The translations under genes were made by a program, and so were the position numbers. A stretch of DNA of 64,000 nt, taken from contig QCET01000004.1 in NCBI GenBank assembly GCA_003280495.1, forward strand, positions 1 to 64,000, written 5' to 3'. The notes below the pieces were generated by a model. It was not told the origin of the DNA, did no database searches, and saw only the letters and a program-made list of their open reading frames with translations. Below, in pieces: positions 1 through 64,000 of the stretch (position 1 is its first letter; each line of letters begins with the position of its first letter). The stretch is from Pelagibacteraceae bacterium AG-359-E06 (GTDB lineage Bacteria > Pseudomonadota > Alphaproteobacteria > Pelagibacterales > Pelagibacteraceae).

Positions 1-33
1 TTAAGCCTAAATTTTGATTTTTTTCTTTCTATT

Positions 34-50
34 GCCGCCACAGCGCCGCC
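34..50. repeat. GC-rich 17-bp repeat, copy A
   Basis: Reads GCCGCCACAGCGCCGCC. It is one of four copies in the first 2.4 kb (others at 897, 1092 and 2351) and differs from copy D at one base. It lies about 40 bp past the stop codon of the 90-aa membrane protein gene, so it closes the left gene block. The motif is about 80% G+C in a sequence that is otherwise around 30%. Function unknown; it may be a recombination or packaging site of a cassette. Confidence 0.7.
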
Positions 51-89
51 ATTTTAAAGGTGTTGTCGCATACACGTTACTAGAAATTA

Positions 90-362
90 TTACAAAAATC
101 GTAAGAAGCTTAATATATAGAATAAAATAATAAAAATAAATATATATATAAATACATATCTCAAATATTTTTTAAGATTCTGGATAGGTTGATCTGAGAC
201 AATACATGCAGAGAAGTAAGACGAAATAAAAAAAAGTAAAATGAAAGCTGCAAGCTCGTTTCCACTTCTTTCAAGACTCTGGTAGAATGGTAAATGTTTG
301 CCAAAGATAGCAAAACTTCCGTTTATAATAAAAACTAACGTTATACCTAATGCTAACCTCAT
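90..362 (-). CDS. Small two- to three-segment membrane protein, unknown
   Basis: The 90-aa product is almost entirely hydrophobic: a segment at residues 3-20, a second at about 38-56 and a third at about 66-87, with a short basic loop (LKKYLR) before the last. No family is recognised. Its ATG overlaps the stop of the upstream 81-aa gene as ATGA, so the two are probably translated together. It is the last gene of a block bracketed by GC-rich repeats A and B next to a tRNA fragment. In such a setting a membrane-acting effector, toxin or immunity function is possible, but nothing in the sequence proves it. Confidence 0.6.
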   Translation of the reverse strand: MRLALGITLVFIINGSFAIFGKHLPFYQSLERSGNELAAFILLFFISSYFSACIVSDQPIQNLKKYLRYVFIYIFIFIILFYILSFLRFL

Positions 363-604
363 TTACTATCAAAGATAGGTCCTAAGAATAATGCACCTGG
401 TAAAAATGCTAACAGGAATAAACCTATAATATCTCCGTACCCCCAGCCATAGTCTCCAAAGTATTTGAAAATTGCATAAATTATAATTCCAACAAATCCA
501 CCTAATATTTGAGGAAACGTTATTAAATTATGTTTTAGCTTTTCATTTTCTTCTGCAAGTTCTTGGTTAGCTCTTAATAACTCTTTTTTTTCTTTATCTT
601 CCAT
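359..604 (-). CDS. Small coiled-coil/two-TM membrane protein, paralogue 1
   Basis: The 81-aa product begins with a charged helix (MEDKEKKELLRANQELAEEN, residues 1-20, heptad-like leucines) followed by two hydrophobic segments at about 30-48 and 56-76. The first 20 residues and the untranslated leader match the neighbouring gene at 629-874 almost exactly, while the membrane parts have diverged, so this is a tandem duplication. An AAGG-like ribosome site precedes the ATG. Family unknown. The design, a soluble helix attached to a hairpin of two membrane helices, suggests a small membrane effector or scaffold, but this is inference. Confidence 0.65.
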   Translation of the reverse strand: MEDKEKKELLRANQELAEENEKLKHNLITFPQILGGFVGIIIYAIFKYFGDYGWGYGDIIGLFLLAFLPGALFLGPIFDSK

Positions 605-628
605 TACAACCTTTTCTTATGTTTTTCC

Positions 629-874
629 TTAGTCTAATTTATTAAATAATACCATGCCTATTATCATGGCAGGACAAACGAATATTATTATTCCAAAAAT
701 ATCTACAATTACCCAATCATAATTTCCAATCGACTTAATTAAAATATAAATTATTAAGCCAATACATCCTCCAATTATTTGAGATGGACTTAAATAATAT
801 TTTGCCATTCTTCTATTTTCTTCTGCAAGTTCCTGGTTAGCTCTTAATAACTCTTCTTTTTCTTTATCTTCCAT
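629..874 (-). CDS. Small coiled-coil/two-TM membrane protein, paralogue 2
   Basis: The 81-aa product has the same layout as its neighbour at 359-604: charged helix MEDKEKEELLRANQELAEEN, then two membrane segments at about 30-49 and 55-77. It is the first gene of the three-gene block, and repeat copy B lies directly upstream of its ribosome-binding region. Only the N-terminal helix and the leader are conserved between the two copies, which suggests that the helix binds a common partner while the membrane part varies. No known family is recognised. Confidence 0.65.
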   Translation of the reverse strand: MEDKEKEELLRANQELAEENRRMAKYYLSPSQIIGGCIGLIIYILIKSIGNYDWVIVDIFGIIIFVCPAMIIGMVLFNKLD

Positions 875-896
875 TACAACCTTTCCTTATGCTACC

Positions 897-913
897 GACG
901 CCACAGCGACGCC
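897..913. repeat. GC-rich 17-bp repeat, copy B
   Basis: Reads GACGCCACAGCGACGCC. It sits about 22 bp upstream of the start codon of the 81-aa gene at 629-874 and 47 bp from the 3' end of the tRNA-Ser fragment. Copy D has nearly the same distance (46 bp) to the intact tRNA-Ser, so repeat and tRNA piece appear to belong to one module. Confidence 0.75.
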
Positions 914-960
914 CAACAATATATTATTACATATAATTGATTATTCAATAACAAGAAAAT

Positions 961-1036
961 TGGCGGAGAGAGCGGGATTCGAACCCGCGAAAGAGTTGCC
1001 CCTTTACACACTTTCCAAGCGTGCGCCTTAAACCAC
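961..1036 (-). pseudogene. tRNA-Ser(GGA) 3' fragment (displaced attachment site)
   Basis: This 76-nt stretch matches the 3' part of the intact tRNA-Ser at 2414-2503, including the CCA, T arm, variable arm and anticodon arm. The first 61 positions are identical and there are two mismatches after that, at 1022 and 1030. Similarity stops at 1036, so the 5' acceptor strand and part of the D arm (14 nt) are missing and it cannot fold as a tRNA. A truncated 3' copy in the same orientation is the usual scar of site-specific integration into a tRNA gene. Confidence 0.9.
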
Positions 1037-1091
1037 AATTTAATAAAATCAATGACTTAATTAATAGTTTTTATTATTTTTTTGCTCTGTT

Positions 1092-1108
1092 GACGCCAGA
1101 GCGACACC
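1092..1108. repeat. GC-rich 17-bp repeat, copy C
   Basis: Reads GACGCCAGAGCGACACC and is the most diverged of the four copies (two changes from copy B). It lies 13 bp past the stop codon of the McrB-N/DUF3883 gene and so forms a direct-repeat pair with copy D on the other side of that gene. Confidence 0.65.
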
Positions 1109-1121
1109 AGATTTTTATTAC

Positions 1122-2336
1122 CTATAATCTGATTTCATATTGAGAGACGTTAACTTCTATTTTTTCTTCCTCTAGATATTTTAAAGGATTTTGAATTCTA
1201 GCTACAATTTTAACCTTATTTGTTAGAGCATTTTCAACTATATAAATGAAATAATTATCACCCTCTCTTTTAGCAGCTTCCCATTCATTTGCAGATATAT
1301 TGAATACTGTTTTACTTTTTTTTGCAGATTTAACTTCTATAAATATCTTGTCGCCTTTTTCATTGTATGAAGTAATATCCCAACCTGGATATTCTCTATT
1401 TTCATCATGATTATAAACTTTGCCAGCAAGTTCTGGCTTGTTCATTTTTTGTAACTTTTTAACTTCAAATTCAAAAACATAATCTTCTCCTGCTTTCCCA
1501 ATAGCCTTTGAGTCTTGAGATGCTTTCTTATATTTTGCCTTAGTTGATGTGGTCTCTTCTCTCTTTTTCTTTATTTTCTCTTTTGGTTGAAAATCAGGAA
1601 TTGCATAATCAAAATTTAATTCATCTTTTTTAGCTTGCTCTTTTTTTTCTAAAACTGACTCAGCACCAATATCAAAATTCTCAGATTTTGGATCATTTAC
1701 AATTTCATCATAAATACTGATGTATTTGGATAGATCTTCACTGAGTTCTTTTTCAGTTAAATTTAAGAGATCATATTCTTTTGTAAAAAATGATCCTTTT
1801 TCAAACAACAAAGTTAAATTTCTTGATGTACCAGAAATAGGTTCCTCAAAACTCAAATCATCTTCAAGTAAATCAATATTTATATCTAGATTACCTGGAT
1901 CCAAGTGCTTGAATAAATTAGACCAATTACGTGTGAATATATCTATTTTTTCAACTGCCTCCTTTTTCATCCCATATAAATCTTGAAATTGTGTTCCTGC
2001 TACTGCAACTGACAAATATAATTTCTTAGCAGATCTAGAGAAAAGATATGCCAAGTAATAACCTTCTGTAGCTGTTTCTGTAATACTTTTGTCCATAACC
2101 GTAAGCCATGGACCTGGTCTAAGATTTCCTTTTCCTACTGATGAATCAACTAAATACTTTTTATTATTTACTCTCTTTTCAATTTCGTTTTTCCATTTTG
2201 TTTCAACAAGATCATAAACATCATGATCTTTCCTCATCACTTTTATCTTTGCTCCAGTTTTAGATTCTGTCTCGCAAAACTCTCTGTACTTTATCCAGTT
2301 ATTTGAGATTTCCTGTAATATTTTAGCTAGGTCCAT
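1122..2336 (-). CDS. McrB-N/DUF3883 protein, candidate modification-dependent nuclease
   Basis: The 404-aa product has an N-terminal region (about 1-190) resembling the DNA-binding domain of McrB-type restriction proteins (MrcB_N), with the pattern GPWLTVMD...GYYLAYLFS...LYLSV. A charged linker follows (about 215-280). The C-terminal DUF3883 (NO VEIN-like) domain, about 285-395, carries GKAGEDYVFEFE, then GWDITSY and FIEVKSAKK, which fits a D-x(n)-ExK nuclease core. Family knowledge points to sensing and cutting modified DNA, that is, phage defence of type IV restriction style. There is no McrB GTPase or McrC partner, so it would act alone. It is the only gene between repeats C and D beside the tRNA-Ser. 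Domain calls are from memory of motifs. Confidence 0.75.
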   Translation of the reverse strand: MDLAKILQEISNNWIKYREFCETESKTGAKIKVMRKDHDVYDLVETKWKNEIEKRVNNKKYLVDSSVGKGNLRPGPWLTVMDKSITETATEGYYLAYLFSRSAKKLYLSVAVAGTQFQDLYGMKKEAVEKIDIFTRNWSNLFKHLDPGNLDINIDLLEDDLSFEEPISGTSRNLTLLFEKGSFFTKEYDLLNLTEKELSEDLSKYISIYDEIVNDPKSENFDIGAESVLEKKEQAKKDELNFDYAIPDFQPKEKIKKKREETTSTKAKYKKASQDSKAIGKAGEDYVFEFEVKKLQKMNKPELAGKVYNHDENREYPGWDITSYNEKGDKIFIEVKSAKKSKTVFNISANEWEAAKREGDNYFIYIVENALTNKVKIVARIQNPLKYLEEEKIEVNVSQYEIRL

Positions 2337-2350
2337 AATTAATTATTTTC

Positions 2351-2367
2351 GCCGCCACAGCGACGCC
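2351..2367. repeat. GC-rich 17-bp repeat, copy D
   Basis: Reads GCCGCCACAGCGACGCC. It lies about 14 bp before the start codon of the McrB-N/DUF3883 gene and 46 bp from the 3' end of tRNA-Ser. Being so close to the ATG it would be in the gene's leader, so a role in translation or transcription cannot be excluded. Confidence 0.75.
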
Positions 2368-2413
2368 AGAATATAAATTAACGTAAAATTATCTTGCTGA
2401 AAAGTTAATAATT

Positions 2414-2503
2414 TGGCGGAGAGAGCGGGATTCGAACCCGCGAAAGAGTTGCCCCTTTACACACTTTCCAAGCGCGCGCCTTCAACCACTCGGCCACCTC
2501 TCC
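2414..2503 (-). tRNA. tRNA-Ser(GGA)
   Basis: On the minus strand the gene begins GGAGAGGTGGCCGAGTGG and ends in an encoded CCA. The anticodon loop contains TTGGAAA, giving anticodon GGA (UCC/UCU codons). The long variable arm expected of serine tRNAs is present, as is GGTTCGAATCC in the T arm. About 90 nt in all; ends could be off by one base. It is the integration site of the accessory cassettes that lie downstream of its 3' end. Confidence 0.95.
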
Positions 2504-2506
2504 TAT

Positions 2507-3400
2507 CTATTTATATAACCTTAAAATTGCTCTAAAACAAAATTTTAATTTTAAAATAAATCTTTCTATATTTGTCATATATTTATATTTAAATATCTTT
2601 TTACTAACTAAATTATCTTTTGAGAATTTACATACATATCTACCTGACAACATCATCTTCTTTCTTCTGTAAAAATAATTATTGGTAGAATGGATCAAAA
2701 AACATCCTTCATCAACAGATTGTTTATTTTTTGGTATTAATGTAAGATTATATCTATCCATATTAAGACCGTGCCATCCAACAGCTGACATTTCTGTAAT
2801 ACCATAAAACGTCATATAATTTTTTCCATTCCAATTAAATTTCCACCATTTTGTTTTAATGAATTTTTTAAACTCAGATTTATCATATATCCAGCAACAA
2901 TAATAAGGATAACTAACTACAAAAAATTTCTTATTATGAACATTTATATAATTTTGTAATTTTTTTTGAGAGTGGATTGAATAATATTTTTTGTTTCCTT
3001 TTTCTAGCACTAAAAAACCAGTATTAAAATTTTGTTTCTTGAGTATAGGATTATATTTTTTCCAATAATTAAAATTTTTTTGATTGAAAATTATGTCATG
3101 TTCTTTGTACATAAAGTAATCATAATTATTGATCTGTTTTTCCATATACTTTCTTACTACCCAAGTCAGGTATCCTTTTTCTAAATCACCATTATTTAAC
3201 TTATGTTTAATTATTTTATGATTTAAATTTTTGTTATCAAGATAATCATTATGCGTATGAATATAAACATCTGCCTTATATTTAAGTGAGGCTAATGCTA
3301 ATAGGCTTTTTTTTAAAAAAAAAATTTTATTTCTATTTAATGGTTTCTCTTTTCTTTCGGGACTTGGATTATAAAAAGGTATGTGCACTGCGATTTTCAT
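2507..3400 (-). CDS. Putative glycosyltransferase-like protein
   Basis: The start chosen is ATG at 3400 (297 aa), giving MKIAVHIPFYNPS. An upstream TTG at 3433 would add 11 residues but looks less likely. The product has the feel of a GT-A nucleotide-sugar protein: an opening beta strand AVHIPFYN, a region YDYFMYKEHDIIF (about 105-118) with an acidic EHD that could serve as a metal site, and aromatic-rich blocks around 165-200. No specific family is recognised. It stands beside a sugar-nucleotide dehydratase, a GT17-like enzyme and a methyltransferase, so a role in surface polysaccharide is inferred. The 3' end almost touches the tRNA-Ser. Confidence 0.5.
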   Translation of the reverse strand: MKIAVHIPFYNPSPERKEKPLNRNKIFFLKKSLLALASLKYKADVYIHTHNDYLDNKNLNHKIIKHKLNNGDLEKGYLTWVVRKYMEKQINNYDYFMYKEHDIIFNQKNFNYWKKYNPILKKQNFNTGFLVLEKGNKKYYSIHSQKKLQNYINVHNKKFFVVSYPYYCCWIYDKSEFKKFIKTKWWKFNWNGKNYMTFYGITEMSAVGWHGLNMDRYNLTLIPKNKQSVDEGCFLIHSTNNYFYRRKKMMLSGRYVCKFSKDNLVSKKIFKYKYMTNIERFILKLKFCFRAILRLYK

Positions 3401-3486
3401 GACAAGAAACTTATAATATAAAAAATTAGTCAAATATATGTTTATTATTAATTGATTAAATATCGTAATAATAATATTTAAATATA

Positions 3487-4452
3487 ATGAAAATTTTTAT
3501 CACCGGTGGAGCTGGTTTTATTGGATCTCATATATGTGAAAAATTATATTTCAATATGCCAAATTCTAAGATTTTAATTTTAGATAAACTTACATATGCC
3601 GCTAATAAAAGTTTTTTATCAAAAATTTTAAAAGACAAAAAAAGAGTTAGGTTTTTGCAGTCCGATATTATTGATAATAAGAAGTACAAAAATTTAATTA
3701 AAAATTTTGATTTAGCGATAAATGTTGCTGCTGAAAGTCACGTAGATAGATCTTTTACAAATTCAACATTATTTACAAAAACAAATACCTTTGGTGCACA
3801 TATTTTTTTTCAAACTTGTTTAAATTCAAAAGTAAAAAAAATTATTCATGTAAGTACAGATGAAGTTTATGGTGAAAAATTGTCAGGCAGCTTTAAAGAG
3901 AATGATAAACTAAATCCCACTAACCCTTACTCTGCCTCAAAAGCAGCTGCAGAAATAATAATTAATTCATACAAGTACCATCTAAAATCAAATATTTTGA
4001 TTGTAAGAGGAAATAATATTTTTGGCAAACGCCAGTATCCAGAAAAACTTATACCCTCATGTATTTATAACCTGTTAAAAAATAAACCGATAAGATTACA
4101 TGGAAATGGCAAACATATAAGATGCTATTTATCTGTAAATGATTTTGCAGATGCCGTTTATTTATTAATAAAAAAAAAAAAGATTGGAACCTATAATATT
4201 GGGAACAACAAATATTACAGAAATATAGATGTTGCTAAGTTAATTTGTCGAAATCTAAATTTTAATCCAAAAAAATTTATAAAGTTTATTAAAGACAGAC
4301 CTTTTAATGACAAAAGATACTCTATTAATATTTCAAAAATTAAAACTTTAGGTTGGAAACCAAAAAGAAATTTAAATAGTGAAATAAAAAGTATTATAAA
4401 ATGGTATTCAAATAATTATAAAATCTTTAAATTTAAGATATCCAATCTTTAA
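3487..4452 (+). CDS. dTDP-glucose 4,6-dehydratase-type SDR enzyme
   Basis: The 321-aa extended short-chain dehydrogenase has the NAD-binding motif GGAGFIGSH (residues 7-15), AAESHVDRS, the STDEVYGE segment with the Asp-Glu pair used by 4,6-dehydratases, and YSASKAAAE with the catalytic Tyr-x3-Lys. These fit RmlB-type enzymes, which turn dTDP-glucose into the 4-keto-6-deoxy sugar for glycan synthesis in the cytoplasm. It is slightly shorter than typical RmlB (about 350), so another NDP-hexose dehydratase is possible. No rmlA, C or D lies nearby. It is the lone plus-strand gene among minus-strand glycan genes and its end overlaps the GT17-like gene tail-to-tail by 20 bp. Confidence 0.8.
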   Translation: MKIFITGGAGFIGSHICEKLYFNMPNSKILILDKLTYAANKSFLSKILKDKKRVRFLQSDIIDNKKYKNLIKNFDLAINVAAESHVDRSFTNSTLFTKTNTFGAHIFFQTCLNSKVKKIIHVSTDEVYGEKLSGSFKENDKLNPTNPYSASKAAAEIIINSYKYHLKSNILIVRGNNIFGKRQYPEKLIPSCIYNLLKNKPIRLHGNGKHIRCYLSVNDFADAVYLLIKKKKIGTYNIGNNKYYRNIDVAKLICRNLNFNPKKFIKFIKDRPFNDKRYSINISKIKTLGWKPKRNLNSEIKSIIKWYSNNYKIFKFKISNL

Positions 4453-5245
4453 ACATATTTTTATTATGCAAAATATACTCTGGTAAATATGTGCTGTTCA
4501 TTGGAATTTTTTCAAATTTCTTATTTGACTCATATAAATCCTCAAGATTATTAATTTTACTTTTGATTTGCTCGATATTTTTAAATTTATCCAAATTGAA
4601 TTCTTGATGAGGAGATGAACTAATTTTGTTGGCTATTTCTTCTGCAGTCATTAAATAGGAGAAATGCCAACCCCCTTGATCAATCTTAAAAATTTTTTTA
4701 AATTTATCGAAACGCCAAAAAGGTAAAAAGGAATTTTTTAAAACAATACTTCGCAATTTTTTAAAACTTTTTAAATATTTTTTTAATATTGCTCTACTAC
4801 CTTCCCAATGATTTTTAGATGAAGTAAGGATATTTAATTTATAATAGTATAAATATTGTAAAAAAATTCCCACAGATCCTCTTAATAACTTTCTTTTATG
4901 TTGTTCATTAAAATAAGTTAAATTTGGAATTTCATCGGCGTCTGAAAAAATTATAATGTCATTATCATCTGCCTTCGATAGTCCTTTTAACAAAAAATCT
5001 CTTTGATAATCTTGTCTTTGCCAACCTGATAAATTTTTAGGAAAACTCTCTAATTTAAGATATATTATTTTGTTTCTAAACTTTTCTACTGAATCAATAT
5101 TAAATTTAAAATTTTTTTTTCTACCCATGTGATCTTCTCCAGACTCACATATTACAAAATAATCGACATAACTATTTAAAGTATTTAACCTAATTTTTGT
5201 GAGTAAATTTTCATTATTAAAAATAATACAATCAAAGATTTTCAT
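4433..5245 (-). CDS. Glycosyltransferase family 17-like protein
   Basis: The 270-aa product shows features of GT17 (beta-1,4-N-acetylglucosaminyltransferase-like): an N-terminal FDCIIFNNE with a following CESGEDHMG, then GWQRQDYQRD and the acidic IIIFSDADEIP (about 97-107), which would bind the metal-nucleotide sugar. The substrate is unknown; in bacteria such proteins belong to surface glycan loci. The gene overlaps the upstream methyltransferase gene by 14 bp and forms the end of the long minus-strand run that starts at about 15.4 kb, so it may be co-transcribed with lepA and pheT. Confidence 0.75.
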   Translation of the reverse strand: MKIFDCIIFNNENLLTKIRLNTLNSYVDYFVICESGEDHMGRKKNFKFNIDSVEKFRNKIIYLKLESFPKNLSGWQRQDYQRDFLLKGLSKADDNDIIIFSDADEIPNLTYFNEQHKRKLLRGSVGIFLQYLYYYKLNILTSSKNHWEGSRAILKKYLKSFKKLRSIVLKNSFLPFWRFDKFKKIFKIDQGGWHFSYLMTAEEIANKISSSPHQEFNLDKFKNIEQIKSKINNLEDLYESNKKFEKIPMNSTYLPEYILHNKNMFKDWIS

Positions 5246-5936
5246 TTTTTTTTATTATAATTACCCCGTTATTTGCTATGTTATTTTCATGATAAATATC
5301 AATTAATGAAAACAAAATATTTTTTTGTTGAAAATATTCAATAAATTTATTTTTGTCCTTAAAATAAATATCTTCAATGATATAAATACCATCATGCTTA
5401 AGTTTTGAAAATGTATTGTCAAACAAACATATATTTGCACTAAAAGTGTGTAATGCATCATCTAAAATAACATCAAATTCATTACAGCCTATTTTTTTTA
5501 GCATTTCTCTTATAGTATCAGGCTTAGTTTGATCAACAAAAAAAGTTTTTATACGTTCTTCATTTGTTAAAATATCCTTGTCAATATCTGCTCCGTAAAT
5601 TTGAGCATTAGGAAAATAATCACGCCATGCTCTTAAAGATGCTAAGGGTTTACCATCACTGCCCATATTACTTAATAATTCAGTATTATTCGAACCAAGA
5701 CCAACTTCCAAAAAATTTTTTATATAGTCTCTTTTATCTGAAAATATTGAGGAATATAAATTAGCAAAATTATGGTGTTTATTTAAATTACCTTTATCAC
5801 TTCCATATTTTGTCATTAATTTTTCTAACTCTTTTGAAACGTTTGCGTGAACTAAATAATTTAAGTCTGTATTTTCCTTGCCAAAAAACTTCAGCTTGTA
5901 ATTAATTACTCTTTTAATCTGCCTTATAAACCTCAT
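5232..5936 (-). CDS. Class I SAM-dependent methyltransferase
   Basis: The start chosen is ATG at 5936, overlapping the lepA stop by one base; a TTG one codon upstream is possible. The 234-aa product has FLEVGLGSNN (SAM motif I, about 73-82), YGADIDKD (motif II acid) and EFDVILDDALHTFS followed by DGIYIIEDI, the pattern of class I methyltransferases of the cephalosporin-hydroxylase/macrocin-methyltransferase type that act on sugars. The segment LMTKYGSDKG near residue 40 is typical of this group. It probably methylates a sugar made by the neighbouring glycan enzymes. The target cannot be told from sequence. Confidence 0.7.
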   Translation of the reverse strand: MRFIRQIKRVINYKLKFFGKENTDLNYLVHANVSKELEKLMTKYGSDKGNLNKHHNFANLYSSIFSDKRDYIKNFLEVGLGSNNTELLSNMGSDGKPLASLRAWRDYFPNAQIYGADIDKDILTNEERIKTFFVDQTKPDTIREMLKKIGCNEFDVILDDALHTFSANICLFDNTFSKLKHDGIYIIEDIYFKDKNKFIEYFQQKNILFSLIDIYHENNIANNGVIIIKKNENL

Positions 5937-7741
5937 CAATTATCCTTATTAATTTTCAAAACACCTATGAATGCTTCCTGGGGAATTTCAACACTTCCAA
6001 ATTGCTTCATTCTAGCTTTACCTTTTTTTTGTTTATCTAATAACTTTCTTTTTCTATCTCTAGCACCGCCGCCATGAATTTTTGTAAGCACATCTTTTTT
6101 ATATCCTTTTATAGTTTCTCTAGCTACAATTTTGCCTCCAAGCGCAGCTTGAATCGGTATTTGAAATTGATGTCTTGGTATTAAATCTTTTAGTTTTTCG
6201 CAAACCAATCTGCCTTGTTTTGCTGCAAAATCTTTATGAATAATCATGGATAAAGCATCTACTGGTTCTGAATTGACTAATATACTTAGCTTCGTTAAAT
6301 CTCCCGGTTGATAACCTAAAAGTTCATAATCAAAACTGGCATAACCACTTGATATTGATTTTATCCTGTCGTAAAAATCAAAAACTACCTCGTTAAGAGG
6401 CATCTCATATTTTAATACCGCACGTGATCCTGAGTAACTTAAGTTTTTTTGAATACCTCTTTTTTCTTCACATAGCTTTATTATCGACCCTAAATATTCA
6501 TCCGGAGTAATCAATGTTGCACTTATCCATGGCTCATTTATTTCTTTAATTAAATTTGGTTCAGGCATGTTTGAAGGGTTTTGTAAATCAATTATCTCAC
6601 CATCATTTTTTTCTAGTTTGTAAACAACTCCGGGAGTTGTTGTGATCAAATTAATACCATACTCTCTGCTTAATCTTTGTACTACAATTTCAAGATGTAA
6701 TAAGCCTAAAAAACCACATCTAAATCCTAATCCTAATGCTGAAGAATTTTCAGGTTCATATGAAATAGACGAGTCATTTAATTTTAATTTTGCGATACTA
6801 TCCTTTAATAAACTGTATTCAGAACTGTCTACTGGAAACAAACCACAAAATACAACGGGTTTACTAGGCTTAAATCCAGGTAACGGTTTATCTGTTGGGA
6901 GCTTTGCGTGAGTAATTGTATCTCCAACCTTCGTGTCTGAAAGATCTTTAATACCAGTTACTATAAAACCAATTTCACCCGGGCCTATTTCATCACAATC
7001 CACAGGCTTTGGTGTAAAATATCCAACTTTTTCTACTTGGTATTTTGATCCAGAAGACATCATCATAATTTGATCATTTCTTTTTATTTTACCATCTATC
7101 ACACGTACTAAAGTAACAACACCAAGGTAACTATCATACCAACTATCAACTAATAAAGCTGATAATTTGTTTTCTACAATTCCTGAAGGAGATGGAAGTT
7201 TATTAATTATAGTAGATAAGATTTTATCGACACCCTCTCCTGTTTTACCAGATGCTAAAATAGACTCATTAGTATCTATACCAATAACGTCTTCAATCTG
7301 CTTTTTTACTCTATCGGGTTCAGATGCGGGAAGGTCAGATTTATTTAAAACAATAATTATTTCGTGATTATTTTCTATAGACTGATAAACATTTGCTAAG
7401 GTTTGAGCTTCAACCCCTTGCGTACTATCAACAACAAGTATTGAACCCTCACATGCAGCCAATGACCTGTTTACTTCGTAGCTAAAATCTACATGCCCAG
7501 GGGTATCTATAATATTCAAAATATAATTTTTATTATTTAATTTATATTTTAACCTAACGGTCTGAGCTTTAATTGTAATACCTCTCTCTCTCTCTATTTC
7601 CATAGAGTCCAAAACTTGATCTTTCATCTCCCTATCTGATAGACCTCCGCATAATTGAATTATACGATCTGCCAAAGTTGATTTACCATGATCGATGTGT
7701 GCGATAATTGAAAAATTTCTAATAAGTTTTATATCTGACAT
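5936..7741 (-). CDS. lepA: Elongation factor 4 (LepA)
   Basis: The 601-aa ribosome-associated GTPase is of normal family length. The G domain has AHIDHGKST (14-22), the switch II DTPGH and the NKSD base-recognition motif. EF-G-like domains follow, then the LepA-specific C-terminus with [12 protein letters not shown] and [10 protein letters not shown]. It is thought to help ribosomes in initiation or stalled elongation, especially in ionic or cold stress. The start overlaps the pheT stop by one base (TAATG), and it is followed without a gap by the methyltransferase and GT17-like genes, which ties glycan genes to a translation operon. Confidence 0.97.
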
Positions 7742-10113
7742 TAAGATCTCAGTGATCCGCCTAATGTTTCTAACGAGGAGATTATATTTTTACAAAAAAT
7801 TTCAATTTCTTTATCCTTGAAAGTCTCCTTTTTTGGTTCAAAAATTACTTTTATGGCAATAGATTTTTGATTTTGATCAATTTTATCTCCTTCATATAAA
7901 TCAAAAAAATCTATCGATTTAATTAATATTGGATTTGTATTTTTGATAGTTTTCTTAATTTCTTGAGCTGTGATATCCTTATTAAAAATTAAAGCAAAAT
8001 CTCTTTCAACTATTTGTAAATTAGATTTTTCGAATTTATTTTTAATAATTCTTTGAGGTAGTTTTGGTTCTTTAATACTATCTAAATATATCTCAAATCC
8101 ACAAGGTTTATATTTTTCTATATCAAAATGTTTAGTGATCATAGGATGTAATTCACCAAACGATGCAATACATTCTTTAGATGTCTCATTTGTAAATATC
8201 TCCCCAGATTTTCCAGGATGATAATATTTCTTTTGAGATCTTTTTATAAATAAATTGTCTATATCAATTCCAGCATCAGACAAAATATAAAGCAGGTCTT
8301 CTTTAATATCATAAATACTAATTAGTTTATTAGGTTCAATCCAAGTAGAATAATTTTTATTTCCAGAGTATATTCCGGAAGCAGCAATCTTTTGATTTAA
8401 ATCTTTTTCGAAGTACGGGCCAATTTCAAACAACGGTATATTTGTAAAGGATCTGTCTATATTATTTTTTAGCTGAGTTAATAAATTTACATAATTTGAT
8501 GATCTAAGACAATCCAAATCAGACGATATTGGATTTTGAATTTTTTTAATCGCATCTGAAAAATGTACGTCATATTTACTGTTGGTGAATGTCCATGAGA
8601 TAGTTTCTTTGTATCCTCTACTTGCAAATGATCTTTGTAGTAAATGAAATAGTTTTTGATGATAATTTAATGATTCTTTAATCTTTTTTGTATCTGGTGG
8701 ACTTGAAGGAATTTTATCTAACCCAATAATTCTCAATATTTCTTCGGTTATACACTCAGGTTTTGAAACATCTGGTCTCCAAGACGGCACTGTTAAATTT
8801 AAATATTTACCATTTTTTTTAATATCGAATCCTAATTTTTTTAATATTTCAGATTGTTTATTGATTGAAACATCAAACCCAATTTTTTTACTAAAAAATT
8901 GTACATCATATTTTATTTTGTTATTTTGTAGTGGTTTTTTTCCTACTATCGAAATTTTCCCAGTTTGACCTCCACATATTTCTGTGATCAATTTTGCTGC
9001 AATTTTTAGCCCCTCTTCTATTGAATTTGGGTCAACACCTCTTTCAAACCGATATTTGGCATCAGTATTTAATGACAGCTTTTTTGATGTACTTGAAATA
9101 CTTATTGGATCAAATGCTGCGGCCTCTAATACGATATCACATGTATTATCTGAAATAGAGCTTGTTTTCCCTCCAATAATTCCACCAAGTCCTAGAACAC
9201 TATTTTTATCAGCTATTACACATGAATTCGTTGGTAAGTTATATTCTTTATCATCGAGTGCTAAAAATCTTTCGTTACTTTTACTTTTTCTGACAATTAT
9301 TTCTTTTTTTGCTATTTTATTAAGATCATATGCATGCATAGGTCTATTAAGATCAATCATAATAAAGTTAGTAATATCTACTACGGCTGATATTGGTTTT
9401 AATCCGATAGAGGATAAATGGCTTTTGAGCCATCTTGGACTTTCACAATTTTTTATACCTTGAATTATTAAACTACCAAACTGTGAGCATCCCGAGTTTT
9501 TTTGAATACTGACTTTTATTTTTCTGTTTAATTTAGATTTAAATGAAATTTTTGAATTATCTATAAACTTACCTAATCCAGAGGCATACAAATCTCTTGC
9601 AATACCCTTTACACCTAAACAATCAGATCTATTTGGTGTAATAGCAATATCAAAAACATCCTCTTCATTTTGAAAAAAATTTGCCCCAACCTTATGCTTT
9701 TTTAATTCTATTATGCCTGTTGACTCATTTGATATATTCAATTCACTTTCTGAACAAAGCATTCCAAAAGATTCCACTCCGCGAATTTTAGCTACTTCAA
9801 GCTTCATATTATTTTTTGGAATAATTGCACCAGGCGGCGCAAATACAGTAATTAAACTTTTTCTGGCATTACTTGCCCCACACACAACTTTAACTGTCTC
9901 ACGTCCAACATTAACCTCGCAAATTTTAAGCTTATCTGCATTTGGATGTTTCGAAACATTTAAGATTTGTGCAACCTTAAAAAGATTTAAATTCTTATTA
10001 GGCTTTGTTATGCTTTCTACTTCGAGTCCGATATTTGTTAAAACTTCTGATATGTGATTAGATGTTGATTTAATTTTTGAATGACGTGCAAGCCAAGATT
10101 GTGTAAATTTCAT
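7741..10113 (-). CDS. pheT: Phenylalanyl-tRNA synthetase beta subunit
   Basis: The 790-aa product is full length for the family. An N-terminal tRNA-binding domain carries [15 protein letters not shown] (about 56-70), B3/B4 editing and B5 domains follow, and the C-terminal FDX-ACB anticodon-binding fold shows [14 protein letters not shown] near 697. It forms the alpha2-beta2 enzyme that charges tRNA-Phe with the product of pheS, whose gene it overlaps by 4 bp. The divergent-looking AT-rich codon use matches the neighbours. Confidence 0.97.
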
Positions 10114-11177
10114 TTACTTAATCCTCTATAATTTGTCGGAACATCATTAGAGTCGAAGCCATAATGATCAAGCCATCTAATGTCACCTTCAAAAAATGAT
10201 CTAAGGTCTGTAATTCCATATTTTAACATTGCAAGCCTATCAATACCTACACCAAAAGCATATCCTTGAAATTTACTCGAGTCTATTTTGACATTTTTAA
10301 GAACATTAGGATGAACCATGCCGCATCCTAATACTTCTAGCCATTTGTCTCCTTCACCAACTACTATTTTTTCATTTTCTATTTTATAACTTATATCTAC
10401 CTCAGCACTAGGTTCTGTAAATGGAAAGTGACTAGGTCTTAGTCTCATTTTTAATTTATTGTCTTCAAAAAAATTTTTTAAAAAATATTCTAAACAACCT
10501 TTCAGATCACCCATGTTTATATTTTTATCAACATATAAACCTTCAAGTTGGTGAAACATTGGTGTATGGGTCATGTCGCTATCACAACGATATGTTCTTC
10601 CTGGGACAATGATTTTAATCGGTGGTTTATTTTTAAGCATTGTTCGAATTTGCACAGGTGAAGTATGAGTTCTTAATAAAGTTTTTTTATTTTTATCTAA
10701 ATAAAATGTATCATGCATATCTCTCGCTGGATGATGTTCGGGTGTATTTAATGCGGTAAAATTATTATATTCATTTTCTATATCAGGACCTTCTGCAACC
10801 GAAAAACCTATTTCAGAAAAAATAGATGTCAATTCATCTATCACTTGAGAGACTGGATGAATTTTACCCTTAATAATTTTTTTTGAGGGTAATGTTATAT
10901 CTAATTTTTCCGAATTTAAATTGCTATTTATTTGCTTAGTTTCGTATTCATTTTGTAGATTATTTAATCTATCTATTAAATCATTTTTTATAATATTTAA
11001 TTCTGACGCCTGTAGCTTTCGTTCAGATGCTTCAACACTACCCAAATTTTTGAATGCAACTGTTATCAGTCCTTTTTTTCCTAAAAAATAACTTTTTGTT
11101 TCCTCAAGATCAATTAGGCTGGTGATACCTGACAACTTATTTGTAATTTGATCTTTTAATTGAGCTAAATCAATCAT
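10110..11177 (-). CDS. pheS: Phenylalanyl-tRNA synthetase alpha subunit
   Basis: The 355-aa class II synthetase subunit has an N-terminal coiled coil (about 1-95) and the catalytic core with [18 protein letters not shown] (motif 2), [20 protein letters not shown] and [13 protein letters not shown] (motif 3). It activates phenylalanine and works with PheT. The usual neighbour order rplT-pheS-pheT is kept, with 10 bp after rplT. No leader peptide or attenuator was seen upstream. Confidence 0.97.
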
Positions 11178-11187
11178 TTAAATTTAA

Positions 11188-11544
11188 TTAATTTAAATGA
11201 GATTGTACCTTTTTTACGATGGATTTAAAGGTTTCTGGATTATTGTAAGCTATATCTGCTAACACTTTTCTGTCAATTTTCATCTTTGATTTAACTAAAC
11301 CGTTAATAAACCGTGAGTAAGTTAGTCCTTCTGCTCTAACCCCAGCATTGATTCTCTGTATCCATAGAGATCTAAAATTTCTTTTTTTCCTTCTTCTATC
11401 TCTGTAAGAATATTGAAGTGATCTTTCTACCGATTGTTTAGCTACACGGATAGTGTTTTTTCTTCTTCCTATGTAACCCTTAGCGGCTTTAAGAATTTTT
11501 TTATGTTTTTTATTACTTGTTTTTCCTCTTTTTACCCTTGCCAT
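11188..11544 (-). CDS. rplT: Ribosomal protein L20
   Basis: The 118-aa very basic protein begins [19 protein letters not shown] and has the conserved [21 protein letters not shown] and [11 protein letters not shown] segments. It binds 23S rRNA early in 50S assembly and in several bacteria represses its own operon. It directly follows rpmI (3 bp gap) and precedes pheS. Confidence 0.98.
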
Positions 11545-11547
11545 AAA

Positions 11548-11754
11548 TTATCCTCTTAAACTATACGGCATGTAAGATTTTACAATTCTAGCATCTTGTT
11601 TTGACATAACTGTTGTACCACGTTGTTTTCTTATTTGTGAATTTGTTCTTTTTATCATGCCATGTCTTTTTCCAGCTTGAGGCATTTTTACTTTACCTTT
11701 TGCTGTAATCTTAAAACGTTTTTTTGCAGAACTTTTTGTTTTTAATTTACTCAT
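11548..11754 (-). CDS. rpmI: Ribosomal protein L35
   Basis: The 68-aa basic protein contains the L35 signature [19 protein letters not shown] and ends with the family-typical hydrophobic/basic tail. It belongs to the 50S subunit. It lies between infC (53 bp upstream) and rplT (3 bp downstream), the standard IF3-L35-L20 order. Confidence 0.97.
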
Positions 11755-11807
11755 GGATACTGGGTTATACTAAAAAAAAAGCTAATAACAATAAAAATCG
11801 ACTTAAT

Positions 11808-12311
11808 TTATATAGGTTGAATAATCAAAGTCATTTGTCTTCCCTCCAATTTTGAGGGTTGTTCAACTTTTCCGACTTTTTTAGTATCTTCGATAATTCT
11901 TTTCGTTAAATTATTAGCAGCTTCCATATACTCCATTTCTCTTCCTTTAAATCTAATGGTAAACTTGACCTTGTCCCCTTTTACTAAAAATTTATCGGCT
12001 GCTTTAATTTTAAAATTATAATCGTGTTTATCAGTATTAGGCCGAAGTTTTATTTCTTTTAAGTTTATTACTTTCTGCTTTTTTTTTGCATTACTGGCTT
12101 TTTTTTGAAGTTCATATTTATATTTTCCATAATCTATGATTTTACAAACTGGTGGTTTTACGTTAGGAGCTATTTCAATGAGATCTAAACCAACCTCTTG
12201 TGCCCTGTTTATCGCTTCACCAATAGGAACTATTCCTATATTTTCTCCCTCGTGAGTAATTAATTGAACTTCATTTGATCTTATTTTGTGATTGACTCTT
12301 GGATTTCTCAT
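11808..12311 (-). CDS. infC: Translation initiation factor IF-3
   Basis: The 167-aa product has the N-terminal domain VNHKIRSNEVQLI...GVV-like core, the lysine-rich linker (about 78-95) and the C-terminal domain with KFTIRFKGREM and EQPSKLEGRQM. It keeps the 30S subunit free and checks the start codon. Here the start is ATG rather than the AUU/AUA known in enterobacteria, so that form of start-codon autoregulation is not obvious. It follows thrS by 7 bp. Confidence 0.97.
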   Translation of the reverse strand: MRNPRVNHKIRSNEVQLITHEGENIGIVPIGEAINRAQEVGLDLIEIAPNVKPPVCKIIDYGKYKYELQKKASNAKKKQKVINLKEIKLRPNTDKHDYNFKIKAADKFLVKGDKVKFTIRFKGREMEYMEAANNLTKRIIEDTKKVGKVEQPSKLEGRQMTLIIQPI

Positions 12312-12318
12312 TTAATAT

Positions 12319-14244
12319 TTATTTTGAAACTACTGATGGCATCTGAATTTCTTTTGATAGGATGTCTGCAATTTTTGTAAGCTTCATGACTTCTTGCTTT
12401 TCGCTTCCAAGTCTTCTGATAGTAACAGTTTTATCTTTAGCTTCTTTTGCACCACAAATTAATAGGATAGGTAATTTAGATAGAGAATGTTCTCGTATTT
12501 TGTAATTAATTTTTTCATTTCTATCATCAATAATAGATCTTATTTGATTTTTTGCAAGTAACTTAATAATTTCTTTTCCATAATCATTTTGCTCACTTGA
12601 TATAGTCAATACGCCAACTTGAATAGGAGATAACCATAATGGTAGCTTTCCAGAATAGTGCTCTATGAGTATTCCAACAAAACGTTCGATAGATCCTAAC
12701 ATTGCTCTGTGTAACATTACTGGAATTTTTTTCTCTCCATTAGTATCAATGTATGTCGAATTCAATCTATTAGGTAAATTTAAATCAATTTGTAAAGTTC
12801 CACATTGCCAATCTCTCCCAATTGCATCTCTCAACACGAATTCAATTTTAGGTCCGTAAAATGCTCCTTCTCCTTTATTAATTTCATATTTTATACCTGA
12901 TGCTTTGATAGCCTCTAATAAAGCTTTTTCAGATTTATCCCAAACATTATCGTCCCCGACTCTTATTTTAGGTCTGTCTGCATATTTAAGAATAACATCA
13001 TTAAATCCGAAGGCCTTATAAATATCTAATATTAGTTTAGTTACTTTTACCGACTCTTCTGTAACCTGATCTTCTGTGCAAAAAATATGTGCATCATCTT
13101 GCGTAAATCCTCGAACTCTCATTAATCCATGTAATGAACCTGAAGGTTCGTATCTATGAACTTTTCCAAATTCAGAGATTTTAATTGGCAAGTCTTTATA
13201 ACTCTTTAAACCTTGATTATAAATTTGACAATGACCCGGACAATTCATTGGTTTAATGGCGAACGTTCTTTCATCAGGCGTTTCTGTTGTGTACATGTAA
13301 TCCTTAAATTTTTCCCAATGACCCGATTTTTCCCAAAGTGATCTATCTAAAATTTCTGGTGTATTCACTTCCTGATATCCAGCCTTTAGCTGTGTATTCC
13401 GTATGAAAGAAATTAAAGACTGAAATAAATTCCAACCTTTTTTATGCCAAAATACAGCTCCCGGACTTTCCTCTTGAAAATGAAACAAATCCATAGTTTT
13501 GCCAATTTTTCTATGATCTCTTTTTTCTGCTTCTTCTAATCTCTCTAAGTACAAGTCTAGATCTTTTTTATTTTTCCAGCATGTACCATATATTCTTTGT
13601 AGCATTTGATTATTAGAGTCACCTCTCCAATAAGCACCCGCAACTTTCATCAATTTAAAAGCTTTTCCGATTTTTCCTAAACTAGGTAAATGAGGGCCTC
13701 GACATAAGTCATGCCAGTCACCGTGAAAATATATTGATATTTCTTCGCTCTGCGGAATACTTTCAATAATTTCTGCCTTAAAATGCTCACCAATATCTTT
13801 AAAGTGCTTAATTGCTTTTTGTCTTTCCCAAACCTCACGTCGTGTGGTTGGATCTTTTTCAACAATCTCCTTCATTTTATTTTCTATTTTTATTAAATCA
13901 TCTTCAGTAAAAGGTTCGTCTCTTGCAAAATCATAATAAAAACCATTTTCTATTACTGGGCCAATTGTAACTTGAGTACCAGGAAAAAGTTCTTGAACTG
14001 CCATTGCCATTGTGTGGGCCGAGTCATGTCTCAATAGCTCTATGGCATCTTTATCATCAATTGTGATTATCTGTATTTTAGAATCTTTGCTTATTGTACT
14101 ACCTAAATCCTTTAATTCTTCATTTACTTTAATGGCTAAAGATTTTTTAAATAGTGAAGGGCTAATATCCTTAGCTATTTTATCTCCAGTAACAGGTTTT
14201 TCATATTTTATTTGCTTCCCGTCATTTAAAGTAATCAGAGGCAT
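12319..14244 (-). CDS. thrS: Threonyl-tRNA synthetase
   Basis: The 641-aa product has the TGS domain (1-60), the editing domain with HDSAHTMAMAV (HxxxH, about 73-83) and the class II core with YEPSGSLHGLMRVRGFTQDDAH (motif 2 region) and MLHRAMLGSIERF (motif 3). A C-terminal anticodon domain starts near 535. It charges tRNA-Thr and removes mischarged serine. Length is normal. It is preceded by a GT4 glycosyltransferase with 8 bp between them and no recognisable leader. Confidence 0.98.
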   Translation of the reverse strand: MPLITLNDGKQIKYEKPVTGDKIAKDISPSLFKKSLAIKVNEELKDLGSTISKDSKIQIITIDDKDAIELLRHDSAHTMAMAVQELFPGTQVTIGPVIENGFYYDFARDEPFTEDDLIKIENKMKEIVEKDPTTRREVWERQKAIKHFKDIGEHFKAEIIESIPQSEEISIYFHGDWHDLCRGPHLPSLGKIGKAFKLMKVAGAYWRGDSNNQMLQRIYGTCWKNKKDLDLYLERLEEAEKRDHRKIGKTMDLFHFQEESPGAVFWHKKGWNLFQSLISFIRNTQLKAGYQEVNTPEILDRSLWEKSGHWEKFKDYMYTTETPDERTFAIKPMNCPGHCQIYNQGLKSYKDLPIKISEFGKVHRYEPSGSLHGLMRVRGFTQDDAHIFCTEDQVTEESVKVTKLILDIYKAFGFNDVILKYADRPKIRVGDDNVWDKSEKALLEAIKASGIKYEINKGEGAFYGPKIEFVLRDAIGRDWQCGTLQIDLNLPNRLNSTYIDTNGEKKIPVMLHRAMLGSIERFVGILIEHYSGKLPLWLSPIQVGVLTISSEQNDYGKEIIKLLAKNQIRSIIDDRNEKINYKIREHSLSKLPILLICGAKEAKDKTVTIRRLGSEKQEVMKLTKIADILSKEIQMPSVVSK

Positions 14245-14252
14245 ATTAACTT

Positions 14253-15389
14253 TTAAACTAATGACTCGTAAATTTCTAGTGTTTTAGAGCACATAGTGTC
14301 TTTTGAATAATTGTCTAATACGTTCTTTCTCCCTTGTCTACCAACTGAGTCTAAAATTTTTTTATCCATTTTCTTGATCATTTCAATAGAATTAGCTAAC
14401 TCTGAAGGGCTTTCACTTTTAAATAACCAACCAGTTTTTCCAGGTATAATTGTTTCTGTTGAACCACCAATATTACTAGCTAAAATTGGTTTTTCCATTG
14501 ACTGAGCTTCAACACTAACTCTTCCAAATGCTTCGGGTTCTATTGATGAAGAGATAACTAAATTTGATATTGAGTATGCCACTGGAATTTTATTTATACT
14601 ATGTGCGATTTTTACAAAATTGTTTAAATTATATTTACTAACTAAATCTATTAGTTCATTTTTGTATTTTTTTCTTCCCTGATCACTACCAACAATTAAT
14701 GCAAAACAATCATTAAATTTATTTTGAGATTTTAACAGATTTATTGCTTCAATAAATAATTTTTGTCCTTTCCAATAAGTTAATCTACCAGGTAATAGCA
14801 ATAAGAACTTATCATGTGGGACATCTAGGTAATGTCTAAGTTTTTGTTCTTCAGCATCAGAAACATTTTTGACTGAGAAATAGTCAGTATCAATTCCTCT
14901 TTTGATGACAGAAATTTTTTTATCTGTTTTGTAATTTGTATAAATATGATTTAATATATAATCAGATCCAGCAATTACAGTGTCACATTTAAGCATAATG
15001 GAATTGTAAAATTTTTTAATTTTAGACTTAAAATTGTAAGTTCCGTGAAATGTAGAAACCAATGGAACATTAGCAATTTTACACGCGAAGTAAGATGACC
15101 AAGCAGGACCTCGGCTTCTAACATGGCAAATATTTATTTTTTTAATTAATATAATAAACAATATTACAAAAATATTTATTAGTATTAAAAAAAAATTTTT
15201 AGAAACAGGCCACCTAAAAATATTAACTTTTTTTTTATCGATTAAGTTTAGTAAATTTCCACCAGAGGTTAATATTGATGATTTATGACTTGATTTCTCA
15301 AGGTATTCGGCCACATGCATGCAACCTGTTTCAGCGCCACCTACATCCATTCTTGGAATGATTTGAAGTAAATTAATTTTTTTTATCAT
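14253..15389 (-). CDS. GT4-family glycosyltransferase (GT-B fold)
   Basis: With ATG at 15389 (TTG at 15392 is the alternative) the product is 378 aa. The N-terminal Rossmann half opens with LQIIPRMDVGGAETGCMHVAEYL, typical of capsule and LPS glycosyltransferases of family 4. The C-terminal half has LLLPGRLTYWKGQKLFIEA (about 195-213) and SSIEPEAFGRVSVEAQSMEKP, with the donor-binding E-x7-E. One hydrophobic segment near 65-85 could attach it to the inner membrane. It leads the minus-strand run into thrS, and a glycan role with the genes at 2.5-5.9 kb is likely. Donor and acceptor are unknown. Confidence 0.85.
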   Translation of the reverse strand: MIKKINLLQIIPRMDVGGAETGCMHVAEYLEKSSHKSSILTSGGNLLNLIDKKKVNIFRWPVSKNFFLILINIFVILFIILIKKINICHVRSRGPAWSSYFACKIANVPLVSTFHGTYNFKSKIKKFYNSIMLKCDTVIAGSDYILNHIYTNYKTDKKISVIKRGIDTDYFSVKNVSDAEEQKLRHYLDVPHDKFLLLLPGRLTYWKGQKLFIEAINLLKSQNKFNDCFALIVGSDQGRKKYKNELIDLVSKYNLNNFVKIAHSINKIPVAYSISNLVISSSIEPEAFGRVSVEAQSMEKPILASNIGGSTETIIPGKTGWLFKSESPSELANSIEMIKKMDKKILDSVGRQGRKNVLDNYSKDTMCSKTLEIYESLV

Positions 15390-15424
15390 CAATTAAGTGT
15401 AATCATATATTATTATATAATTTT

Positions 15425-16174
15425 ATGACAAGAATTAAGTACTCTTTTTACAATACACGGCATGGTGAAAGAATTAGGTATATTTTTAACAAATCTAAAT
15501 CAAAAATAGTAATCATTTTTCTCCACGGAATGATGTCTGATATTCAGGGTAAAAAAGTAAAATTTTTGAGTAAATTTTGTAAAAAAAAACAAATAAACTT
15601 TTTAACTTTCGACTTGCTCGGTCATGGCAAATCCTCAGGTAAATTTGTAGAATACGGTGTAAATGATTGGTCAATTCAGGCAAATGAAATTATTAGTAAT
15701 AAAATTAAGAACAAAAAAATTTTATTAATTGGTTCGTCAATGGGAGGTTGGATTGGTTTACAATTGCTTAAAAAATTAAATAATGTCATTGGCTTCATTG
15801 GTATTGCTGCGGTAATAGATTTTACTAAATATAAAATGTGGAACAAATTTTCAAATAAAATTAAAAAGAAATTAAAAAAAGGAAAAATTCATTATTTAAA
15901 AAATGATTATGGAGGTAGCTATCCAATTTCATTAAAGCTGATAACGAATAGTAATAAATGTTTGCTTATTAATAAAAAAATTAAGACTAATTTTCCCATA
16001 AAACTTTTTATTGGGAAAAAAGACAATATCGTCACCTTAAAGGACACGCTAGACATTTATAATATTTTGAAAACTAAGAATAAAGAAATATTAGTTCAAA
16101 ATGAAGGAGATCATTCTTTATCAAAATTAAAAGATTTAAACAGAATAGCAAAAGTAATTTTAAGTTTTTTTTAA
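15425..16174 (+). CDS. Alpha/beta hydrolase
   Basis: The 249-aa product has the alpha/beta-hydrolase order: oxyanion region FLHGMMSD (about 33-40), FDLLGHGKSSG, the nucleophile elbow GSSMGG (about 103-108, Ser nucleophile), an Asp near IGKKDNI (about 199) and a His in EGDHSLS (about 232). Length and motifs fit small cytosolic esterases or acyl-hydrolases. The substrate cannot be assigned. It diverges from the GT4 gene across 35 bp and runs tail-to-tail into the next gene with a 15-bp overlap. Confidence 0.8.
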   Translation: MTRIKYSFYNTRHGERIRYIFNKSKSKIVIIFLHGMMSDIQGKKVKFLSKFCKKKQINFLTFDLLGHGKSSGKFVEYGVNDWSIQANEIISNKIKNKKILLIGSSMGGWIGLQLLKKLNNVIGFIGIAAVIDFTKYKMWNKFSNKIKKKLKKGKIHYLKNDYGGSYPISLKLITNSNKCLLINKKIKTNFPIKLFIGKKDNIVTLKDTLDIYNILKTKNKEILVQNEGDHSLSKLKDLNRIAKVILSFF

Positions 16175-16990
16175 TATCGAATTTAGTCCTTCTTTATACG
16201 TAGGGTACTTAAGCTGTACATTTAAGATTTTTTTTATTTTTTCATTTTTGATTCTTTTATTATCTTTATAAAAATCTGACAAAAAAGAACTCTCTATTTT
16301 ATCTATGTTAATCTCAGGAAATTTGAAATCGATCTTTAGTAATTTGCAGGCATATTTAACAATTTCTTTGTAGGGACATGGAAGGTCGTCAGAAACATTG
16401 TAAATATTGTCTTCTTCAGATTTCTCAAAAGAATTCAGCAAAGTTTGGGTTATATCATCTAAATGTATCCTAGAAAAATAATTATTTTGGTTTTTTACAA
16501 TTTTAATTTGATTACTTTTAATTCTCGTAAAAACATTCTGATGATCTGAATAAATTCCTGATAATCTAAAGATTCTGTTTTTATTTAACTCTTTTATTTT
16601 CATTTCTGCATTTAATCTATTTATTCCAGCAGTTGTCTTTGGATTTGTTTTTGAGTTTTCATCTACCCATTGTCCGTTGTGATTACCGTAAACGCTGGTG
16701 GATGATAAATAGCCAAGCCATTTTAACTCCTTAGATCTATTAATTTGATCCTTTAAGTTTTCGCATATAAAATTTTCATAAGGCGGAGGTAACGATATTA
16801 ATATATGAGTTGCTTTACTCACCTCAGATGTGATTTTTTTGTCAAAGGGAATATCTTTTAATTCGTAGAAATTTTGAATATTAATATGATTTGATCTACT
16901 AACAAGTGATATGTGAGTTTTCTTTTTATTTTGTAATTCTAATATAAGATTTTTTGCAGTTTGACCTAGTCCAAAAAAAAGTATTCGCAA
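16160..16990 (-). CDS. NAD-dependent epimerase/dehydratase-like SDR (YeeZ type)
   Basis: The 276-aa product starts at a TTG codon five bases after the gltB stop; there is no in-frame ATG close by. It opens with LFFGLGQTAKNLI, a GxGxxA nucleotide-binding loop, then has ILISLPPPYE, LGYLSSTSVYGNHNGQWVDE and FRLSGIYS, matching atypical SDRs of the YeeZ/NAD-epimerase group. These proteins bind NAD(P), but most have no known substrate. It follows gltB and may be co-transcribed with gltDB. Confidence 0.65.
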   Translation of the reverse strand: MRILFFGLGQTAKNLILELQNKKKTHISLVSRSNHINIQNFYELKDIPFDKKITSEVSKATHILISLPPPYENFICENLKDQINRSKELKWLGYLSSTSVYGNHNGQWVDENSKTNPKTTAGINRLNAEMKIKELNKNRIFRLSGIYSDHQNVFTRIKSNQIKIVKNQNNYFSRIHLDDITQTLLNSFEKSEEDNIYNVSDDLPCPYKEIVKYACKLLKIDFKFPEINIDKIESSFLSDFYKDNKRIKNEKIKKILNVQLKYPTYKEGLNSILKKT

Positions 16991-16995
16991 CTTTT

Positions 16996-19900
16996 TTAAC
17001 CAACCTTTTTTTCATCCTTAGAAATTGAAACAGGATGATCTATTTTATCTAGCATTTCTAGTGGGCAAATTTGAACAAAGTGTTTAATATTTTCTTCCCA
17101 GTTATCAATTATCTTTTTTGTAAATACAGATTGTGTATTTTTTTGGTGCTCATTAACTAAGTTTTTTAAATATTTTTCCCAGTAGGGTACCTCGACTTTG
17201 TTCCAAATAACTGATTTGGGATTAATAATGTCTTGTATTTTATTATTTATATCAAAAATAAAAGCCATACCTCCAGTCATACCAGCTGCAAAATTATCAC
17301 CAACGTCGCCTAAAATCACAACTGTACCTCCTGTCATATATTCACATGCATTTGTTCCAACTCCCTCGGTGACTGCAATTGCTCCAGAATTTCTTACTGC
17401 AAATCTTTCACCTGCTTGGCCCGCTGCGAAAAGTTTACCTGATGTAGCTCCGTAAAGTACTGTATTACCTAAAATAGTATTTGTTGAAGTTTGTAAATTT
17501 GATAATTTGGATGGTCTTATAACTAAAGTTCCGCCAGATAAACCTTTACCAACATAATCATTGCAATCACCTATTACATTAATCTTAACTCCTGGAATGG
17601 TAAAAGCACCTAATGACTGACCGGCTGATCCTCTTAAAGTTATGTTTATTTGATCCTCTAATAGCTGTTTATCGCTGTATTCCCTGACTAATAGTGATGA
17701 TAATCTTGCGCCTACAGTTCTGTCGGTATTTTTAATGTTATAACTAATCTCGATCTTTTGACCCTTATCAATTAAGCTTCTCGTATCTTTAATAATTTTT
17801 TCATCTAGTGTAGGTGGCACTTGATTTCGGATTTTTTCTTTGCAGTATCTTGGGTTATTGCCAGGATCGGCTTGAACCAATAATGGATTAAAATCTAAGT
17901 CGTCTAAATTCGCTGAACCTTTAGATACCTGTGCTAATAAATCTGTTCTTCCAATTATATCATTCAAACTTTTGAAACCTAAGCTTGCTAATATTTCTCT
18001 TACTTCTTCAGCTATAAAAGTAAATAAATTAACTACTTTATCTGGAGTACCAGTAAATTTTGCTCTTAGAGACTCTTTTTGTGTACAAATTCCCACGGGA
18101 CAAGTATCAGAATGACACTGTCTAACCATAATACAACCCATAGCTATCAAGCTCGTTGTTGCTATACCAAATTCATCAGCTCCCATCATTGCAGCCATTA
18201 CAACATCTCTACCAGTTTTTATTCCCCCATCAGTTCTAAGCACAACGTTGTGTCTTAATCCATTTAATGTCAAAATTTGATTTGTCTCGGTCAATCCCAT
18301 TTCCCATGGTAATCCTACATATTTTACACTTGTCTGCGGAGTTGCACCCGAACCTCCATTGTGTCCACTTATTAAAATGATATCTGCCTTTGCTTTTGCT
18401 ACTCCAGCAGCTATTGTGCCTACACCATTAGAGGCAACTAATTTTACACCTACACGTGCAACAGGATTAATTTGTTTTAAATCGTAAATTAATTGGGCTA
18501 AATCTTCTATCGAATAAATATCATGATGAGGTGGTGGTGATACTAATGTAACGCCAGGTGTTGAATGCCTTAGTTTTGATATGTATTTAGATACTTTAAA
18601 ACCAGGTAATTGCCCTCCTTCACCAGGTTTTGCTCCTTGAGCTATTTTAATTTCAATTTCATTACAATTATTTAAATACTTAGCGGTTACACCAAATCGA
18701 CCTGACGCAATTTGTTTTACCCTAGAGTTTGCGCTATCTCCGTTACTCATAGTTTTATATCTCTTTTCATCTTCTCCGCCTTCTCCACTACAAGATGCTC
18801 CACCAATTCTATTCATTGCAATTGCTAAACTTTCGTGTGCCTCCTTGGACAGCGCACCCATTGACATACTACCTGAGCCAAACCTTTTTCTTATTTCTGT
18901 AATAGACTCGACTTGATCTAAAGATATTGGCTTATTTTTCACTTTGAAATCAAGCAAATCTCTAAGATGTATAGGAGGAAACTTTTGGATCTCTTCGGCG
19001 TATTTTCTATACGCACTATAAGAATTATTTGTCACTGCATGTTGCAACATATGTATTGTTTTGGCTTGGTAACCATGTGTTTCACCATCTTTTCTATACT
19101 TGTAAATACCACCTATAGGAAGAGATATAACATTTTCTCTAAAACTCTTCTGATGTTGTTTAATCATCATTTGTTCTATCCCGTTTATACCGATACCAGA
19201 AATTCTCGACTCAAGACCTGGAAAATATTCTGCAACAAGGGCTCTACTCAATCCTAAAGACTGAAAATTTAGACCACCTCTGTAAGAGCTAATGACTGAT
19301 ATTCCCATTTTGGACATAATTTTTAAGAGTCCATCGTTAATGGCTTTTAAATATCTTTTCACACACTCGTCAAAAGTCATTTTGCCAAAAAGTCCTTTGC
19401 TAAATCTTTGATGTATACTGTCTATTGCTAAGTAAGGATTCACTGTAGTTGCTCCAGCTCCTATTAAAACTGCAAAATAGTGTGTATCAAGACATTCTGA
19501 TGATTTAATATTTAAAGATACAAATTTTCTTAAACCTAAATTTGTCAAATGTGATTGTACAGCGCCGGTAGCAAGGATTAATGGGATAGAAATATTCTTC
19601 TTTGAAACTCCTTCGTCAGACAAAACTATATGTTTATAACCCTCTCTGACAGACGTTTCAGACTCTAATCTAATTCTATCAAGCTCAGACTTTAGGTTTA
19701 TATTGTTATTATCAACTAAATAGGTACAATCTATAATTTTAGTTTCGTTTTTAAAAATTTCAAATATTTTTTTAAATTGTGAATTGGATAAAACTGGACT
19801 GCTTAATAAGTAACTTTTTTGCTCGGTTAATTTATCGTTTAATATATTTTCTAAATTACCAAACCTGGTATTTAATGACATAACTCTATTTTCTCTTAGT

Positions 19901-21504
19901 GAGTCAATTGGTGGATTTGTTACCTGGCTAAAGTTTTGTCTAAAAAAGTTCGATAGAGGTCTATAACAGCTCGATAAAACAGCTATTGGAGTATCATCGC
20001 CCATTGATCCTACTGCTTCTTTTTGATCCTCTACCATTGGATGTAAAATAATTTCGAGGTCTTCAATGCTTAAGCCAGCTAAATATTGCCTTTGGCGTAA
20101 CTCATCTCCTTGATAAATAAAATTTTCTTTTAATTGTTTAAAGTATTTGTCTAACTCTATATGATTTAATGCAAACTTTTTATAAATCTTGTTATTAGAA
20201 AGCTTATCTTTAATTTTTAAATCATCAAAATATTGCCCTTTCTCTAAATCGAGAGATATCATTTGGCCGGGTCCAACTCTTCCTCTGTAGAGAATATTTT
20301 CTTCGTCAATATGCACCATCCCCGTCTCAGATCCTGCAAAGAGCATTTTGTCTTTTGTTATTGTATATCTTAATGGTCTCAATCCATTTCTATCAGAGGC
20401 GGCAATTACCCATTTTCCGTCATATGCTGCTACAGCAGCTGGTCCATCCCAAGGCTCAATTACTGAATTTAAATAATTATACATATCCCTATGTGATTTT
20501 GGAATAATTTTACTTTTTTTGGACCAGGCTTCTGGTATCACCATCATCTTAGCAATAGGCAATGTACGTCCAGATCTTACTAATAATTCAAATGTTGCAT
20601 CTAAAGAAGCGGTATCAGAATTGTTTGATTTAATTATTGGTTTAATATCATCAATATTACTAATCTTTTCTGTATTAAAACCAGACTCGTGTGTTTTCAT
20701 CCAATTAACATTACCTTTTAAAGTATTAATTTCACCATTATGAGCTAAGACCCTGAAAGGTTGAGCCAATTCCCAAGATGGGAAAGTATTGGTTGAAAAT
20801 CTTTGGTGAAATATTGCAAACCTTGAAATAAAGCGTTCGTCGCATAGATCTGGATAAAAATCAGATATATTTTCTGCCAAAAACATACCTTTATAAATAA
20901 TTGATTGAGAACTTAATGAGCAAATATAAAAGTCGTTTAATTGTTCAACAATTGCTTTTTTTTCAATTTTTTTCCTTACTACAAACAATTTAGTTTCAAG
21001 ATCTAAACGATCTATTTTTTGATCGTATGCAAATATTATTTGTTCGATTTCGGGTCTTGTATCGTTTGCTTTTTGACCTAGAACTTTGGCATTAACAGGT
21101 ACTTGTCTCCAACCAAATATATAGAAATTATTATCTAGAAGCTCTTGCTCCACAATTGATCTGCATCTCTCCTGATTTGCATAATTGCTTCTTGGTAAAA
21201 AAATCATTCCAACGCATAATGTTTGTGAACTAAGAAGTTCATGCCCTGTCTCTTTAATTTCTTCCTTGAAAAATTCTTCGTTAAACTCGATATGCAAACC
21301 GGCGCCATCACCTGTTCTTCCATCAGCATCTACCGCTCCTCTGTGCCAAACCGCTTTTAACGCATCTATACCATTGGTAACGACGTCTCTTCTTTTTTTT
21401 CCATTCATGGAAGCAACAAACCCTACCCCACATGCATCGTGGTCATTTATATTTACAAAACTATTTTGTAATTTTAATTTGTTTTTTTTATATAAATTTT
21501 TCAT
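16996..21504 (-). CDS. gltB: Glutamate synthase (NADPH) large subunit
   Basis: The 1502-aa product is full length. Cleavage after residue 24 would expose Cys25 (NDHDACGVGF), the N-terminal nucleophile of the glutaminase domain. The central and FMN-binding regions follow (GSGSMSMGALSKEAHES), then the 3Fe-4S cluster cysteines in CHSDTCPVGICTQ and the C-terminal beta-helix rich in glycines. With GltD it makes two glutamates from glutamine and 2-oxoglutarate, the assimilation end of the GS-GOGAT path. It overlaps gltD by 4 bp. Two ammonium transporter genes elsewhere in the window serve the same pathway. Confidence 0.98.
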   Translation of the reverse strand: MKNLYKKNKLKLQNSFVNINDHDACGVGFVASMNGKKRRDVVTNGIDALKAVWHRGAVDADGRTGDGAGLHIEFNEEFFKEEIKETGHELLSSQTLCVGMIFLPRSNYANQERCRSIVEQELLDNNFYIFGWRQVPVNAKVLGQKANDTRPEIEQIIFAYDQKIDRLDLETKLFVVRKKIEKKAIVEQLNDFYICSLSSQSIIYKGMFLAENISDFYPDLCDERFISRFAIFHQRFSTNTFPSWELAQPFRVLAHNGEINTLKGNVNWMKTHESGFNTEKISNIDDIKPIIKSNNSDTASLDATFELLVRSGRTLPIAKMMVIPEAWSKKSKIIPKSHRDMYNYLNSVIEPWDGPAAVAAYDGKWVIAASDRNGLRPLRYTITKDKMLFAGSETGMVHIDEENILYRGRVGPGQMISLDLEKGQYFDDLKIKDKLSNNKIYKKFALNHIELDKYFKQLKENFIYQGDELRQRQYLAGLSIEDLEIILHPMVEDQKEAVGSMGDDTPIAVLSSCYRPLSNFFRQNFSQVTNPPIDSLRENRVMSLNTRFGNLENILNDKLTEQKSYLLSSPVLSNSQFKKIFEIFKNETKIIDCTYLVDNNNINLKSELDRIRLESETSVREGYKHIVLSDEGVSKKNISIPLILATGAVQSHLTNLGLRKFVSLNIKSSECLDTHYFAVLIGAGATTVNPYLAIDSIHQRFSKGLFGKMTFDECVKRYLKAINDGLLKIMSKMGISVISSYRGGLNFQSLGLSRALVAEYFPGLESRISGIGINGIEQMMIKQHQKSFRENVISLPIGGIYKYRKDGETHGYQAKTIHMLQHAVTNNSYSAYRKYAEEIQKFPPIHLRDLLDFKVKNKPISLDQVESITEIRKRFGSGSMSMGALSKEAHESLAIAMNRIGGASCSGEGGEDEKRYKTMSNGDSANSRVKQIASGRFGVTAKYLNNCNEIEIKIAQGAKPGEGGQLPGFKVSKYISKLRHSTPGVTLVSPPPHHDIYSIEDLAQLIYDLKQINPVARVGVKLVASNGVGTIAAGVAKAKADIILISGHNGGSGATPQTSVKYVGLPWEMGLTETNQILTLNGLRHNVVLRTDGGIKTGRDVVMAAMMGADEFGIATTSLIAMGCIMVRQCHSDTCPVGICTQKESLRAKFTGTPDKVVNLFTFIAEEVREILASLGFKSLNDIIGRTDLLAQVSKGSANLDDLDFNPLLVQADPGNNPRYCKEKIRNQVPPTLDEKIIKDTRSLIDKGQKIEISYNIKNTDRTVGARLSSLLVREYSDKQLLEDQINITLRGSAGQSLGAFTIPGVKINVIGDCNDYVGKGLSGGTLVIRPSKLSNLQTSTNTILGNTVLYGATSGKLFAAGQAGERFAVRNSGAIAVTEGVGTNACEYMTGGTVVILGDVGDNFAAGMTGGMAFIFDINNKIQDIINPKSVIWNKVEVPYWEKYLKNLVNEHQKNTQSVFTKKIIDNWEENIKHFVQICPLEMLDKIDHPVSISKDEKKVG

Positions 21505-22937
21505 GCAGCAATGGTTTTATTTTTTTTACTTTCTAGATAATTTGAAATACCTTCAGCTGCATCGCGACCATCTCTAATAGCCCAAACCACTAAAGAAGCG
21601 CCTCTGACTATGTCACCAGCAGCAAAGACACCTTTTATATTTGTTTTTAAAGTTTTAAGATCAGTTTTTATCGTTCCCCACTTTGTTATTTCTAGGCCAG
21701 GTTCTTCGAATAATTTTGGAATATTTTCTGCATCAAAACCTAGAGCTTTTATTACGATATCTGCTTTTATTGTTTCTTCTTTACCTTCTATTACTTCAGG
21801 CGATCTTCTGCCTGAAGCGTCTGGATCACCTAATTTCATTTTGTTGATTAAAACTTCTTCAACTTTATCGGTCCCTTTAAAAAGTTTAGGGCTAGACAAC
21901 CAAACAAATTCTATTCCTTCTTCTTCCGCATTTGTAACTTCTCTCGCAGATCCAGGCATATTCTCTTTATCTCTTCTGTATAAACATGACACCTTTTTAG
22001 CTTTTTGGCGTATTGCGGTTCTAACACAATCCATAGCAGTATCACCACCTCCAATCACTACGACGTTTTTTCCCTCGCAATTTAAGTTTCCATTATCAAA
22101 ATTTTCAACTTTATCACCCAACCCTTTTTTATTTGAGGCTGTTAAAAATTCCATTGCAGGATAAATATTTTTTAAATTTGATCCTGGTATTTCTATCTCT
22201 CTTGATTTGTAAACTCCAGTTGCGATTAATATTGCATCATGTTTTTCTTTTAATTCTTTTAAGGTAGCATTTTTTCCTACCTCAAAATTATTTATAATTT
22301 TAATTTTACTATCCTCTAAATATTTTACTCTTCTTAGGACTATATCTTTTTCTAATTTAAAGTTAGGTATTCCATAAATTAATAATCCTCCTGATCTATC
22401 ATACCGATCATAAACAGTTATTTGATATCCTTTTTTTCTTAATTGTTCAGCCGCTGCTAAACCGGCTGGTCCTGCACCTATAATACCAATAGTTTCTTTT
22501 AATTCACTGGTAGGTTTGACTGGCTTAACCCAATTGTTTTCCCATGCATTATTTGTTAAAAACTTTTCTACTGCACCTATTGTTACTGTTCCGTGACCAG
22601 ATTGTTCTATTACACAATTTCCCTCACACAATCTATCTTGAGGACAAATACTTCCGCAAACTTCCGGCATATTGTTTGTTGATGCAGATAAATTATAAGC
22701 CTCTTCTAATCTACCTTCTGCAGTCATCTTCAACCAATCTGGTATGTTGTTATGAAGAGGACAATGAACTTGGCAAAATGGGGTACCGCATTGGCTACAC
22801 CTGCTAGCCTGGGACTTAGCCTTATCATTAATAAATTCTTTGTAGATTTCATTAAAATTTGAAATCCTAGTTTTACTATCCTCCTTAAAAGGTGTTTCTT
22901 TAGATAGGTCAGTAAATTTTAACATTTTGTTTGTCAT
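21501..22937 (-). CDS. gltD: Glutamate synthase small subunit
   Basis: The 478-aa protein has N-terminal cysteines for two 4Fe-4S clusters (CSQCGTPFCQVHCP at about 45-58; CGSICPQDRLCEGNC at about 93-107), the FAD site GAGPAGLAAAEQL and the NADPH site VVIGGGDTAMDC. It passes electrons from NADPH to GltB. It is first in the pair; ATG at 22937 was chosen, with MLKF four codons later as alternative. The 211 bp upstream separate it from divergent uppP and must hold both promoters. Confidence 0.97.
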   Translation of the reverse strand: MTNKMLKFTDLSKETPFKEDSKTRISNFNEIYKEFINDKAKSQASRCSQCGTPFCQVHCPLHNNIPDWLKMTAEGRLEEAYNLSASTNNMPEVCGSICPQDRLCEGNCVIEQSGHGTVTIGAVEKFLTNNAWENNWVKPVKPTSELKETIGIIGAGPAGLAAAEQLRKKGYQITVYDRYDRSGGLLIYGIPNFKLEKDIVLRRVKYLEDSKIKIINNFEVGKNATLKELKEKHDAILIATGVYKSREIEIPGSNLKNIYPAMEFLTASNKKGLGDKVENFDNGNLNCEGKNVVVIGGGDTAMDCVRTAIRQKAKKVSCLYRRDKENMPGSAREVTNAEEEGIEFVWLSSPKLFKGTDKVEEVLINKMKLGDPDASGRRSPEVIEGKEETIKADIVIKALGFDAENIPKLFEEPGLEITKWGTIKTDLKTLKTNIKGVFAAGDIVRGASLVVWAIRDGRDAAEGISNYLESKKNKTIAA

Positions 22938-23148
22938 AATATTAGTTCTTTAAAGTAGTAAATATTTATACTTTTTGTAAAAAAATATCAAAAATATTGA
23001 TCAAATTAGGTAATAATTTATGTCCTATATTAGTGGAAAAAATATCAGGTATGCAAAAATGTCATAAATAATTGAAAAAATAGGTAAGAAATATAAATAG
23101 AATTTAATTTAATAGGAGGGTGACCAAATACCAATATAAACAGAATCA

Positions 23149-23922
23149 ATGGATTTCATTTTTTTAAAAGTTCTCTCAATTTCTATCATTCAAGGCGTAA
23201 TGGAGTGGGTGCCAATATCATCAAGTGGGCTACTTATTGTTTTAGAGGAAATTTTAAACATGAATAATAAAATTTTTAATTTGAATTTAAATATTACAGT
23301 TCATTTTGGATCTTTATTTGCCGTTTTATTTTTCTTCTCAAAGGAAATAACAAAAATTTTTAATAACAGAAAATTACTATTAAATATATTTGTTGCTACC
23401 CTGCCAATTATACTAATTGGGGCTATTTTTAAGTTATCAGGTTTTATTTATATTTTACAAAACACTAGCACGGTTATATCTGCGACTTTAATTTTTGCAG
23501 TGATTTTATTTTTATGTGATCAAAAAAAAGTAAAAAATAAATTTAGCAAAAATATACCCTACCAGCATGCAATTATGATAGGTTTAGCCCAAGTAGCCGC
23601 GCTAATACCAGGATCTTCTAGATCTGGCGTAACAATTTCAGCTGCAAGATATTTAGGATACTCAAGAGTAGATGCTGCAAAATTTTCTTTTTTAATCTCA
23701 ATACCAACAATTTTTGGTGCTAATATTTTAAATTTGTCAGATACTAAAATTGATTATTTTAAGGACGATTACTATTTATTAATAGTAGCATTTCTAGTTT
23801 CTTTCATAGTGTCATTTTACACAATTAAATATTTCCTAAATTTTTTACAAAAATTTTCGTTAAATATTTTTGTAATTATTAGAATTATTTTAGGTATTTA
23901 TTTGGCGATTTTTTTTATTTAG
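23149..23922 (+). CDS. uppP: Undecaprenyl-diphosphatase
   Basis: The 257-aa, about seven-segment membrane protein has the two BacA/UppP motifs: GVMEWVPISSSG (16-27, normally ExxPVSSSGH) and PGSSRSGVTISAA near 154-166. It removes a phosphate from undecaprenyl diphosphate so the lipid carrier for peptidoglycan and glycan synthesis is recycled. The usual His after SSSG is Leu here (SSSGLL), a small oddity. An in-frame TAA upstream fixes the ATG. A perfect AGGAGG sits about 30 bp upstream, too far to serve this start. The gene ends overlap tail-to-tail by 8 bp with the next. Confidence 0.92.
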   Translation: MDFIFLKVLSISIIQGVMEWVPISSSGLLIVLEEILNMNNKIFNLNLNITVHFGSLFAVLFFFSKEITKIFNNRKLLLNIFVATLPIILIGAIFKLSGFIYILQNTSTVISATLIFAVILFLCDQKKVKNKFSKNIPYQHAIMIGLAQVAALIPGSSRSGVTISAARYLGYSRVDAAKFSFLISIPTIFGANILNLSDTKIDYFKDDYYLLIVAFLVSFIVSFYTIKYFLNFLQKFSLNIFVIIRIILGIYLAIFFI

Positions 23923-24862
23923 TAAATTGACCCATAGGACGGTGATATTTTAAATATGTAGGTACAATGCTCTCTACTGAACGAGGCAAAATACTTAAAT
24001 CAGAGAAAGTGTTATTTTTACCAGTTATTATATTATCTCCGGACTCTAATATTTTGATTTGATCGATTGTTAAAATAGGTTTTGGTAGAAGCTGCATAAA
24101 AAAAGCTTGGAACTTACCAATACCAAATGGTAAGGGAATAATAACGTTTTTTCTTCTGATTTCTTTCAACATAAATTTGATTAATTCGTGCAGGGTATAT
24201 TCTTTGGGGCCTGCTAATTCGTAAGTCTTAGCTAATGTCTCAGTCTCTACAATATAATTAATTGCATCGCCTATATCTCCTACATAACATGGTTGAAATT
24301 TAACCTCACATCCCACTATTGGTAGTATAGGAAAAATTCTTGCAAGCTTGGCGAATGTGTTAAAGAATTTGTCGTCTGGACCAAAGACTACAGATGGCTT
24401 AATTATAACATAGTTTTGTAAACTATTTTTTATATGTTTCTCAGCAAGAAATTTAGTTTGTAAATACTTAGAGTCAGTACCGTCTTTTACTCCTAAAGAA
24501 GAAAAATGAATAAATTGTTTTATTTTTTTTTTTTCTTTTATTATATTAGTAATTAATTCTGGAAATTTAAAATGCAGTTTTTCAAACTTGTATTCTCCCT
24601 TTTCATAAAGGATACCAACATGATTTATACAGACATCTACATTATCTAAAAAACTACTAACTTGGCTTTCATTGAATATATTTATTTTAATTAATTCAAT
24701 TTGACCCATCTCACCTAATAACTTAAGGTTTTGCTTCAAATAAGGATTTCTCGAGGCAATTTTGATTCTATGACCAGACTTGGCCAGTTTTTTAATCACG
24801 TTTTCACCTACAAAACCCGCACCAAATATACCAACTGTTTTGCTGTTAAAATCTTTCAACAT
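23915..24862 (-). CDS. NDUFA9-like NAD(P)-binding SDR protein
   Basis: The 315-aa atypical SDR has the nucleotide loop VGIFGAGFVGENVIKKL (about 10-26), CINHVGILYE, FIHFSSLGV and VIIKPSVVFGPDD. This matches the complex I 39-kDa (NDUFA9)-like group common in alphaproteobacteria, which binds NADPH and is linked with ubiquinone/complex I biology or acts as a free reductase. The active-site Tyr-x3-Lys is present in degenerate form (KYLQTKFLAEK). It is divergent from the rnd-like gene with 31 bp between starts. Confidence 0.75.
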   Translation of the reverse strand: MLKDFNSKTVGIFGAGFVGENVIKKLAKSGHRIKIASRNPYLKQNLKLLGEMGQIELIKINIFNESQVSSFLDNVDVCINHVGILYEKGEYKFEKLHFKFPELITNIIKEKKKIKQFIHFSSLGVKDGTDSKYLQTKFLAEKHIKNSLQNYVIIKPSVVFGPDDKFFNTFAKLARIFPILPIVGCEVKFQPCYVGDIGDAINYIVETETLAKTYELAGPKEYTLHELIKFMLKEIRRKNVIIPLPFGIGKFQAFFMQLLPKPILTIDQIKILESGDNIITGKNNTFSDLSILPRSVESIVPTYLKYHRPMGQFTK

Positions 24863-24893
24863 GTTATATACAATCTAGAATTGAATATTTTAC

Positions 24894-25511
24894 ATGAAAA
24901 TAATTTTGCATAAATCAGATTTACCAGAAAATTCGAAATTAAAAACCTCTGATAGTGTGGCAATTGATGCAGAAAGTTTAGGATTAAACTATTTAAATCG
25001 AGATAAACTGTGTCTTGCCCAGTTATGTAATGGAGATAATGAGGTACATATTATTCAATTTGACAGAAATAAATATCATTGTCCAAATCTTAAGGAAATT
25101 TTAGAAAATTCAAAAATACAAAAGATAGGTCACTTTATTAGATTTGAAATCGGCATATTTGAAAAATATTTAAAAGCTAAAACAAAAAATATTTATTGTA
25201 CTAAAATTGCAAGCAAGCTGACAAGAACTTACACTGATAAACATGGTTTGCTAGATCTAACTAAAGATTTAATGGGTATAACATTAAACAAAACTTTACA
25301 AAGCTCTGATTGGGGATCAGAGGAATTATCAAAAGATCAGCTTAATTACGCTGCAAATGATGTTATTAATTTACACAAATTAAAAACGAAATTAGATAAA
25401 ATGCTGGTGAGAGATAAAAGAGTAGAAATTGCAAAAAAATGTTTTGAATTTCTTGAAACTCAAGTGGAATTAGATTTAAAAGGATTTGAAGAGGATATAT
25501 TTTCACATTAA
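24894..25511 (+). CDS. RNase D-like 3'-5' exonuclease
   Basis: The 205-aa product is a single DEDD exonuclease domain without the HRDC domains of E. coli RNase D. Exo I is DSVAIDAESLGL (about 20-31), Exo II is GHFIRFEIGIF (about 81-91) where the expected Asp is Glu, and Exo III is YAANDVINLHKL (about 158-169). Short RNase D-like enzymes are widespread in alphaproteobacteria and probably trim structured RNA. It is followed five bases later by kdsD. Confidence 0.8.
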   Translation: MKIILHKSDLPENSKLKTSDSVAIDAESLGLNYLNRDKLCLAQLCNGDNEVHIIQFDRNKYHCPNLKEILENSKIQKIGHFIRFEIGIFEKYLKAKTKNIYCTKIASKLTRTYTDKHGLLDLTKDLMGITLNKTLQSSDWGSEELSKDQLNYAANDVINLHKLKTKLDKMLVRDKRVEIAKKCFEFLETQVELDLKGFEEDIFSH

Positions 25512-25515
25512 CGAG

Positions 25516-26487
25516 ATGAAAAATAATAGTATTATAAAAGAAGCTCAAAAAACAATTTATACTGAAATTGATGCTTTAAAAAAATTATCATCAAGTCTGG
25601 GCTCTTCATTCTTGAAAACCGTAACCACAATTAATAACATCAAAGGAAGAGTAGTATGCTGTGGTGTAGGTAAGTCAGCAAAGATATTAAACAAAATATC
25701 AAGTACTTTTTCATCTGTTGGAATTTCTAGTTTTGTGCTTGATGTAACCGACGCAAATCATGGTTCGCTTGGGTCAATTAAGAAAGATGATATATTACTA
25801 ATTGCTTCATTTAGTGGTAATAGCAGTGAATTAATAAACATTTTAAAATTTGCAAAGAGATTTAAAATTAAAACTATTGGTATTAGTTCTAATAGCAAAT
25901 CCAAACTAATATCTTCTTCAGATATAAAATTAATTACTCCAAAAATAAAAGAGGCAGGTAATAAACATTTAAATTTTGTTCCAACTTCGTCTAGTACTAT
26001 GCTTGTTGCATTAGGCGATGCAATAGCTATGACAATTGCTTTTAAAAGAAAATTTAAAAAAGAAAATTTTGGTCATTTTCATCCAAGCGGAAGTTTAGGA
26101 AAAAATCTTTCACCAGTTACAGATATTATGAAAAAAGGAAACGATATACCAATGGTTAAGGAAAATTATTCTATATCCAAAGTTATATTAGAAATTTCTT
26201 CAAAAAGATTAGGGTGTGCATTGGTGATTAATAAAAACAAAAAAATAGTTGGGTTTTGTTCTGATGGAGACTTAAGAAGATTTATGAGAAAAAACAAAAA
26301 TTTTCATCATAAGTGTGCCAAAGATATGATGTCCAAGCAACCTATGACCATTAATGAGAAATCCTTAATTATAGATGCATTAAAAATTATGAATCAAAAA
26401 AAAATTACAGTTTTAGTAGTTGAAAAAAATAAAAAAATTAAAGGGTTAATACATATGCACGATATTATCTCCTTTCTAGGTATATAA
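25516..26487 (+). CDS. kdsD: Arabinose-5-phosphate isomerase (KdsD/KpsF)
   Basis: The start is ATG at 25516, five bases after the previous stop; an upstream ATG at 25486 would lie in the rnd-like gene. The 323-aa product has a SIS sugar-isomerase domain (about 25-180; GKSAKIL, SFSGNSSEL, PTSSSTMLVALGDAIA) and two CBS domains (about 195-320). It converts ribulose-5-phosphate to arabinose-5-phosphate, the first step to Kdo of LPS. The following lptC and lptB genes fit that role. Confidence 0.92.
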   Translation: MKNNSIIKEAQKTIYTEIDALKKLSSSLGSSFLKTVTTINNIKGRVVCCGVGKSAKILNKISSTFSSVGISSFVLDVTDANHGSLGSIKKDDILLIASFSGNSSELINILKFAKRFKIKTIGISSNSKSKLISSSDIKLITPKIKEAGNKHLNFVPTSSSTMLVALGDAIAMTIAFKRKFKKENFGHFHPSGSLGKNLSPVTDIMKKGNDIPMVKENYSISKVILEISSKRLGCALVINKNKKIVGFCSDGDLRRFMRKNKNFHHKCAKDMMSKQPMTINEKSLIIDALKIMNQKKITVLVVEKNKKIKGLIHMHDIISFLGI

Positions 26488-27059
26488 TGCCGAAAGCTTT
26501 TTTAGTTTTAATTGGTTTTTTAATAATTGTAATTGTATACGTATATATTCCATCTATTAATCCTGGATCAATCGAGAAAGAAAGTACCGACATTAAAAAA
26601 AATGAAAATAAAATAGATAACCAAAATACTTTTGTTAAACCAGAATATGTTTGGAAAACTGGAGACGGCAACTCCCTCATAATAAAATCAGAAATAGCAG
26701 TACAGAATAAAAAAGACCCCCATATTTTAAATTTAAAAAAAGTATATTCATACTCCAATCTTAACGATGGATCTAAAATTGAACTAAAATCTGAAAAAGC
26801 AATTTATAATCGTCAATCGCAAAATATTGTATATTACGACAAAGTGAAAATAGAAAATAAAGATGTACTCATCACGTCTGATAATGCAGAGTATATAACA
26901 AAGACAAACTTACTAACACTATATGGCAATGTAAGGGTTAAAAAAAATAAAGATTATTTAATTTCAGATACTGTGATATTTAATACAAAAACAAAAAACT
27001 TAAAATTTTCAATGAAGGATAAAAAGAAAAAAGTTTATGGAAAAAAGACGAAAAATTAA
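26487..27059 (+). CDS. lptC: LPS export protein LptC-like (OstA fold)
   Basis: The 190-aa product has one N-terminal membrane anchor (about 3-22) and a periplasmic part of repeated beta strands, with AIYNRQSQNIVYYDKVKIEN and DNAEYITKTNLLTLYGNVRV. These are the pattern of LptC/LptA. It would bridge lipid A export from the LptBFG transporter to LptA. Its ATG overlaps the kdsD stop by one base and its end overlaps lptB by 23 bp. The usual lptA is not found between lptC and lptB, so either it is elsewhere or this protein covers both roles. Confidence 0.75.
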   Translation: MPKAFLVLIGFLIIVIVYVYIPSINPGSIEKESTDIKKNENKIDNQNTFVKPEYVWKTGDGNSLIIKSEIAVQNKKDPHILNLKKVYSYSNLNDGSKIELKSEKAIYNRQSQNIVYYDKVKIENKDVLITSDNAEYITKTNLLTLYGNVRVKKNKDYLISDTVIFNTKTKNLKFSMKDKKKKVYGKKTKN

Positions 27060-27972
27060 AGTAAAGGCTGCAACTTCCGATAAAAAAATCAATAAGCTAA
27101 TACTGCATGAAAAATTTTTGGTTAAAAAAAAGTTTATACTAAATGAAAAATATTTAATTAAAAAAAAGTTTATACTAAATGAAAAATATTTAATTAAAAA
27201 AAAACTAAGACCAGTAGAAAATGTTATAGACTTCAAAAACACATCTAAATCGAATTTAGAAATAAGAAATGTTTCAAAAATTTTAGATAATAAACCGATA
27301 ATTAAAAATATTAGTTTGAGTGTTGAGCCAGGTAAAATTGTTGGTCTTCTTGGACCTAATGGATGTGGTAAAACTACACTATATAATTTAATTGTTGGAA
27401 AATACTCAGTCGATAAAGGGGATATTTTATTAAATAATAAAAAAATTCAAGATCTTCCAATTTACCAAAGAAGTCGAATGGGAATTAGCTTACTTGAGCA
27501 ACATAGGGGGTTATTAAATAATTTAACAGCTTTTGAGAACCTATGCGCAATTTTAGAGTTATATATAAATGACAAAGATAAAATTTATAAAAGAGCAAAT
27601 GAATTATTAGCTAAATTTAATTTGGAATATTTGAAAAATGTGAGGGCTAAAAATTTATCTGGTGGTGAATATCGTAAGTGCGGTATTTTACAAAGAATTT
27701 GTAATAAAAATATATCAATACTTCTATTAGATGAACCATGCGCAGCCTTAGATTTAATATCTGTAAATAGCCTTAAACAATTTATCTTAGAATTAAGAAA
27801 ATCAGGTATATCGATATTAATCACTGACCATAATTATTTCTTAATTGAGGATATTCTTGATAAAGTTTATATTATGAAGCAAGGTCAGATTATAACTAGT
27901 GGAACTACTAAACAAATAGAAAAAGATGAAAAAGCAATAAAATATTATTTAGGACAAAAAATATCTAATTAA
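27037..27972 (+). CDS. lptB: LPS export ABC ATPase LptB with repeat-bearing N-terminus
   Basis: The 311-aa protein is about 70 residues longer than usual LptB (about 240). Residues 1-70 are extra: basic, with three 12-residue repeats (21-56, unit FILNEKYLIKKK). The ATPase starts near 74: Walker A GPNGCGKTT (106-114), Q loop LLEQ, signature LSGGEYRKCG, Walker B ILLLDEPCAALD and ITDHNYFLIED, the last typical of LptB. It powers LPS transport with LptF and LptG, which are not in this window. The gene start overlaps lptC. Confidence 0.85.
   Translation: MEKRRKIKVKAATSDKKINKLILHEKFLVKKKFILNEKYLIKKKFILNEKYLIKKKLRPVENVIDFKNTSKSNLEIRNVSKILDNKPIIKNISLSVEPGKIVGLLGPNGCGKTTLYNLIVGKYSVDKGDILLNNKKIQDLPIYQRSRMGISLLEQHRGLLNNLTAFENLCAILELYINDKDKIYKRANELLAKFNLEYLKNVRAKNLSGGEYRKCGILQRICNKNISILLLDEPCAALDLISVNSLKQFILELRKSGISILITDHNYFLIEDILDKVYIMKQGQIITSGTTKQIEKDEKAIKYYLGQKISN
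27097..27204 (+). repeat. Coding tandem repeat, 36-bp unit, three copies
   Basis: The second and third units (27133-27168 and 27169-27204) are identical 36-mers encoding FILNEKYLIKKK; the first (27097-27132) is diverged and encodes LILHEKFLVKKK. The repeat is in frame within the N-terminal extension of lptB. The perfect identity of two units suggests a recent duplication by slippage, so the copy number may vary between strains. Confidence 0.9.
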
Positions 27973-28237
27973 TTTCTTCTTCGTTTTCAATTTCAGCTTG
28001 TTCTTCTAAACTAATAATATTATCTTCTGAATTATCTGCCTCATCTATTTTATCTATATCAACCTCTTTTTTAATTGGCTGTTTAGCTTGAGGTTTTTCT
28101 ACCTGAACTAAAGGTATTGCTTCAATTGATTGATCCTCCAAATTTTTACCACAGGAACATTTAGGATTAGGCTTTTTTAGCGTGTACCACTTTTTTCCAC
28201 ATTCACACGTAATTTTTTTTCCAAATTTAGGATCCAT
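27965..28237 (-). CDS. Zinc-ribbon acidic protein (TIGR02300/FYDLN-type)
   Basis: The 90-aa product has a four-cysteine ribbon (CECGKKW...CSCGK, residues about 11-34) after GKKITCECG, followed by an acidic tail (about 55-90, many Glu and Asp). Proteins of this type sit next to aroA in alphaproteobacteria, which is exactly the position here, divergent with 57 bp between starts. Function unknown; a small regulatory or RNA/metal-binding role is possible. Its end overlaps lptB tail-to-tail by 8 bp. Confidence 0.75.
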   Translation of the reverse strand: MDPKFGKKITCECGKKWYTLKKPNPKCSCGKNLEDQSIEAIPLVQVEKPQAKQPIKKEVDIDKIDEADNSEDNIISLEEQAEIENEEEIN

Positions 28238-28294
28238 ATTACAATATATTATTTCTTTTAATTTAAAACACGGGTTATATAATTGAAAACATAA

Positions 28295-30262
28295 ATGGCA
28301 ATTAAAAAATTTCCTTTAAATAATATATATTTAAAAGGGTCTATAGAACTAAGTGGGGATAAATCAATATCTATTAGAACAATATTATTGTCTGCATGGG
28401 CTCATGGTATATCAAATTTAAGAAATCTGGGGACAGGAGAAGACGTACGAACAGCGTTAAGTGCAATAAAGAAATTAAAAATTAATACCCAGGGCAATAG
28501 AGAATCTTTAACTGTATTTGGTGGTGGCTTTGGATATGATAAATTGAAGTCTGTCTCACTTAATATGGGAAACAGCGGGACATGCACCCGACTTATTGCG
28601 GGACAACTTGCGTCCAGTCCAATTGTTTCTAAGCTTTATGGAGATAAATCTTTGTCTCAAAGACCATTAAGAATTAAGAAAGTTTTAGAGAATTTTAACT
28701 GTAACTTACAAGCAAAAAAAAATAATTTTTTACCTTTAGTTATCAAAGGTAATTCAGATACGATACAATCTACTATAAAAATAAGTAAACCGTCTGCACA
28801 AATAATATCATGTGCTATTTTATGTGCGATGAATAGTTATGGAACTTCAGAAATTAGTGCCCCAAATAATTCTAGAGATCATACTGAAAAGCTACTTAAA
28901 TTTTTAAAATATCCAATTACTGTAAAATATCAAAAAAAATTAAAAAGAATAATTATTGAAGGAAAAAAAAAAATTAATCCAATCTCTAATTATAAAATTC
29001 CCTCAGATCCTTCATCAACAGCGTTTTTGGTTGTTTTGGGCGTATTATCTGAAAAAAGCAATATAACTATAAAAAATGTTTTATGTAACAAGCACAGAAT
29101 TAAATACATAAATATATTAAAAAGAATGGGAGCAAAAATTAAAATTTTTAATACAAAACAATATTACGGCGAAATAGTTTCAGATATTAATGTCAAGTCT
29201 TCCAAATTAAGATCTATAAACATTAGTCCAAGTGATATTCCTGGCATAATCGATGAGTTGCCAATTCTTTTCATAGCAGCGGCCTTTGCGAAAGGAAATA
29301 CTTTTTTTCCAAATTTATCTGAATTAAAAATAAAAGAGTCAAACAGATTACAAACCATGTATGAAAACCTGAAAAAATGTGGAGTAGACTGTATATTAAA
29401 GACAAACTCATTAAGTATAAATGGAAAAAATAAAAATTTTTATAGTGTAGATGTACCAGAAATTGATAGTAAAAAAGATCATAGAATAGCTTTGTCTTTT
29501 TTAGTTTTGGCTGCAGCAACTAGAAAAAAAATAATAATTAACGATTATAACTTTGTTAATATTAGTTTTCCTGAAATTGAAGAAATAATTAAAAAGCTTA
29601 AAGTAAAACCAAATAAAGTTATTGTTGCTATAGATGGCAAAGTATCATCAGGCAAGACATCAATATGCAAAAGTTTACAAAAAAAATACAAGGGTAAAGC
29701 ATTTTTTTTTGATAGTGGTACTCTTTATAGAAGATTAAGTTTTTTGCATTTAAGAAAAAAATTTAAAAAAATAAATATTGGTTTTCTTGTAAAACAAGCA
29801 AAAAAAATAAAAATAGCAGATTTATCAAATAAAAATCTTCACTCTAATGAAGTATCAAAGCTTGTACCAGAAATAGCCAAAATAAAAGAGGTAAGGTCTG
29901 CTTTGCTAGATATACAAAGAAAAATTATTTTTGAAAGTAAAAGTGATATTGTTTTAGTTGCAGGAAGAGATATTGGATCTAAAATTTTACCGAATAATTT
30001 TTCAGATTTAAAATTATTTATAGATGCACCAATAAAAATTAGGGCTTTAAGAAGATTTAAAGAATTAAAACATAAATTTCCAGGTAAAAAATTAGTATTT
30101 AAAAATATTTTAGCAGAGGTAAAAGCACGTGATAAAGTCGATTCTAAGAGGAAAATTAGCCCATTAGTAAAGGTTAAGTCAGCACACTTGATTTCTAATC
30201 ATACAAAGTATATATCAACGCCCGTTATGAAAATAATTAAACTAATAAAAAAAGTATCGTAA
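28295..30262 (+). CDS. aroA-cmk: Fused EPSP synthase / cytidylate kinase (AroA-Cmk)
   Basis: The 655-aa product joins two enzymes in one frame. Residues about 1-435 are EPSP synthase (SGDKSIS, GNSGTCTRLIAG, DELPILFIAAAFAKG, KESNRL, DHRIALSF), the shikimate step before chorismate. Residues about 442-655 are CMP kinase (VIVAIDGKVSSGKTS P-loop, FFDSGTLYRR, VAGRDIGSKI, RDKVDSKRKISPL). The usual alphaproteobacterial order is separate aroA, cmk, rpsA; here the stop between the first two is gone and the linker is only a few residues. Nothing indicates a broken frame. rpsA starts 8 bp later. Confidence 0.93.
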   Translation: MAIKKFPLNNIYLKGSIELSGDKSISIRTILLSAWAHGISNLRNLGTGEDVRTALSAIKKLKINTQGNRESLTVFGGGFGYDKLKSVSLNMGNSGTCTRLIAGQLASSPIVSKLYGDKSLSQRPLRIKKVLENFNCNLQAKKNNFLPLVIKGNSDTIQSTIKISKPSAQIISCAILCAMNSYGTSEISAPNNSRDHTEKLLKFLKYPITVKYQKKLKRIIIEGKKKINPISNYKIPSDPSSTAFLVVLGVLSEKSNITIKNVLCNKHRIKYINILKRMGAKIKIFNTKQYYGEIVSDINVKSSKLRSINISPSDIPGIIDELPILFIAAAFAKGNTFFPNLSELKIKESNRLQTMYENLKKCGVDCILKTNSLSINGKNKNFYSVDVPEIDSKKDHRIALSFLVLAAATRKKIIINDYNFVNISFPEIEEIIKKLKVKPNKVIVAIDGKVSSGKTSICKSLQKKYKGKAFFFDSGTLYRRLSFLHLRKKFKKINIGFLVKQAKKIKIADLSNKNLHSNEVSKLVPEIAKIKEVRSALLDIQRKIIFESKSDIVLVAGRDIGSKILPNNFSDLKLFIDAPIKIRALRRFKELKHKFPGKKLVFKNILAEVKARDKVDSKRKISPLVKVKSAHLISNHTKYISTPVMKIIKLIKKVS

Positions 30263-30270
30263 GAGACTTA

Positions 30271-31989
30271 ATGGTATCACGACAAAGCTTAAAAATTTAC
30301 GATAATAAATCAAACAACGAGTTTGAAAAACTTCTAAATGAAAATCTAAATAATGCAGGTATTGTTGAAAATACCATTGTAAAAGGCATAATTGAAAAAA
30401 TTGAAGATAAATTTATCACAGTTTATTGTACCGGAGCTAAAAGCAGTGGAATAATCGACAAGTCAGAAATTCCTGCCACAGAATTAGAAAATTTAGCAGT
30501 AAACAATGAGATTGAAGTCTACGTGGAACGAACAGAAGATAGATCAGGAAATATTATTTTAAGTATTGAAAAAGCTCGTAGAGCTAAGTCATGGAAAAAA
30601 ATTAAAGATGCATTTGAAAATAAACAAAAGGTATCTGGTGTAGTTCAAAATGCGGTTAAGGGTGGGTTTGTAATTGAGGTAGAAAAAATATTTGCTTTTT
30701 GTCCTTCTTCTCAACTTTCTGATAGACCTGTTAAAAATGCAAATGAATTTTTAAGAAAACCTTTGGAATTTCTTATTATAAAGATTGATCCTGTAAGAAT
30801 GAATGTAATCGTAAGTAGAAGAGCAATATTAGAAGAAGAAAAAAATGTAAATAAAGATCAAGTAATATCAAAATACAAAGTTAATGACACTGTCGAAGGT
30901 CGTATAAAAGCCATAACAAGTTATGGTTTATTTATATCAATAGAATCATTAGATTGTCTTCTCCATAGTTCAGAGGTGAGTTGGTTAAAAATATCAAACT
31001 TAAACGACATGTTTAACGTGGGTGATACAATTAAATGTCAGGTAATTGAAATTGATACAGAAGCAAAAAGAATGTCTTTAAGTATTCGTTCAATGTATCC
31101 AGACCCATTTAAGACAGTTAGCGAGAAGTTCGAAATTGGAAAAGAGTATAAGGTAAAAATAGTAAAATTAACCGACTGGGGTGCGTTTGCTGATCTTTCA
31201 GAAGGAATTGTAGGTTTAATTCACTCTAGTGAAATTAAACATATGCAAAAAAATGTTAATCCAAAGTCCGTATTTAAAATTAATGACGAAATAAACGTTA
31301 AATTAAAAGAGGTAAATGTAGAGAAAAGAAAAATAAGTTTAAGCTATAAAGATTGCCAACCTAATCCAATAGATGAATTTGTTAAAAAGTATCCAATTGG
31401 AAGTGTATGTGAGGCAAATATAGTAAACAAAAAAGATTTTGGATTATTTTTAAATACGGGTGATAGTGAAATTGATATATTTGTACATTATAAACAAATA
31501 TCTTTTTCTGAAACTTCAAAAGATTTAGACGAGTATAATAAAAACGACAAAGTTAAACTAAAGATAATTGATATAAAAGATGGAAAAGTTAATGGATCTA
31601 TACGTGCTCTTAAAAAAGATCCATTCACATTTTTTGATAACAAAAAAACAGGGGATGTTGTTTCTGTTAGAGTTGTTGAAATTCAGCCGAATGCTATCAA
31701 AGTTAACGTTGGTGAAGAAAGGTTTCAAACTACAATAAAGAAATCTGATATAGCTTTAGAGAAAAAAGACTGTTCGCCGTCAAGGTTTGCACCTGGCGAT
31801 ACTTTAGATACAGTAGTGGTAGAAATTCTTCCTCAAACAAGAAAAGTAAAATTATCTATAAAAGAGTACGAAAAGCAGCAACAAGATGAAGCGCTTAAAA
31901 AATATGGAAGTACAACAAGCGGTCAATCACTGGCTGGAGTTCTTGGAGCAGCTCTTAAGAAAAAAACTACAAAAAAAAAGAAATCTTAG
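30271..31989 (+). CDS. rpsA: Ribosomal protein S1
   Basis: The 572-aa product consists of six S1 (OB-fold) repeats, recognised by GxIxxI...GxVHxSEIS-like turns such as KITDWGAF-type VKLTDWGAFADL and GLFISIESLDCLLHSSEV. It binds mRNA on the 30S subunit. Placement after cmk and before ihfB is the alphaproteobacterial norm. The C-terminus is lysine-rich (KKKTTKKKKS). Confidence 0.97.
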   Translation: MVSRQSLKIYDNKSNNEFEKLLNENLNNAGIVENTIVKGIIEKIEDKFITVYCTGAKSSGIIDKSEIPATELENLAVNNEIEVYVERTEDRSGNIILSIEKARRAKSWKKIKDAFENKQKVSGVVQNAVKGGFVIEVEKIFAFCPSSQLSDRPVKNANEFLRKPLEFLIIKIDPVRMNVIVSRRAILEEEKNVNKDQVISKYKVNDTVEGRIKAITSYGLFISIESLDCLLHSSEVSWLKISNLNDMFNVGDTIKCQVIEIDTEAKRMSLSIRSMYPDPFKTVSEKFEIGKEYKVKIVKLTDWGAFADLSEGIVGLIHSSEIKHMQKNVNPKSVFKINDEINVKLKEVNVEKRKISLSYKDCQPNPIDEFVKKYPIGSVCEANIVNKKDFGLFLNTGDSEIDIFVHYKQISFSETSKDLDEYNKNDKVKLKIIDIKDGKVNGSIRALKKDPFTFFDNKKTGDVVSVRVVEIQPNAIKVNVGEERFQTTIKKSDIALEKKDCSPSRFAPGDTLDTVVVEILPQTRKVKLSIKEYEKQQQDEALKKYGSTTSGQSLAGVLGAALKKKTTKKKKS

Positions 31990-32032
31990 CTTGTTAATTT
32001 AATTTTTTGTGTTTTAATCTCAACAAAAAATT

Positions 32033-32344
32033 ATGATTAATTCCAAAACCTATGTCAAATCAGACTTGATAAATTCAATCCAATCAAAATATGATAAACT
32101 ACCGTCAGGAGATGTTGAACGTATTATTGATATTATCTTCAAACATTTGACAAACTCATTAGCTTCTGGATCTAACATAGAGCTTAGAAATTTTGGTTGT
32201 TGGCGAATAAAAAATATGAAACCAAAAATTGCAAGAAATCCGAAAACAGGTGAAAAAATAAATATTGGTGAAAAAAAAAAAATATACTGGAAAAGCTCTA
32301 AAGTTTTAAATCAGAGAATAAATAAAAGCAAAATTGAAACATAA
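32033..32344 (+). CDS. ihfB: Integration host factor beta-type DNA-binding protein
   Basis: The 103-aa product has the HU/IHF fold: helical LINSIQSKYDKLPSGDVERIID, the beta arm IELRNFGCWRIKNMKPKIARNPKTGE with the DNA-intercalating proline region, and KKIYWKSSKVL. It bends DNA as a dimer with IHF alpha or alone. Its position between rpsA and pyrF fits ihfB in alphaproteobacteria. It could also be a general HU-type protein. Confidence 0.9.
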   Translation: MINSKTYVKSDLINSIQSKYDKLPSGDVERIIDIIFKHLTNSLASGSNIELRNFGCWRIKNMKPKIARNPKTGEKINIGEKKKIYWKSSKVLNQRINKSKIET

Positions 32345-33020
32345 AATTATTTTTATAGCACTTGATTGCAGTATTTCAAAAGCTAAATCTATTATTAAAT
32401 TGATACCTAAAATTAATTCTAAGAAATATAAATTTGCCTTAAAAATAGGGTATCAAATATTTTTTACCAAAGGCGGCCGGGAATTTATTAAATCCATCAA
32501 AAATTTTAAAATTTTTTTAGATATCAAAGCTTATGACATTGAAAATACGATTAAGAACGCAATGCTTTCAATAAAAGATTTAAGTAACGTTGAGTATATT
32601 TCAGTGCACGCATCTTCAGGAATAAAAGCATTAAAGATTGCTAAAAAATTTGCTGGAAACAAAAAGATTTTAGCAGTTACAACCCTTACAAGTTTTAATC
32701 AAAAAAACTTAATAGAGATAGGCTATAAAAAAAAATTAAGTGACTTAGTCTTTCTTCAAGCCAAAAATGCAAAAAAAGCTGGTTGTTTTGGTGTCATCTG
32801 TAGCAGTCATGAAAGCCTCAAAATTTATAAAAAATTAAAAATTAATACAATCACGCCAGGCATAAGATTACCGGGGCGTAAATTGAATGAACAAAAAAGA
32901 GTATCAACCCCACTTAACGCTTTTATTAATAGCAAAGCTTATGGCATCGTTATAGGAAGAAGTATTACTGGCAACATAAAAAAAAATATTAATAAGCTTC
33001 TAACTCATCTGGGAGAATGA
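32334..33020 (+). CDS. pyrF: Orotidine 5'-phosphate decarboxylase
   Basis: The start appears to be TTG at 32334, overlapping ihfB by 11 bp, giving KHKIIFIALDC. The 228-aa TIM barrel has FALKIGYQIF, the catalytic DIKAYD (Asp-x-Lys-x-x-Asp, about 65-70), AVTTLTSF and the C-terminal TPGIRLPG...GIVIGRSITG phosphate site. It makes UMP in the last step of pyrimidine synthesis. It heads a run of overlapping genes with trpF. Confidence 0.92.
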   Translation: MKHKIIFIALDCSISKAKSIIKLIPKINSKKYKFALKIGYQIFFTKGGREFIKSIKNFKIFLDIKAYDIENTIKNAMLSIKDLSNVEYISVHASSGIKALKIAKKFAGNKKILAVTTLTSFNQKNLIEIGYKKKLSDLVFLQAKNAKKAGCFGVICSSHESLKIYKKLKINTITPGIRLPGRKLNEQKRVSTPLNAFINSKAYGIVIGRSITGNIKKNINKLLTHLGE

Positions 33021-33622
33021 AAAGTATTGTTAAAATTTGTGGTCTTTCAGAAAAAAGCTCTATTGATACTGCTGTTAAAAATGGTGCTAGATTTTTAGGA
33101 TTTATATTAAATTATCCTAAAAGCCCAAGGAATATAAACCTGGACCAATTAAAAGATATAACTCACGGTATTGAGACTAATAAAGTGGCAGTTATGGTCA
33201 ATCCATCTGATGAACAAATTGATCAAGTTTCTAAATTTTGCGAATATTTACAATGTCATGGAGACGAGACGAACGATAGAATTAAAGATATTAAAACAAG
33301 ATTTAATATAAAAATCATTAAAGCCATTAAGATTAAAAACGCGTCATCTCTTCAGGAAATTCCTAAATATTCAGCCGCAGATGAGATACTAATTGATACA
33401 CCGGCAATGGAAAAAACGCAGACTTTCGACTTTAAAATTCTAAAAGGTTTAAATATAACTCGCTATTTTCTGGCAGGTGGCATTACCACTGAGAATTTAA
33501 AATTTGCTATGCAATATACAAACAAAATAGATGTATCAAGTGGGCTAGAAAGTGTTAAAGGAATAAAAGACAATAAAAAAATTGAAAAATTTTTAAATTT
33601 GGTAAAGAGTTATGAAAATTAA
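33017..33622 (+). CDS. trpF: Phosphoribosylanthranilate isomerase-like protein (TrpF), diverged
   Basis: The 201-aa barrel has VKICGLSEKSS with the general-base Cys, GFILNYPKSPR, QCHGDE (usually QLHGDE), a possible catalytic Asp in ILIDTPA, FLAGGITTENL and VSSGLESVKGIKD. The stretch after that Asp normally contains GGTG before TFDW; here it is shortened to PAMEKTQTFDF with no GGTG. The fold and gene order say TrpF, but phosphate or substrate contact is altered. ATGA overlap with pyrF, 11-bp overlap with trpB. Confidence 0.8.
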   Translation: MKSIVKICGLSEKSSIDTAVKNGARFLGFILNYPKSPRNINLDQLKDITHGIETNKVAVMVNPSDEQIDQVSKFCEYLQCHGDETNDRIKDIKTRFNIKIIKAIKIKNASSLQEIPKYSAADEILIDTPAMEKTQTFDFKILKGLNITRYFLAGGITTENLKFAMQYTNKIDVSSGLESVKGIKDNKKIEKFLNLVKSYEN

Positions 33623-34847
33623 AAAAAATATTCCTCTAATTGACCAGCATGACAAAAATGGATTTTATGGTGGTAAATTTGGAGGAAATTATGTAGCTGA
33701 GACTTTAAAGAAACCAATTGATGATTTAACAAAATTATTTGAAAAATGCAGGTATGAAAAAAGTTTTATTAAACAGAGAGATGATTTATATAAAAATTAT
33801 GTAGGAACTCCCACTCGGTTTATAAAATTACAAAATCTTACAGATCATTTAGGTGGTGCCCAAATATATGCAAAAATGGTTTCAGATGCAAACGGTGGGG
33901 CTCACAAAATTTATAACGCAATTACTCACGCAATGCTTTGTAGGAGAGCAAACAAAAAATATTTATGTACTGATACAGGAGCAGGCTACAATGGAAAGAT
34001 GTTTTCTATGGTTGCTAAAAAATTTGGCCTGGGTCTTAAAGTATTTATGGGCACACGTGACATCGAAAGGCAAAAACCAAATTGTGATGCAATGAGAAGT
34101 AATGGGGCTGAAATAATTCCAGTAGATTCAGGAAGTAAAACGTTGGTTGATGCTGTAAGTGAGTGTATCAGATATTGGGTAGCTAATTGTGATAAAACTC
34201 ATATGGGAATTGGTAGTCTGGTTGGCCCGAACATCTTCGTAAAAATATGCGGGTTTAGTACGGCACAAATTTCTAGAGAGTTAAAATTCCAGTTATATGA
34301 TGAGTTTGGACAAATTCCAAAAAAACTAAAACTAATTAATTGTGTGGGTGGTGGATCCAGTGCTTATGGTTTCTGGAGCGAGTTTATTGATTACGAAAAT
34401 AGCAATGTAGAGCTAATAGGTGTCGAAGCTGGAGGATCCGCAAAAAGTAAATTACACGCAGCGCCTTTGAGTAAAAACTCTAAGATAGGTATTTTGCATG
34501 GTGCCGCTGCCTATTGTGTTCAGAATTCAGAAGGGCAAATTGATGAAACAGAAAGTTGTAGTTCTGGACTTGACTACCCATCTTGCTCTCCCATCCATTG
34601 TTTTTTAAAAGATACAAAGAGAGCAAGATACACATATGCTACTGATGAAGAAGCTTTTAAGGCCTATAAACTAGTTACAGAGTTAGAAGACATATCTCCT
34701 AGCTTAGAACCGGCTCATGCCTTTGCAGAGGTAATAAAAATGGCACCAAAATTAAATGATGATCATGTTTGCATAATAAATAGTTGTGGGGACAGTTTAA
34801 AAGATAAAGATATAATAAAAAAACATTTGGGAAGTTATATTAGATGA
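33612..34847 (+). CDS. trpB: Tryptophan synthase beta-like protein (TrpB), altered active site
   Basis: The 411-aa PLP enzyme keeps GGKFGGNYVAETL, the PLP lysine in GGAHKIYN (about 92-99), TGAG, GSLVGP and the phosphate loop VGGGSSAYG. Several expected residues differ: the canonical ETGAGQHG is DTGAGYNG, so the catalytic Glu (Glu109 in Salmonella TrpB) is Asp; KREDLNHTGAHK is KMVSDANGGAHK; GPEHS is SPIHC; and the late SGRGDKD is SCGDSLKD, changing the Ser that contacts the PLP ring nitrogen. Length is normal. It may be a fast-evolving tryptophan synthase or an enzyme with another nucleophile. Confidence 0.8.
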   Translation: MKIKKNIPLIDQHDKNGFYGGKFGGNYVAETLKKPIDDLTKLFEKCRYEKSFIKQRDDLYKNYVGTPTRFIKLQNLTDHLGGAQIYAKMVSDANGGAHKIYNAITHAMLCRRANKKYLCTDTGAGYNGKMFSMVAKKFGLGLKVFMGTRDIERQKPNCDAMRSNGAEIIPVDSGSKTLVDAVSECIRYWVANCDKTHMGIGSLVGPNIFVKICGFSTAQISRELKFQLYDEFGQIPKKLKLINCVGGGSSAYGFWSEFIDYENSNVELIGVEAGGSAKSKLHAAPLSKNSKIGILHGAAAYCVQNSEGQIDETESCSSGLDYPSCSPIHCFLKDTKRARYTYATDEEAFKAYKLVTELEDISPSLEPAHAFAEVIKMAPKLNDDHVCIINSCGDSLKDKDIIKKHLGSYIR

Positions 34848-35644
34848 ACCAAGAAATATCTTTAGCTTTTAGAAAATGTAAAGATGAAAAAAGACCTGCC
34901 CTATTGACTTACATAGTTGCTGGTGACTACAATAAAAAGAAGTCTTCTCAAATTTTAAATTCAATTTCCGAGCATGCTGATATTATTGAATACGGTATGC
35001 CTTTTAATGCAGCAACAGCAGATGGTCCACAAATACAAAATAGCTCCTATAGAGCTTTAAAGGGTGGTATTAAATTAAAAGATATTTTTAGAATCATTAA
35101 AAATTATAAAAAAAACAAACTTTCAAAGCCCTGTATATTGATGGGTTACTATCAAACAGTATTTAATTTTGGCGAAAAAAATTTTATTCGTGAATGTAAA
35201 AGAAGCAAAGTGAGCGGGTGTATTATTGTTGACTTGCCATGGCCTGAAAATAAGAATTTTTCAAAATTATGTAAAAAAAATAACATAACTTTCGTGCAGT
35301 TGATCTCTCCTACAACAACATTGAAGAGGATGAGAGAAATCATCAAGAACTCGGATGAGCTAAATTATTTTATCAGCATGTTATCTACAACAGGAGGGAA
35401 GCTTAAAAGTTCCTCTAGTAAAATTTTAAAACAATATCAGAAGGTAAAAAGAATCAACCCATCAAAAAAGTTAGTAATTGGTTTTGGAATTACTAGAAAA
35501 ACCATTAAATCCCTAAAAAATAGCGATGGTTTAGTGGTTGGAAGTGAATTGTGCAAAGGGATTTCAGATGCATTGAAAAAACGTCAAAATCCTATTAAGA
35601 AATTAAATAAGATGGTAAAAGAATTAAAAACACAAATAAGCTAA
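34844..35644 (+). CDS. trpA: Tryptophan synthase alpha-like protein (TrpA), diverged
   Basis: The 266-aa barrel retains the catalytic acids in IIEYGMPF (Glu49 equivalent) and TADGPQIQ (Asp60 equivalent). The intervening segment is NAA instead of SDP/SDPM. The later flexible loop, normally VTG(V)TGAR, is LSTTGGKLKSSS, so the substrate lid differs. LVIGFGITRKT and VVGSELCKGI are kept. It would cleave indole-glycerol phosphate to indole for the beta subunit. The gene overlaps trpB by 4 bp (ATGA). Confidence 0.85.
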   Translation: MNQEISLAFRKCKDEKRPALLTYIVAGDYNKKKSSQILNSISEHADIIEYGMPFNAATADGPQIQNSSYRALKGGIKLKDIFRIIKNYKKNKLSKPCILMGYYQTVFNFGEKNFIRECKRSKVSGCIIVDLPWPENKNFSKLCKKNNITFVQLISPTTTLKRMREIIKNSDELNYFISMLSTTGGKLKSSSSKILKQYQKVKRINPSKKLVIGFGITRKTIKSLKNSDGLVVGSELCKGISDALKKRQNPIKKLNKMVKELKTQIS

Positions 35645-35647
35645 ATT

Positions 35648-36589
35648 ATGAATTGGATAAAAAATATTAGTAAGAAAATAAAGCCTAAGATTTCAAATTT
35701 ATTTAAAAAGAAGTCTTTAGCGCCAGATGATTTTTGGGCAAGCTGTCCCTCATGTTCAAGTGTCATAGATAGAAATGATATCAAAAATAATTTTTATTGT
35801 TGTACAAAATGTAATGAGCCTCAACAAATTTTTCCTCGACAAAGATTTGAAATGCTATTTGATAATGGAGAATATACTGAATTAAAACCTCCAAAAGTCT
35901 CATCAGATCCGCTACAATGGTCTGATACGAAGAAGTATTCAGATAAAGTTAAAGCAGCAAGAAAAAAATTTGATCAAGATAATGCTGCTGTTGTAGCGGC
36001 AGGAAGTATTAATTCTTTACCAGTTGTATCTTATTGCTTGAACCAAAAATTTCTAGGCGGCTCGGTAGGTCTTGAAGAAGGTGCGGCTTTTGTTTTTGCA
36101 TGTGAAGAAGCTGTAAGAACAAGATCATCTCTTATTGCTTTTCCATCGACTGGTGGACAAAAAATGCAACACTCAATTTTTGGATTAATGATGATGCCAC
36201 AATCTATCATAGCTTTACAGGAATTAGAAAAAGAGAAACTGCCTGTTATCATTATGGCAGTAAGTCCAGTTAGTGGTGGAGTTACAGCCAGTTGGGTTTA
36301 TGGACCATCAGTATTTTTATTTGCTGAAAGCGAGAGCACTAAAATTATGTTTGCAGGGCCCAGAGTTATTGAAAAAACAATTTCTGAACAATTACCTCCA
36401 GATTTTCAAACTGCAGGTCTTCTATTAAAAAAAGGTTTTGTCGATCGTATAATTCCAAGAAAAAAACATAGAGAAGAATTCAGTAATTTGATATCTATCC
36501 TTCTTCATAAACAAATTAATAAAGAAGATAGCTTATCAGATGCACAACAACAAGACACAATTCATACTAAATCAACTTTATCGGCTTAA
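35648..36589 (+). CDS. accD: Acetyl-CoA carboxylase carboxyltransferase beta
   Basis: The 313-aa product has the zinc ribbon with Cys33, Cys36, Cys52 and Cys55, then the crotonase-like carboxyltransferase core with GGSVGLEEGAAF, FPSTGGQKMQ and VSPVSGGVTASWVYGPS. With AccA, AccB and AccC it makes malonyl-CoA for fatty acids. It follows trpA by 3 bp, the alphaproteobacterial trpA-accD-folC order, and overlaps folC by 50 bp, which is unusually long. Confidence 0.97.
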   Translation: MNWIKNISKKIKPKISNLFKKKSLAPDDFWASCPSCSSVIDRNDIKNNFYCCTKCNEPQQIFPRQRFEMLFDNGEYTELKPPKVSSDPLQWSDTKKYSDKVKAARKKFDQDNAAVVAAGSINSLPVVSYCLNQKFLGGSVGLEEGAAFVFACEEAVRTRSSLIAFPSTGGQKMQHSIFGLMMMPQSIIALQELEKEKLPVIIMAVSPVSGGVTASWVYGPSVFLFAESESTKIMFAGPRVIEKTISEQLPPDFQTAGLLLKKGFVDRIIPRKKHREEFSNLISILLHKQINKEDSLSDAQQQDTIHTKSTLSA

Positions 36590-37823
36590 TCCGCCAGGTC
36601 GAATAGAACTTACATTAGATAGAATTAAAAGGTTGCTCAAAGATTTAGGTAACCCTGAAAAGAAATTAAAAAATGTTATTATTGTTGGAGGTACTAATGG
36701 AAAAGGTTCAACTATTGAATTTTTAAGATCAATACTTTCAGAAAATAACTATAGTGTTAATGTTTATACAAGTCCTCATGTTTTATCTTTTAATGAAAGA
36801 ATTAATTTTAATGGAAAATATATTACCGATAAGCAATTTGAAGAGTATGTAATAAAAATTGATAAAGCTAATAGCGGTAAAGATATCACATTTTATGAAT
36901 ACATATCTTCAATGGCTTTTCTTGCTTTTTATGAAAATCCAGCAGATTTCAATTTAATTGAAGTGGGTCTAGGTGGAGTCGGAGATTGTGCTGCTGTTTT
37001 TGAAAAACCTGTAGGACAAATATTAACTCCAATTTCTCTAGACCATTTAGAATATCTTGGACCTACAATTGAAGATATCGTCAAAAATAAAACTGGGATT
37101 ATAAAAGAGAATACCAATTTAGTTATATCTCGACAAAAAAGGTCTATCCAAAAGATAATCGACAAAGAAATCGCCAAAAAGAAAACAAAAAAATATATCT
37201 TAGGTGAAGACTTTCAGGTTGCAAAAGAAAATAATCGAATGATTTTTCAAGATCAGAATAGTCTGTATGATATCGACTTACCAAAAATGAACGGAGACTT
37301 TCAGTTGGATAACGCTTCCACAGCTATCAAAATGCTAAAATCTTTGAATATCAAGCTAGATAATGAGTCAATTAACAAGGGTATAATAAATGCGAGTATT
37401 ACCGGAAGAATTCAAATTATCCATAAAGGCAATTTAAGAAATAATATTCACGATGAAAATATGCTTATTCTAGACGGCTCGCATAACGAGGATGCAGGTA
37501 AAGAACTTTCAAGCTTTCTTGAAAAACTTAAAGGTAAAAAAAATATTTATATGATATTTAACATGCTTAAATCAAAAAATATTGAAAATTATTTAAAATA
37601 TTTTTCTACATTAATTAATGAAATAAAAGTGATTAAATGTGATGATGGTTTTTACGAAGTTAAAGATGCTATGAGCAAAATAAGCAAACTTGGCATACAT
37701 GTTAACCCCTCAAAAAATGTATCATCAGCCTTATCTCAATTTGCAATACAAGATCCTGAAGCAATTATTGTCATTTCAGGAAGTTTTAGAATTATAGGTA
37801 AAGCTTTAGAATTAAACAAATGA
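36540..37823 (+). CDS. folC: Folylpolyglutamate/dihydrofolate synthase
   Basis: The 427-aa Mur-ligase-type product has the P-loop VGGTNGKGST (about 48-57), SPHVLSFNERIN, the carbamylated-lysine region and LDGSHNEDAG in the C-terminal domain. It adds glutamate to folates. ATG at 36540 lies in the accD coding region (50-bp overlap); LNQLYRLNPPGRIELTLDRI is homologous to the family's normal N-terminus, so the start is credible. Its stop overlaps the next gene by 4 bp. Confidence 0.94.
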   Translation: MHNNKTQFILNQLYRLNPPGRIELTLDRIKRLLKDLGNPEKKLKNVIIVGGTNGKGSTIEFLRSILSENNYSVNVYTSPHVLSFNERINFNGKYITDKQFEEYVIKIDKANSGKDITFYEYISSMAFLAFYENPADFNLIEVGLGGVGDCAAVFEKPVGQILTPISLDHLEYLGPTIEDIVKNKTGIIKENTNLVISRQKRSIQKIIDKEIAKKKTKKYILGEDFQVAKENNRMIFQDQNSLYDIDLPKMNGDFQLDNASTAIKMLKSLNIKLDNESINKGIINASITGRIQIIHKGNLRNNIHDENMLILDGSHNEDAGKELSSFLEKLKGKKNIYMIFNMLKSKNIENYLKYFSTLINEIKVIKCDDGFYEVKDAMSKISKLGIHVNPSKNVSSALSQFAIQDPEAIIVISGSFRIIGKALELNK

Positions 37824-38362
37824 AGAAAATTTTAATCTTATTTTTTATTTTATTTGCATTTGATAGCAATGCAGAAAACACGGTAGTTAGCTTACTAAAA
37901 GAAGAAGGAAAGATTATTTTTATTAGACACTCAATTGCACCCGGTGGTGGAGATCCTGAGAACTTTAGCTTAAACGATTGTATAACCCAAAGAAATTTAA
38001 GTAAAAAAGGTATTGAGCAGTCAAAACAAATTGGAGAATTTTTTAAGAAAAACAAAGTAATAATTTCAAAAGTTTTATCTAGTCAATGGTGCAGATGTAA
38101 AGACACTGCTTTCCATGCATTTGGAAAATATGAGGAATTCTTTGCTCTTAACTCAACTTTTCAAATTAAATTTTCTGGCAACTCAAAAAAGCAAGCTGAA
38201 GCATTGAAAAATTTTGTAAAAAAATGGGATGGTAAAGGAAATATTATTTTTGTTACTCATTATGTAATAATTTTAAAACATACTAATTATGCACCCAGCT
38301 CAGGCGAATTAGTTATTACTGATAAAAATTTTAATGTGTTATCTACGCTGAGAACAGATTAA
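37820..38362 (+). CDS. Exported histidine-phosphatase superfamily protein
   Basis: The 180-aa product has a signal peptide (MKKILILFFILFAFDSNA, residues 1-18) so it likely acts in the periplasm. The phosphatase core shows IFIRHSIAPGGGDP (RHG-type motif with the catalytic His), NLSKKGIEQSKQIGEFF, LSSQWCRCKDTA and the second His in VTHYVII. The third position of the motif is Ser instead of Gly. Similar proteins include SixA-like and exported phosphomonoesterases; the substrate is unknown. Confidence 0.8.
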   Translation: MKKILILFFILFAFDSNAENTVVSLLKEEGKIIFIRHSIAPGGGDPENFSLNDCITQRNLSKKGIEQSKQIGEFFKKNKVIISKVLSSQWCRCKDTAFHAFGKYEEFFALNSTFQIKFSGNSKKQAEALKNFVKKWDGKGNIIFVTHYVIILKHTNYAPSSGELVITDKNFNVLSTLRTD

Positions 38363-38686
38363 TTATTTGACCTTAGTCTCTAACCACTCTTTTATTGAAC
38401 TTTTGTTAGCTGCCCCAACTTTTTGATCAATAACTTCTCCATTGTGAAAAAGTAGAAGGAAAGGTATTCCTCTCACGCCGTATTTAGTACCTGTTTGTAA
38501 TTCTGAATCTATATTTATTTTTCCAATGGTTAACTTGCTTGACATTTCATTAGAAAGTTCTTCAAGCACAGGAGAAATCATCTTACAAGGAGCACACCAT
38601 GGTGCCCAGAAGTCGAGTAAGAAAAATTTATCTGCCTTCAAAACTGTATTTTCAAAGTTGTCGTCTGTTATTTCTACTGTTGCCAT
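38363..38686 (-). CDS. trxA: Thioredoxin
   Basis: The 107-aa product is a single thioredoxin domain with FLLDFWAPWCAPCKMISPVLEEL and GVRGIPFLLLFHNGE (cis-Pro). The active site is WCAPC rather than the classic WCGPC; changes at this position shift the redox potential, though the general reductase role is likely kept. It has no signal peptide, so it is cytosolic. It converges with the phosphatase gene, sharing no spacer. Confidence 0.95.
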   Translation of the reverse strand: MATVEITDDNFENTVLKADKFFLLDFWAPWCAPCKMISPVLEELSNEMSSKLTIGKINIDSELQTGTKYGVRGIPFLLLFHNGEVIDQKVGAANKSSIKEWLETKVK

Positions 38687-38743
38687 TTAATACTCCTTAA
38701 TTTTAAAAAAATTGGAAGTTAAGCATTAATCATTTAATGTCAA

Positions 38744-40171
38744 CTACGTATATTTATATTTTTTTTCAATCTCCATTAGAAATGTGTTAACATCCTCAAG
38801 AAAATCTAGTTTCTCTTTGTTGTCTTCATGTTTAGCTCTGAGATCGTCTACCTCTTTGATCGCTTTACCTATGGTATTCCATTTTGCATCCAAATCTTCA
38901 CTTAAAACTCTATTTGCAATACCGCGGTGAATTTCATTGTATAAATCTTTAGGTAACATATCCGGCATTTCTTCGTAGATTAAAATTTTAGCAAAATAAT
39001 TGAATGTCTCATCTTTCATTTTATCTGCTATTGATAACTTATCTTTCCACTCTGCTTTATGAAATTCATTCATGGCCTGTTTTGTCTTTGGATCTATGTT
39101 TAAACCTCTTTTATAAATACTTTCTTCTGCCAGAATATCTAATTGTGAGTCCATATCTTCTTTTTCTTGAAATTCTTCTAATAATATTCTTGATACTTTA
39201 TTGGCGAATTCTTTATTTTGTTTAATTTTTTTCGCACGTTCATTTAAGATATTTAGACCAATTTGCTTATAATTATCAAAATTTAATGCATAGTTTGGAC
39301 TCATTATTATTGGATGCTTATTATGTTTTAAGCTTCTTAAAATTTTAGGACTTTTTCTCATTGCCTCCTTTAATATGGACATGTCCATATTAAAATAATC
39401 TTCTGGGTCATTTTTCAAATCGAAGCATTGCGGGTATTGATATTTTGGATGGTCACATACATAAGTAACTACAAATGGTCTAGCTTTTCCATAAAAATAT
39501 TCATTAGTACAAAATAAATTCTCATCTTTGATGTGTTTTATAACGTCTTGTTTGCTAAAAGTTTTTAAACTAGAATTCCAAACTGATGGTGCTTTTTCTG
39601 AAACTAATTTTGCCATACCAATAGTAGCCAGAACATCACCCATTGCATCGTGTTTATTATCATGGGATATTCCATTCATAGTCGCAATTTCATCTAGTTT
39701 AAAAACAGGATTACCCTTATCAGATATAGGCGTTTTTATACAATCAGGGTAATAAAGATGTGCACTTCTAACTAATCCTAAAACATCACCTCTTTTATTG
39801 CCATTTGTATTAGTTAAATAAATATCGTGTAACGATTTAAAGAAAGCTTTACGTAAAAATTCTTCGTCAAATGTGATAGAATTATAGCCTATAAATACCC
39901 CTGGATTCCATCCAGGTTTTTTTAGATTATCTTTAATTAGTTGTAGCATTTTATAATGAGATAAATTTGCTTTTTTTAACATGCTAGTAGAGGTGTTATT
40001 TTTAAGCAGTGCTTCCGGTGATGGTATTACGCCTGGTTTAAGTGCACAACGAGCTTCAAATCTATCCAAAATTTCCAATGTATCGTTGACCAAAACAAAA
40101 CCAACTTGAATTATTTGGTCCCATGACGAGCTTCTGCCGGTTGTTTCAAAGTCATAAAAAATATAATTCAT
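38744..40171 (-). CDS. sbcB: Exodeoxyribonuclease I
   Basis: The 475-aa product has the DEDD exonuclease core: YIFYDFETTG (2-11), GYNSITFDEEFLRKAFF and HDAMGDVLATIGMA, with the ExoI SH3-like and C-terminal helical domains (NEFHKAEWKDKLSIADKM). It degrades single-stranded DNA 3' to 5' in recombination and mismatch repair. It is adjacent to rmuC (3 bp), another recombination-linked gene, so the two probably form an operon. Confidence 0.92.
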   Translation of the reverse strand: MNYIFYDFETTGRSSSWDQIIQVGFVLVNDTLEILDRFEARCALKPGVIPSPEALLKNNTSTSMLKKANLSHYKMLQLIKDNLKKPGWNPGVFIGYNSITFDEEFLRKAFFKSLHDIYLTNTNGNKRGDVLGLVRSAHLYYPDCIKTPISDKGNPVFKLDEIATMNGISHDNKHDAMGDVLATIGMAKLVSEKAPSVWNSSLKTFSKQDVIKHIKDENLFCTNEYFYGKARPFVVTYVCDHPKYQYPQCFDLKNDPEDYFNMDMSILKEAMRKSPKILRSLKHNKHPIIMSPNYALNFDNYKQIGLNILNERAKKIKQNKEFANKVSRILLEEFQEKEDMDSQLDILAEESIYKRGLNIDPKTKQAMNEFHKAEWKDKLSIADKMKDETFNYFAKILIYEEMPDMLPKDLYNEIHRGIANRVLSEDLDAKWNTIGKAIKEVDDLRAKHEDNKEKLDFLEDVNTFLMEIEKKYKYT

Positions 40172-40174
40172 AAT

Positions 40175-41302
40175 CTACCCCGCAATCCTTGCTGCAGCTG
40201 GAGGATCATTGTCTGGGTCTGGATCATCATCTGGATCAATTTCTGGAATATCATCATCTTCAATTTGTGATTTCTCAGAAGGTGACAATTCGTTTTTAGT
40301 ACTTAAGCCACCAATCTTTTTCATCTTATTAGCAGCACCTAATAAACTATCGCTTCCATCCTGGATTTTCTTTAACACATCCTGAATATGAGCATCCATT
40401 TGACCAAAAGACTTCGCCGCTTTTTGAGCTGATGTATAAACACCATAAGCTTTGTCATAAGTCTTGGTTGCTAAACGAATAACTTCCTGAATATTTTTAT
40501 TTTGTTTTTCAACTTTCCAAAATTGATCTACAGTTTTTAAAACATAATAAATCATAGAAGGACCGACGATGGTAATCTTCTTTGATAGAGCAAAATCAGT
40601 AATCTCCCTACTATCTTTACCAAGCGACGTAATAGCATGTTCATTTGGAACAAACATAATCACAGCATCTAAACTTTTAACGCCAAGAATCTTTTGATAA
40701 TTTTTCTTAGAAAGTTCTGTGATGTGAGTTTTTACAGATTTTATATGTCGATCTAATGCGTCTTTTTTTGATATCTCATCTGTAGCATTGATAAATTCAT
40801 CCCAAGCTTTTAAAGAAACTTTAGAGTCAATTACAACGTCACGCCCTCCTGGTAAGTGAACAATGATATCTGGAATTTGACGATTATCTTCATCACTGAA
40901 ACCTTTTTGTGCAGAAAACTCTACCCCTTTGGTCATACCCAATCGGTCTTGAAGAATATGCTCTAATACAAGCTGACCCCAATTTCCCTGAGCCTGGTTG
41001 CCACCTGAAACTAATGTTGTTTTTAAATCGTTAGCTACTTTAACCATTTCAGCTTTGCTTAAATTCATGCTGCTTAGCATTTCTTTCAAAGATCCTCGAT
41101 CTTGAGCTATATTTTGCTGTATAGAATCTGTTGTCCCTTTCAGGGCAGTGATTTCTTCTTTAAACCCTTTAAGATCTAACACTTCTTCATTTTTTTCATT
41201 AATAATTTTAAGTTTATCTTTAAATGTTGATCGAGCAATCACATAAGCAATCCCTCCACCTAGAACTAAACCTATCAAAGTCCCAATTAGTATATTTTCC
41301 AT
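40175..41302 (-). CDS. rmuC: DNA recombination protein RmuC
   Basis: The 375-aa protein has an N-terminal membrane anchor (about 5-22), a coiled-coil region (about 35-95) and the RmuC core with GNWGQLVLEHILQD, IPDIIVHLPGGRDVVIDSKVSLKAWDEF and IMFVPNEHAI. These carry the restriction-nuclease-like D-x(n)-DxK element. RmuC limits DNA inversions in E. coli. The acidic, proline-rich C-terminus is a low-complexity tail. An AGAGGAG ribosome site precedes the ATG. It may be transcribed from the gap at 41.3-41.8 kb. Confidence 0.93.
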   Translation of the reverse strand: MENILIGTLIGLVLGGGIAYVIARSTFKDKLKIINEKNEEVLDLKGFKEEITALKGTTDSIQQNIAQDRGSLKEMLSSMNLSKAEMVKVANDLKTTLVSGGNQAQGNWGQLVLEHILQDRLGMTKGVEFSAQKGFSDEDNRQIPDIIVHLPGGRDVVIDSKVSLKAWDEFINATDEISKKDALDRHIKSVKTHITELSKKNYQKILGVKSLDAVIMFVPNEHAITSLGKDSREITDFALSKKITIVGPSMIYYVLKTVDQFWKVEKQNKNIQEVIRLATKTYDKAYGVYTSAQKAAKSFGQMDAHIQDVLKKIQDGSDSLLGAANKMKKIGGLSTKNELSPSEKSQIEDDDIPEIDPDDDPDPDNDPPAAARIAG

Positions 41303-41490
41303 AACACTCCTCTATCTGTTATCTCGAATGCTATGTGTGATTGAGAAAAGAAATATACAAACCACAAGCATAACATTACGAGGTTCTGCTTAGAGTTTAA
41401 GTTGTTATGTAAGGAAATATTTCTTCAGAATATCAGCTCTTACATTACAAGGTTAAACCGATAAAACTAATATATTTATTGTTTTAAAAA
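41303..41490. other. Leader region of rmuC with short repeats
   Basis: No credible gene is seen. The stretch holds a diverged direct repeat ACATTACRAGGTT (about 41373 and 41442), an imperfect inverted pair TTATGTAAG/CTTACATTA at about 41404 and 41439, and the 10-bp palindrome GAAATATTTC between these arms. They could be operator half-sites for the rmuC-sbcB promoter or chance in an AT-rich context. Confidence 0.3.
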
Positions 41491-41497
41491 TGTCAAA

Positions 41498-41700
41498 TAA
41501 AAAAAAAGCCTTACTTAGTAGTTAGGTTCACCGAAATAAACCTAAAAACCAGTAAGGGCTTTTAGTTGGTTCGTCATTTTAGCACTACTGCCGAACCGCT
41601 ACTCGTGAGTGTCTAAGTGCTACCTTCCTCACGCTTTCTGCATACAACATTTGGCCGAAACCTCTCCTTGCATGTCAGTTGAGGGTCACCCCTCAATTAA
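41498..41700 (-). ncRNA. Candidate structured non-coding RNA
   Basis: Read on the minus strand, the order is as follows. A 7-bp hairpin closed by a GUGA tetraloop (41690-41696 with 41679-41685). A 10-bp helix CUG-a-CAUGCAA/UUGUAUGCAG (41668-41677 with 41638-41647). Then three interleaved helices: 41628-41633 with 41604-41609 (6 bp), 41616-41622 with 41580-41586 (7 bp) and 41592-41597 with 41568-41573 (6 bp), which is a double-pseudoknot arrangement. Last comes a terminator. One helix has a pair that is G-U only on the minus strand, which supports this strand. It does not match tmRNA, RNase P, SRP or 6S RNA by the motifs known to me. Confidence 0.6.
41500..41563 (-). terminator. Rho-independent terminator of the candidate RNA
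   Basis: On the minus strand a stem joins 41551-41560 (AGCCCTTACT) to 41507-41515 (AGTAAGGCT) with one bulge. A second 7-bp stem is nested inside (TTAGGTT with AACCTAA, 41522-41528 with 41539-41545). A run of about nine T residues follows. The plus strand has no comparable T run, so termination is leftward, upstream of rmuC. Confidence 0.75.
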
Positions 41701-41814
41701 TACTAATATATCAAACCTCTTAAAAATTTGTTATCTCCTTTTGATTGATTCTTTATTACTCTGTGAGTAGCGTGAATAAAAAAATAATGGTATTAGCGTT
41801 AAGGTTGAAAATAA

Positions 41815-43263
41815 ATGACACTAAATTTTAATTTTAATAACACATATACAAGCCTTCCGGAGTATATGACTACTAAGTTATCACCCACTCCAGTAAAAAA
41901 TCCAGAAATGATTATATTAAATTATGATTTAGCCGAAAATCTTGGTTTAAATTTTAAAAATGTTGATTTAAAGGAATTATCAAACATTTTCTCTGGAAGC
42001 AAATTACCACCTAATACTGAAACTTTTTCGCAAGCCTATGCAGGACATCAATTCGGTCATTTTGTAATTTTAGGAGATGGCCGAGCGCATATGCTAGGAG
42101 AACAAATTAAACCCGATGGCTCTAGAGTAGATATCCAATTCAAGGGTTCTGGAAAAACACCCTACTCGCGTTCAGGTGATGGAAGAGCAGCTTTAGGACC
42201 GATGCTTAGAGAATACATAATAAGTGAAGCAATGCATTATCTTAAAATTCCAACAACTAGAAGCTTAAGTGTAGTGAAGACTGGAGAGAGTATTTTAAGA
42301 GAAAGTAAACTTCAAGGTGCAGTTCTTACAAGAGTCGCGAGTAGTCATTTAAGAGTTGGAACTTTTCAGTTCGTTGCTTCTAATCAAGATATCAAAACAT
42401 TATCTGAATTGGTTAATTATACCGTTGAAAGACACTTTCCTGAGATAAAAAATAATAAAAACCTGGCTTTAGAGTTATTTAAAAAAGTTTTAAATTTGCA
42501 AATTGATCTTGTCACAAATTGGATGCGTGTAGGATTTGTTCATGGTGTGATGAATACTGATAACATGGCGATCTCTGGAGAAACTATTGATTATGGCCCG
42601 TGCGCATTTATGGACAATTACGATCCTCAAACTGTTTTTAGTTCAATAGATCATTACGGTAGATATGCTTATATCAATCAACCGGTGATAGCACATTGGA
42701 ATCTAGTAAGATTTGCAGAGACTTTGATTCCGCTGATCGACTCCGATCAAAGTATCGCTATAAAAAAAGTAGAAACAGAAGTTTTAAAATTTGACGAGCT
42801 GTACAAAGATTCATGGTTTAAAATGATGAAGAGTAAAGTTGGTATTATTGGAGAAGACGAAAATGATTTAAAACTTATAAATGATCTCCTAAGCCTTATG
42901 CATCGGAATCAAGCGGATTACACAAATACTTTTAGAAACATTATGAATGGTAAATTACCAAAAGAAAGTTTATTTAATGATCCAGACTTTATATTTTGGG
43001 AAGAGACTTGGAAGAATCGATTGAAAAAAAATAATCAGCCAGACGAAAAATCTTATGACCTGATGAAAAGTAGTAACCCAGTCCTTATTCCGAGGAACCA
43101 CTTAGTCGAAGAGGTTTTGAGTGAGGCAGAAAACAATCAATTAGATAAATTGAATAAAATTTTAAATAAACTAAAAAATCCCTACAATGAAGTAGATGAA
43201 GAAGTATATTTAAAACCTGCACCTCCATCTGATAAAATTTATAAAACATTTTGTGGAACTTAA
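41815..43263 (+). CDS. selO: SelO (YdiU) family protein adenylyltransferase
   Basis: The 482-aa pseudokinase has the SelO hallmarks: AYAGHQFGHF, LGDGRAHMLGE, DIQFKGSGKTPYSRSGDGRAALGPMLRE and MRVGFVHGVMNTDNMAISG with ATP-binding residues in flipped orientation. The fold transfers AMP to Ser, Thr or Tyr of target proteins, with a link to redox stress. The C-terminus ends CGT, the place where eukaryotic SelO has selenocysteine; here it is Cys. It opens a new plus-strand unit after the 41.3-41.8 kb gap. Confidence 0.95.
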   Translation: MTLNFNFNNTYTSLPEYMTTKLSPTPVKNPEMIILNYDLAENLGLNFKNVDLKELSNIFSGSKLPPNTETFSQAYAGHQFGHFVILGDGRAHMLGEQIKPDGSRVDIQFKGSGKTPYSRSGDGRAALGPMLREYIISEAMHYLKIPTTRSLSVVKTGESILRESKLQGAVLTRVASSHLRVGTFQFVASNQDIKTLSELVNYTVERHFPEIKNNKNLALELFKKVLNLQIDLVTNWMRVGFVHGVMNTDNMAISGETIDYGPCAFMDNYDPQTVFSSIDHYGRYAYINQPVIAHWNLVRFAETLIPLIDSDQSIAIKKVETEVLKFDELYKDSWFKMMKSKVGIIGEDENDLKLINDLLSLMHRNQADYTNTFRNIMNGKLPKESLFNDPDFIFWEETWKNRLKKNNQPDEKSYDLMKSSNPVLIPRNHLVEEVLSEAENNQLDKLNKILNKLKNPYNEVDEEVYLKPAPPSDKIYKTFCGT

Positions 43264-43887
43264 ATGGAGAAAAATACTAAAGTTTTATTTTTAAGTTTTT
43301 TAATATTTGTTATTTCAATCTCAACAGTTTTAATTAGCTATTTCATATCTTTGAAATATAATTTTATAGAGGCTTGTATCCCGAATATAGATGGCTGTTT
43401 TTCTATATCAAGGGTAGGACGTAATCCACCAGCAATATATTTATTCAAAACGGGTCTCTCGATCGTAGCTCTTTTAATTTTTTATTTTTTTTGGCTATTA
43501 AGAACAAAAAACAAATATTCAGAAGTTTTTTACGTATTTAGTATTCTGGCTTGTTTTTTTTTATTACTTTATATTTTTTTCTTAGGAGAAAGTACTGCGT
43601 ATAGATTTTTCAGAAAAATTGGAATATTTTTTTACATATTTTTAATAATTTTCTCACAATTCTTTCTTTATTTAAGCTTTAAAGGTTTAATCGATAATTA
43701 CCTTTTTCGATATGGATATTGGCTTTCTATTTTAATTATAGCTATTGGAGTTGCGTGCATACCATTGATGTATGCTGTTTCAGGAGAATTTTCACAATTG
43801 AAAAACGCAATTTCGTGGAATTATTTTTTGTTAATTAAAATCAACTTTTTGCTTTTTGGTATTTCCTATTATAAGAGTATTAAATGA
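43264..43887 (+). CDS. Six-segment membrane protein, possibly Frag1/DRAM-like
   Basis: The 207-aa product has about six hydrophobic segments (about 8-28, 60-80, 88-107, 116-140, 148-168, 185-203). The first loop (ACIPNIDGCFSISRVGRNPPA) holds two Cys and a pattern reminiscent of the Frag1/DRAM/Sfk1 group, but this is uncertain. It starts right after the selO stop (TAA-ATG) and is probably co-transcribed with it. Function unknown. Confidence 0.6.
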   Translation: MEKNTKVLFLSFLIFVISISTVLISYFISLKYNFIEACIPNIDGCFSISRVGRNPPAIYLFKTGLSIVALLIFYFFWLLRTKNKYSEVFYVFSILACFFLLLYIFFLGESTAYRFFRKIGIFFYIFLIIFSQFFLYLSFKGLIDNYLFRYGYWLSILIIAIGVACIPLMYAVSGEFSQLKNAISWNYFLLIKINFLLFGISYYKSIK

Positions 43888-43970
43888 GAAATATTAAAAA
43901 AATTTATAAAAAAGTTAATAAGATTTTAAATAAATTAAATAGTGCTAAAAAGAAAAAAAAGAAAAACTAA
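43884..43970 (+). CDS. Tiny lysine-rich peptide gene (28 aa)
   Basis: This ORF overlaps the preceding stop as ATGA and encodes MRNIKKIYKKVNKILNKLNS plus a tail AKKKKKKN. It would be a very basic amphipathic helix. Coupling to the upstream gene favours translation, but the A-rich context could also give this by chance. It runs tail-to-tail with the next gene, sharing 4 bp. Confidence 0.35.
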   Translation: MRNIKKIYKKVNKILNKLNSAKKKKKKN

Positions 43971-44266
43971 ATTCTATTGTTAAAATCTTGCAGTATCTGC
44001 TCGACTTTTTTGAAATTCTCAGATGTCTTTGTTTTAGGATCAAAATATATTTTGTCTAATTTACTTTTGTCGTAGTCAATATCCTCTAATAATCTAAGCC
44101 CTTCATCATGGGCCTTTTTCAAATCAAATGCAAGGCCTCGAAGTCTTACTTGGTCCTTCTCTGTTTCAATTTCTTTAGAAATCTCGCTAGCTTGTCTTAG
44201 CAGTTTAAATGCCTTTTCTCTTATTTTTTGATCCCTAGATTTGAATATATTTAAAAAACCAAACAT
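43967..44266 (-). CDS. Small helical protein, unknown
   Basis: The 99-aa product opens with MFGFLNIFKSRDQKI and is otherwise a charged helical protein with heptads (about 15-60) and an RGLAFDLKKAHDEGLRLLED segment. No membrane segment and no known family. It is 31 bp downstream of the DUF2061-like gene on the same strand. Confidence 0.6.
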   Translation of the reverse strand: MFGFLNIFKSRDQKIREKAFKLLRQASEISKEIETEKDQVRLRGLAFDLKKAHDEGLRLLEDIDYDKSKLDKIYFDPKTKTSENFKKVEQILQDFNNRI

Positions 44267-44297
44267 ATCTGTATTCTAATCTGATTTGCCTTAAAAC

Positions 44298-44549
44298 TTA
44301 AACTGCTTTTTGAGCTGATCTACTTGTCCACCATTTATCCAAAATGAAATACCAGATAGAATTTGCAATTGGTTCAACTATAGCGTCTGTAAGTGCTATA
44401 AGAAAAGAAACATCAGAAATCAACATCAAGCAGGTTATGGCAATTATAAAATGTCCAATAGTATAAATTATTGTTCTTATGATAGACCCTCTATTCGATG
44501 AATAGATTGATTTTGCAGCGTTAAAAATACCTTTTTTAAATTCAGTCAT
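44298..44549 (-). CDS. DUF2061-like small membrane protein
   Basis: The 83-aa product has two membrane segments (about 22-44 and 46-66) separated by DVSFLIALTDAIVEPIANSIWYF, ending in the basic ILDKWWTSRSAQKAV. This resembles DUF2061 proteins, whose pattern is a pair of helices with a C-terminal W/Y-rich signature. A 7-2-7 palindrome lies 5 bp upstream of the start codon and would sit in its promoter or leader, so it may be under the control of the adjacent mntR. Confidence 0.6.
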   Translation of the reverse strand: MTEFKKGIFNAAKSIYSSNRGSIIRTIIYTIGHFIIAITCLMLISDVSFLIALTDAIVEPIANSIWYFILDKWWTSRSAQKAV

Positions 44550-44553
44550 AAAG

Positions 44554-44569
44554 TTTAGCCAAGGCTAAA
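44554..44569. promoter_or_regulatory. Candidate MntR box
   Basis: TTTAGCCAAGGCTAAA is a perfect 7-2-7 inverted repeat between the DUF2061-like gene and mntR. Its core TAGCCAAGGCTA differs at one base from TAGCAAAGGCTA of the E. coli mntH MntR site as I recall it. It lies 57 bp before the mntR ATG and 5 bp before the divergent gene's ATG. Confidence 0.55.
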
Positions 44570-44626
44570 ATATATAGCTTTTGCTAATTTTTCAAGAAAA
44601 TAATATAAGCTTATTGATAAATTAAT

Positions 44627-45034
44627 ATGAAAAGAACTAGATTTAGTAGTCCAAGATATTTTAAGCTGAGTAAAAAACAAAATTCTAATGAAATTTTAGA
44701 AGATTATGTTGAGGCTATTGAAGAAATTTCAAAAGATAAGAAAGATGTTAAAAACATAGATCTATCAAAACATTTTGGGGTTTCAAATGCTACAGTTAAT
44801 AAAAATATAAAAAGATTAATCAAAGCGAAGTTAGTTACGAGCGAAAAATATAGGTCAGTTCATTTGACCACCAATGGTAAAAAGCTTGCATTAGATTCAA
44901 ATGCAAGGCATGAAATTGTATTTAAATTTTTAAGAAAAATTGGTGTTCCCAAAAAGATTGCTGAGGAAGATTCAGAAGGTATGGAGCATCATATAAGTTT
45001 TCAAACGTTAAAGATTATGAAAGCACTTATATAA
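44627..45034 (+). CDS. mntR: MntR-type manganese-dependent regulator
   Basis: The 135-aa product has an N-terminal winged helix (about 20-80) and a dimer domain. The Mn ligands seen in B. subtilis MntR are present: Asp and Glu in EDYVEAIEE, His in ARHEIV, and Glu, Glu, His in DSEGMEHHIS. It represses manganese uptake genes when Mn(II) is high. It has an 18-residue basic N-terminal extension (FSSPRYFKLSK). No Mn transporter gene is in the window. A candidate binding site lies upstream. Confidence 0.88.
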   Translation: MKRTRFSSPRYFKLSKKQNSNEILEDYVEAIEEISKDKKDVKNIDLSKHFGVSNATVNKNIKRLIKAKLVTSEKYRSVHLTTNGKKLALDSNARHEIVFKFLRKIGVPKKIAEEDSEGMEHHISFQTLKIMKALI

Positions 45035-46054
45035 TTATTTTAAAACGCTATATTGATAGCCCCACCATTTTATTAACTTGTTTTTTATTGGTAGAGTACA
45101 ATTAACTCTTCCACGCCTTTTTTTAAAAGGCACTTTAAATAAAAGCTCAATATCATTATTATTTACAAAACTTGTCTCAGTATTTTTCCATTCTCCACCA
45201 GAGTTATCAAAACAATTTATTCCCTTTACATTTTCATTAAAAAATAATTTTATATTTATAGGATTCTCATCTTTTAACATTGTAATCTTTGGTTGATAGT
45301 CTTTAAGATCAAATGGTCTAGATCTTAATATTCTTTTAAATCTTTGGATTTTTCCATAATTTTCATTCATACTAAAACGCGGTAAATAATTAATATTTTC
45401 TTTAAGTGAGATAACTCCGCTATGTTGGCCAAACATAATTTTGTAACCTCTTTTTTTTAACAAACTTATAATTTCGGTATTTGTCTCTCCAAATGGGTGA
45501 GAAAAAATATCTGATATTTCTCCTATCTCTCTCTGATAATCAATTTGTGATTTTTTAATATCTTCATCGATTTCCTCGATTGACATATTTACAAAATACT
45601 CATGAGAGAAGCTATGTCCGCCGATAGTAACAAGGCCGCTTCTTTTCAATTCTCTGATCTGTTCCCATGTCATATAATTTGGATGATTAATATTGACCTC
45701 CCTAGTATTAACAAACAAAATGAATGGTATTTTTTTTTGCTTAAGTATTGGCCATCCATTTTCATAAAAACTTTTAAAAGAGTCGTCTATAGTCAAAAGA
45801 ATTTTAATATTTTGAAATTTTATTTTTCCTGAAACATAATCCTTAAATTGCTGCGCGCTTATAAAACCATATTTGGACTCTTCTAATAGCTTTATATGCT
45901 CTTGGAACATTTCTAATTTAACATTTGTACTTACCAAGGACGGTTTGTTTTCATTAATTCTGTGATACATAAATGAAAGTACACCTTTGTCTTGCGCTAG
46001 CGCTTCAAAAGTTAAACAAAAAAATATTGTAAAAAGTGCTAAAAATCTTGTCAT
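45035..46054 (-). CDS. Exported polysaccharide deacetylase-family protein
   Basis: The 339-aa product has a signal peptide (MTRFLALFTIFFCLTFEALA, residues 1-20), so it acts in the periplasm or outside. The NodB-homology region shows LLTIDDSFKSFYENGWP (catalytic Asp-Asp), GGHSFSHEYF (metal His) and SHPFGETNTE. It removes acetyl or formyl groups from a glycan; the C-terminal region (about 250-339) is an added beta-rich domain. The target glycan is unknown. It converges on mntR with no gap. Confidence 0.82.
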   Translation of the reverse strand: MTRFLALFTIFFCLTFEALAQDKGVLSFMYHRINENKPSLVSTNVKLEMFQEHIKLLEESKYGFISAQQFKDYVSGKIKFQNIKILLTIDDSFKSFYENGWPILKQKKIPFILFVNTREVNINHPNYMTWEQIRELKRSGLVTIGGHSFSHEYFVNMSIEEIDEDIKKSQIDYQREIGEISDIFSHPFGETNTEIISLLKKRGYKIMFGQHSGVISLKENINYLPRFSMNENYGKIQRFKRILRSRPFDLKDYQPKITMLKDENPINIKLFFNENVKGINCFDNSGGEWKNTETSFVNNNDIELLFKVPFKKRRGRVNCTLPIKNKLIKWWGYQYSVLK

Positions 46055-46105
46055 ATACCTCTGTTTATATTGTTTTTGAAACTATATAAAGTTAAACAAT
46101 AAAAT

Positions 46106-47011
46106 ATGTTACTAAGTATTACCATAAAATTATTCGAAGTGGTTTTCCCAGTTTTTTTTGTTATTGGAATTGGCTATTGGTTTGGAAAAAATAATCCTAG
46201 ATTTGACACAAATGTAATAACAGACTTTGTAGGAAAGATTGGGGTGCCATGTTTATTATTTTATTCACTTGTCTCAACTTCTTTAGATTTTAATACTTTT
46301 ATAAAGTTTGGTGGTATCACTTTTTTGTTTGTTAGTCTTTTTGCTATACCAGGAATAATTATACTGAAATTAATTAAAAGAGACTCAATTACCGAATTAG
46401 GTCCTTTAATTTTACCTAATTGTGGAAATATTGGGTTACCACTAGCAATTTTCGCGTACGGTTCGAATGGATTTGCAATAGGTGGGTCTATTGCATCGGT
46501 TATAATGTTATTACATTTTACCTTAGGAATTTTTTTAGCAAGCAAAAAGTTGAGTTTAGGACCTTTGCTGAAATCTGTTCCAATGTACGTAATATTTTTA
46601 TCAGCATTTTTATTATATTTCAAAATCGAGGCTCCACAATTCTTAATTAATACAACTATGCTAATTGGTTATGCTGCAATTTTTCTTGTGCTTGCTTCAT
46701 TAGGTATTGCTTTAAGTACTTTAAAAACTAAAAATATTTATGAAACATCAATCTTATCAGCGTTTAGATTACTAGTTGGTCCTATTGTTGGTTTTCTTAT
46801 AATTGATTATTTTAATCTTAAAAGTTATGAGGCTGGGATCGTACTAATTCAATGCTCAATGCCATCTGCTATATTGAATTTTTTACTAGCAAAAATGTAC
46901 TCGAGGAAAATTCATGCTACTAATATAGCCTCAGTTATCATGACATCAACAGCTTTATCATTCATCACTATACCAATTATAGTGTTAATTGCTTTAACCT
47001 ATTATAATTAA
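46106..47011 (+). CDS. AEC-family transporter
   Basis: The 301-aa product has about ten membrane segments and the auxin-efflux-carrier-type pattern: FFVIGIGYWFGK at the N-terminus, GKIGVPCLLFYSLV (helix break with Pro) and LPNCGNIGLPLAIFAYG, with symmetric breaks in the second half (QCSMPSAILNFLLAKMY). Members export or import small organic acids such as malate. The substrate is not readable. Confidence 0.88.
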   Translation: MLLSITIKLFEVVFPVFFVIGIGYWFGKNNPRFDTNVITDFVGKIGVPCLLFYSLVSTSLDFNTFIKFGGITFLFVSLFAIPGIIILKLIKRDSITELGPLILPNCGNIGLPLAIFAYGSNGFAIGGSIASVIMLLHFTLGIFLASKKLSLGPLLKSVPMYVIFLSAFLLYFKIEAPQFLINTTMLIGYAAIFLVLASLGIALSTLKTKNIYETSILSAFRLLVGPIVGFLIIDYFNLKSYEAGIVLIQCSMPSAILNFLLAKMYSRKIHATNIASVIMTSTALSFITIPIIVLIALTYYN

Positions 47012-47299
47012 TTATTTTGTTTCTTTCTTCTTATCTGATTTAGGTTCAGAAGATTGGGGCTCATTTTCTTTTAAATATTTTGCAACTTTTCCCTTATTGA
47101 AAGTAAATAGATATGGATCTTGTCTAACTAATCCAGAACAAAAAGCTACAGGATCATCTGATTTTATTTTTGAGGATTTTATATCTTCTACGCAATTGTT
47201 GAAGTAACGCACCTCTCTATATTGCTCCTCCACTTTCAAGCCGACTAACAGAGCAATCTCAACTGCAATTATAAATAGCATTATCGATGTTGCTTTCAT
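47012..47299 (-). CDS. Small anchored protein, unknown
   Basis: ATG at 47299 is chosen (95 aa); a TTG two codons upstream was rejected. It has one N-terminal membrane segment (about 3-20), then a soluble part with two Cys (NNCVEDI, AFCSGLV) that could form a disulfide, and a charged tail (EPQSSEPKSDKKKETK). Probably periplasmic. No family recognised. It converges with the AEC gene with no spacer. Confidence 0.55.
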   Translation of the reverse strand: MKATSIMLFIIAVEIALLVGLKVEEQYREVRYFNNCVEDIKSSKIKSDDPVAFCSGLVRQDPYLFTFNKGKVAKYLKENEPQSSEPKSDKKKETK

Positions 47300-47408
47300 T
47301 ACCAATCGGTAGTTTGTTTCTTTTAAAAAGTCAAATTTTTTAATTCAAATTATTAGCTTTACAAATAAGCTACTTTTCAATTATTATGAAACTAAATTAG
47401 GGGGATAA

Positions 47409-47945
47409 ATGGCGCACAGTGAGAAAGCAGACGGGCTTCAAAAACCGGATAAAGAAACCGAAGGTTATGTTTTTAACCATATGATGTTAAGGATTAAAGA
47501 TCCAAAAAAATCCTTAGAGTTTTATTCAAAAGTAATGGGTATGAGATTAGTAAGAAAAATTGATTTTCCTTCTATGAAATTTAGTTTGTATTTCTTAGGA
47601 AATTTAACCGATGAAGAAGTAAACAAACTTCCAAAAGATACGCATGAAAGAACAGCATGGACATTTAAACAAAAAACTATGCTGGAGCTAACTCATAACT
47701 GGGGTTCGGAAAATGATAAAAATTTAAAGCATCATGATGGAAATTCTGAACCAAAAGGTTTTGGACATATAGCTTTCTCAGTTCCAGATGTTTACGCGGC
47801 TTGTAAAAGATTTGAGAAATATGGAGTAGAATTTATTAAAAAACCTGATGATGGATCAATGAAAGGTTTGGCATTTATAAAAGATCCCGATGGTTACTGG
47901 ATTGAAATTCTTAACGCAGAGGCAACTGCTGGCTTGGCAAAATAA
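47409..47945 (+). CDS. gloA: Lactoylglutathione lyase (glyoxalase I)
   Basis: The 178-aa product has the VOC fold: [26 protein letters not shown] (metal His region), then [25 protein letters not shown] and [13 protein letters not shown] with the second metal Glu. It turns the methylglyoxal-glutathione adduct into lactoylglutathione. A strong GGGGG ribosome site precedes the ATG. It may be first in a unit with the dehydrogenase operon, but a palindrome separates them. Confidence 0.94.
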
Positions 47946-47988
47946 TTCAATCTTAGGTAGTATAAATTAATCAAATTCATAATGTTTT

Positions 47989-48009
47989 ATTTGAGATTGA
48001 TTCTCAAAT
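47989..48009. promoter_or_regulatory. Fur/Irr-like palindrome upstream of dehydrogenase operon
   Basis: ATTTGAGA-N5-TCTCAAAT is a perfect 8-bp inverted repeat. The core TTGAGATTGATTCTCAA differs at one base from the Fur-family pattern TTGAGAATNATTCTCAA. It lies 76 bp before the cytochrome c gene, where an operator would be expected. This suggests metal (iron or manganese) control, but it is inferred by resemblance. Confidence 0.45.
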
Positions 48010-48084
48010 TGTTGCAGAGCGACTTGCATTAAAAGTTTTATATTAATAAACTATTAACTATTAAGAAAAGTGAGAGAGGGGAGC

Positions 48085-48444
48085 TTGAAACTTTTATTAA
48101 TATTTTTTATTGCAATTTTAATTCACCAATCACAAATTATTGCTGGTGCAAATGAACTGTTTATAAAAAATTGCGCTACTTGCCACTCTGTGCAAAAGGG
48201 CGACAAAACACTTCGAGCTGGCCCAAACTTATGGGGAGTGTTCGGAAGAAAAGCTGCAACACATAAATCTTATCCAATGTATTCAGAGGCGCTTCAAAAA
48301 TCCAAAATTGTTTGGAATGATGATCATTTAGATAAATGGCTGACGAATTCAAGAGAATACGTCAAAGGTTCTATAATGATGTATGCTCAATCTGATGCAG
48401 GCGTAAGAAAAAACATAATAAATTATTTAAAAACTTTAAAATAA
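48085..48444 (+). CDS. Periplasmic class I cytochrome c
   Basis: The start is taken as TTG at 48085, which has GAGGGGAG at good spacing and gives a clean signal peptide (MKLLLIFFIAILIHQSQIIA, residues 1-20); GTG at 48070 would break this up. The mature protein has CATCH (30-34) for haem attachment, GPNLWGVFGRKA and an axial Met in KGSIMMYAQ, as in c2/c550 cytochromes. It is first of a three-gene operon and probably takes electrons from the GMC dehydrogenase to the respiratory chain. Confidence 0.85.
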   Translation: MKLLLIFFIAILIHQSQIIAGANELFIKNCATCHSVQKGDKTLRAGPNLWGVFGRKAATHKSYPMYSEALQKSKIVWNDDHLDKWLTNSREYVKGSIMMYAQSDAGVRKNIINYLKTLK

Positions 48445-48469
48445 TTTATTAAAAGAGAGGAGAACGCAA

Positions 48470-49015
48470 ATGAGATTATTGAACAAAAGTACAATATCTC
48501 GAAGAACGTTTCTTAAAACTGGAACAGTAACTGCTCTTGGATTAACAATAATGGGACCGATGATAATCGGAAAAGACAAATCCTGGGCTGCTACTTTCAG
48601 TAATATAGGGGCGGATGATGCTGCTACTCTTATCCAGATGGCGAGAGATATATACCCTCACGATTTTTTAGCAGATAAATACTATGCTAAAGTAATCCAA
48701 GGATATGACTCTGCTGCCGGTAAAGATAAGGCATTAAAGTCAATGATTAGCAAAGAATGTAAAAAGATAAATTCTTCTGCTAAAAAGAAATATAAAAACA
48801 ATTATCGCATGATCAATCGGGAAGTTGAGCGTGTAGATATCCTTAAATCAAACACTAAGTCACCTTTATTTGCAAAAGTTAGAGGCGACCTAGTTACTGG
48901 TTTATATAATAATAAAGAGGTCTGGCCAAAATTCGGTTACGAAGGTGAGTCGGCTTCAAAAGGCGGATATCTAAATCGCGGTTACAACGACATCGACTGG
49001 TTAGATAAAGTATAG
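48470..49015 (+). CDS. Tat-exported small subunit of GMC dehydrogenase
   Basis: The 181-aa product starts with a twin-arginine signal, SRRTFLKTGTVTALGLT (about 10-26), so the folded complex would be exported via Tat. The mature part (FSNIGADDAATLIQMARDIYPHDFLAD) resembles the gluconate-2-dehydrogenase subunit-3 group, which acts as chaperone and escort for the flavoprotein. Strong GGAG ribosome site. It lies 9 bp before the large subunit, preceded by AGGAGG. Confidence 0.78.
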   Translation: MRLLNKSTISRRTFLKTGTVTALGLTIMGPMIIGKDKSWAATFSNIGADDAATLIQMARDIYPHDFLADKYYAKVIQGYDSAAGKDKALKSMISKECKKINSSAKKKYKNNYRMINREVERVDILKSNTKSPLFAKVRGDLVTGLYNNKEVWPKFGYEGESASKGGYLNRGYNDIDWLDKV

Positions 49016-49024
49016 GAGGACATA

Positions 49025-50593
49025 ATGGCTAAATTTTCAAAAAATGATGACAGCTTAGTCGTTATCATAGGATCAGGTGCTGGTGGCGGTGTTCTAGGTA
49101 TGGAACTAGCTATGAAAGGCATCAAAACAGTGGTACTCGAAGCTGGTGGCAGACACGGGCCTCAAGACTTTGTTAACGATGAATGGGCAAGCTTTGGTCA
49201 AATTAGTTGGTTAGATCAAAGAACGACGTCCGGGGACTGGAGAGTTTCTAGAGACTTTTCAGGATTACCGTCATGGATAGTAAAGGCTGTGGGTGGTTCA
49301 ACACTACACTGGGCTGGTGCTTCATTACGTTTTCAACCGCATGAATGGAAAGTTAAGACAAATTATGGAAACATTAAAAACACTTCCATCATGGACTGGC
49401 CAATTGACCATAAAGAAATGGACAAATGGTACACTCGAGCTGAAAATCATATGGGTACACTAGGTACAGGTGGTAGAGAAAGATTGCCTGGAAACAATAA
49501 CTATAAGGTGTTTGAAGCGGGCGCTAAGAGAATGGGATATAAAAATTTCCATACTGGAAATATGTCTATTAACTCTAAACCATACGATGGTCGTGTGGCT
49601 TGTCAGCAAATCGGATTCTGCTTTCAAGGCTGTAAATCAGGTGCCAAATGGTCCGCTGGTTATGTTTCTATTCCAAAAGGTGAAGCAACAGGAAACCTAG
49701 AATGTAGAACGAACGCTCAAGTTATAAAAATAGAACATGATAAGAGTGGTAAAGTAACTGGTGTTGTTTACGCTGATGCAAAAGGCAAACAACAGAGACA
49801 AAAGGCTAGAGTAGTATGTGTAGCAGGTAATTCAATCGAATCGCCTAGACTATTATTAAACTCTGAGTCAAGTATGTTCAAAAATGGTCTAGCAAATTCA
49901 TCAGGTGAAGTAGGTAAAAACTACATGCGTCACATGACTGCTAGTACATATGCTATTTTTGAAAACCCAGTATACTTTTACAGAGGTACAACAATGGCTG
50001 GAATAGTTACCGATGAATCTATCAATGATCCAAAAAGAGGATTTGTGGGAGGATACGAGTTGGAAACACTAGCTCTTGGTTTACCATTTATGGCAGCGTT
50101 CTTAGATCCAGGACAATGGGGTCGAGGATTTGCGTCATCAATGGAAAGATATGATCACATGGCAGGATTATGGATTGTGGGAGAAGATATGCCACAATCT
50201 ACAAACGCTGTGACATTGCACAAAAAACTAAAAGATCAGCATGGAATGCCGATACCAAACGTCAATTTCTCAGATCATGAAAATGATATTAAAATGAGAA
50301 ATCATGCTTGGAAGCAATCTACTGCTCTTTATAAATCAGTTGGTGCAACAAAAGTCTTACAAACGCCTCCATATCCATCTACTCACAACCTTGGTACAAA
50401 TAGAATGAGTGCTAGTGCAAAAGATGGGGTATGTAATAGAAATGGTCAAACTTGGGATATTAAAAATTTATTTATCTCGGATGGTAGCCAATTTACTACT
50501 GGGGCAGCTGAAAACCCAACATTAACGATTGTTGCGCTTGCAATGAGACAGGCTGAATTTATAGCTAAACAAATGTCTTCGAAGGCAATTTAG
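49025..50593 (+). CDS. GMC-family flavoprotein dehydrogenase
   Basis: The 522-aa product has an N-terminal FAD loop VVIIGSGAGGGVLGMEL (about 11-27), VLEAGGRHGP, AVGGSTLHWAG and C-terminal HNLGTNRMS and SDGSQFTTGAAENPTLTIV with the His/Asn catalytic pair. It matches large subunits of gluconate, sorbitol and fructose dehydrogenases that use a partner small subunit and cytochrome c. It has no signal of its own and would ride out with the Tat subunit. The substrate, a sugar, sugar acid or alcohol, is unknown. Confidence 0.87.
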   Translation: MAKFSKNDDSLVVIIGSGAGGGVLGMELAMKGIKTVVLEAGGRHGPQDFVNDEWASFGQISWLDQRTTSGDWRVSRDFSGLPSWIVKAVGGSTLHWAGASLRFQPHEWKVKTNYGNIKNTSIMDWPIDHKEMDKWYTRAENHMGTLGTGGRERLPGNNNYKVFEAGAKRMGYKNFHTGNMSINSKPYDGRVACQQIGFCFQGCKSGAKWSAGYVSIPKGEATGNLECRTNAQVIKIEHDKSGKVTGVVYADAKGKQQRQKARVVCVAGNSIESPRLLLNSESSMFKNGLANSSGEVGKNYMRHMTASTYAIFENPVYFYRGTTMAGIVTDESINDPKRGFVGGYELETLALGLPFMAAFLDPGQWGRGFASSMERYDHMAGLWIVGEDMPQSTNAVTLHKKLKDQHGMPIPNVNFSDHENDIKMRNHAWKQSTALYKSVGATKVLQTPPYPSTHNLGTNRMSASAKDGVCNRNGQTWDIKNLFISDGSQFTTGAAENPTLTIVALAMRQAEFIAKQMSSKAI

Positions 50594-50992
50594 TTGTTAA
50601 AAAACTACTTAAAAAAAGGCCCCTTTCATGGGGCCTTTTTTATTTGTGCGTTTATTTTAGTAAGTAGTTGTGCGACTAAAAATAATTTTCAAAATAGCTT
50701 CACAATAAAACAACAAAAAAATGTTGAGATTTTTACTGTAAGGGACTTTTATACTCAAAATAAATATCAATTATATTTTGATGTAGTTAATAGGAATAAA
50801 GACGTCACAATTGCGAAAATTAATCTGTATGTTTTTGACGAGGATTGTAAAAATGTTAAAGAAAATGATAAATCAGATAAAATTTTATCTTCAACGCCTG
50901 TTTTTATAAGGCCAATGCAAATTGGAGTTGTCTCTTTTTATCCTGACAAAAGAATCACTTGTTATATTATAAGAAATATTGAAAAATATTAA
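50594..50992 (+). CDS. Putative lipoprotein whose signal codons contain a terminator
   Basis: The only usual start in frame is TTG at 50594, immediately after the previous stop. The product (132 aa) begins LKNYLKKGPFHGAFFICAFILVSSC: a basic n-region, a hydrophobic core and a lipobox VSSC with Cys26 as the lipidated residue. The signal peptide is thus encoded over the GC-rich terminator hairpin at 50612-50641. The mature part is beta-rich (FTIKQQKNVEIF) with conserved-looking Cys. Function unknown. If the hairpin acts, only read-through transcripts give this protein. Confidence 0.55.
   Translation: MLKNYLKKGPFHGAFFICAFILVSSCATKNNFQNSFTIKQQKNVEIFTVRDFYTQNKYQLYFDVVNRNKDVTIAKINLYVFDEDCKNVKENDKSDKILSSTPVFIRPMQIGVVSFYPDKRITCYIIRNIEKY
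50612..50641 (+). terminator. Rho-independent terminator after the GMC operon
   Basis: Six-bp GC stem GGCCCC/GGGGCC (50618-50623 with 50630-50635), loop TTTCAT, flanked by A7 and T6, so the stem extends as A-T pairs. It follows the GMC gene by 18 bp. It is inside the signal-peptide coding region of the next gene. Confidence 0.85.
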
Positions 50993-51351
50993 TGAATTTA
51001 AATTCAAAAAAAAATATGTTTTTTATTCTTAAAATCTTACTAGCCGCTGTAGTAATTGCGTTTGCAAGCTGGTTATCTGGAAAATATCCAAAACTAGCTG
51101 GATTTATTATTGCACTACCTTTAGCTACAATTATCGCTTTAGTTTTTTCTTACATTGAACATAAAAATCCTGAAAATACTATAACGTTTGCTAAGTCGGT
51201 TTTGGTTGCTGTTCCTGTTAGTTATTTTTTTTTCATACCATTTTTTTTCGCAAAATCTTTAAACAACAATTTTTGGTTAATTTATTTACTTGGGTTATTA
51301 CTTTTAATAATAGCATTTTTCGTTCATAAATTTATAGTTTCTTTACTTTAA
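50992..51351 (+). CDS. Four-segment membrane protein, unknown
   Basis: The 119-aa product has about four hydrophobic segments (about 8-26, 34-52, 66-87, 93-115) with LSGKYPKLAGFIIALPLATIIAL in the second, a shape seen in DUF3147-like small membrane proteins; the family link is weak. Its ATG overlaps the lipoprotein stop by one base (TAATG). It converges with the nnr gene. Confidence 0.55.
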   Translation: MNLNSKKNMFFILKILLAAVVIAFASWLSGKYPKLAGFIIALPLATIIALVFSYIEHKNPENTITFAKSVLVAVPVSYFFFIPFFFAKSLNNNFWLIYLLGLLLLIIAFFVHKFIVSLL

Positions 51352-51352
51352 T

Positions 51353-52798
51353 TTACAGAATTTTTCTCAAGGCAGAGGGAATGCATCTTATGATATCCTC
51401 TGCGATTAAACCTTTTCCAAATTTATTGGCAGCCTCTGAATGTAACCAAACGCCTGCGCACGCTGCCTGAAATGAACTCATTTTACTGTCTCCAACTAAA
51501 CTTGAAATAATACCTGATAGAACGTCACCTGATCCAATTGTGGCAAGCTCAGGTGTTGAATTTGTATTGATGCATATTTCTCCGTTCGGTGATGCAATAA
51601 TAGTGTTGTAGCCCTTAAGGACAATAACTGCATTGGAGCGTTTTGAGGCTAGCGATGCGGCAGTGATTTTGTTTTTTAAAGAAATTTTAGGAAAAATATT
51701 TTTAAATTCTCCTTCATGAGGTGTAAGTATTTTATTTTTATTTAATAATAAAAATAGTCTCCTTTGTTTATTTTTAAAGACTGAAAGTGCATCACCATCA
51801 AGTGTTACAAATTTTATTTTTTCTAATGCAAAGCATGTTATATCAAGTATTTTTTTATTTAAACCTGCTCCGGGTCCAATTAAAAAATTGTTAATTTTAA
51901 ATTCCCTTAAAATATTTATAAACTGCTCAAAGGATTCACAATTAATTTTTAAAGATGAAGGGAAAATAATTTGTGCAAGTTTTATAATTTTTTTATTACC
52001 TAAAATAGTTACTGATCCTGTGCCAACTTTAAGTGCTGACATAGCAGATAATATTGATGCACCGGCTGTATCTTCGTCTCCACCAAATATATATAATTTG
52101 CCTCTAGTATATTTATGAGAACTTTTTAATTTTTTAGGAAATTTTTTTAACCATAAGCTTGGACAATTCTCATAGCAATAATTTTTTTTTACACTTTCTT
52201 TTAATCCAATTTTAACTACTCTTATTGCTCCAGCATATTCTTTTCCTTCATTTAAAATATGACCAAATTTTTTTGAGTGTATTGCAAGAGTATAATCAGC
52301 TTTAATTGCCTGTTTCATCGGTTGCCCAGTGTCACCATTAATTCCGGATGGAAAGTCTACTGCTATAACTTTATTTTTTGATTTATTTATTCTTTTGAAA
52401 AGATCTTTATACTTTTTTTTAATGTTTCTATTAAGACCAAAACCAAATATACAATCAACAATTAATTCGTTCTTATTAATCTTAGAATTAGTGTTTTCAT
52501 CAACTTTAATATTTAATCGCTTAAGTGCCTTTAAAGCATCGCCCGAGTAATGGCTAAGATGAGTTGTTGATATAATTCTGACTTGATATCCTTTATTGAT
52601 TAATTCATGTCCAATAATAAATCCGTCACCACCATTGTTTCCTGGACCACAATAAATAAGAAAGTTTTTTGATTTATTAATTTTTAAAATTTCCTTTGCA
52701 CAACCCTGCCCTGCCTTTTTCATAAAAAAAAATGAGTTTTTATTTTTGAAGTTATTAGACTCAATTTTTTTCATTGTTTTAACGCTAATAACTCTCAT
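51353..52798 (-). CDS. nnr: NAD(P)HX epimerase/dehydratase (bifunctional)
   Basis: The 481-aa product joins the epimerase domain (about 1-205, YCGPGNNGGDGFIIG, VDFPSGINGDTG) and the ADP-dependent dehydratase (about 220-475, FGGDEDTAGASILSA, LIGPGAGL, LTPHEGEF, GSGDVLSGIISSL). It repairs hydrated NADH and NADPH. The order N-terminal epimerase then dehydratase is the usual bacterial fused form (E. coli YjeF). Full length. Confidence 0.95.
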   Translation of the reverse strand: MRVISVKTMKKIESNNFKNKNSFFFMKKAGQGCAKEILKINKSKNFLIYCGPGNNGGDGFIIGHELINKGYQVRIISTTHLSHYSGDALKALKRLNIKVDENTNSKINKNELIVDCIFGFGLNRNIKKKYKDLFKRINKSKNKVIAVDFPSGINGDTGQPMKQAIKADYTLAIHSKKFGHILNEGKEYAGAIRVVKIGLKESVKKNYCYENCPSLWLKKFPKKLKSSHKYTRGKLYIFGGDEDTAGASILSAMSALKVGTGSVTILGNKKIIKLAQIIFPSSLKINCESFEQFINILREFKINNFLIGPGAGLNKKILDITCFALEKIKFVTLDGDALSVFKNKQRRLFLLLNKNKILTPHEGEFKNIFPKISLKNKITAASLASKRSNAVIVLKGYNTIIASPNGEICINTNSTPELATIGSGDVLSGIISSLVGDSKMSSFQAACAGVWLHSEAANKFGKGLIAEDIIRCIPSALRKIL

Positions 52799-52810
52799 AA
52801 AACTTTTAAA

Positions 52811-54031
52811 CTAGGCGTTTCTTACTCTAGTTATCGGTCTCTCATCGATAGGTAAATGCATCAAGGTTGCAAAGAAGGACAGTCCGATTGAAATATACCA
52901 GGCATAATCATAGCTTCCCAGCTGATCGTAGAAGTAACCACCTAAATATGCACCAGCAAAACTTCCAAATTGATGACTTAAAAATACAATACCAGATAAC
53001 ATCGTTAAATATTTTACTCCAAATATTTGCGCAACAATTCCAAATGTTGCAGGTATGGTTGCAAGCCATAAAAATCCAAATCCTATACCAAAGCCAATCG
53101 CAGTAATACTTGATGCTGGTAAAAATAAAAACAAGATTAAAATTATTCCTCTAAAAAAATATAAGCCACTTAAAAGAAATTTTTTAGAGTATTTGTCACC
53201 CAAAAATCCCATAGTGAGGGTTCCGAAAATATTGAACAGGCCAATTAGACTTAGTATTGCTGCACCAGTCCATGACTCCAAACCTCTTTGAATAATATAA
53301 TTTGGCACGTGTGTTGCAACTAAAGTGATTTGAAAACCACAAACAAAAAAACCAGCCATTAAAAATAAATATCCTTTATGGGAAAAAGCTTCATTTAAAG
53401 CCTCGATGAAATTTTGGTTTTTTACAACACTTGACTCATTTTCATCATTGGGTTTTTTTAATAACAAAGCAAGTAAAGCGGCAAAAATCATTACTAAAGT
53501 AAAAATATTAAATACATAGTTCCATGTTGTAATTTTAAATAAGGTATTAGATATCAAAGGATAAACAAACATTCCCACGCTCGCAAATGCTGTAACAATT
53601 CCTGCTACTTTTGCTCTATCATGATTTGGAAAATGTTTTGCAACAGTTGGTACAACAATAGGAGCTGCTGCGCCACCTAAACCAATACCAACCAACAAAC
53701 CAAGATTAATTTGAAAAAATAATCCTGAACTTTCAAAGTTTGATATAAAAAATATGCCAGTCGCATATATAATTAAAGCAAATGAAACAACTTTGTTTGC
53801 ACCAAATTTGTCTGCAATTAATCCAAAAATAGTAGCAAAAGTTCCCCACACTATTGCTTGTATACCAATTGATAATCCAAAACTTGAAGATGTAATACTT
53901 AGATCACTTTCAAAAAATTGAAAAAATAATCCATATGTTTGTCTAATCCCCATTGAAACAAAAACAACAAAACATCCAATTAAAAGTGTGATTAAAGCAA
54001 ATTTATTAGGAAAAAAATTTTGGTTATTCAT
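52811..54031 (-). CDS. MFS transporter
   Basis: The 406-aa product has about twelve membrane helices and the MFS loop GLIADKFGANKVV (motif A, about 63-75) and its repeat GFLGDKYSKKFLL in the second half. The start GIRQTYGLFFQFFESDLSIT resembles monocarboxylate/OFA-type carriers. The substrate is unknown. It lies 12 bp upstream of nnr on the same strand. Confidence 0.85.
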   Translation of the reverse strand: MNNQNFFPNKFALITLLIGCFVVFVSMGIRQTYGLFFQFFESDLSITSSSFGLSIGIQAIVWGTFATIFGLIADKFGANKVVSFALIIYATGIFFISNFESSGLFFQINLGLLVGIGLGGAAAPIVVPTVAKHFPNHDRAKVAGIVTAFASVGMFVYPLISNTLFKITTWNYVFNIFTLVMIFAALLALLLKKPNDENESSVVKNQNFIEALNEAFSHKGYLFLMAGFFVCGFQITLVATHVPNYIIQRGLESWTGAAILSLIGLFNIFGTLTMGFLGDKYSKKFLLSGLYFFRGIILILFLFLPASSITAIGFGIGFGFLWLATIPATFGIVAQIFGVKYLTMLSGIVFLSHQFGSFAGAYLGGYFYDQLGSYDYAWYISIGLSFFATLMHLPIDERPITRVRNA

Positions 54032-54043
54032 TAAATGACCCTG

Positions 54044-54268
54044 TTATTTATGAGAACCATCGCAAAATGGTTTTTTTTTTGTTTTTTTACAACTACATAA
54101 AAAATAATCTTTTGTTTCATCAACTGTAAAGTTTAATGGTTTCAACTCAGTACTTTTGTGCTTTCCATCACAAAGCGGCTGTTTTTCAGATAATCCACAT
54201 GTACACCAAAAATAGGGTCTATCTTTTTCTAATTTTGTTTTAATTGGTTTAAAAGTATTTGAACTCAT
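54044..54268 (-). CDS. CDGSH iron-sulfur protein
   Basis: The 74-aa protein has two CDGSH motifs, CTCGLSEKQPLCDGKH and CSCKKTKKKPFCDGSH, each giving three Cys and one His for a 2Fe-2S cluster. It may store or transfer clusters or electrons. It overlaps the upstream gene by 4 bp (ATGA). Confidence 0.92.
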   Translation of the reverse strand: MSSNTFKPIKTKLEKDRPYFWCTCGLSEKQPLCDGKHKSTELKPLNFTVDETKDYFLCSCKKTKKKPFCDGSHK

Positions 54269-54753
54269 TTATTTTTTTTATCTAAAATAGTTCCTTTGTC
54301 GATATACTTTTGTATTCTTTCCTCAGTAGTAAGATCCGGACCAGAATATGGTATTTTTTTATTTGCTTTAGTAGTATGCATCACTTGTAGTCCCAAATAA
54401 AAAACCCCCATTAATATAAAAACTAATAAGACAGTACTAAAACCAAATTTTGAAATAGGCGACTCAGCTAATGCGTCTGTACCTAAGTTACGTACAGTTT
54501 TTACATATTGAAATTGTTTAAAGGTGTAGTACGCAACAAAAATTATCAATATATGAGCAACAAAAACACCGAGCCATCCATAGATAAACATGGGTACTGC
54601 AAACACCCATATACTAAAAACTGTACTCCACAATGCAGACAATACAATTAAAATTTGTAATCTAACTGTTTTAGGAAGCGCTCGAAGGTCATTTTTTGTA
54701 TCATCAAACAAAACATACGCTGCTGAAGACAGCCAATTTTTAATTTTTTCCAT
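54265..54753 (-). CDS. Three-segment membrane protein, unknown
   Basis: The 162-aa product has a soluble N-terminal part (1-28), membrane segments at about 31-52, 55-76 and 105-125, and a charged C-terminal tail. No family was recognised. It is first in a unit with the CDGSH gene and MFS gene, which suggests it may relate to membrane redox or transport, but this is inference. Confidence 0.6.
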   Translation of the reverse strand: MEKIKNWLSSAAYVLFDDTKNDLRALPKTVRLQILIVLSALWSTVFSIWVFAVPMFIYGWLGVFVAHILIIFVAYYTFKQFQYVKTVRNLGTDALAESPISKFGFSTVLLVFILMGVFYLGLQVMHTTKANKKIPYSGPDLTTEERIQKYIDKGTILDKKNK

Positions 54754-54838
54754 TGAGTGTCATTCTTAGTATATTTTTCAGATATTAACAGCAGAAAAAT
54801 TTCTTAAAAAAAGGCAATTTTTAAGATAATGTAAAAAA

Positions 54839-54958
54839 ATGCCTGAACATTTAGACAAAGTACAAGACTCTATTTTTAACTTAAGCCAAGGTGAGTGGAT
54901 TCAGCTTACATCTCTAATCTTAATTCTTATTTATCTTGTATGGAGATTCAAAAAATGA
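54839..54958 (+). CDS. 39-aa membrane peptide gene
   Basis: It encodes an acidic N-terminus (MPEHLDKVQDSIFNLSQGEW) then one hydrophobic helix ending in basic VWRFKK, an N-out, C-in topology by the positive-inside rule. Its stop overlaps the next ATG (ATGA), so the two are coupled. It is too small for family assignment. Both sit before two amtB genes. Confidence 0.55.
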   Translation: MPEHLDKVQDSIFNLSQGEWIQLTSLILILIYLVWRFKK

Positions 54959-55101
54959 TTGAAAAATTTCTTAGATTCTTAAGAGATAACAAAAATGAAG
55001 TGGTGTTTACATTTGCTCTAATTTTGTTATGTTTTTCAATAGCTATATGGGCAATTGCCATGAATGCGGTTAAATATCAAAATGTTATCGGTACCTATTA
55101 G
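54955..55101 (+). CDS. 48-aa membrane peptide gene
   Basis: ATG at 54955 begins MIEKFLRFLRDNKNEVVF; an upstream in-frame ATG at 54895 would lie inside the 39-aa gene. It has a basic N-terminus and one membrane helix (about 16-36), ending YQNVIGTY. It overlaps the 39-aa gene by 4 bp. A 6-bp hairpin CTATGC/GCATAG (55103-55121) follows its stop. The pair could form a two-peptide membrane complex. Confidence 0.55.
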   Translation: MIEKFLRFLRDNKNEVVFTFALILLCFSIAIWAIAMNAVKYQNVIGTY

Positions 55102-55222
55102 TCTATGCGAAAACTGCATAGCTTATATTCCATGCAAAAATTTCATAACTAAATTTAAATCTAATCAAATCTAACTAATAATAATTTAGGTTACAAAGTC
55201 TTTTAACAAAAAAGGAGATGTT

Positions 55223-56503
55223 ATGAAAAATTTAGGTAAAATTTTATTTACTTTTGTCGTCTCATTAGCACTTGTAGAGCCAGCTATAGCAGCTGAATCT
55301 ACTGTTAATGCAGAAACACAATACGTATTTAATACTTTCCTATTTCTAGTTTGCGGTTTTTTAGTCATGTTTATGGCTCCAGGATTTGCGATGCTAGAAT
55401 GTGGATTGGTTACATCTAGAAGTGTATCAACTATTGCAGCAAAAAATATTGGATTATATTCAATAGCCGGAATTATGTTTTGGCTAGTTGGCTACAATCT
55501 TGCCTACGGTATTCCAGAAGGTGGTTATATCGGTAGTTTTGCTCCATGGAGTGATGGATCAAAAATTGATACAGGTTATTCAGATAGTTCTGACTGGTGG
55601 TTTCAAATGGTATTTTGCGCAACAACTGCATCTATCGTTTCAGGAACACTAGCAGAAAGAATTAAAATTTGGCCATTCTTTCTATTTGTAATTCTTTTAA
55701 CAGGAATATTATATCCAATCGAAATGGGCTGGCAGTGGGGTGGAGGCTGGTTAGCAAGTCTTGGTTTTTCTGACTTTGCAGGATCAACTTTAGTTCACGC
55801 AGCAGGTGGAGCAGCAGCATTAGCTGGAGCAATTGTTTTAGGACCACGAGTCGGTAGGTTCTCAGGAAAACAGTTGGTTCCTTTTGCTAATTCATCTATC
55901 CCATTAGCAACAATCGGAGTATTTATACTTTGGTTCGGTTGGTTTGGTTTCAATGGTGGATCGCAGCTTGCTCTTGGCACATTTGATGATGCAACAGCAG
56001 TGGCGAAAATTTTTATAAATACTAATTTAGCTGCAGCTGGTGGTGTTATGACTTGCGCGCTAATTACTAGGCTAATAGGCGGAAAAACCGATGTTGTACA
56101 AATGTTAAATGGTGCGCTTGGTGGACTAGTTGCAATTACTGCAGAGCCTTTAGCACCGATTCCATTTACTGCCATTATCATAGGTGGTATTGGAGGTGCA
56201 ATTGTAGTTGCAGGTTCAGCGCTATTAGTAAAATTAAAAATTGATGATGTTGTTGGAGCAATCCCAGTTCACATGTTTGCTGGAATTTGGGGTACTTTAG
56301 CAGTTCCATTAACAAACGCAGATACAAATTTTGGTGCGCAATTGATTGGTGTATTATCAATCAATGTCTTCATGTTTGCGGCATCGTTCGTAATTTGGAC
56401 TATTCTAAAATCAACAATAGGTATTAGAGTAAGTGACGAAGCACAAAGAAAAGGTACGGACGTAGCAGAAACAGGAGTAGTTGCGTACTCTATCAGAGAC
56501 TAA
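55223..56503 (+). CDS. amtB: Ammonium transporter, copy 1
   Basis: The 426-aa product starts with a signal sequence (MKNLGKILFTFVVSLALVEPAIA) and has about eleven helices. Motifs include MAPGFAMLECGLV, GWQWGGGWLA, DFAGSTLVHAAGGAAALAGA and the twin pore His in DFAGSTLVHA and GAIPVHMFAGIWG. It moves ammonium into the cell for GS-GOGAT, whose gltBD genes are at 17-23 kb. AAAGGAG precedes the ATG. No glnK gene is adjacent, unlike the usual glnK-amtB pair. A terminator follows. Confidence 0.95.
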   Translation: MKNLGKILFTFVVSLALVEPAIAAESTVNAETQYVFNTFLFLVCGFLVMFMAPGFAMLECGLVTSRSVSTIAAKNIGLYSIAGIMFWLVGYNLAYGIPEGGYIGSFAPWSDGSKIDTGYSDSSDWWFQMVFCATTASIVSGTLAERIKIWPFFLFVILLTGILYPIEMGWQWGGGWLASLGFSDFAGSTLVHAAGGAAALAGAIVLGPRVGRFSGKQLVPFANSSIPLATIGVFILWFGWFGFNGGSQLALGTFDDATAVAKIFINTNLAAAGGVMTCALITRLIGGKTDVVQMLNGALGGLVAITAEPLAPIPFTAIIIGGIGGAIVVAGSALLVKLKIDDVVGAIPVHMFAGIWGTLAVPLTNADTNFGAQLIGVLSINVFMFAASFVIWTILKSTIGIRVSDEAQRKGTDVAETGVVAYSIRD

Positions 56504-56534
56504 TTCTCCCTATAACCTCTCTGTTACATGCAAG

Positions 56535-56558
56535 ATGGGCCTCTAAGAGGCCCATTTT
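56535..56558 (+). terminator. Terminator after amtB copy 1
   Basis: A 9-bp stem ATGGGCCTC/GAGGCCCAT with a TAA loop is followed by TTTT. It closes the first transporter transcript, so the second copy likely has its own promoter in the following 97 bp. Confidence 0.8.
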
Positions 56559-56654
56559 GCTATTCACATTCCTTAAATACATAGAAGTTATGCTCACCTT
56601 GCAATATTAATTAAATTAAAATTCTATAATCCTCCATGGCTTGGGAGGAAAATT

Positions 56655-57947
56655 ATGTTTAATTTAAAATCAATAACGCTACTAACTTTTAGCGTTATAA
56701 CACTGACGTGTAGCGCAGCATTTGCTGATACTACAATGTCAAAAGAAGGACAATACATTTTCAATTCTCTAGCATTTTATATAGGAGGCGTCCTAGTTGC
56801 TTTTATGGCTGCTGGATTTTGTATGTTAGAGAGTGGTTTGGTAACAAACAAAAGTGTATCAACAATTGCAGCGAAAAATATTGGAAAATTTGCAATAGCA
56901 TCAATAGTATTCTTTTTAGTTGGCTACAATTTAGCTTATGGAATACCTGAGGGTGGCTATATAGGTAATTTTTCAGTTTGGAACGAGGGTTCTAAAATAG
57001 ATACCGGCTATTCAGACAGTTCAGATTGGTTTTTTCAAACAATGTTTGTTTGCGCTACAGTTTCAATAGTATCTGGTGCAGTTGCTGAAAGAATTAAAAT
57101 TTGGCCATTCTTTGTGTTTGCAGTTATTATGGCAGGTTTCATTTACCCTGTATCTATGGGCTGGCAGTGGGGAGGTGGATGGTTAAGCACATCTGGTTTC
57201 TCTGATTTTGCTGGATCAACGCTTGTACATGCGTGTGGCGGAGCTGCGGCTTTAGCTGGAATAATAGTTCTAGGAGCAAGAACAGGAAGGTTTACAGGAA
57301 CTGGAAGCAAAAGAGTGATGGTTCCTTTTGCTGCATCAAGTATACCACTAACAACTTTAGGAACTTTTTTACTTTGGTTTGGCTGGTTTGGTTTTAATGG
57401 CTTTAGTCAATTAGCTATGGGAACTTTTGATGATGTTACTGCAATTACAACTATCGCCGTTAATACTCATTTAGCAGGCGCAGCCGGTACTGTTGCTGGA
57501 GCAGCTATTACAAGAATTATCGGCGGAAAAACTGATGTAATAATGATGTTGAATGGAGCGCTTGCAGGACTAGTTGCAATAACTGCAGAACCGCTAACAC
57601 CAAGTCCGATGCTAGCAATGTTAATTGGATCTATCGGAGCAATCATCATGTACTTTGGTACAAAAATGCTTGAAGGCTTTGGATTGGATGATGTAGTGGG
57701 AGCAATTCCAGTACACATGTTTGCGGGTATTTTCGGAACATTAGTAGTGCCTTTAAGTAATAGTGATACTTCATTTGGAACTCAATTCATCGGAGTTATT
57801 TCGGTTTGTGCATTTAGTTTTGTACTATCGTTTGGTGTATTTAAAATTCTTAAAGAAACGATTGGATTAAGAATTAGTAAAGAAGCTGAAAGATTAGGTA
57901 CTGATAAAGCAGAAGTTGGGGTAGTTGCTTACTCAATAAGAGACTAA
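56655..57947 (+). CDS. amtB: Ammonium transporter, copy 2
   Basis: The 430-aa product is a paralogue of the previous gene, with signal peptide MFNLKSITLLTFSVITLTCSA and the same motifs: MAAGFCMLESGLV, GWQWGGGWLS, DFAGSTLVHACGG and GAIPVHMFAGIFG. A conserved C-terminal EVGVVAYSIRD tail is near-identical in both (ETGVVAYSIRD in copy 1), which is the part that meets the GlnK regulator. The two copies could differ in affinity or in expression. Confidence 0.95.
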   Translation: MFNLKSITLLTFSVITLTCSAAFADTTMSKEGQYIFNSLAFYIGGVLVAFMAAGFCMLESGLVTNKSVSTIAAKNIGKFAIASIVFFLVGYNLAYGIPEGGYIGNFSVWNEGSKIDTGYSDSSDWFFQTMFVCATVSIVSGAVAERIKIWPFFVFAVIMAGFIYPVSMGWQWGGGWLSTSGFSDFAGSTLVHACGGAAALAGIIVLGARTGRFTGTGSKRVMVPFAASSIPLTTLGTFLLWFGWFGFNGFSQLAMGTFDDVTAITTIAVNTHLAGAAGTVAGAAITRIIGGKTDVIMMLNGALAGLVAITAEPLTPSPMLAMLIGSIGAIIMYFGTKMLEGFGLDDVVGAIPVHMFAGIFGTLVVPLSNSDTSFGTQFIGVISVCAFSFVLSFGVFKILKETIGLRISKEAERLGTDKAEVGVVAYSIRD

Positions 57948-57959
57948 AAAAAATTAAGG

Positions 57960-57982
57960 TAGGGCCTAATTTTTAGGCCCTA
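57960..57982. terminator. Hairpin after amtB copy 2
   Basis: A perfect 10-bp stem TAGGGCCTAA/TTAGGCCCTA with a 3-nt loop. On the plus strand there is no T run after it; on the minus strand T8 follows. It could end the amtB transcript weakly or act in both directions. Confidence 0.5.
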
Positions 57983-58023
57983 TCAATCTTCACAAATATT
58001 GTTTAAAAATGCTATAATTATTA

Positions 58024-58266
58024 ATGATAAAAAAAATTCTTGTTATATTAGCTATTGTATCCCCGTTTTTAATTTTTTATCTATCCAATTTAATTTTAAA
58101 AAAAAAAACCAAGTATCCAATAATAAAACTTAGCCTTATCAGTATAATTTTGTTATTAGGTATATTGTTATACTTTAGGTTTTTAGATGATACTAAACCT
58201 GGTGAGAAATATAATCCTCCTAAATTAGAAAATGGTAAAATTATTAAGCCTTATAAGAAAAATTGA
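58024..58266 (+). CDS. Small membrane protein, DUF6111-like
   Basis: The 80-aa product has two membrane segments (about 4-24 and 34-52) and a short tail DTKPGEKYNPPKLENGKIIKP, which matches the pattern PPGxxYxPxxxExGxxxP of a small alphaproteobacterial family (DUF6111). Function unknown. Confidence 0.55.
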   Translation: MIKKILVILAIVSPFLIFYLSNLILKKKTKYPIIKLSLISIILLLGILLYFRFLDDTKPGEKYNPPKLENGKIIKPYKKN

Positions 58267-58324
58267 GCTTTATGCGACCATTAATTTGTTTAAAGTATTT
58301 TTGTCTTAGTATAAATTATTTGTT

Positions 58325-58912
58325 ATGAAATACGTTAAAGTAATTAATGATTTAAATATAAATATTGAAAAATTAAGAAATGCATACGAAGACTGTACTA
58401 AAAACTTTGTTACGGATAATCCAAATTTAAAAGATTTTAACTGCATCTGCATTAATAGGAAACCTAACGATCCTAATTCAATTACAGGAGGAGATGTACG
58501 TGGATTATATTGGACCTACCCTAACGAAACTAAAAAAGAAGAAAAAAGATTAGAAAAAGTGGATGAGGCCTCTTACAATGAAATTTGCCCAGAATTTAAA
58601 TCTACTTATATAGAAGAAGTTTATAATAAAATTACAAAAAAATTTAAGCTCGGAAGAGTAAGGTTTTTAATGAAACCACCAAGATCATGTTTATCATGGC
58701 ACCGTGATCCAGAAATGAGATTACATATACCAATAATTACAAATGTTGGTTGCAGGATGATTATTGAGGAAGAAAGTTATCATCTTCCAGCAGATGGTAA
58801 TGCTTATATTACTGATAATACAAAATATCATAATTTTTTTAATGGTAGTGAGATTAATAGAGTTCATTTGGTTGCAACAATTTTAGAAAACAAACATATT
58901 AAAGCAGCCTAA
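58325..58912 (+). CDS. Aspartyl/asparaginyl beta-hydroxylase-like dioxygenase
   Basis: The 195-aa protein has a 2-oxoglutarate/Fe(II) site in the C-terminal half: RFLMKPPRSCLSWHRDPE (HxD iron ligands), LHIPIITNVGCRMII, and the distal His with Arg in NRVHLVATIL. This is the arrangement of the Asp/Asn-hydroxylase family. Its first 90 residues differ from known members. Substrate unknown; peptide or amino acid hydroxylation is possible. Confidence 0.75.
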   Translation: MKYVKVINDLNINIEKLRNAYEDCTKNFVTDNPNLKDFNCICINRKPNDPNSITGGDVRGLYWTYPNETKKEEKRLEKVDEASYNEICPEFKSTYIEEVYNKITKKFKLGRVRFLMKPPRSCLSWHRDPEMRLHIPIITNVGCRMIIEEESYHLPADGNAYITDNTKYHNFFNGSEINRVHLVATILENKHIKAA

Positions 58913-59030
58913 TTGTTAATATCTTAATAAAGATTCAGATGTTCTTTGTTTGATTCTACTTTGATCAACAAATTAAACTTTTACGATTACTAACTTACTA
59001 ACTTTGTGAGTAATTATGTTAAAAGCTGAA

Positions 59031-59168
59031 TTATTTTCTTTTTTTCTTTTTTTTTATTTTCTTGGCACTTTTTTCAATTCGATCTTTAACTAAATTTAAA
59101 ATTAGATAAATTATAAGTGCCCCACCACCTAATACCGCATATGAAAATATAATATCTGTTGTGGGCAT
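59031..59168 (-). CDS. 45-aa membrane peptide with lysine tail
   Basis: The ORF starts directly after the stop of the upstream gene (TAA then ATG). It has a short N-terminus, a hydrophobic helix (about 6-27, with GGG) and a very basic tail (KSAKKIKKKKKRK). It is too small to assign. The adjacent stop and start suggest it is translated with the 75-aa gene. The 118 bp between it and 58912 hold no evident gene. Confidence 0.5.
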   Translation of the reverse strand: MPTTDIIFSYAVLGGGALIIYLILNLVKDRIEKSAKKIKKKKKRK

Positions 59169-59396
59169 TTAATCGTCCTCCAACCAGTCATCCATAAATA
59201 TCTTCCAACAAGTATAAATAACTATTGGGATTGAACCAAAAAAACCTATAGCAACACCAATACTAATGCCGTATTTTGCACATGCAAAATGAGTTAATAA
59301 AGTTGGTGGTATTGTTGATACTAACAATAGAAAAGGTAATCTCCACTCTCTGGATGGTTTGTAATATTTTAAAAAATTTATTATCTTATTAATCAT
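59169..59396 (-). CDS. Two-segment membrane protein, unknown
   Basis: The 75-aa product has an N-terminal basic amphipathic part (KYYKPSREWRL), two membrane helices (about 20-40 and 46-66) and an acidic end MDDWLEDD. It is the mate of the 45-aa gene that follows it. No family recognised. It diverges from the MBL gene with 7 bp between starts. Confidence 0.5.
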   Translation of the reverse strand: MINKIINFLKYYKPSREWRLPFLLLVSTIPPTLLTHFACAKYGISIGVAIGFFGSIPIVIYTCWKIFMDDWLEDD

Positions 59397-59403
59397 ATTT
59401 AAG

Positions 59404-60456
59404 ATGAAAATAATTATACATTATGTTTTAATACTATTATTTACATTGGTTAACTCAGCTTTAAGCGAAAGTAAATATCATCATATGCCACATGGAAAAT
59501 TTAGGAACCCTGAAGGTTCCCCAATCAGAGATCCTAACTTTAAATGGTCATATAAGACTTTTAATGAAGAGAAAAAGAAAATTAAAATTTCCATACCTTC
59601 AGATCATGTCGTGCCAAAAAATCAGGTATTAGAAAATATTAATAAATTAAAAAATGAGGATTATATTCTATGGATAGGCCACGCAACTTTTTTAATAAAA
59701 CTTGGTAATAATATGATTATTACTGATCCTGTATTTGAAAAAAACATGGGTCCGTTAATTTTTGGTCCTAAAAGGTATGTAGATCCTGCGATTGATCTAA
59801 AAAATTTACCAAAAATTAATTATTTTTTGCAAACTCATAATCATTATGATCACTTAAGTACAAGGACTATAAAAAATTTTCCGTTTAAAAATACAGAAGT
59901 TTTGATGCCTTTAAAATTATCAAAACATTTTGAAAAAAATAATTACAAAAAAATTACTGAATTAGACTGGTATGATAAAAAAAAATTTTCTGACATAACT
60001 TTTACTTTTTTGCCATCAATACATTGGTCCAAGAGGTCACTATGGGATACTAACAAGTCTCTTTGGGGAAGTTTTTTAATAGAATATAAAGATAAAAAAA
60101 TTTTGTTTTTATGTGATACCGGATACGGGAAAATTTATAAAGAGCTAGGTAAAAAATACGGTCCTATTGATATTACTTTTATTAACATAGGCGCATATAA
60201 CTTTTTTCCTATGGCTCCTAAGAAAGATTCATCTATATACCACACTAACCCTGAAGAGGCACTTCAGATCGGTAGAGACCTAAATAGTAAAAAACTTGTT
60301 GGTATGCATTGGGGAACAGTTGTATTATCATTAGAGCCAATAATGGAACCTGCACAAAGATTTAAAAAAAATGCCTCAAGGTTTGGGTATAATGAAAATG
60401 ATGCAACATTGTTTAAAATTGGTGAGACAAAAAAAATTAGTGAATTAATAAAGTGA
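59404..60456 (+). CDS. Exported MBL-fold metallohydrolase (NAPE-PLD/UlaG-like)
   Basis: The 350-aa product has a signal-like N-terminus (residues 1-20, LILLFTLVNSALS). The metal site is THNHYDHLS (about 143-151), with further ligands in PSIHWSKRS, LCDTGY and MHWGT, the layout of the Lactamase_B_2 group that includes NAPE-phospholipase D. It may hydrolyse phospholipid-type esters in the periplasm. The stop overlaps the next gene's GTG. Confidence 0.8.
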   Translation: MKIIIHYVLILLFTLVNSALSESKYHHMPHGKFRNPEGSPIRDPNFKWSYKTFNEEKKKIKISIPSDHVVPKNQVLENINKLKNEDYILWIGHATFLIKLGNNMIITDPVFEKNMGPLIFGPKRYVDPAIDLKNLPKINYFLQTHNHYDHLSTRTIKNFPFKNTEVLMPLKLSKHFEKNNYKKITELDWYDKKKFSDITFTFLPSIHWSKRSLWDTNKSLWGSFLIEYKDKKILFLCDTGYGKIYKELGKKYGPIDITFINIGAYNFFPMAPKKDSSIYHTNPEEALQIGRDLNSKKLVGMHWGTVVLSLEPIMEPAQRFKKNASRFGYNENDATLFKIGETKKISELIK

Positions 60457-61145
60457 CAGATTTAAACTTCGAAAGTTTTAAACATCAAGTTTTTAAATGT
60501 GACAAATGTAGTCGATTAACTAAATTTAGAAAATTAATTTCTCAAAAAAAAAGAAAATCGTATTTAAATCAAAAATATTGGGGTAAACCAATAGTAGGGT
60601 ATGGAAAATTAAATGCTCAGATTTTATTTGTTGGTTTAGCCCCCGCTGCTCACGGCGCTACAAGAACAGGTAGAGTTTTTACAGGTGATAAATCTGCTGA
60701 TTTTTTATTTAAGTGTCTACATAAAGCAAACCTTTGTAATCATCCTTACTCACTCAATAAAGATGATGGATTAATATTATATAATACATATATCACTACT
60801 GCTTTAAAATGTGTTCCACCTGAAGATAAACCCACAGCACAAGAACTTAATAATTGCTTTTCAATTTTTGACAGAGAGTTAATGTTCTTAAAAAACAAAA
60901 AAGTTTTAATTGCATTAGGCAAAGTAGCTTTTGATGCATGTATTAAATATTTCATAAATTACTATAATTTAAAAACAAAGTATAAATTTAAGCATGACGC
61001 TATATTTAAAATTGGCAATTTTTATTTAGTTGGCTGCTACCATCCTTCACCTAGAAATGTAAATACAAAAAGGATAAATCAACCAAAAATGGTAAGGCTA
61101 TTTTTAAAAGCTCAAAAACTGATGAAACATAACCTTTCAAAATAA
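60453..61145 (+). CDS. Uracil-DNA glycosylase family 5-like (UDGb)
   Basis: The 230-aa protein starts at GTG, overlapping the MBL stop by 4 bp. It has the N-terminal CDKCSRL of iron-sulfur UDGs, VGLAPAAHGATRTGRVFTGD (the active-site loop of family 5, with Ala in place of Asp), TALKCVPPE and GCYHPSPRN. It would remove uracil and other deaminated bases from DNA. The preceding MBL gene gives no functional clue. Confidence 0.85.
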   Translation: MTDLNFESFKHQVFKCDKCSRLTKFRKLISQKKRKSYLNQKYWGKPIVGYGKLNAQILFVGLAPAAHGATRTGRVFTGDKSADFLFKCLHKANLCNHPYSLNKDDGLILYNTYITTALKCVPPEDKPTAQELNNCFSIFDRELMFLKNKKVLIALGKVAFDACIKYFINYYNLKTKYKFKHDAIFKIGNFYLVGCYHPSPRNVNTKRINQPKMVRLFLKAQKLMKHNLSK

Positions 61146-61169
61146 ATATATTTAATATACTTTTTTAAT

Positions 61170-61766
61170 ATGAAAATTTCAGACTTAAAAAAATACAAAC
61201 TCAAATCCGAGTTAACAATCTGTGAAAAAGAAAGACCAGTGAGTGAAATTGCACGAGAAATGAGAGATAGGAATATTGGGGCTATACCTATAACTGAAAA
61301 TAATAAGCTAATAGGCATCGTATCAGAGAGAGATATTGTTACCAGGTTAGTTTTAGAAGGAAAAGATCCGGATTTAACCTCCGCATCGGAAATCATGACT
61401 TCAGATATTTTGACAGCGACCGAAGAAGATACAATCGATAATGTAATATCAAATATGAAAGAATATGGAATTAGACATATGCCTGTCAGTAATAGCGAAG
61501 GAAAATTGTTAGCATTTTATTCAATTCGAGATTTTTTAAAGGCCAAAATTGAGTCAGGACAAGAAATTAAAAAGAAACATAAAAATTTAGCAAAATATCA
61601 AATTGGTGTTCCGATTATTTTAATATTATTATGTTTTCTTGCGCTGATTTTAGATTTGTTTAGTCAAAAAAACATAATCATCATGTTTTCAGTAATATTT
61701 TTTATCATTGGGGTATTTTCAGTTTTAATGGCTAATAAAAATGTTAATTACGATAACGAAGATTGA
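61170..61766 (+). CDS. CBS-domain membrane protein
   Basis: The 198-aa product has two CBS repeats (about 12-70 and 75-130; GAIPITENNKLIGIVSERDIV, GIRHMPVSNSEGKLLAFYS) followed by two membrane segments (about 145-165 and 168-188). CBS pairs bind adenosyl ligands, so it may sense AMP/ATP or SAM at the membrane. Its end meets sodB tail-to-tail with no gap. Confidence 0.75.
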   Translation: MKISDLKKYKLKSELTICEKERPVSEIAREMRDRNIGAIPITENNKLIGIVSERDIVTRLVLEGKDPDLTSASEIMTSDILTATEEDTIDNVISNMKEYGIRHMPVSNSEGKLLAFYSIRDFLKAKIESGQEIKKKHKNLAKYQIGVPIILILLCFLALILDLFSQKNIIIMFSVIFFIIGVFSVLMANKNVNYDNED

Positions 61767-62360
61767 TTAATCTAGTTGCGACTCTACAAATTCCCAATTT
61801 ACAAGATTTTCAATAAAACTTTTTAAATAATCAGGTCTACGATTTCTATAATCAACGTAATATGAATGTTCCCATACATCGCAACCTAATATCGGCTTCA
61901 TATTATTTACTAAAGGGTTTGAGGCATTAGCAGTTTTTGTCACTACAAGTTTTCCTTTATCAATCGCTAGCCATGCCCAACCAGAACCAAATTGTGTTAC
62001 TCCTGCTTGAATAAATTGTTCTTTAAATTTATCTACACCTCCAAAATCAGAATTTATTCTTTTTTCTAATTTTCCAGGTAACGCACCACCTCCTTTTGGC
62101 TTCATACATTTCCAAAACAAAATATGATTCCAATGTTGACCTGCATTATTAAATATTCCAATTTTTGATGGGTCCGCCGATGTTTTTTTAACTATCTCCT
62201 CAAGAGATGAATTCTCTAAACCCGAATTTTTTATTAAATTATTTAAGTTCGTTATATAAGTTTGATGATGTTTACCATGATGTAAATCCAAAGTTTCTTC
62301 CGACATATGAGGAGATAAAGATGATTTCGAGTAATCTAATGTTGGTAATTGAAAAGTCAT
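61767..62360 (-). CDS. sodB: Superoxide dismutase, Fe-type
   Basis: The 197-aa product has the metal ligands in DLHHGKHHQTYI, HWNHILFWK and DVWEHSYYVDY. Residues that separate iron from manganese enzymes favour iron: NNAGQHWNH carries the N-terminal Gln, and TANASNP has Ala where Mn forms have Gln. No signal peptide is seen, so it is cytosolic. It removes superoxide. Confidence 0.95.
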   Translation of the reverse strand: MTFQLPTLDYSKSSLSPHMSEETLDLHHGKHHQTYITNLNNLIKNSGLENSSLEEIVKKTSADPSKIGIFNNAGQHWNHILFWKCMKPKGGGALPGKLEKRINSDFGGVDKFKEQFIQAGVTQFGSGWAWLAIDKGKLVVTKTANASNPLVNNMKPILGCDVWEHSYYVDYRNRRPDYLKSFIENLVNWEFVESQLD

Positions 62361-62391
62361 AACTAAATTATATGTTGATTATAAGATTTAT

Positions 62392-63111
62392 TCAAGTTTT
62401 AGGTTGCTTATAAAAATATTTTTTTTTGATAATATTAGCAATTAATACAAACAAACCAAGAGCGATTACCGGTATATAAATTTCAGGTTTTTTCAAAATT
62501 AAAAAATTAATATTTTCTCCAGCTCTTAAAGCTTTACCTATTCCAGAACATAAACTCACGAGAATTATAGTAGGTGTAAGTTCTGAAAAAAAAGTAGCTG
62601 AAAAATAGGATGATATTCGCATATTAAATATTACAGGTATTAAATTTTTAATAGCAAATGGAATACCTGGTATACACCTTAAAAAAAAATAATATCCAAA
62701 AATATTTTCATCTATATTCTTTACTATCATGGGATATTTATTTTTAATGTAATTAGAAATACTATCTTTAAATAGTTTATTAGCAGAAAAAAATAATAAT
62801 GTAGCACCAATTGTAAAGGAGAATATCGATAATACTGAACCAAGATAAGATCCAAAAACTAGACCTGCAAAGATTGCAGGAATTGAAGCAAAGCCTAATA
62901 AAAAAACCCATATTATCGATGAAACAAAATAGATTGTTGCTATAATTATTTTATATCTATCGATATAGGAAAAAATACTATCTCTATTATTCATTAAATA
63001 CTCTGGATTAAGAAATGAAGTGACGCCATAGTAAAAAAATAAAAAGACCACTATAGCCACAGTGGTAATATAAACGCCTAAAAGCATTATTTTAAATTTA
63101 GAAATTTGCAT
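62392..63111 (-). CDS. VTT-domain (TVP38/TMEM64) membrane protein
   Basis: The 239-aa product has about six hydrophobic segments, with the re-entrant motif region GFASIPAIFAGLVFGSYLGS and FLRCIPGIPFAIKNLIPVIFNM that marks the TVP38/TMEM64/DedA-like group. These are lipid scramblases or transporters in bacteria and eukaryotes. It has a basic C-terminus (KKKYFYKQPKT). Confidence 0.82.
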   Translation of the reverse strand: MQISKFKIMLLGVYITTVAIVVFLFFYYGVTSFLNPEYLMNNRDSIFSYIDRYKIIIATIYFVSSIIWVFLLGFASIPAIFAGLVFGSYLGSVLSIFSFTIGATLLFFSANKLFKDSISNYIKNKYPMIVKNIDENIFGYYFFLRCIPGIPFAIKNLIPVIFNMRISSYFSATFFSELTPTIILVSLCSGIGKALRAGENINFLILKKPEIYIPVIALGLFVLIANIIKKKYFYKQPKT

Positions 63112-63178
63112 AAGTTATAATTTTATACTGTACATCCTATATTGAATTACCTATAAATGCTGAAATTTAAATATATCA

Positions 63179-63313
63179 ATGAAGCGCACATTTCAACCTA
63201 GCAAGAAAGTAAGAAAGCGTCGACACGGCTGGCGATCTAGAATGTCAACAAAAAATGGTAGAAAAGTCTTATCCAGAAGAAGATCAAAAGGAAGAAAAAA
63301 GCTTTCTGCTTAA
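63179..63313 (+). CDS. rpmH: Ribosomal protein L34
   Basis: The 44-aa protein [20 protein letters not shown] continues with [23 protein letters not shown], the complete L34 signature. It belongs to the 50S subunit. The codons are less AT-rich than those of the neighbours because of many Arg residues. The rpmH-rnpA-yidD-yidC order is kept. Confidence 0.98.
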
Positions 63314-63315
63314 AT

Positions 63316-63666
63316 ATGACTAGTAGATTACAGCTAATTTCTTTAAAAAAAAAACAAGAATTTAAAGATATTATGAGCGCAAACAAAATATCAACTGAGT
63401 ACTTCACAATATATTATCAAAAAAAAAGCTCTGAAAAGAAAAATGAGATTTTATTAAGTTGTGTATCTGCAAAAAAGCTGGGAAATGCAGCATATAGAAA
63501 TAAATTAAAAAGAAAGTTAAAAAATGCAACTAGAGAAGCAATTAAAGATTTAAAAATAAAATTTAAAACTAATTACAAATATGCGATTTTTGCTAAACAA
63601 AAGATAAATAATACAGAATTTAAAAAAATTGTTGAAGAATTAAAATTTAAGTTACTTGAAATATAA
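63316..63666 (+). CDS. rnpA: Ribonuclease P protein component
   Basis: The 116-aa product is basic, with FTIYYQKKSS, ILLSCVSAKKLGNAAYRNKLKRKLKNATRE (the RNR-type motif of RnpA) and YAIFAKQKINNTEF. It helps the RNase P RNA remove tRNA leaders. The start is 2 bp after rpmH. Confidence 0.95.
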   Translation: MTSRLQLISLKKKQEFKDIMSANKISTEYFTIYYQKKSSEKKNEILLSCVSAKKLGNAAYRNKLKRKLKNATREAIKDLKIKFKTNYKYAIFAKQKINNTEFKKIVEELKFKLLEI

Positions 63667-63927
63667 ATGTGCATAATAGATAAAATATTTTCTATACTAA
63701 CGATATCTGTGGTTAAAATATATAAATTTTTTATTTCACCACTATTGGGAAATAATTGTAGATTTTTGCCAACATGTTCAGAGTATTGTATTGAAGCATT
63801 AGAAAAAAAAGGATTTTTTGTCGGAATATTTTTAACTTTTAAAAGAATTTTAAAATGTCACCCAATTAAATTTTTAGGTGCTAAGTCTGGATTTGATCCA
63901 GTAGAGAAAGATAAATTAAATGGATAG
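63667..63927 (+). CDS. yidD: Membrane protein insertion efficiency factor YidD
   Basis: The 86-aa protein has the YidD pattern FISPLLGNNCRFLPTCSEYC with Cys-x6-Cys and FKRILKCHPIKF (CHP). It supports YidC in membrane insertion. It directly abuts rnpA and overlaps yidC by 8 bp. Confidence 0.95.
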   Translation: MCIIDKIFSILTISVVKIYKFFISPLLGNNCRFLPTCSEYCIEALEKKGFFVGIFLTFKRILKCHPIKFLGAKSGFDPVEKDKLNG

Positions 63928-64000
63928 TAAAAATGTATTATTAGCAGTAATTTTATCAACTGCCGTAATTGTAATTTGGTCGGTAATGTTTCCCCCGCCT
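63920..64000 (+). CDS. yidC: Membrane insertase YidC, N-terminus (partial)
   Basis: Only the first 27 codons are within the window: MDSKNVLLAVILSTAVIVIW then SVMFPPP, the hallmark N-terminal membrane segment of gram-negative YidC. Position after yidD supports it. Confidence 0.9.
   Translation, partial: MDSKNVLLAVILSTAVIVIWSVMFPPP

Follow-up and report, generated by a model that had tools for sequence, protein, structure and literature searches.

The IMES-2 RNA of a SAR11 genome: a known family with predicted kissing loops and a stand-alone gene

Between rmuC (start 41302, minus strand) and selO (start 41815, plus strand) of Pelagibacteraceae bacterium AG-359-E06 lies a gap of 512 bp, in line with the roughly 500 bp stated in an earlier sequence-only reading, which placed an unassigned structured RNA here. 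Which RNA does this locus encode, and what could it do? The 64,000-nucleotide stretch of contig QCET01000004.1 that was analysed (the window) was scanned against all Rfam families and gave two matches only, a tRNA-Ser at 2414-2503 (ARAGORN/Rfam) and IMES-2 (RF02035) at 41703-41566 on the minus strand. The latter scores 88.2 bits (E 6e-21), above the gathering cut-off of 54.7 bits, and covers the full model (1-141) with few non-standard pairs. The RNA is therefore not unassigned: it is IMES-2, an already-known family, in a Pelagibacteraceae (SAR11) genome, and the Rfam scan proposed beforehand as the check on its novelty decided against that novelty. A permissive rescan of the gap against Rfam found no second family below E 0.7. 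Neither tmRNA (ARAGORN and Rfam) nor 6S RNA (Rfam) was matched in the window, in keeping with the lack of likeness to either that had been read from the sequence.

The original IMES-2 papers are reportedly those of Weinberg et al. 2009 and Shi et al. 2009. The transcript is reportedly very abundant in sea water and, to our knowledge, no function has been known for it since its description. In the portions of the literature reached by our search no paper discussing IMES-2 was found, the sole text match for the name being a giant squid genome paper. The present analysis adds to the known family a test of kissing loops, named hosts, sites without the RNA and an upstream element.

The window copy (all positions on the minus strand) has an RNA core at 41703-41566. 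P1 (41696-41679) is a 7-bp hairpin with a GUGA loop of the GNRA type; it is paired in 100% of cells across 65 homologues, with two-sided changes in four of its seven pairs. P2 (41678-41638) is a 10-bp hairpin with one bulged A at 41675, a helix that in the family shows two-sided changes in 9 of 11 pairs and is paired in 95% of cells. Two hairpins with large loops follow. P3 (41633-41604) is closed by CGUGAG/CUCACG (41633-41628 with 41609-41604; two-sided changes in 6 of 6 pairs of its main helix, 91% of cells paired), and P4 (41597-41568) by GGUUCG/CGAACC (41597-41592 with 41573-41568; 7 of 8 pairs, 99%). Six further pairs can join the two loops, AGCACU of P3 (41621-41616) with AGUGCU of P4 (41586-41581), and the conserved loop sequences flanking these strands, UAGCACUUAGAC and GUAGUGCUAAAA, are both present. 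A nested intrinsic terminator (41565-41499), indicated by sequence, folding and a terminator scan (one found against 0.2 expected), consists of a hairpin at 41565-41508 and nine U at 41507-41499. The segment 41703-41500 folds with an energy of -67 kcal/mol (z = -4.6), equalled by none of 200 shuffles. G+C makes up 47.8% of 41566-41703 but 30.2% of the window, and only 0.3% of 138-nt windows are as rich. The capped hairpin, the bulged helix, the T9 terminator and the raised G+C had each been described from the letters, and each is recovered here. Directly past the terminator, within 41496-41303 (minus), lie a near-consensus promoter, TTGACA-16-TATATT (41496-41469), and a leader of about 160 nt ahead of rmuC; promoter and leader are kept in one relative (G001) and absent from another (G002).

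To what extent is this fold that of the family? Alignment A1 comprises 65 diverse copies chosen from at least 141 distinct sequences. Its 42 pairs fall within about 138 positions, and standard pairs fill 96.1% of 2707 pair cells, where shuffling gives 82% and slid structures give 32-42%; two-sided changes occur in 32 of the 42 pairs. Across the homologues, G-U cells outnumber A-C cells (the mirror case) by 196 to 16, which identifies minus as the RNA strand, as had been assigned. The loop-loop helix is 97.5% paired with two-sided changes in three of five pairs, and slid registers reach at most 64%. Its two strands occur as GCGC:GCGC, GCAC:GUGC, GUGC:GCAC, GUAC:GUAC, GAAC:GUUC and GUUC:GAAC, with UCGC:GCGA in two copies and a single mismatch (UCGC with GCGC) retained in eight. 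These shuffle statistics are inflated by the kinship of the sequences, and of the five measures used for kissing two, namely pairs and pair types, do not exceed shuffling; it is from the variety of matched pair types that we argue for repeated change.

Compensatory changes, which the sequence-only reading had proposed to seek in homologues of its three interleaved helices, thus appear in P3, P4 and the loop-loop helix, and covariation supports that reading's claim of a minus-strand, non-coding RNA about 200 nt long that is structured, has interleaved helices and ends in a terminator. The helix order 1-2-1'-3-2'-3' corresponds to the P3 stem, the loop-loop helix and the P4 stem. The interleaving stands; the term "double pseudoknot" does not, as the topology is that of a kissing-hairpin pseudoknot with one pseudoknotted helix. 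Judged from covariation across the alignment, the interleaved helices are a kissing interaction between the loops of the neighbouring hairpins P3 and P4, a helix that Rfam's nested model of IMES-2 does not contain. Loop covariation cannot separate kissing within a molecule from kissing between molecules. The P3 loop (window 41627-41610) is exactly 17 nt long in 65 of 65 A1 copies, and the P4 loop (window 41588-41577) ranges from 11 to 14 nt.

IMES-2 is ordinary for SAR11. In the window's family 37 of 60 genomes carry it, always as a single copy, and in the sister family none of 40 does; a class-wide sample gave two of 115 genomes, both Pelagibacteraceae. The copies come from marine bacteria, with relatives named as Pelagibacteraceae. 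Scanning public genomes with a DNA pattern yielded many more copies, and among the matches listed the named hosts are Pelagibacteraceae single-cell genomes and MAGs. While its lack in 23 of the 60 family genomes stems partly from incomplete assemblies, four near-complete single-contig genomes (G005, G007, G018 and G039) are also without it. Diverged copies were sought in 29 genomes without IMES-2 using a covariance model (R1) built from A1, and the best E value was only 0.3, although models tuned to IMES-2 could overlook a very diverged copy. Within the window's own genus, RNA and terminator are near-identical in three genomes, and similarity to the relative G002 stops just past the terminator. 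Copies from outside this genus are about 46-62% identical to those within it, and in the window's genus P2 is rearranged, with a UUCG-type cap where others have GAGA. An origin in phage was considered and rejected, as phage records and viral contigs gave no match (viral contigs were scanned with a single exact pattern).

Comparison of 157 loci places IMES-2 in four unrelated gene contexts, the neighbours being named from a reading of their proteins: mnmA and a convergent membrane gene; a tyrosine recombinase and ogt; nuclease-like and SRAP-like genes; and, as in the window, selO and rmuC. IMES-2 is therefore tied to no single gene, and the convergent neighbour in the mnmA context excludes a leader role there. 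In four genomes of a Pelagibacter-like genus (g4; G005, G018, G026 and G034) the order recombinase-ogt is intact with no IMES-2 between the two genes, and in most of them other short reading frames can be seen by eye in the gap. The analysis places IMES-2 in named SAR11 genomes and identifies relatives in which a site that is otherwise alike is without the RNA. Upstream element, promoter, RNA and terminator together make up one self-contained gene unit. The four contexts and the sites without IMES-2 argue against cis-regulation and favour a dispensable RNA that probably acts in trans.

Several observations concern the recombinase context itself. A mobile element was rejected as an explanation, since the adjoining tyrosine recombinase is widespread in the family and is also found in genomes without IMES-2, and so is not linked to it. 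Just upstream of the recombinase gene in loci L228-L235 (in L232 at about 1225-1262) is a near-palindrome, TTACTATTGATAACnATTAATTATCnnTAGTAATA, which resembles a dif-type recombination site; sampled GC skew flips sign nearby in one genome (G042). Glycosyltransferase- and methyltransferase-like genes that vary by genome adjoin the recombinase (L038, L050, L073, L093, L098 and similar loci), which puts IMES-2 of this clade at the edge of a variable region.

Upstream of the RNA, the DNA is conserved as well. Element A, TTTATTCACGCTACTCACAG (41761-41780, minus), is kept in nearly all copies; it spans 20 bp, and an iterated weight matrix shows it as a tandem of 9-mers, near TTATCCACA and CTATTCACA in sequence. 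Its distance to the RNA start falls into two groups, 75-80 and 84-89 upstream, about one helical turn apart, as expected of a protein bound on one face of the DNA. The window copy scores 24.8 bits (median of true copies, 23.3) and the best unrelated site 14.7 bits in about 0.38 Mb searched on both strands (the window and two relatives); true copies at the low end, a few per cent of them, overlap background scores. A pattern search of eight genomes found no excess of element A elsewhere, and by these scores the element appears private to the IMES-2 gene. We know of no description of this tandem repeat. The 9-mers are similar to the DnaA box of other bacteria, yet a search of six single-contig genomes turned up no tandem or clustered exact DnaA boxes, and a candidate DnaA site is for this reason only suggested, by analogy. 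Closer to the RNA is element B, ATCAATCAAAAGGAGATA (41732-41749, minus), with the consensus AWCAACTAAAAAGTGATA; it covers the -35 region and has its best match at -45 to -48 in every copy with enough upstream sequence. The -10-like hexamer TATATT (41705-41710, minus) aligns with TATGATTTAAT-like sequences in relatives. The likeness of element A to DnaA boxes had suggested an origin of replication here, but neither GC skew sampled near the gene nor counts of boxes there pointed to one, and the idea was rejected.

Taken as a whole, we assign a probability of roughly 0.85 to the identity, fold and stand-alone nature of IMES-2 as described, a figure that does not include any protein-binding step. 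On this layout, transcription of an RNA of about 200 nt would start at a conserved promoter belonging to the gene and stop at the gene's own terminator. The RNA would act in trans, would not be the leader of a neighbouring gene, and may move, be lost or be gained as one unit; its transcription may be controlled by a protein that binds DNA at the tandem upstream element. A cis-acting leader or riboswitch is hardly credible: ogt does begin shortly downstream on the same strand in some Pelagibacter-like genomes, but neighbours differ over the four contexts, leaving no constant same-strand downstream gene such as a riboswitch calls for; of the two largest groups, one has a convergent neighbour; and in the window a terminator and the separate promoter-like site stand between IMES-2 and rmuC. 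How the stand-alone RNA would act is a matter of more tentative readings. The compact molecule may bind a protein, or hold a protein complex together, through its fixed shape, our best guess, drawn from compactness and put forward tentatively. Base-pairing regulation is a common role of bacterial RNAs of this size, and a stand-alone gene with a strong terminator would suit a regulator of mRNAs, perhaps acting via Hfq and the U-rich tail. Conserved unpaired stretches are nonetheless short (42 pairs in about 138 positions), except in the mutually pairing P3 and P4 loops; few long single-stranded stretches remain, which makes protein binding likelier than an antisense role, and we consider the latter unlikely.

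The kissing loops themselves suggest a different possibility, in which the P3 loop of one molecule would pair with the P4 loop of another to form dimers, rings or chains, after the manner of other abundant ornate RNAs. Loop covariation is equally compatible with such pairing, and the P3-P4 linker of 3-6 nt, short for an end-to-end kissing stack, makes it worth considering. The P3 loop core is also self-complementary in 40 of 65 copies. There is precedent in GOLLD, ROOL and OLE, whose homo-multimers involve intermolecular contacts that covary, among them kissing loops (PMC12286853). Those RNAs are much larger, however, and loops of 17 and 11-14 nt would permit a side-by-side fold within one IMES-2 molecule, such that self-assembly, too, seems improbable on balance. 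Were it combined with synthesis tied to DnaA via the two tandem boxes, the result in SAR11 would be an RNA particle that is dispensable and coupled to replication; this joint proposal is a long shot. Rather doubtful is a functional stand-in for 6S RNA that binds RNA polymerase. The 6S model (RF00013) matched none of 100 genomes of the order and 5 of 14 controls, Caulobacter included, although it may overlook diverged copies, and 6S is not among the RNAs listed for P. ubique (PMC2704228). Against this, IMES-2 has no long rod with a central bubble, and many family members are without both RNAs, which precludes a one-for-one replacement. Protein binding, self-assembly, antisense pairing and a 6S-like role are not mutually exclusive, and with hosts, sites without the RNA, promoter and loop pairing in hand, simple functional tests become possible.

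Among known systems, IMES-1 (RF02034) is another RNA family named from marine sequence; as a partner family it was considered and rejected, its model giving no match in eight genomes of the order, nor in any positive control. 6S RNA resembles IMES-2 in being a stand-alone non-coding RNA of about 200 nt and differs in its rod with a central bubble. GOLLD, ROOL and OLE are, like IMES-2, conserved non-coding RNAs with covarying loop contacts (PMC12286853); in these larger RNAs homo-multimer assembly has been shown, and for IMES-2 it is a candidate reading. With IMES-2 of Rfam (RF02035), the window copy shares both the modelled hairpins and the conserved loops.
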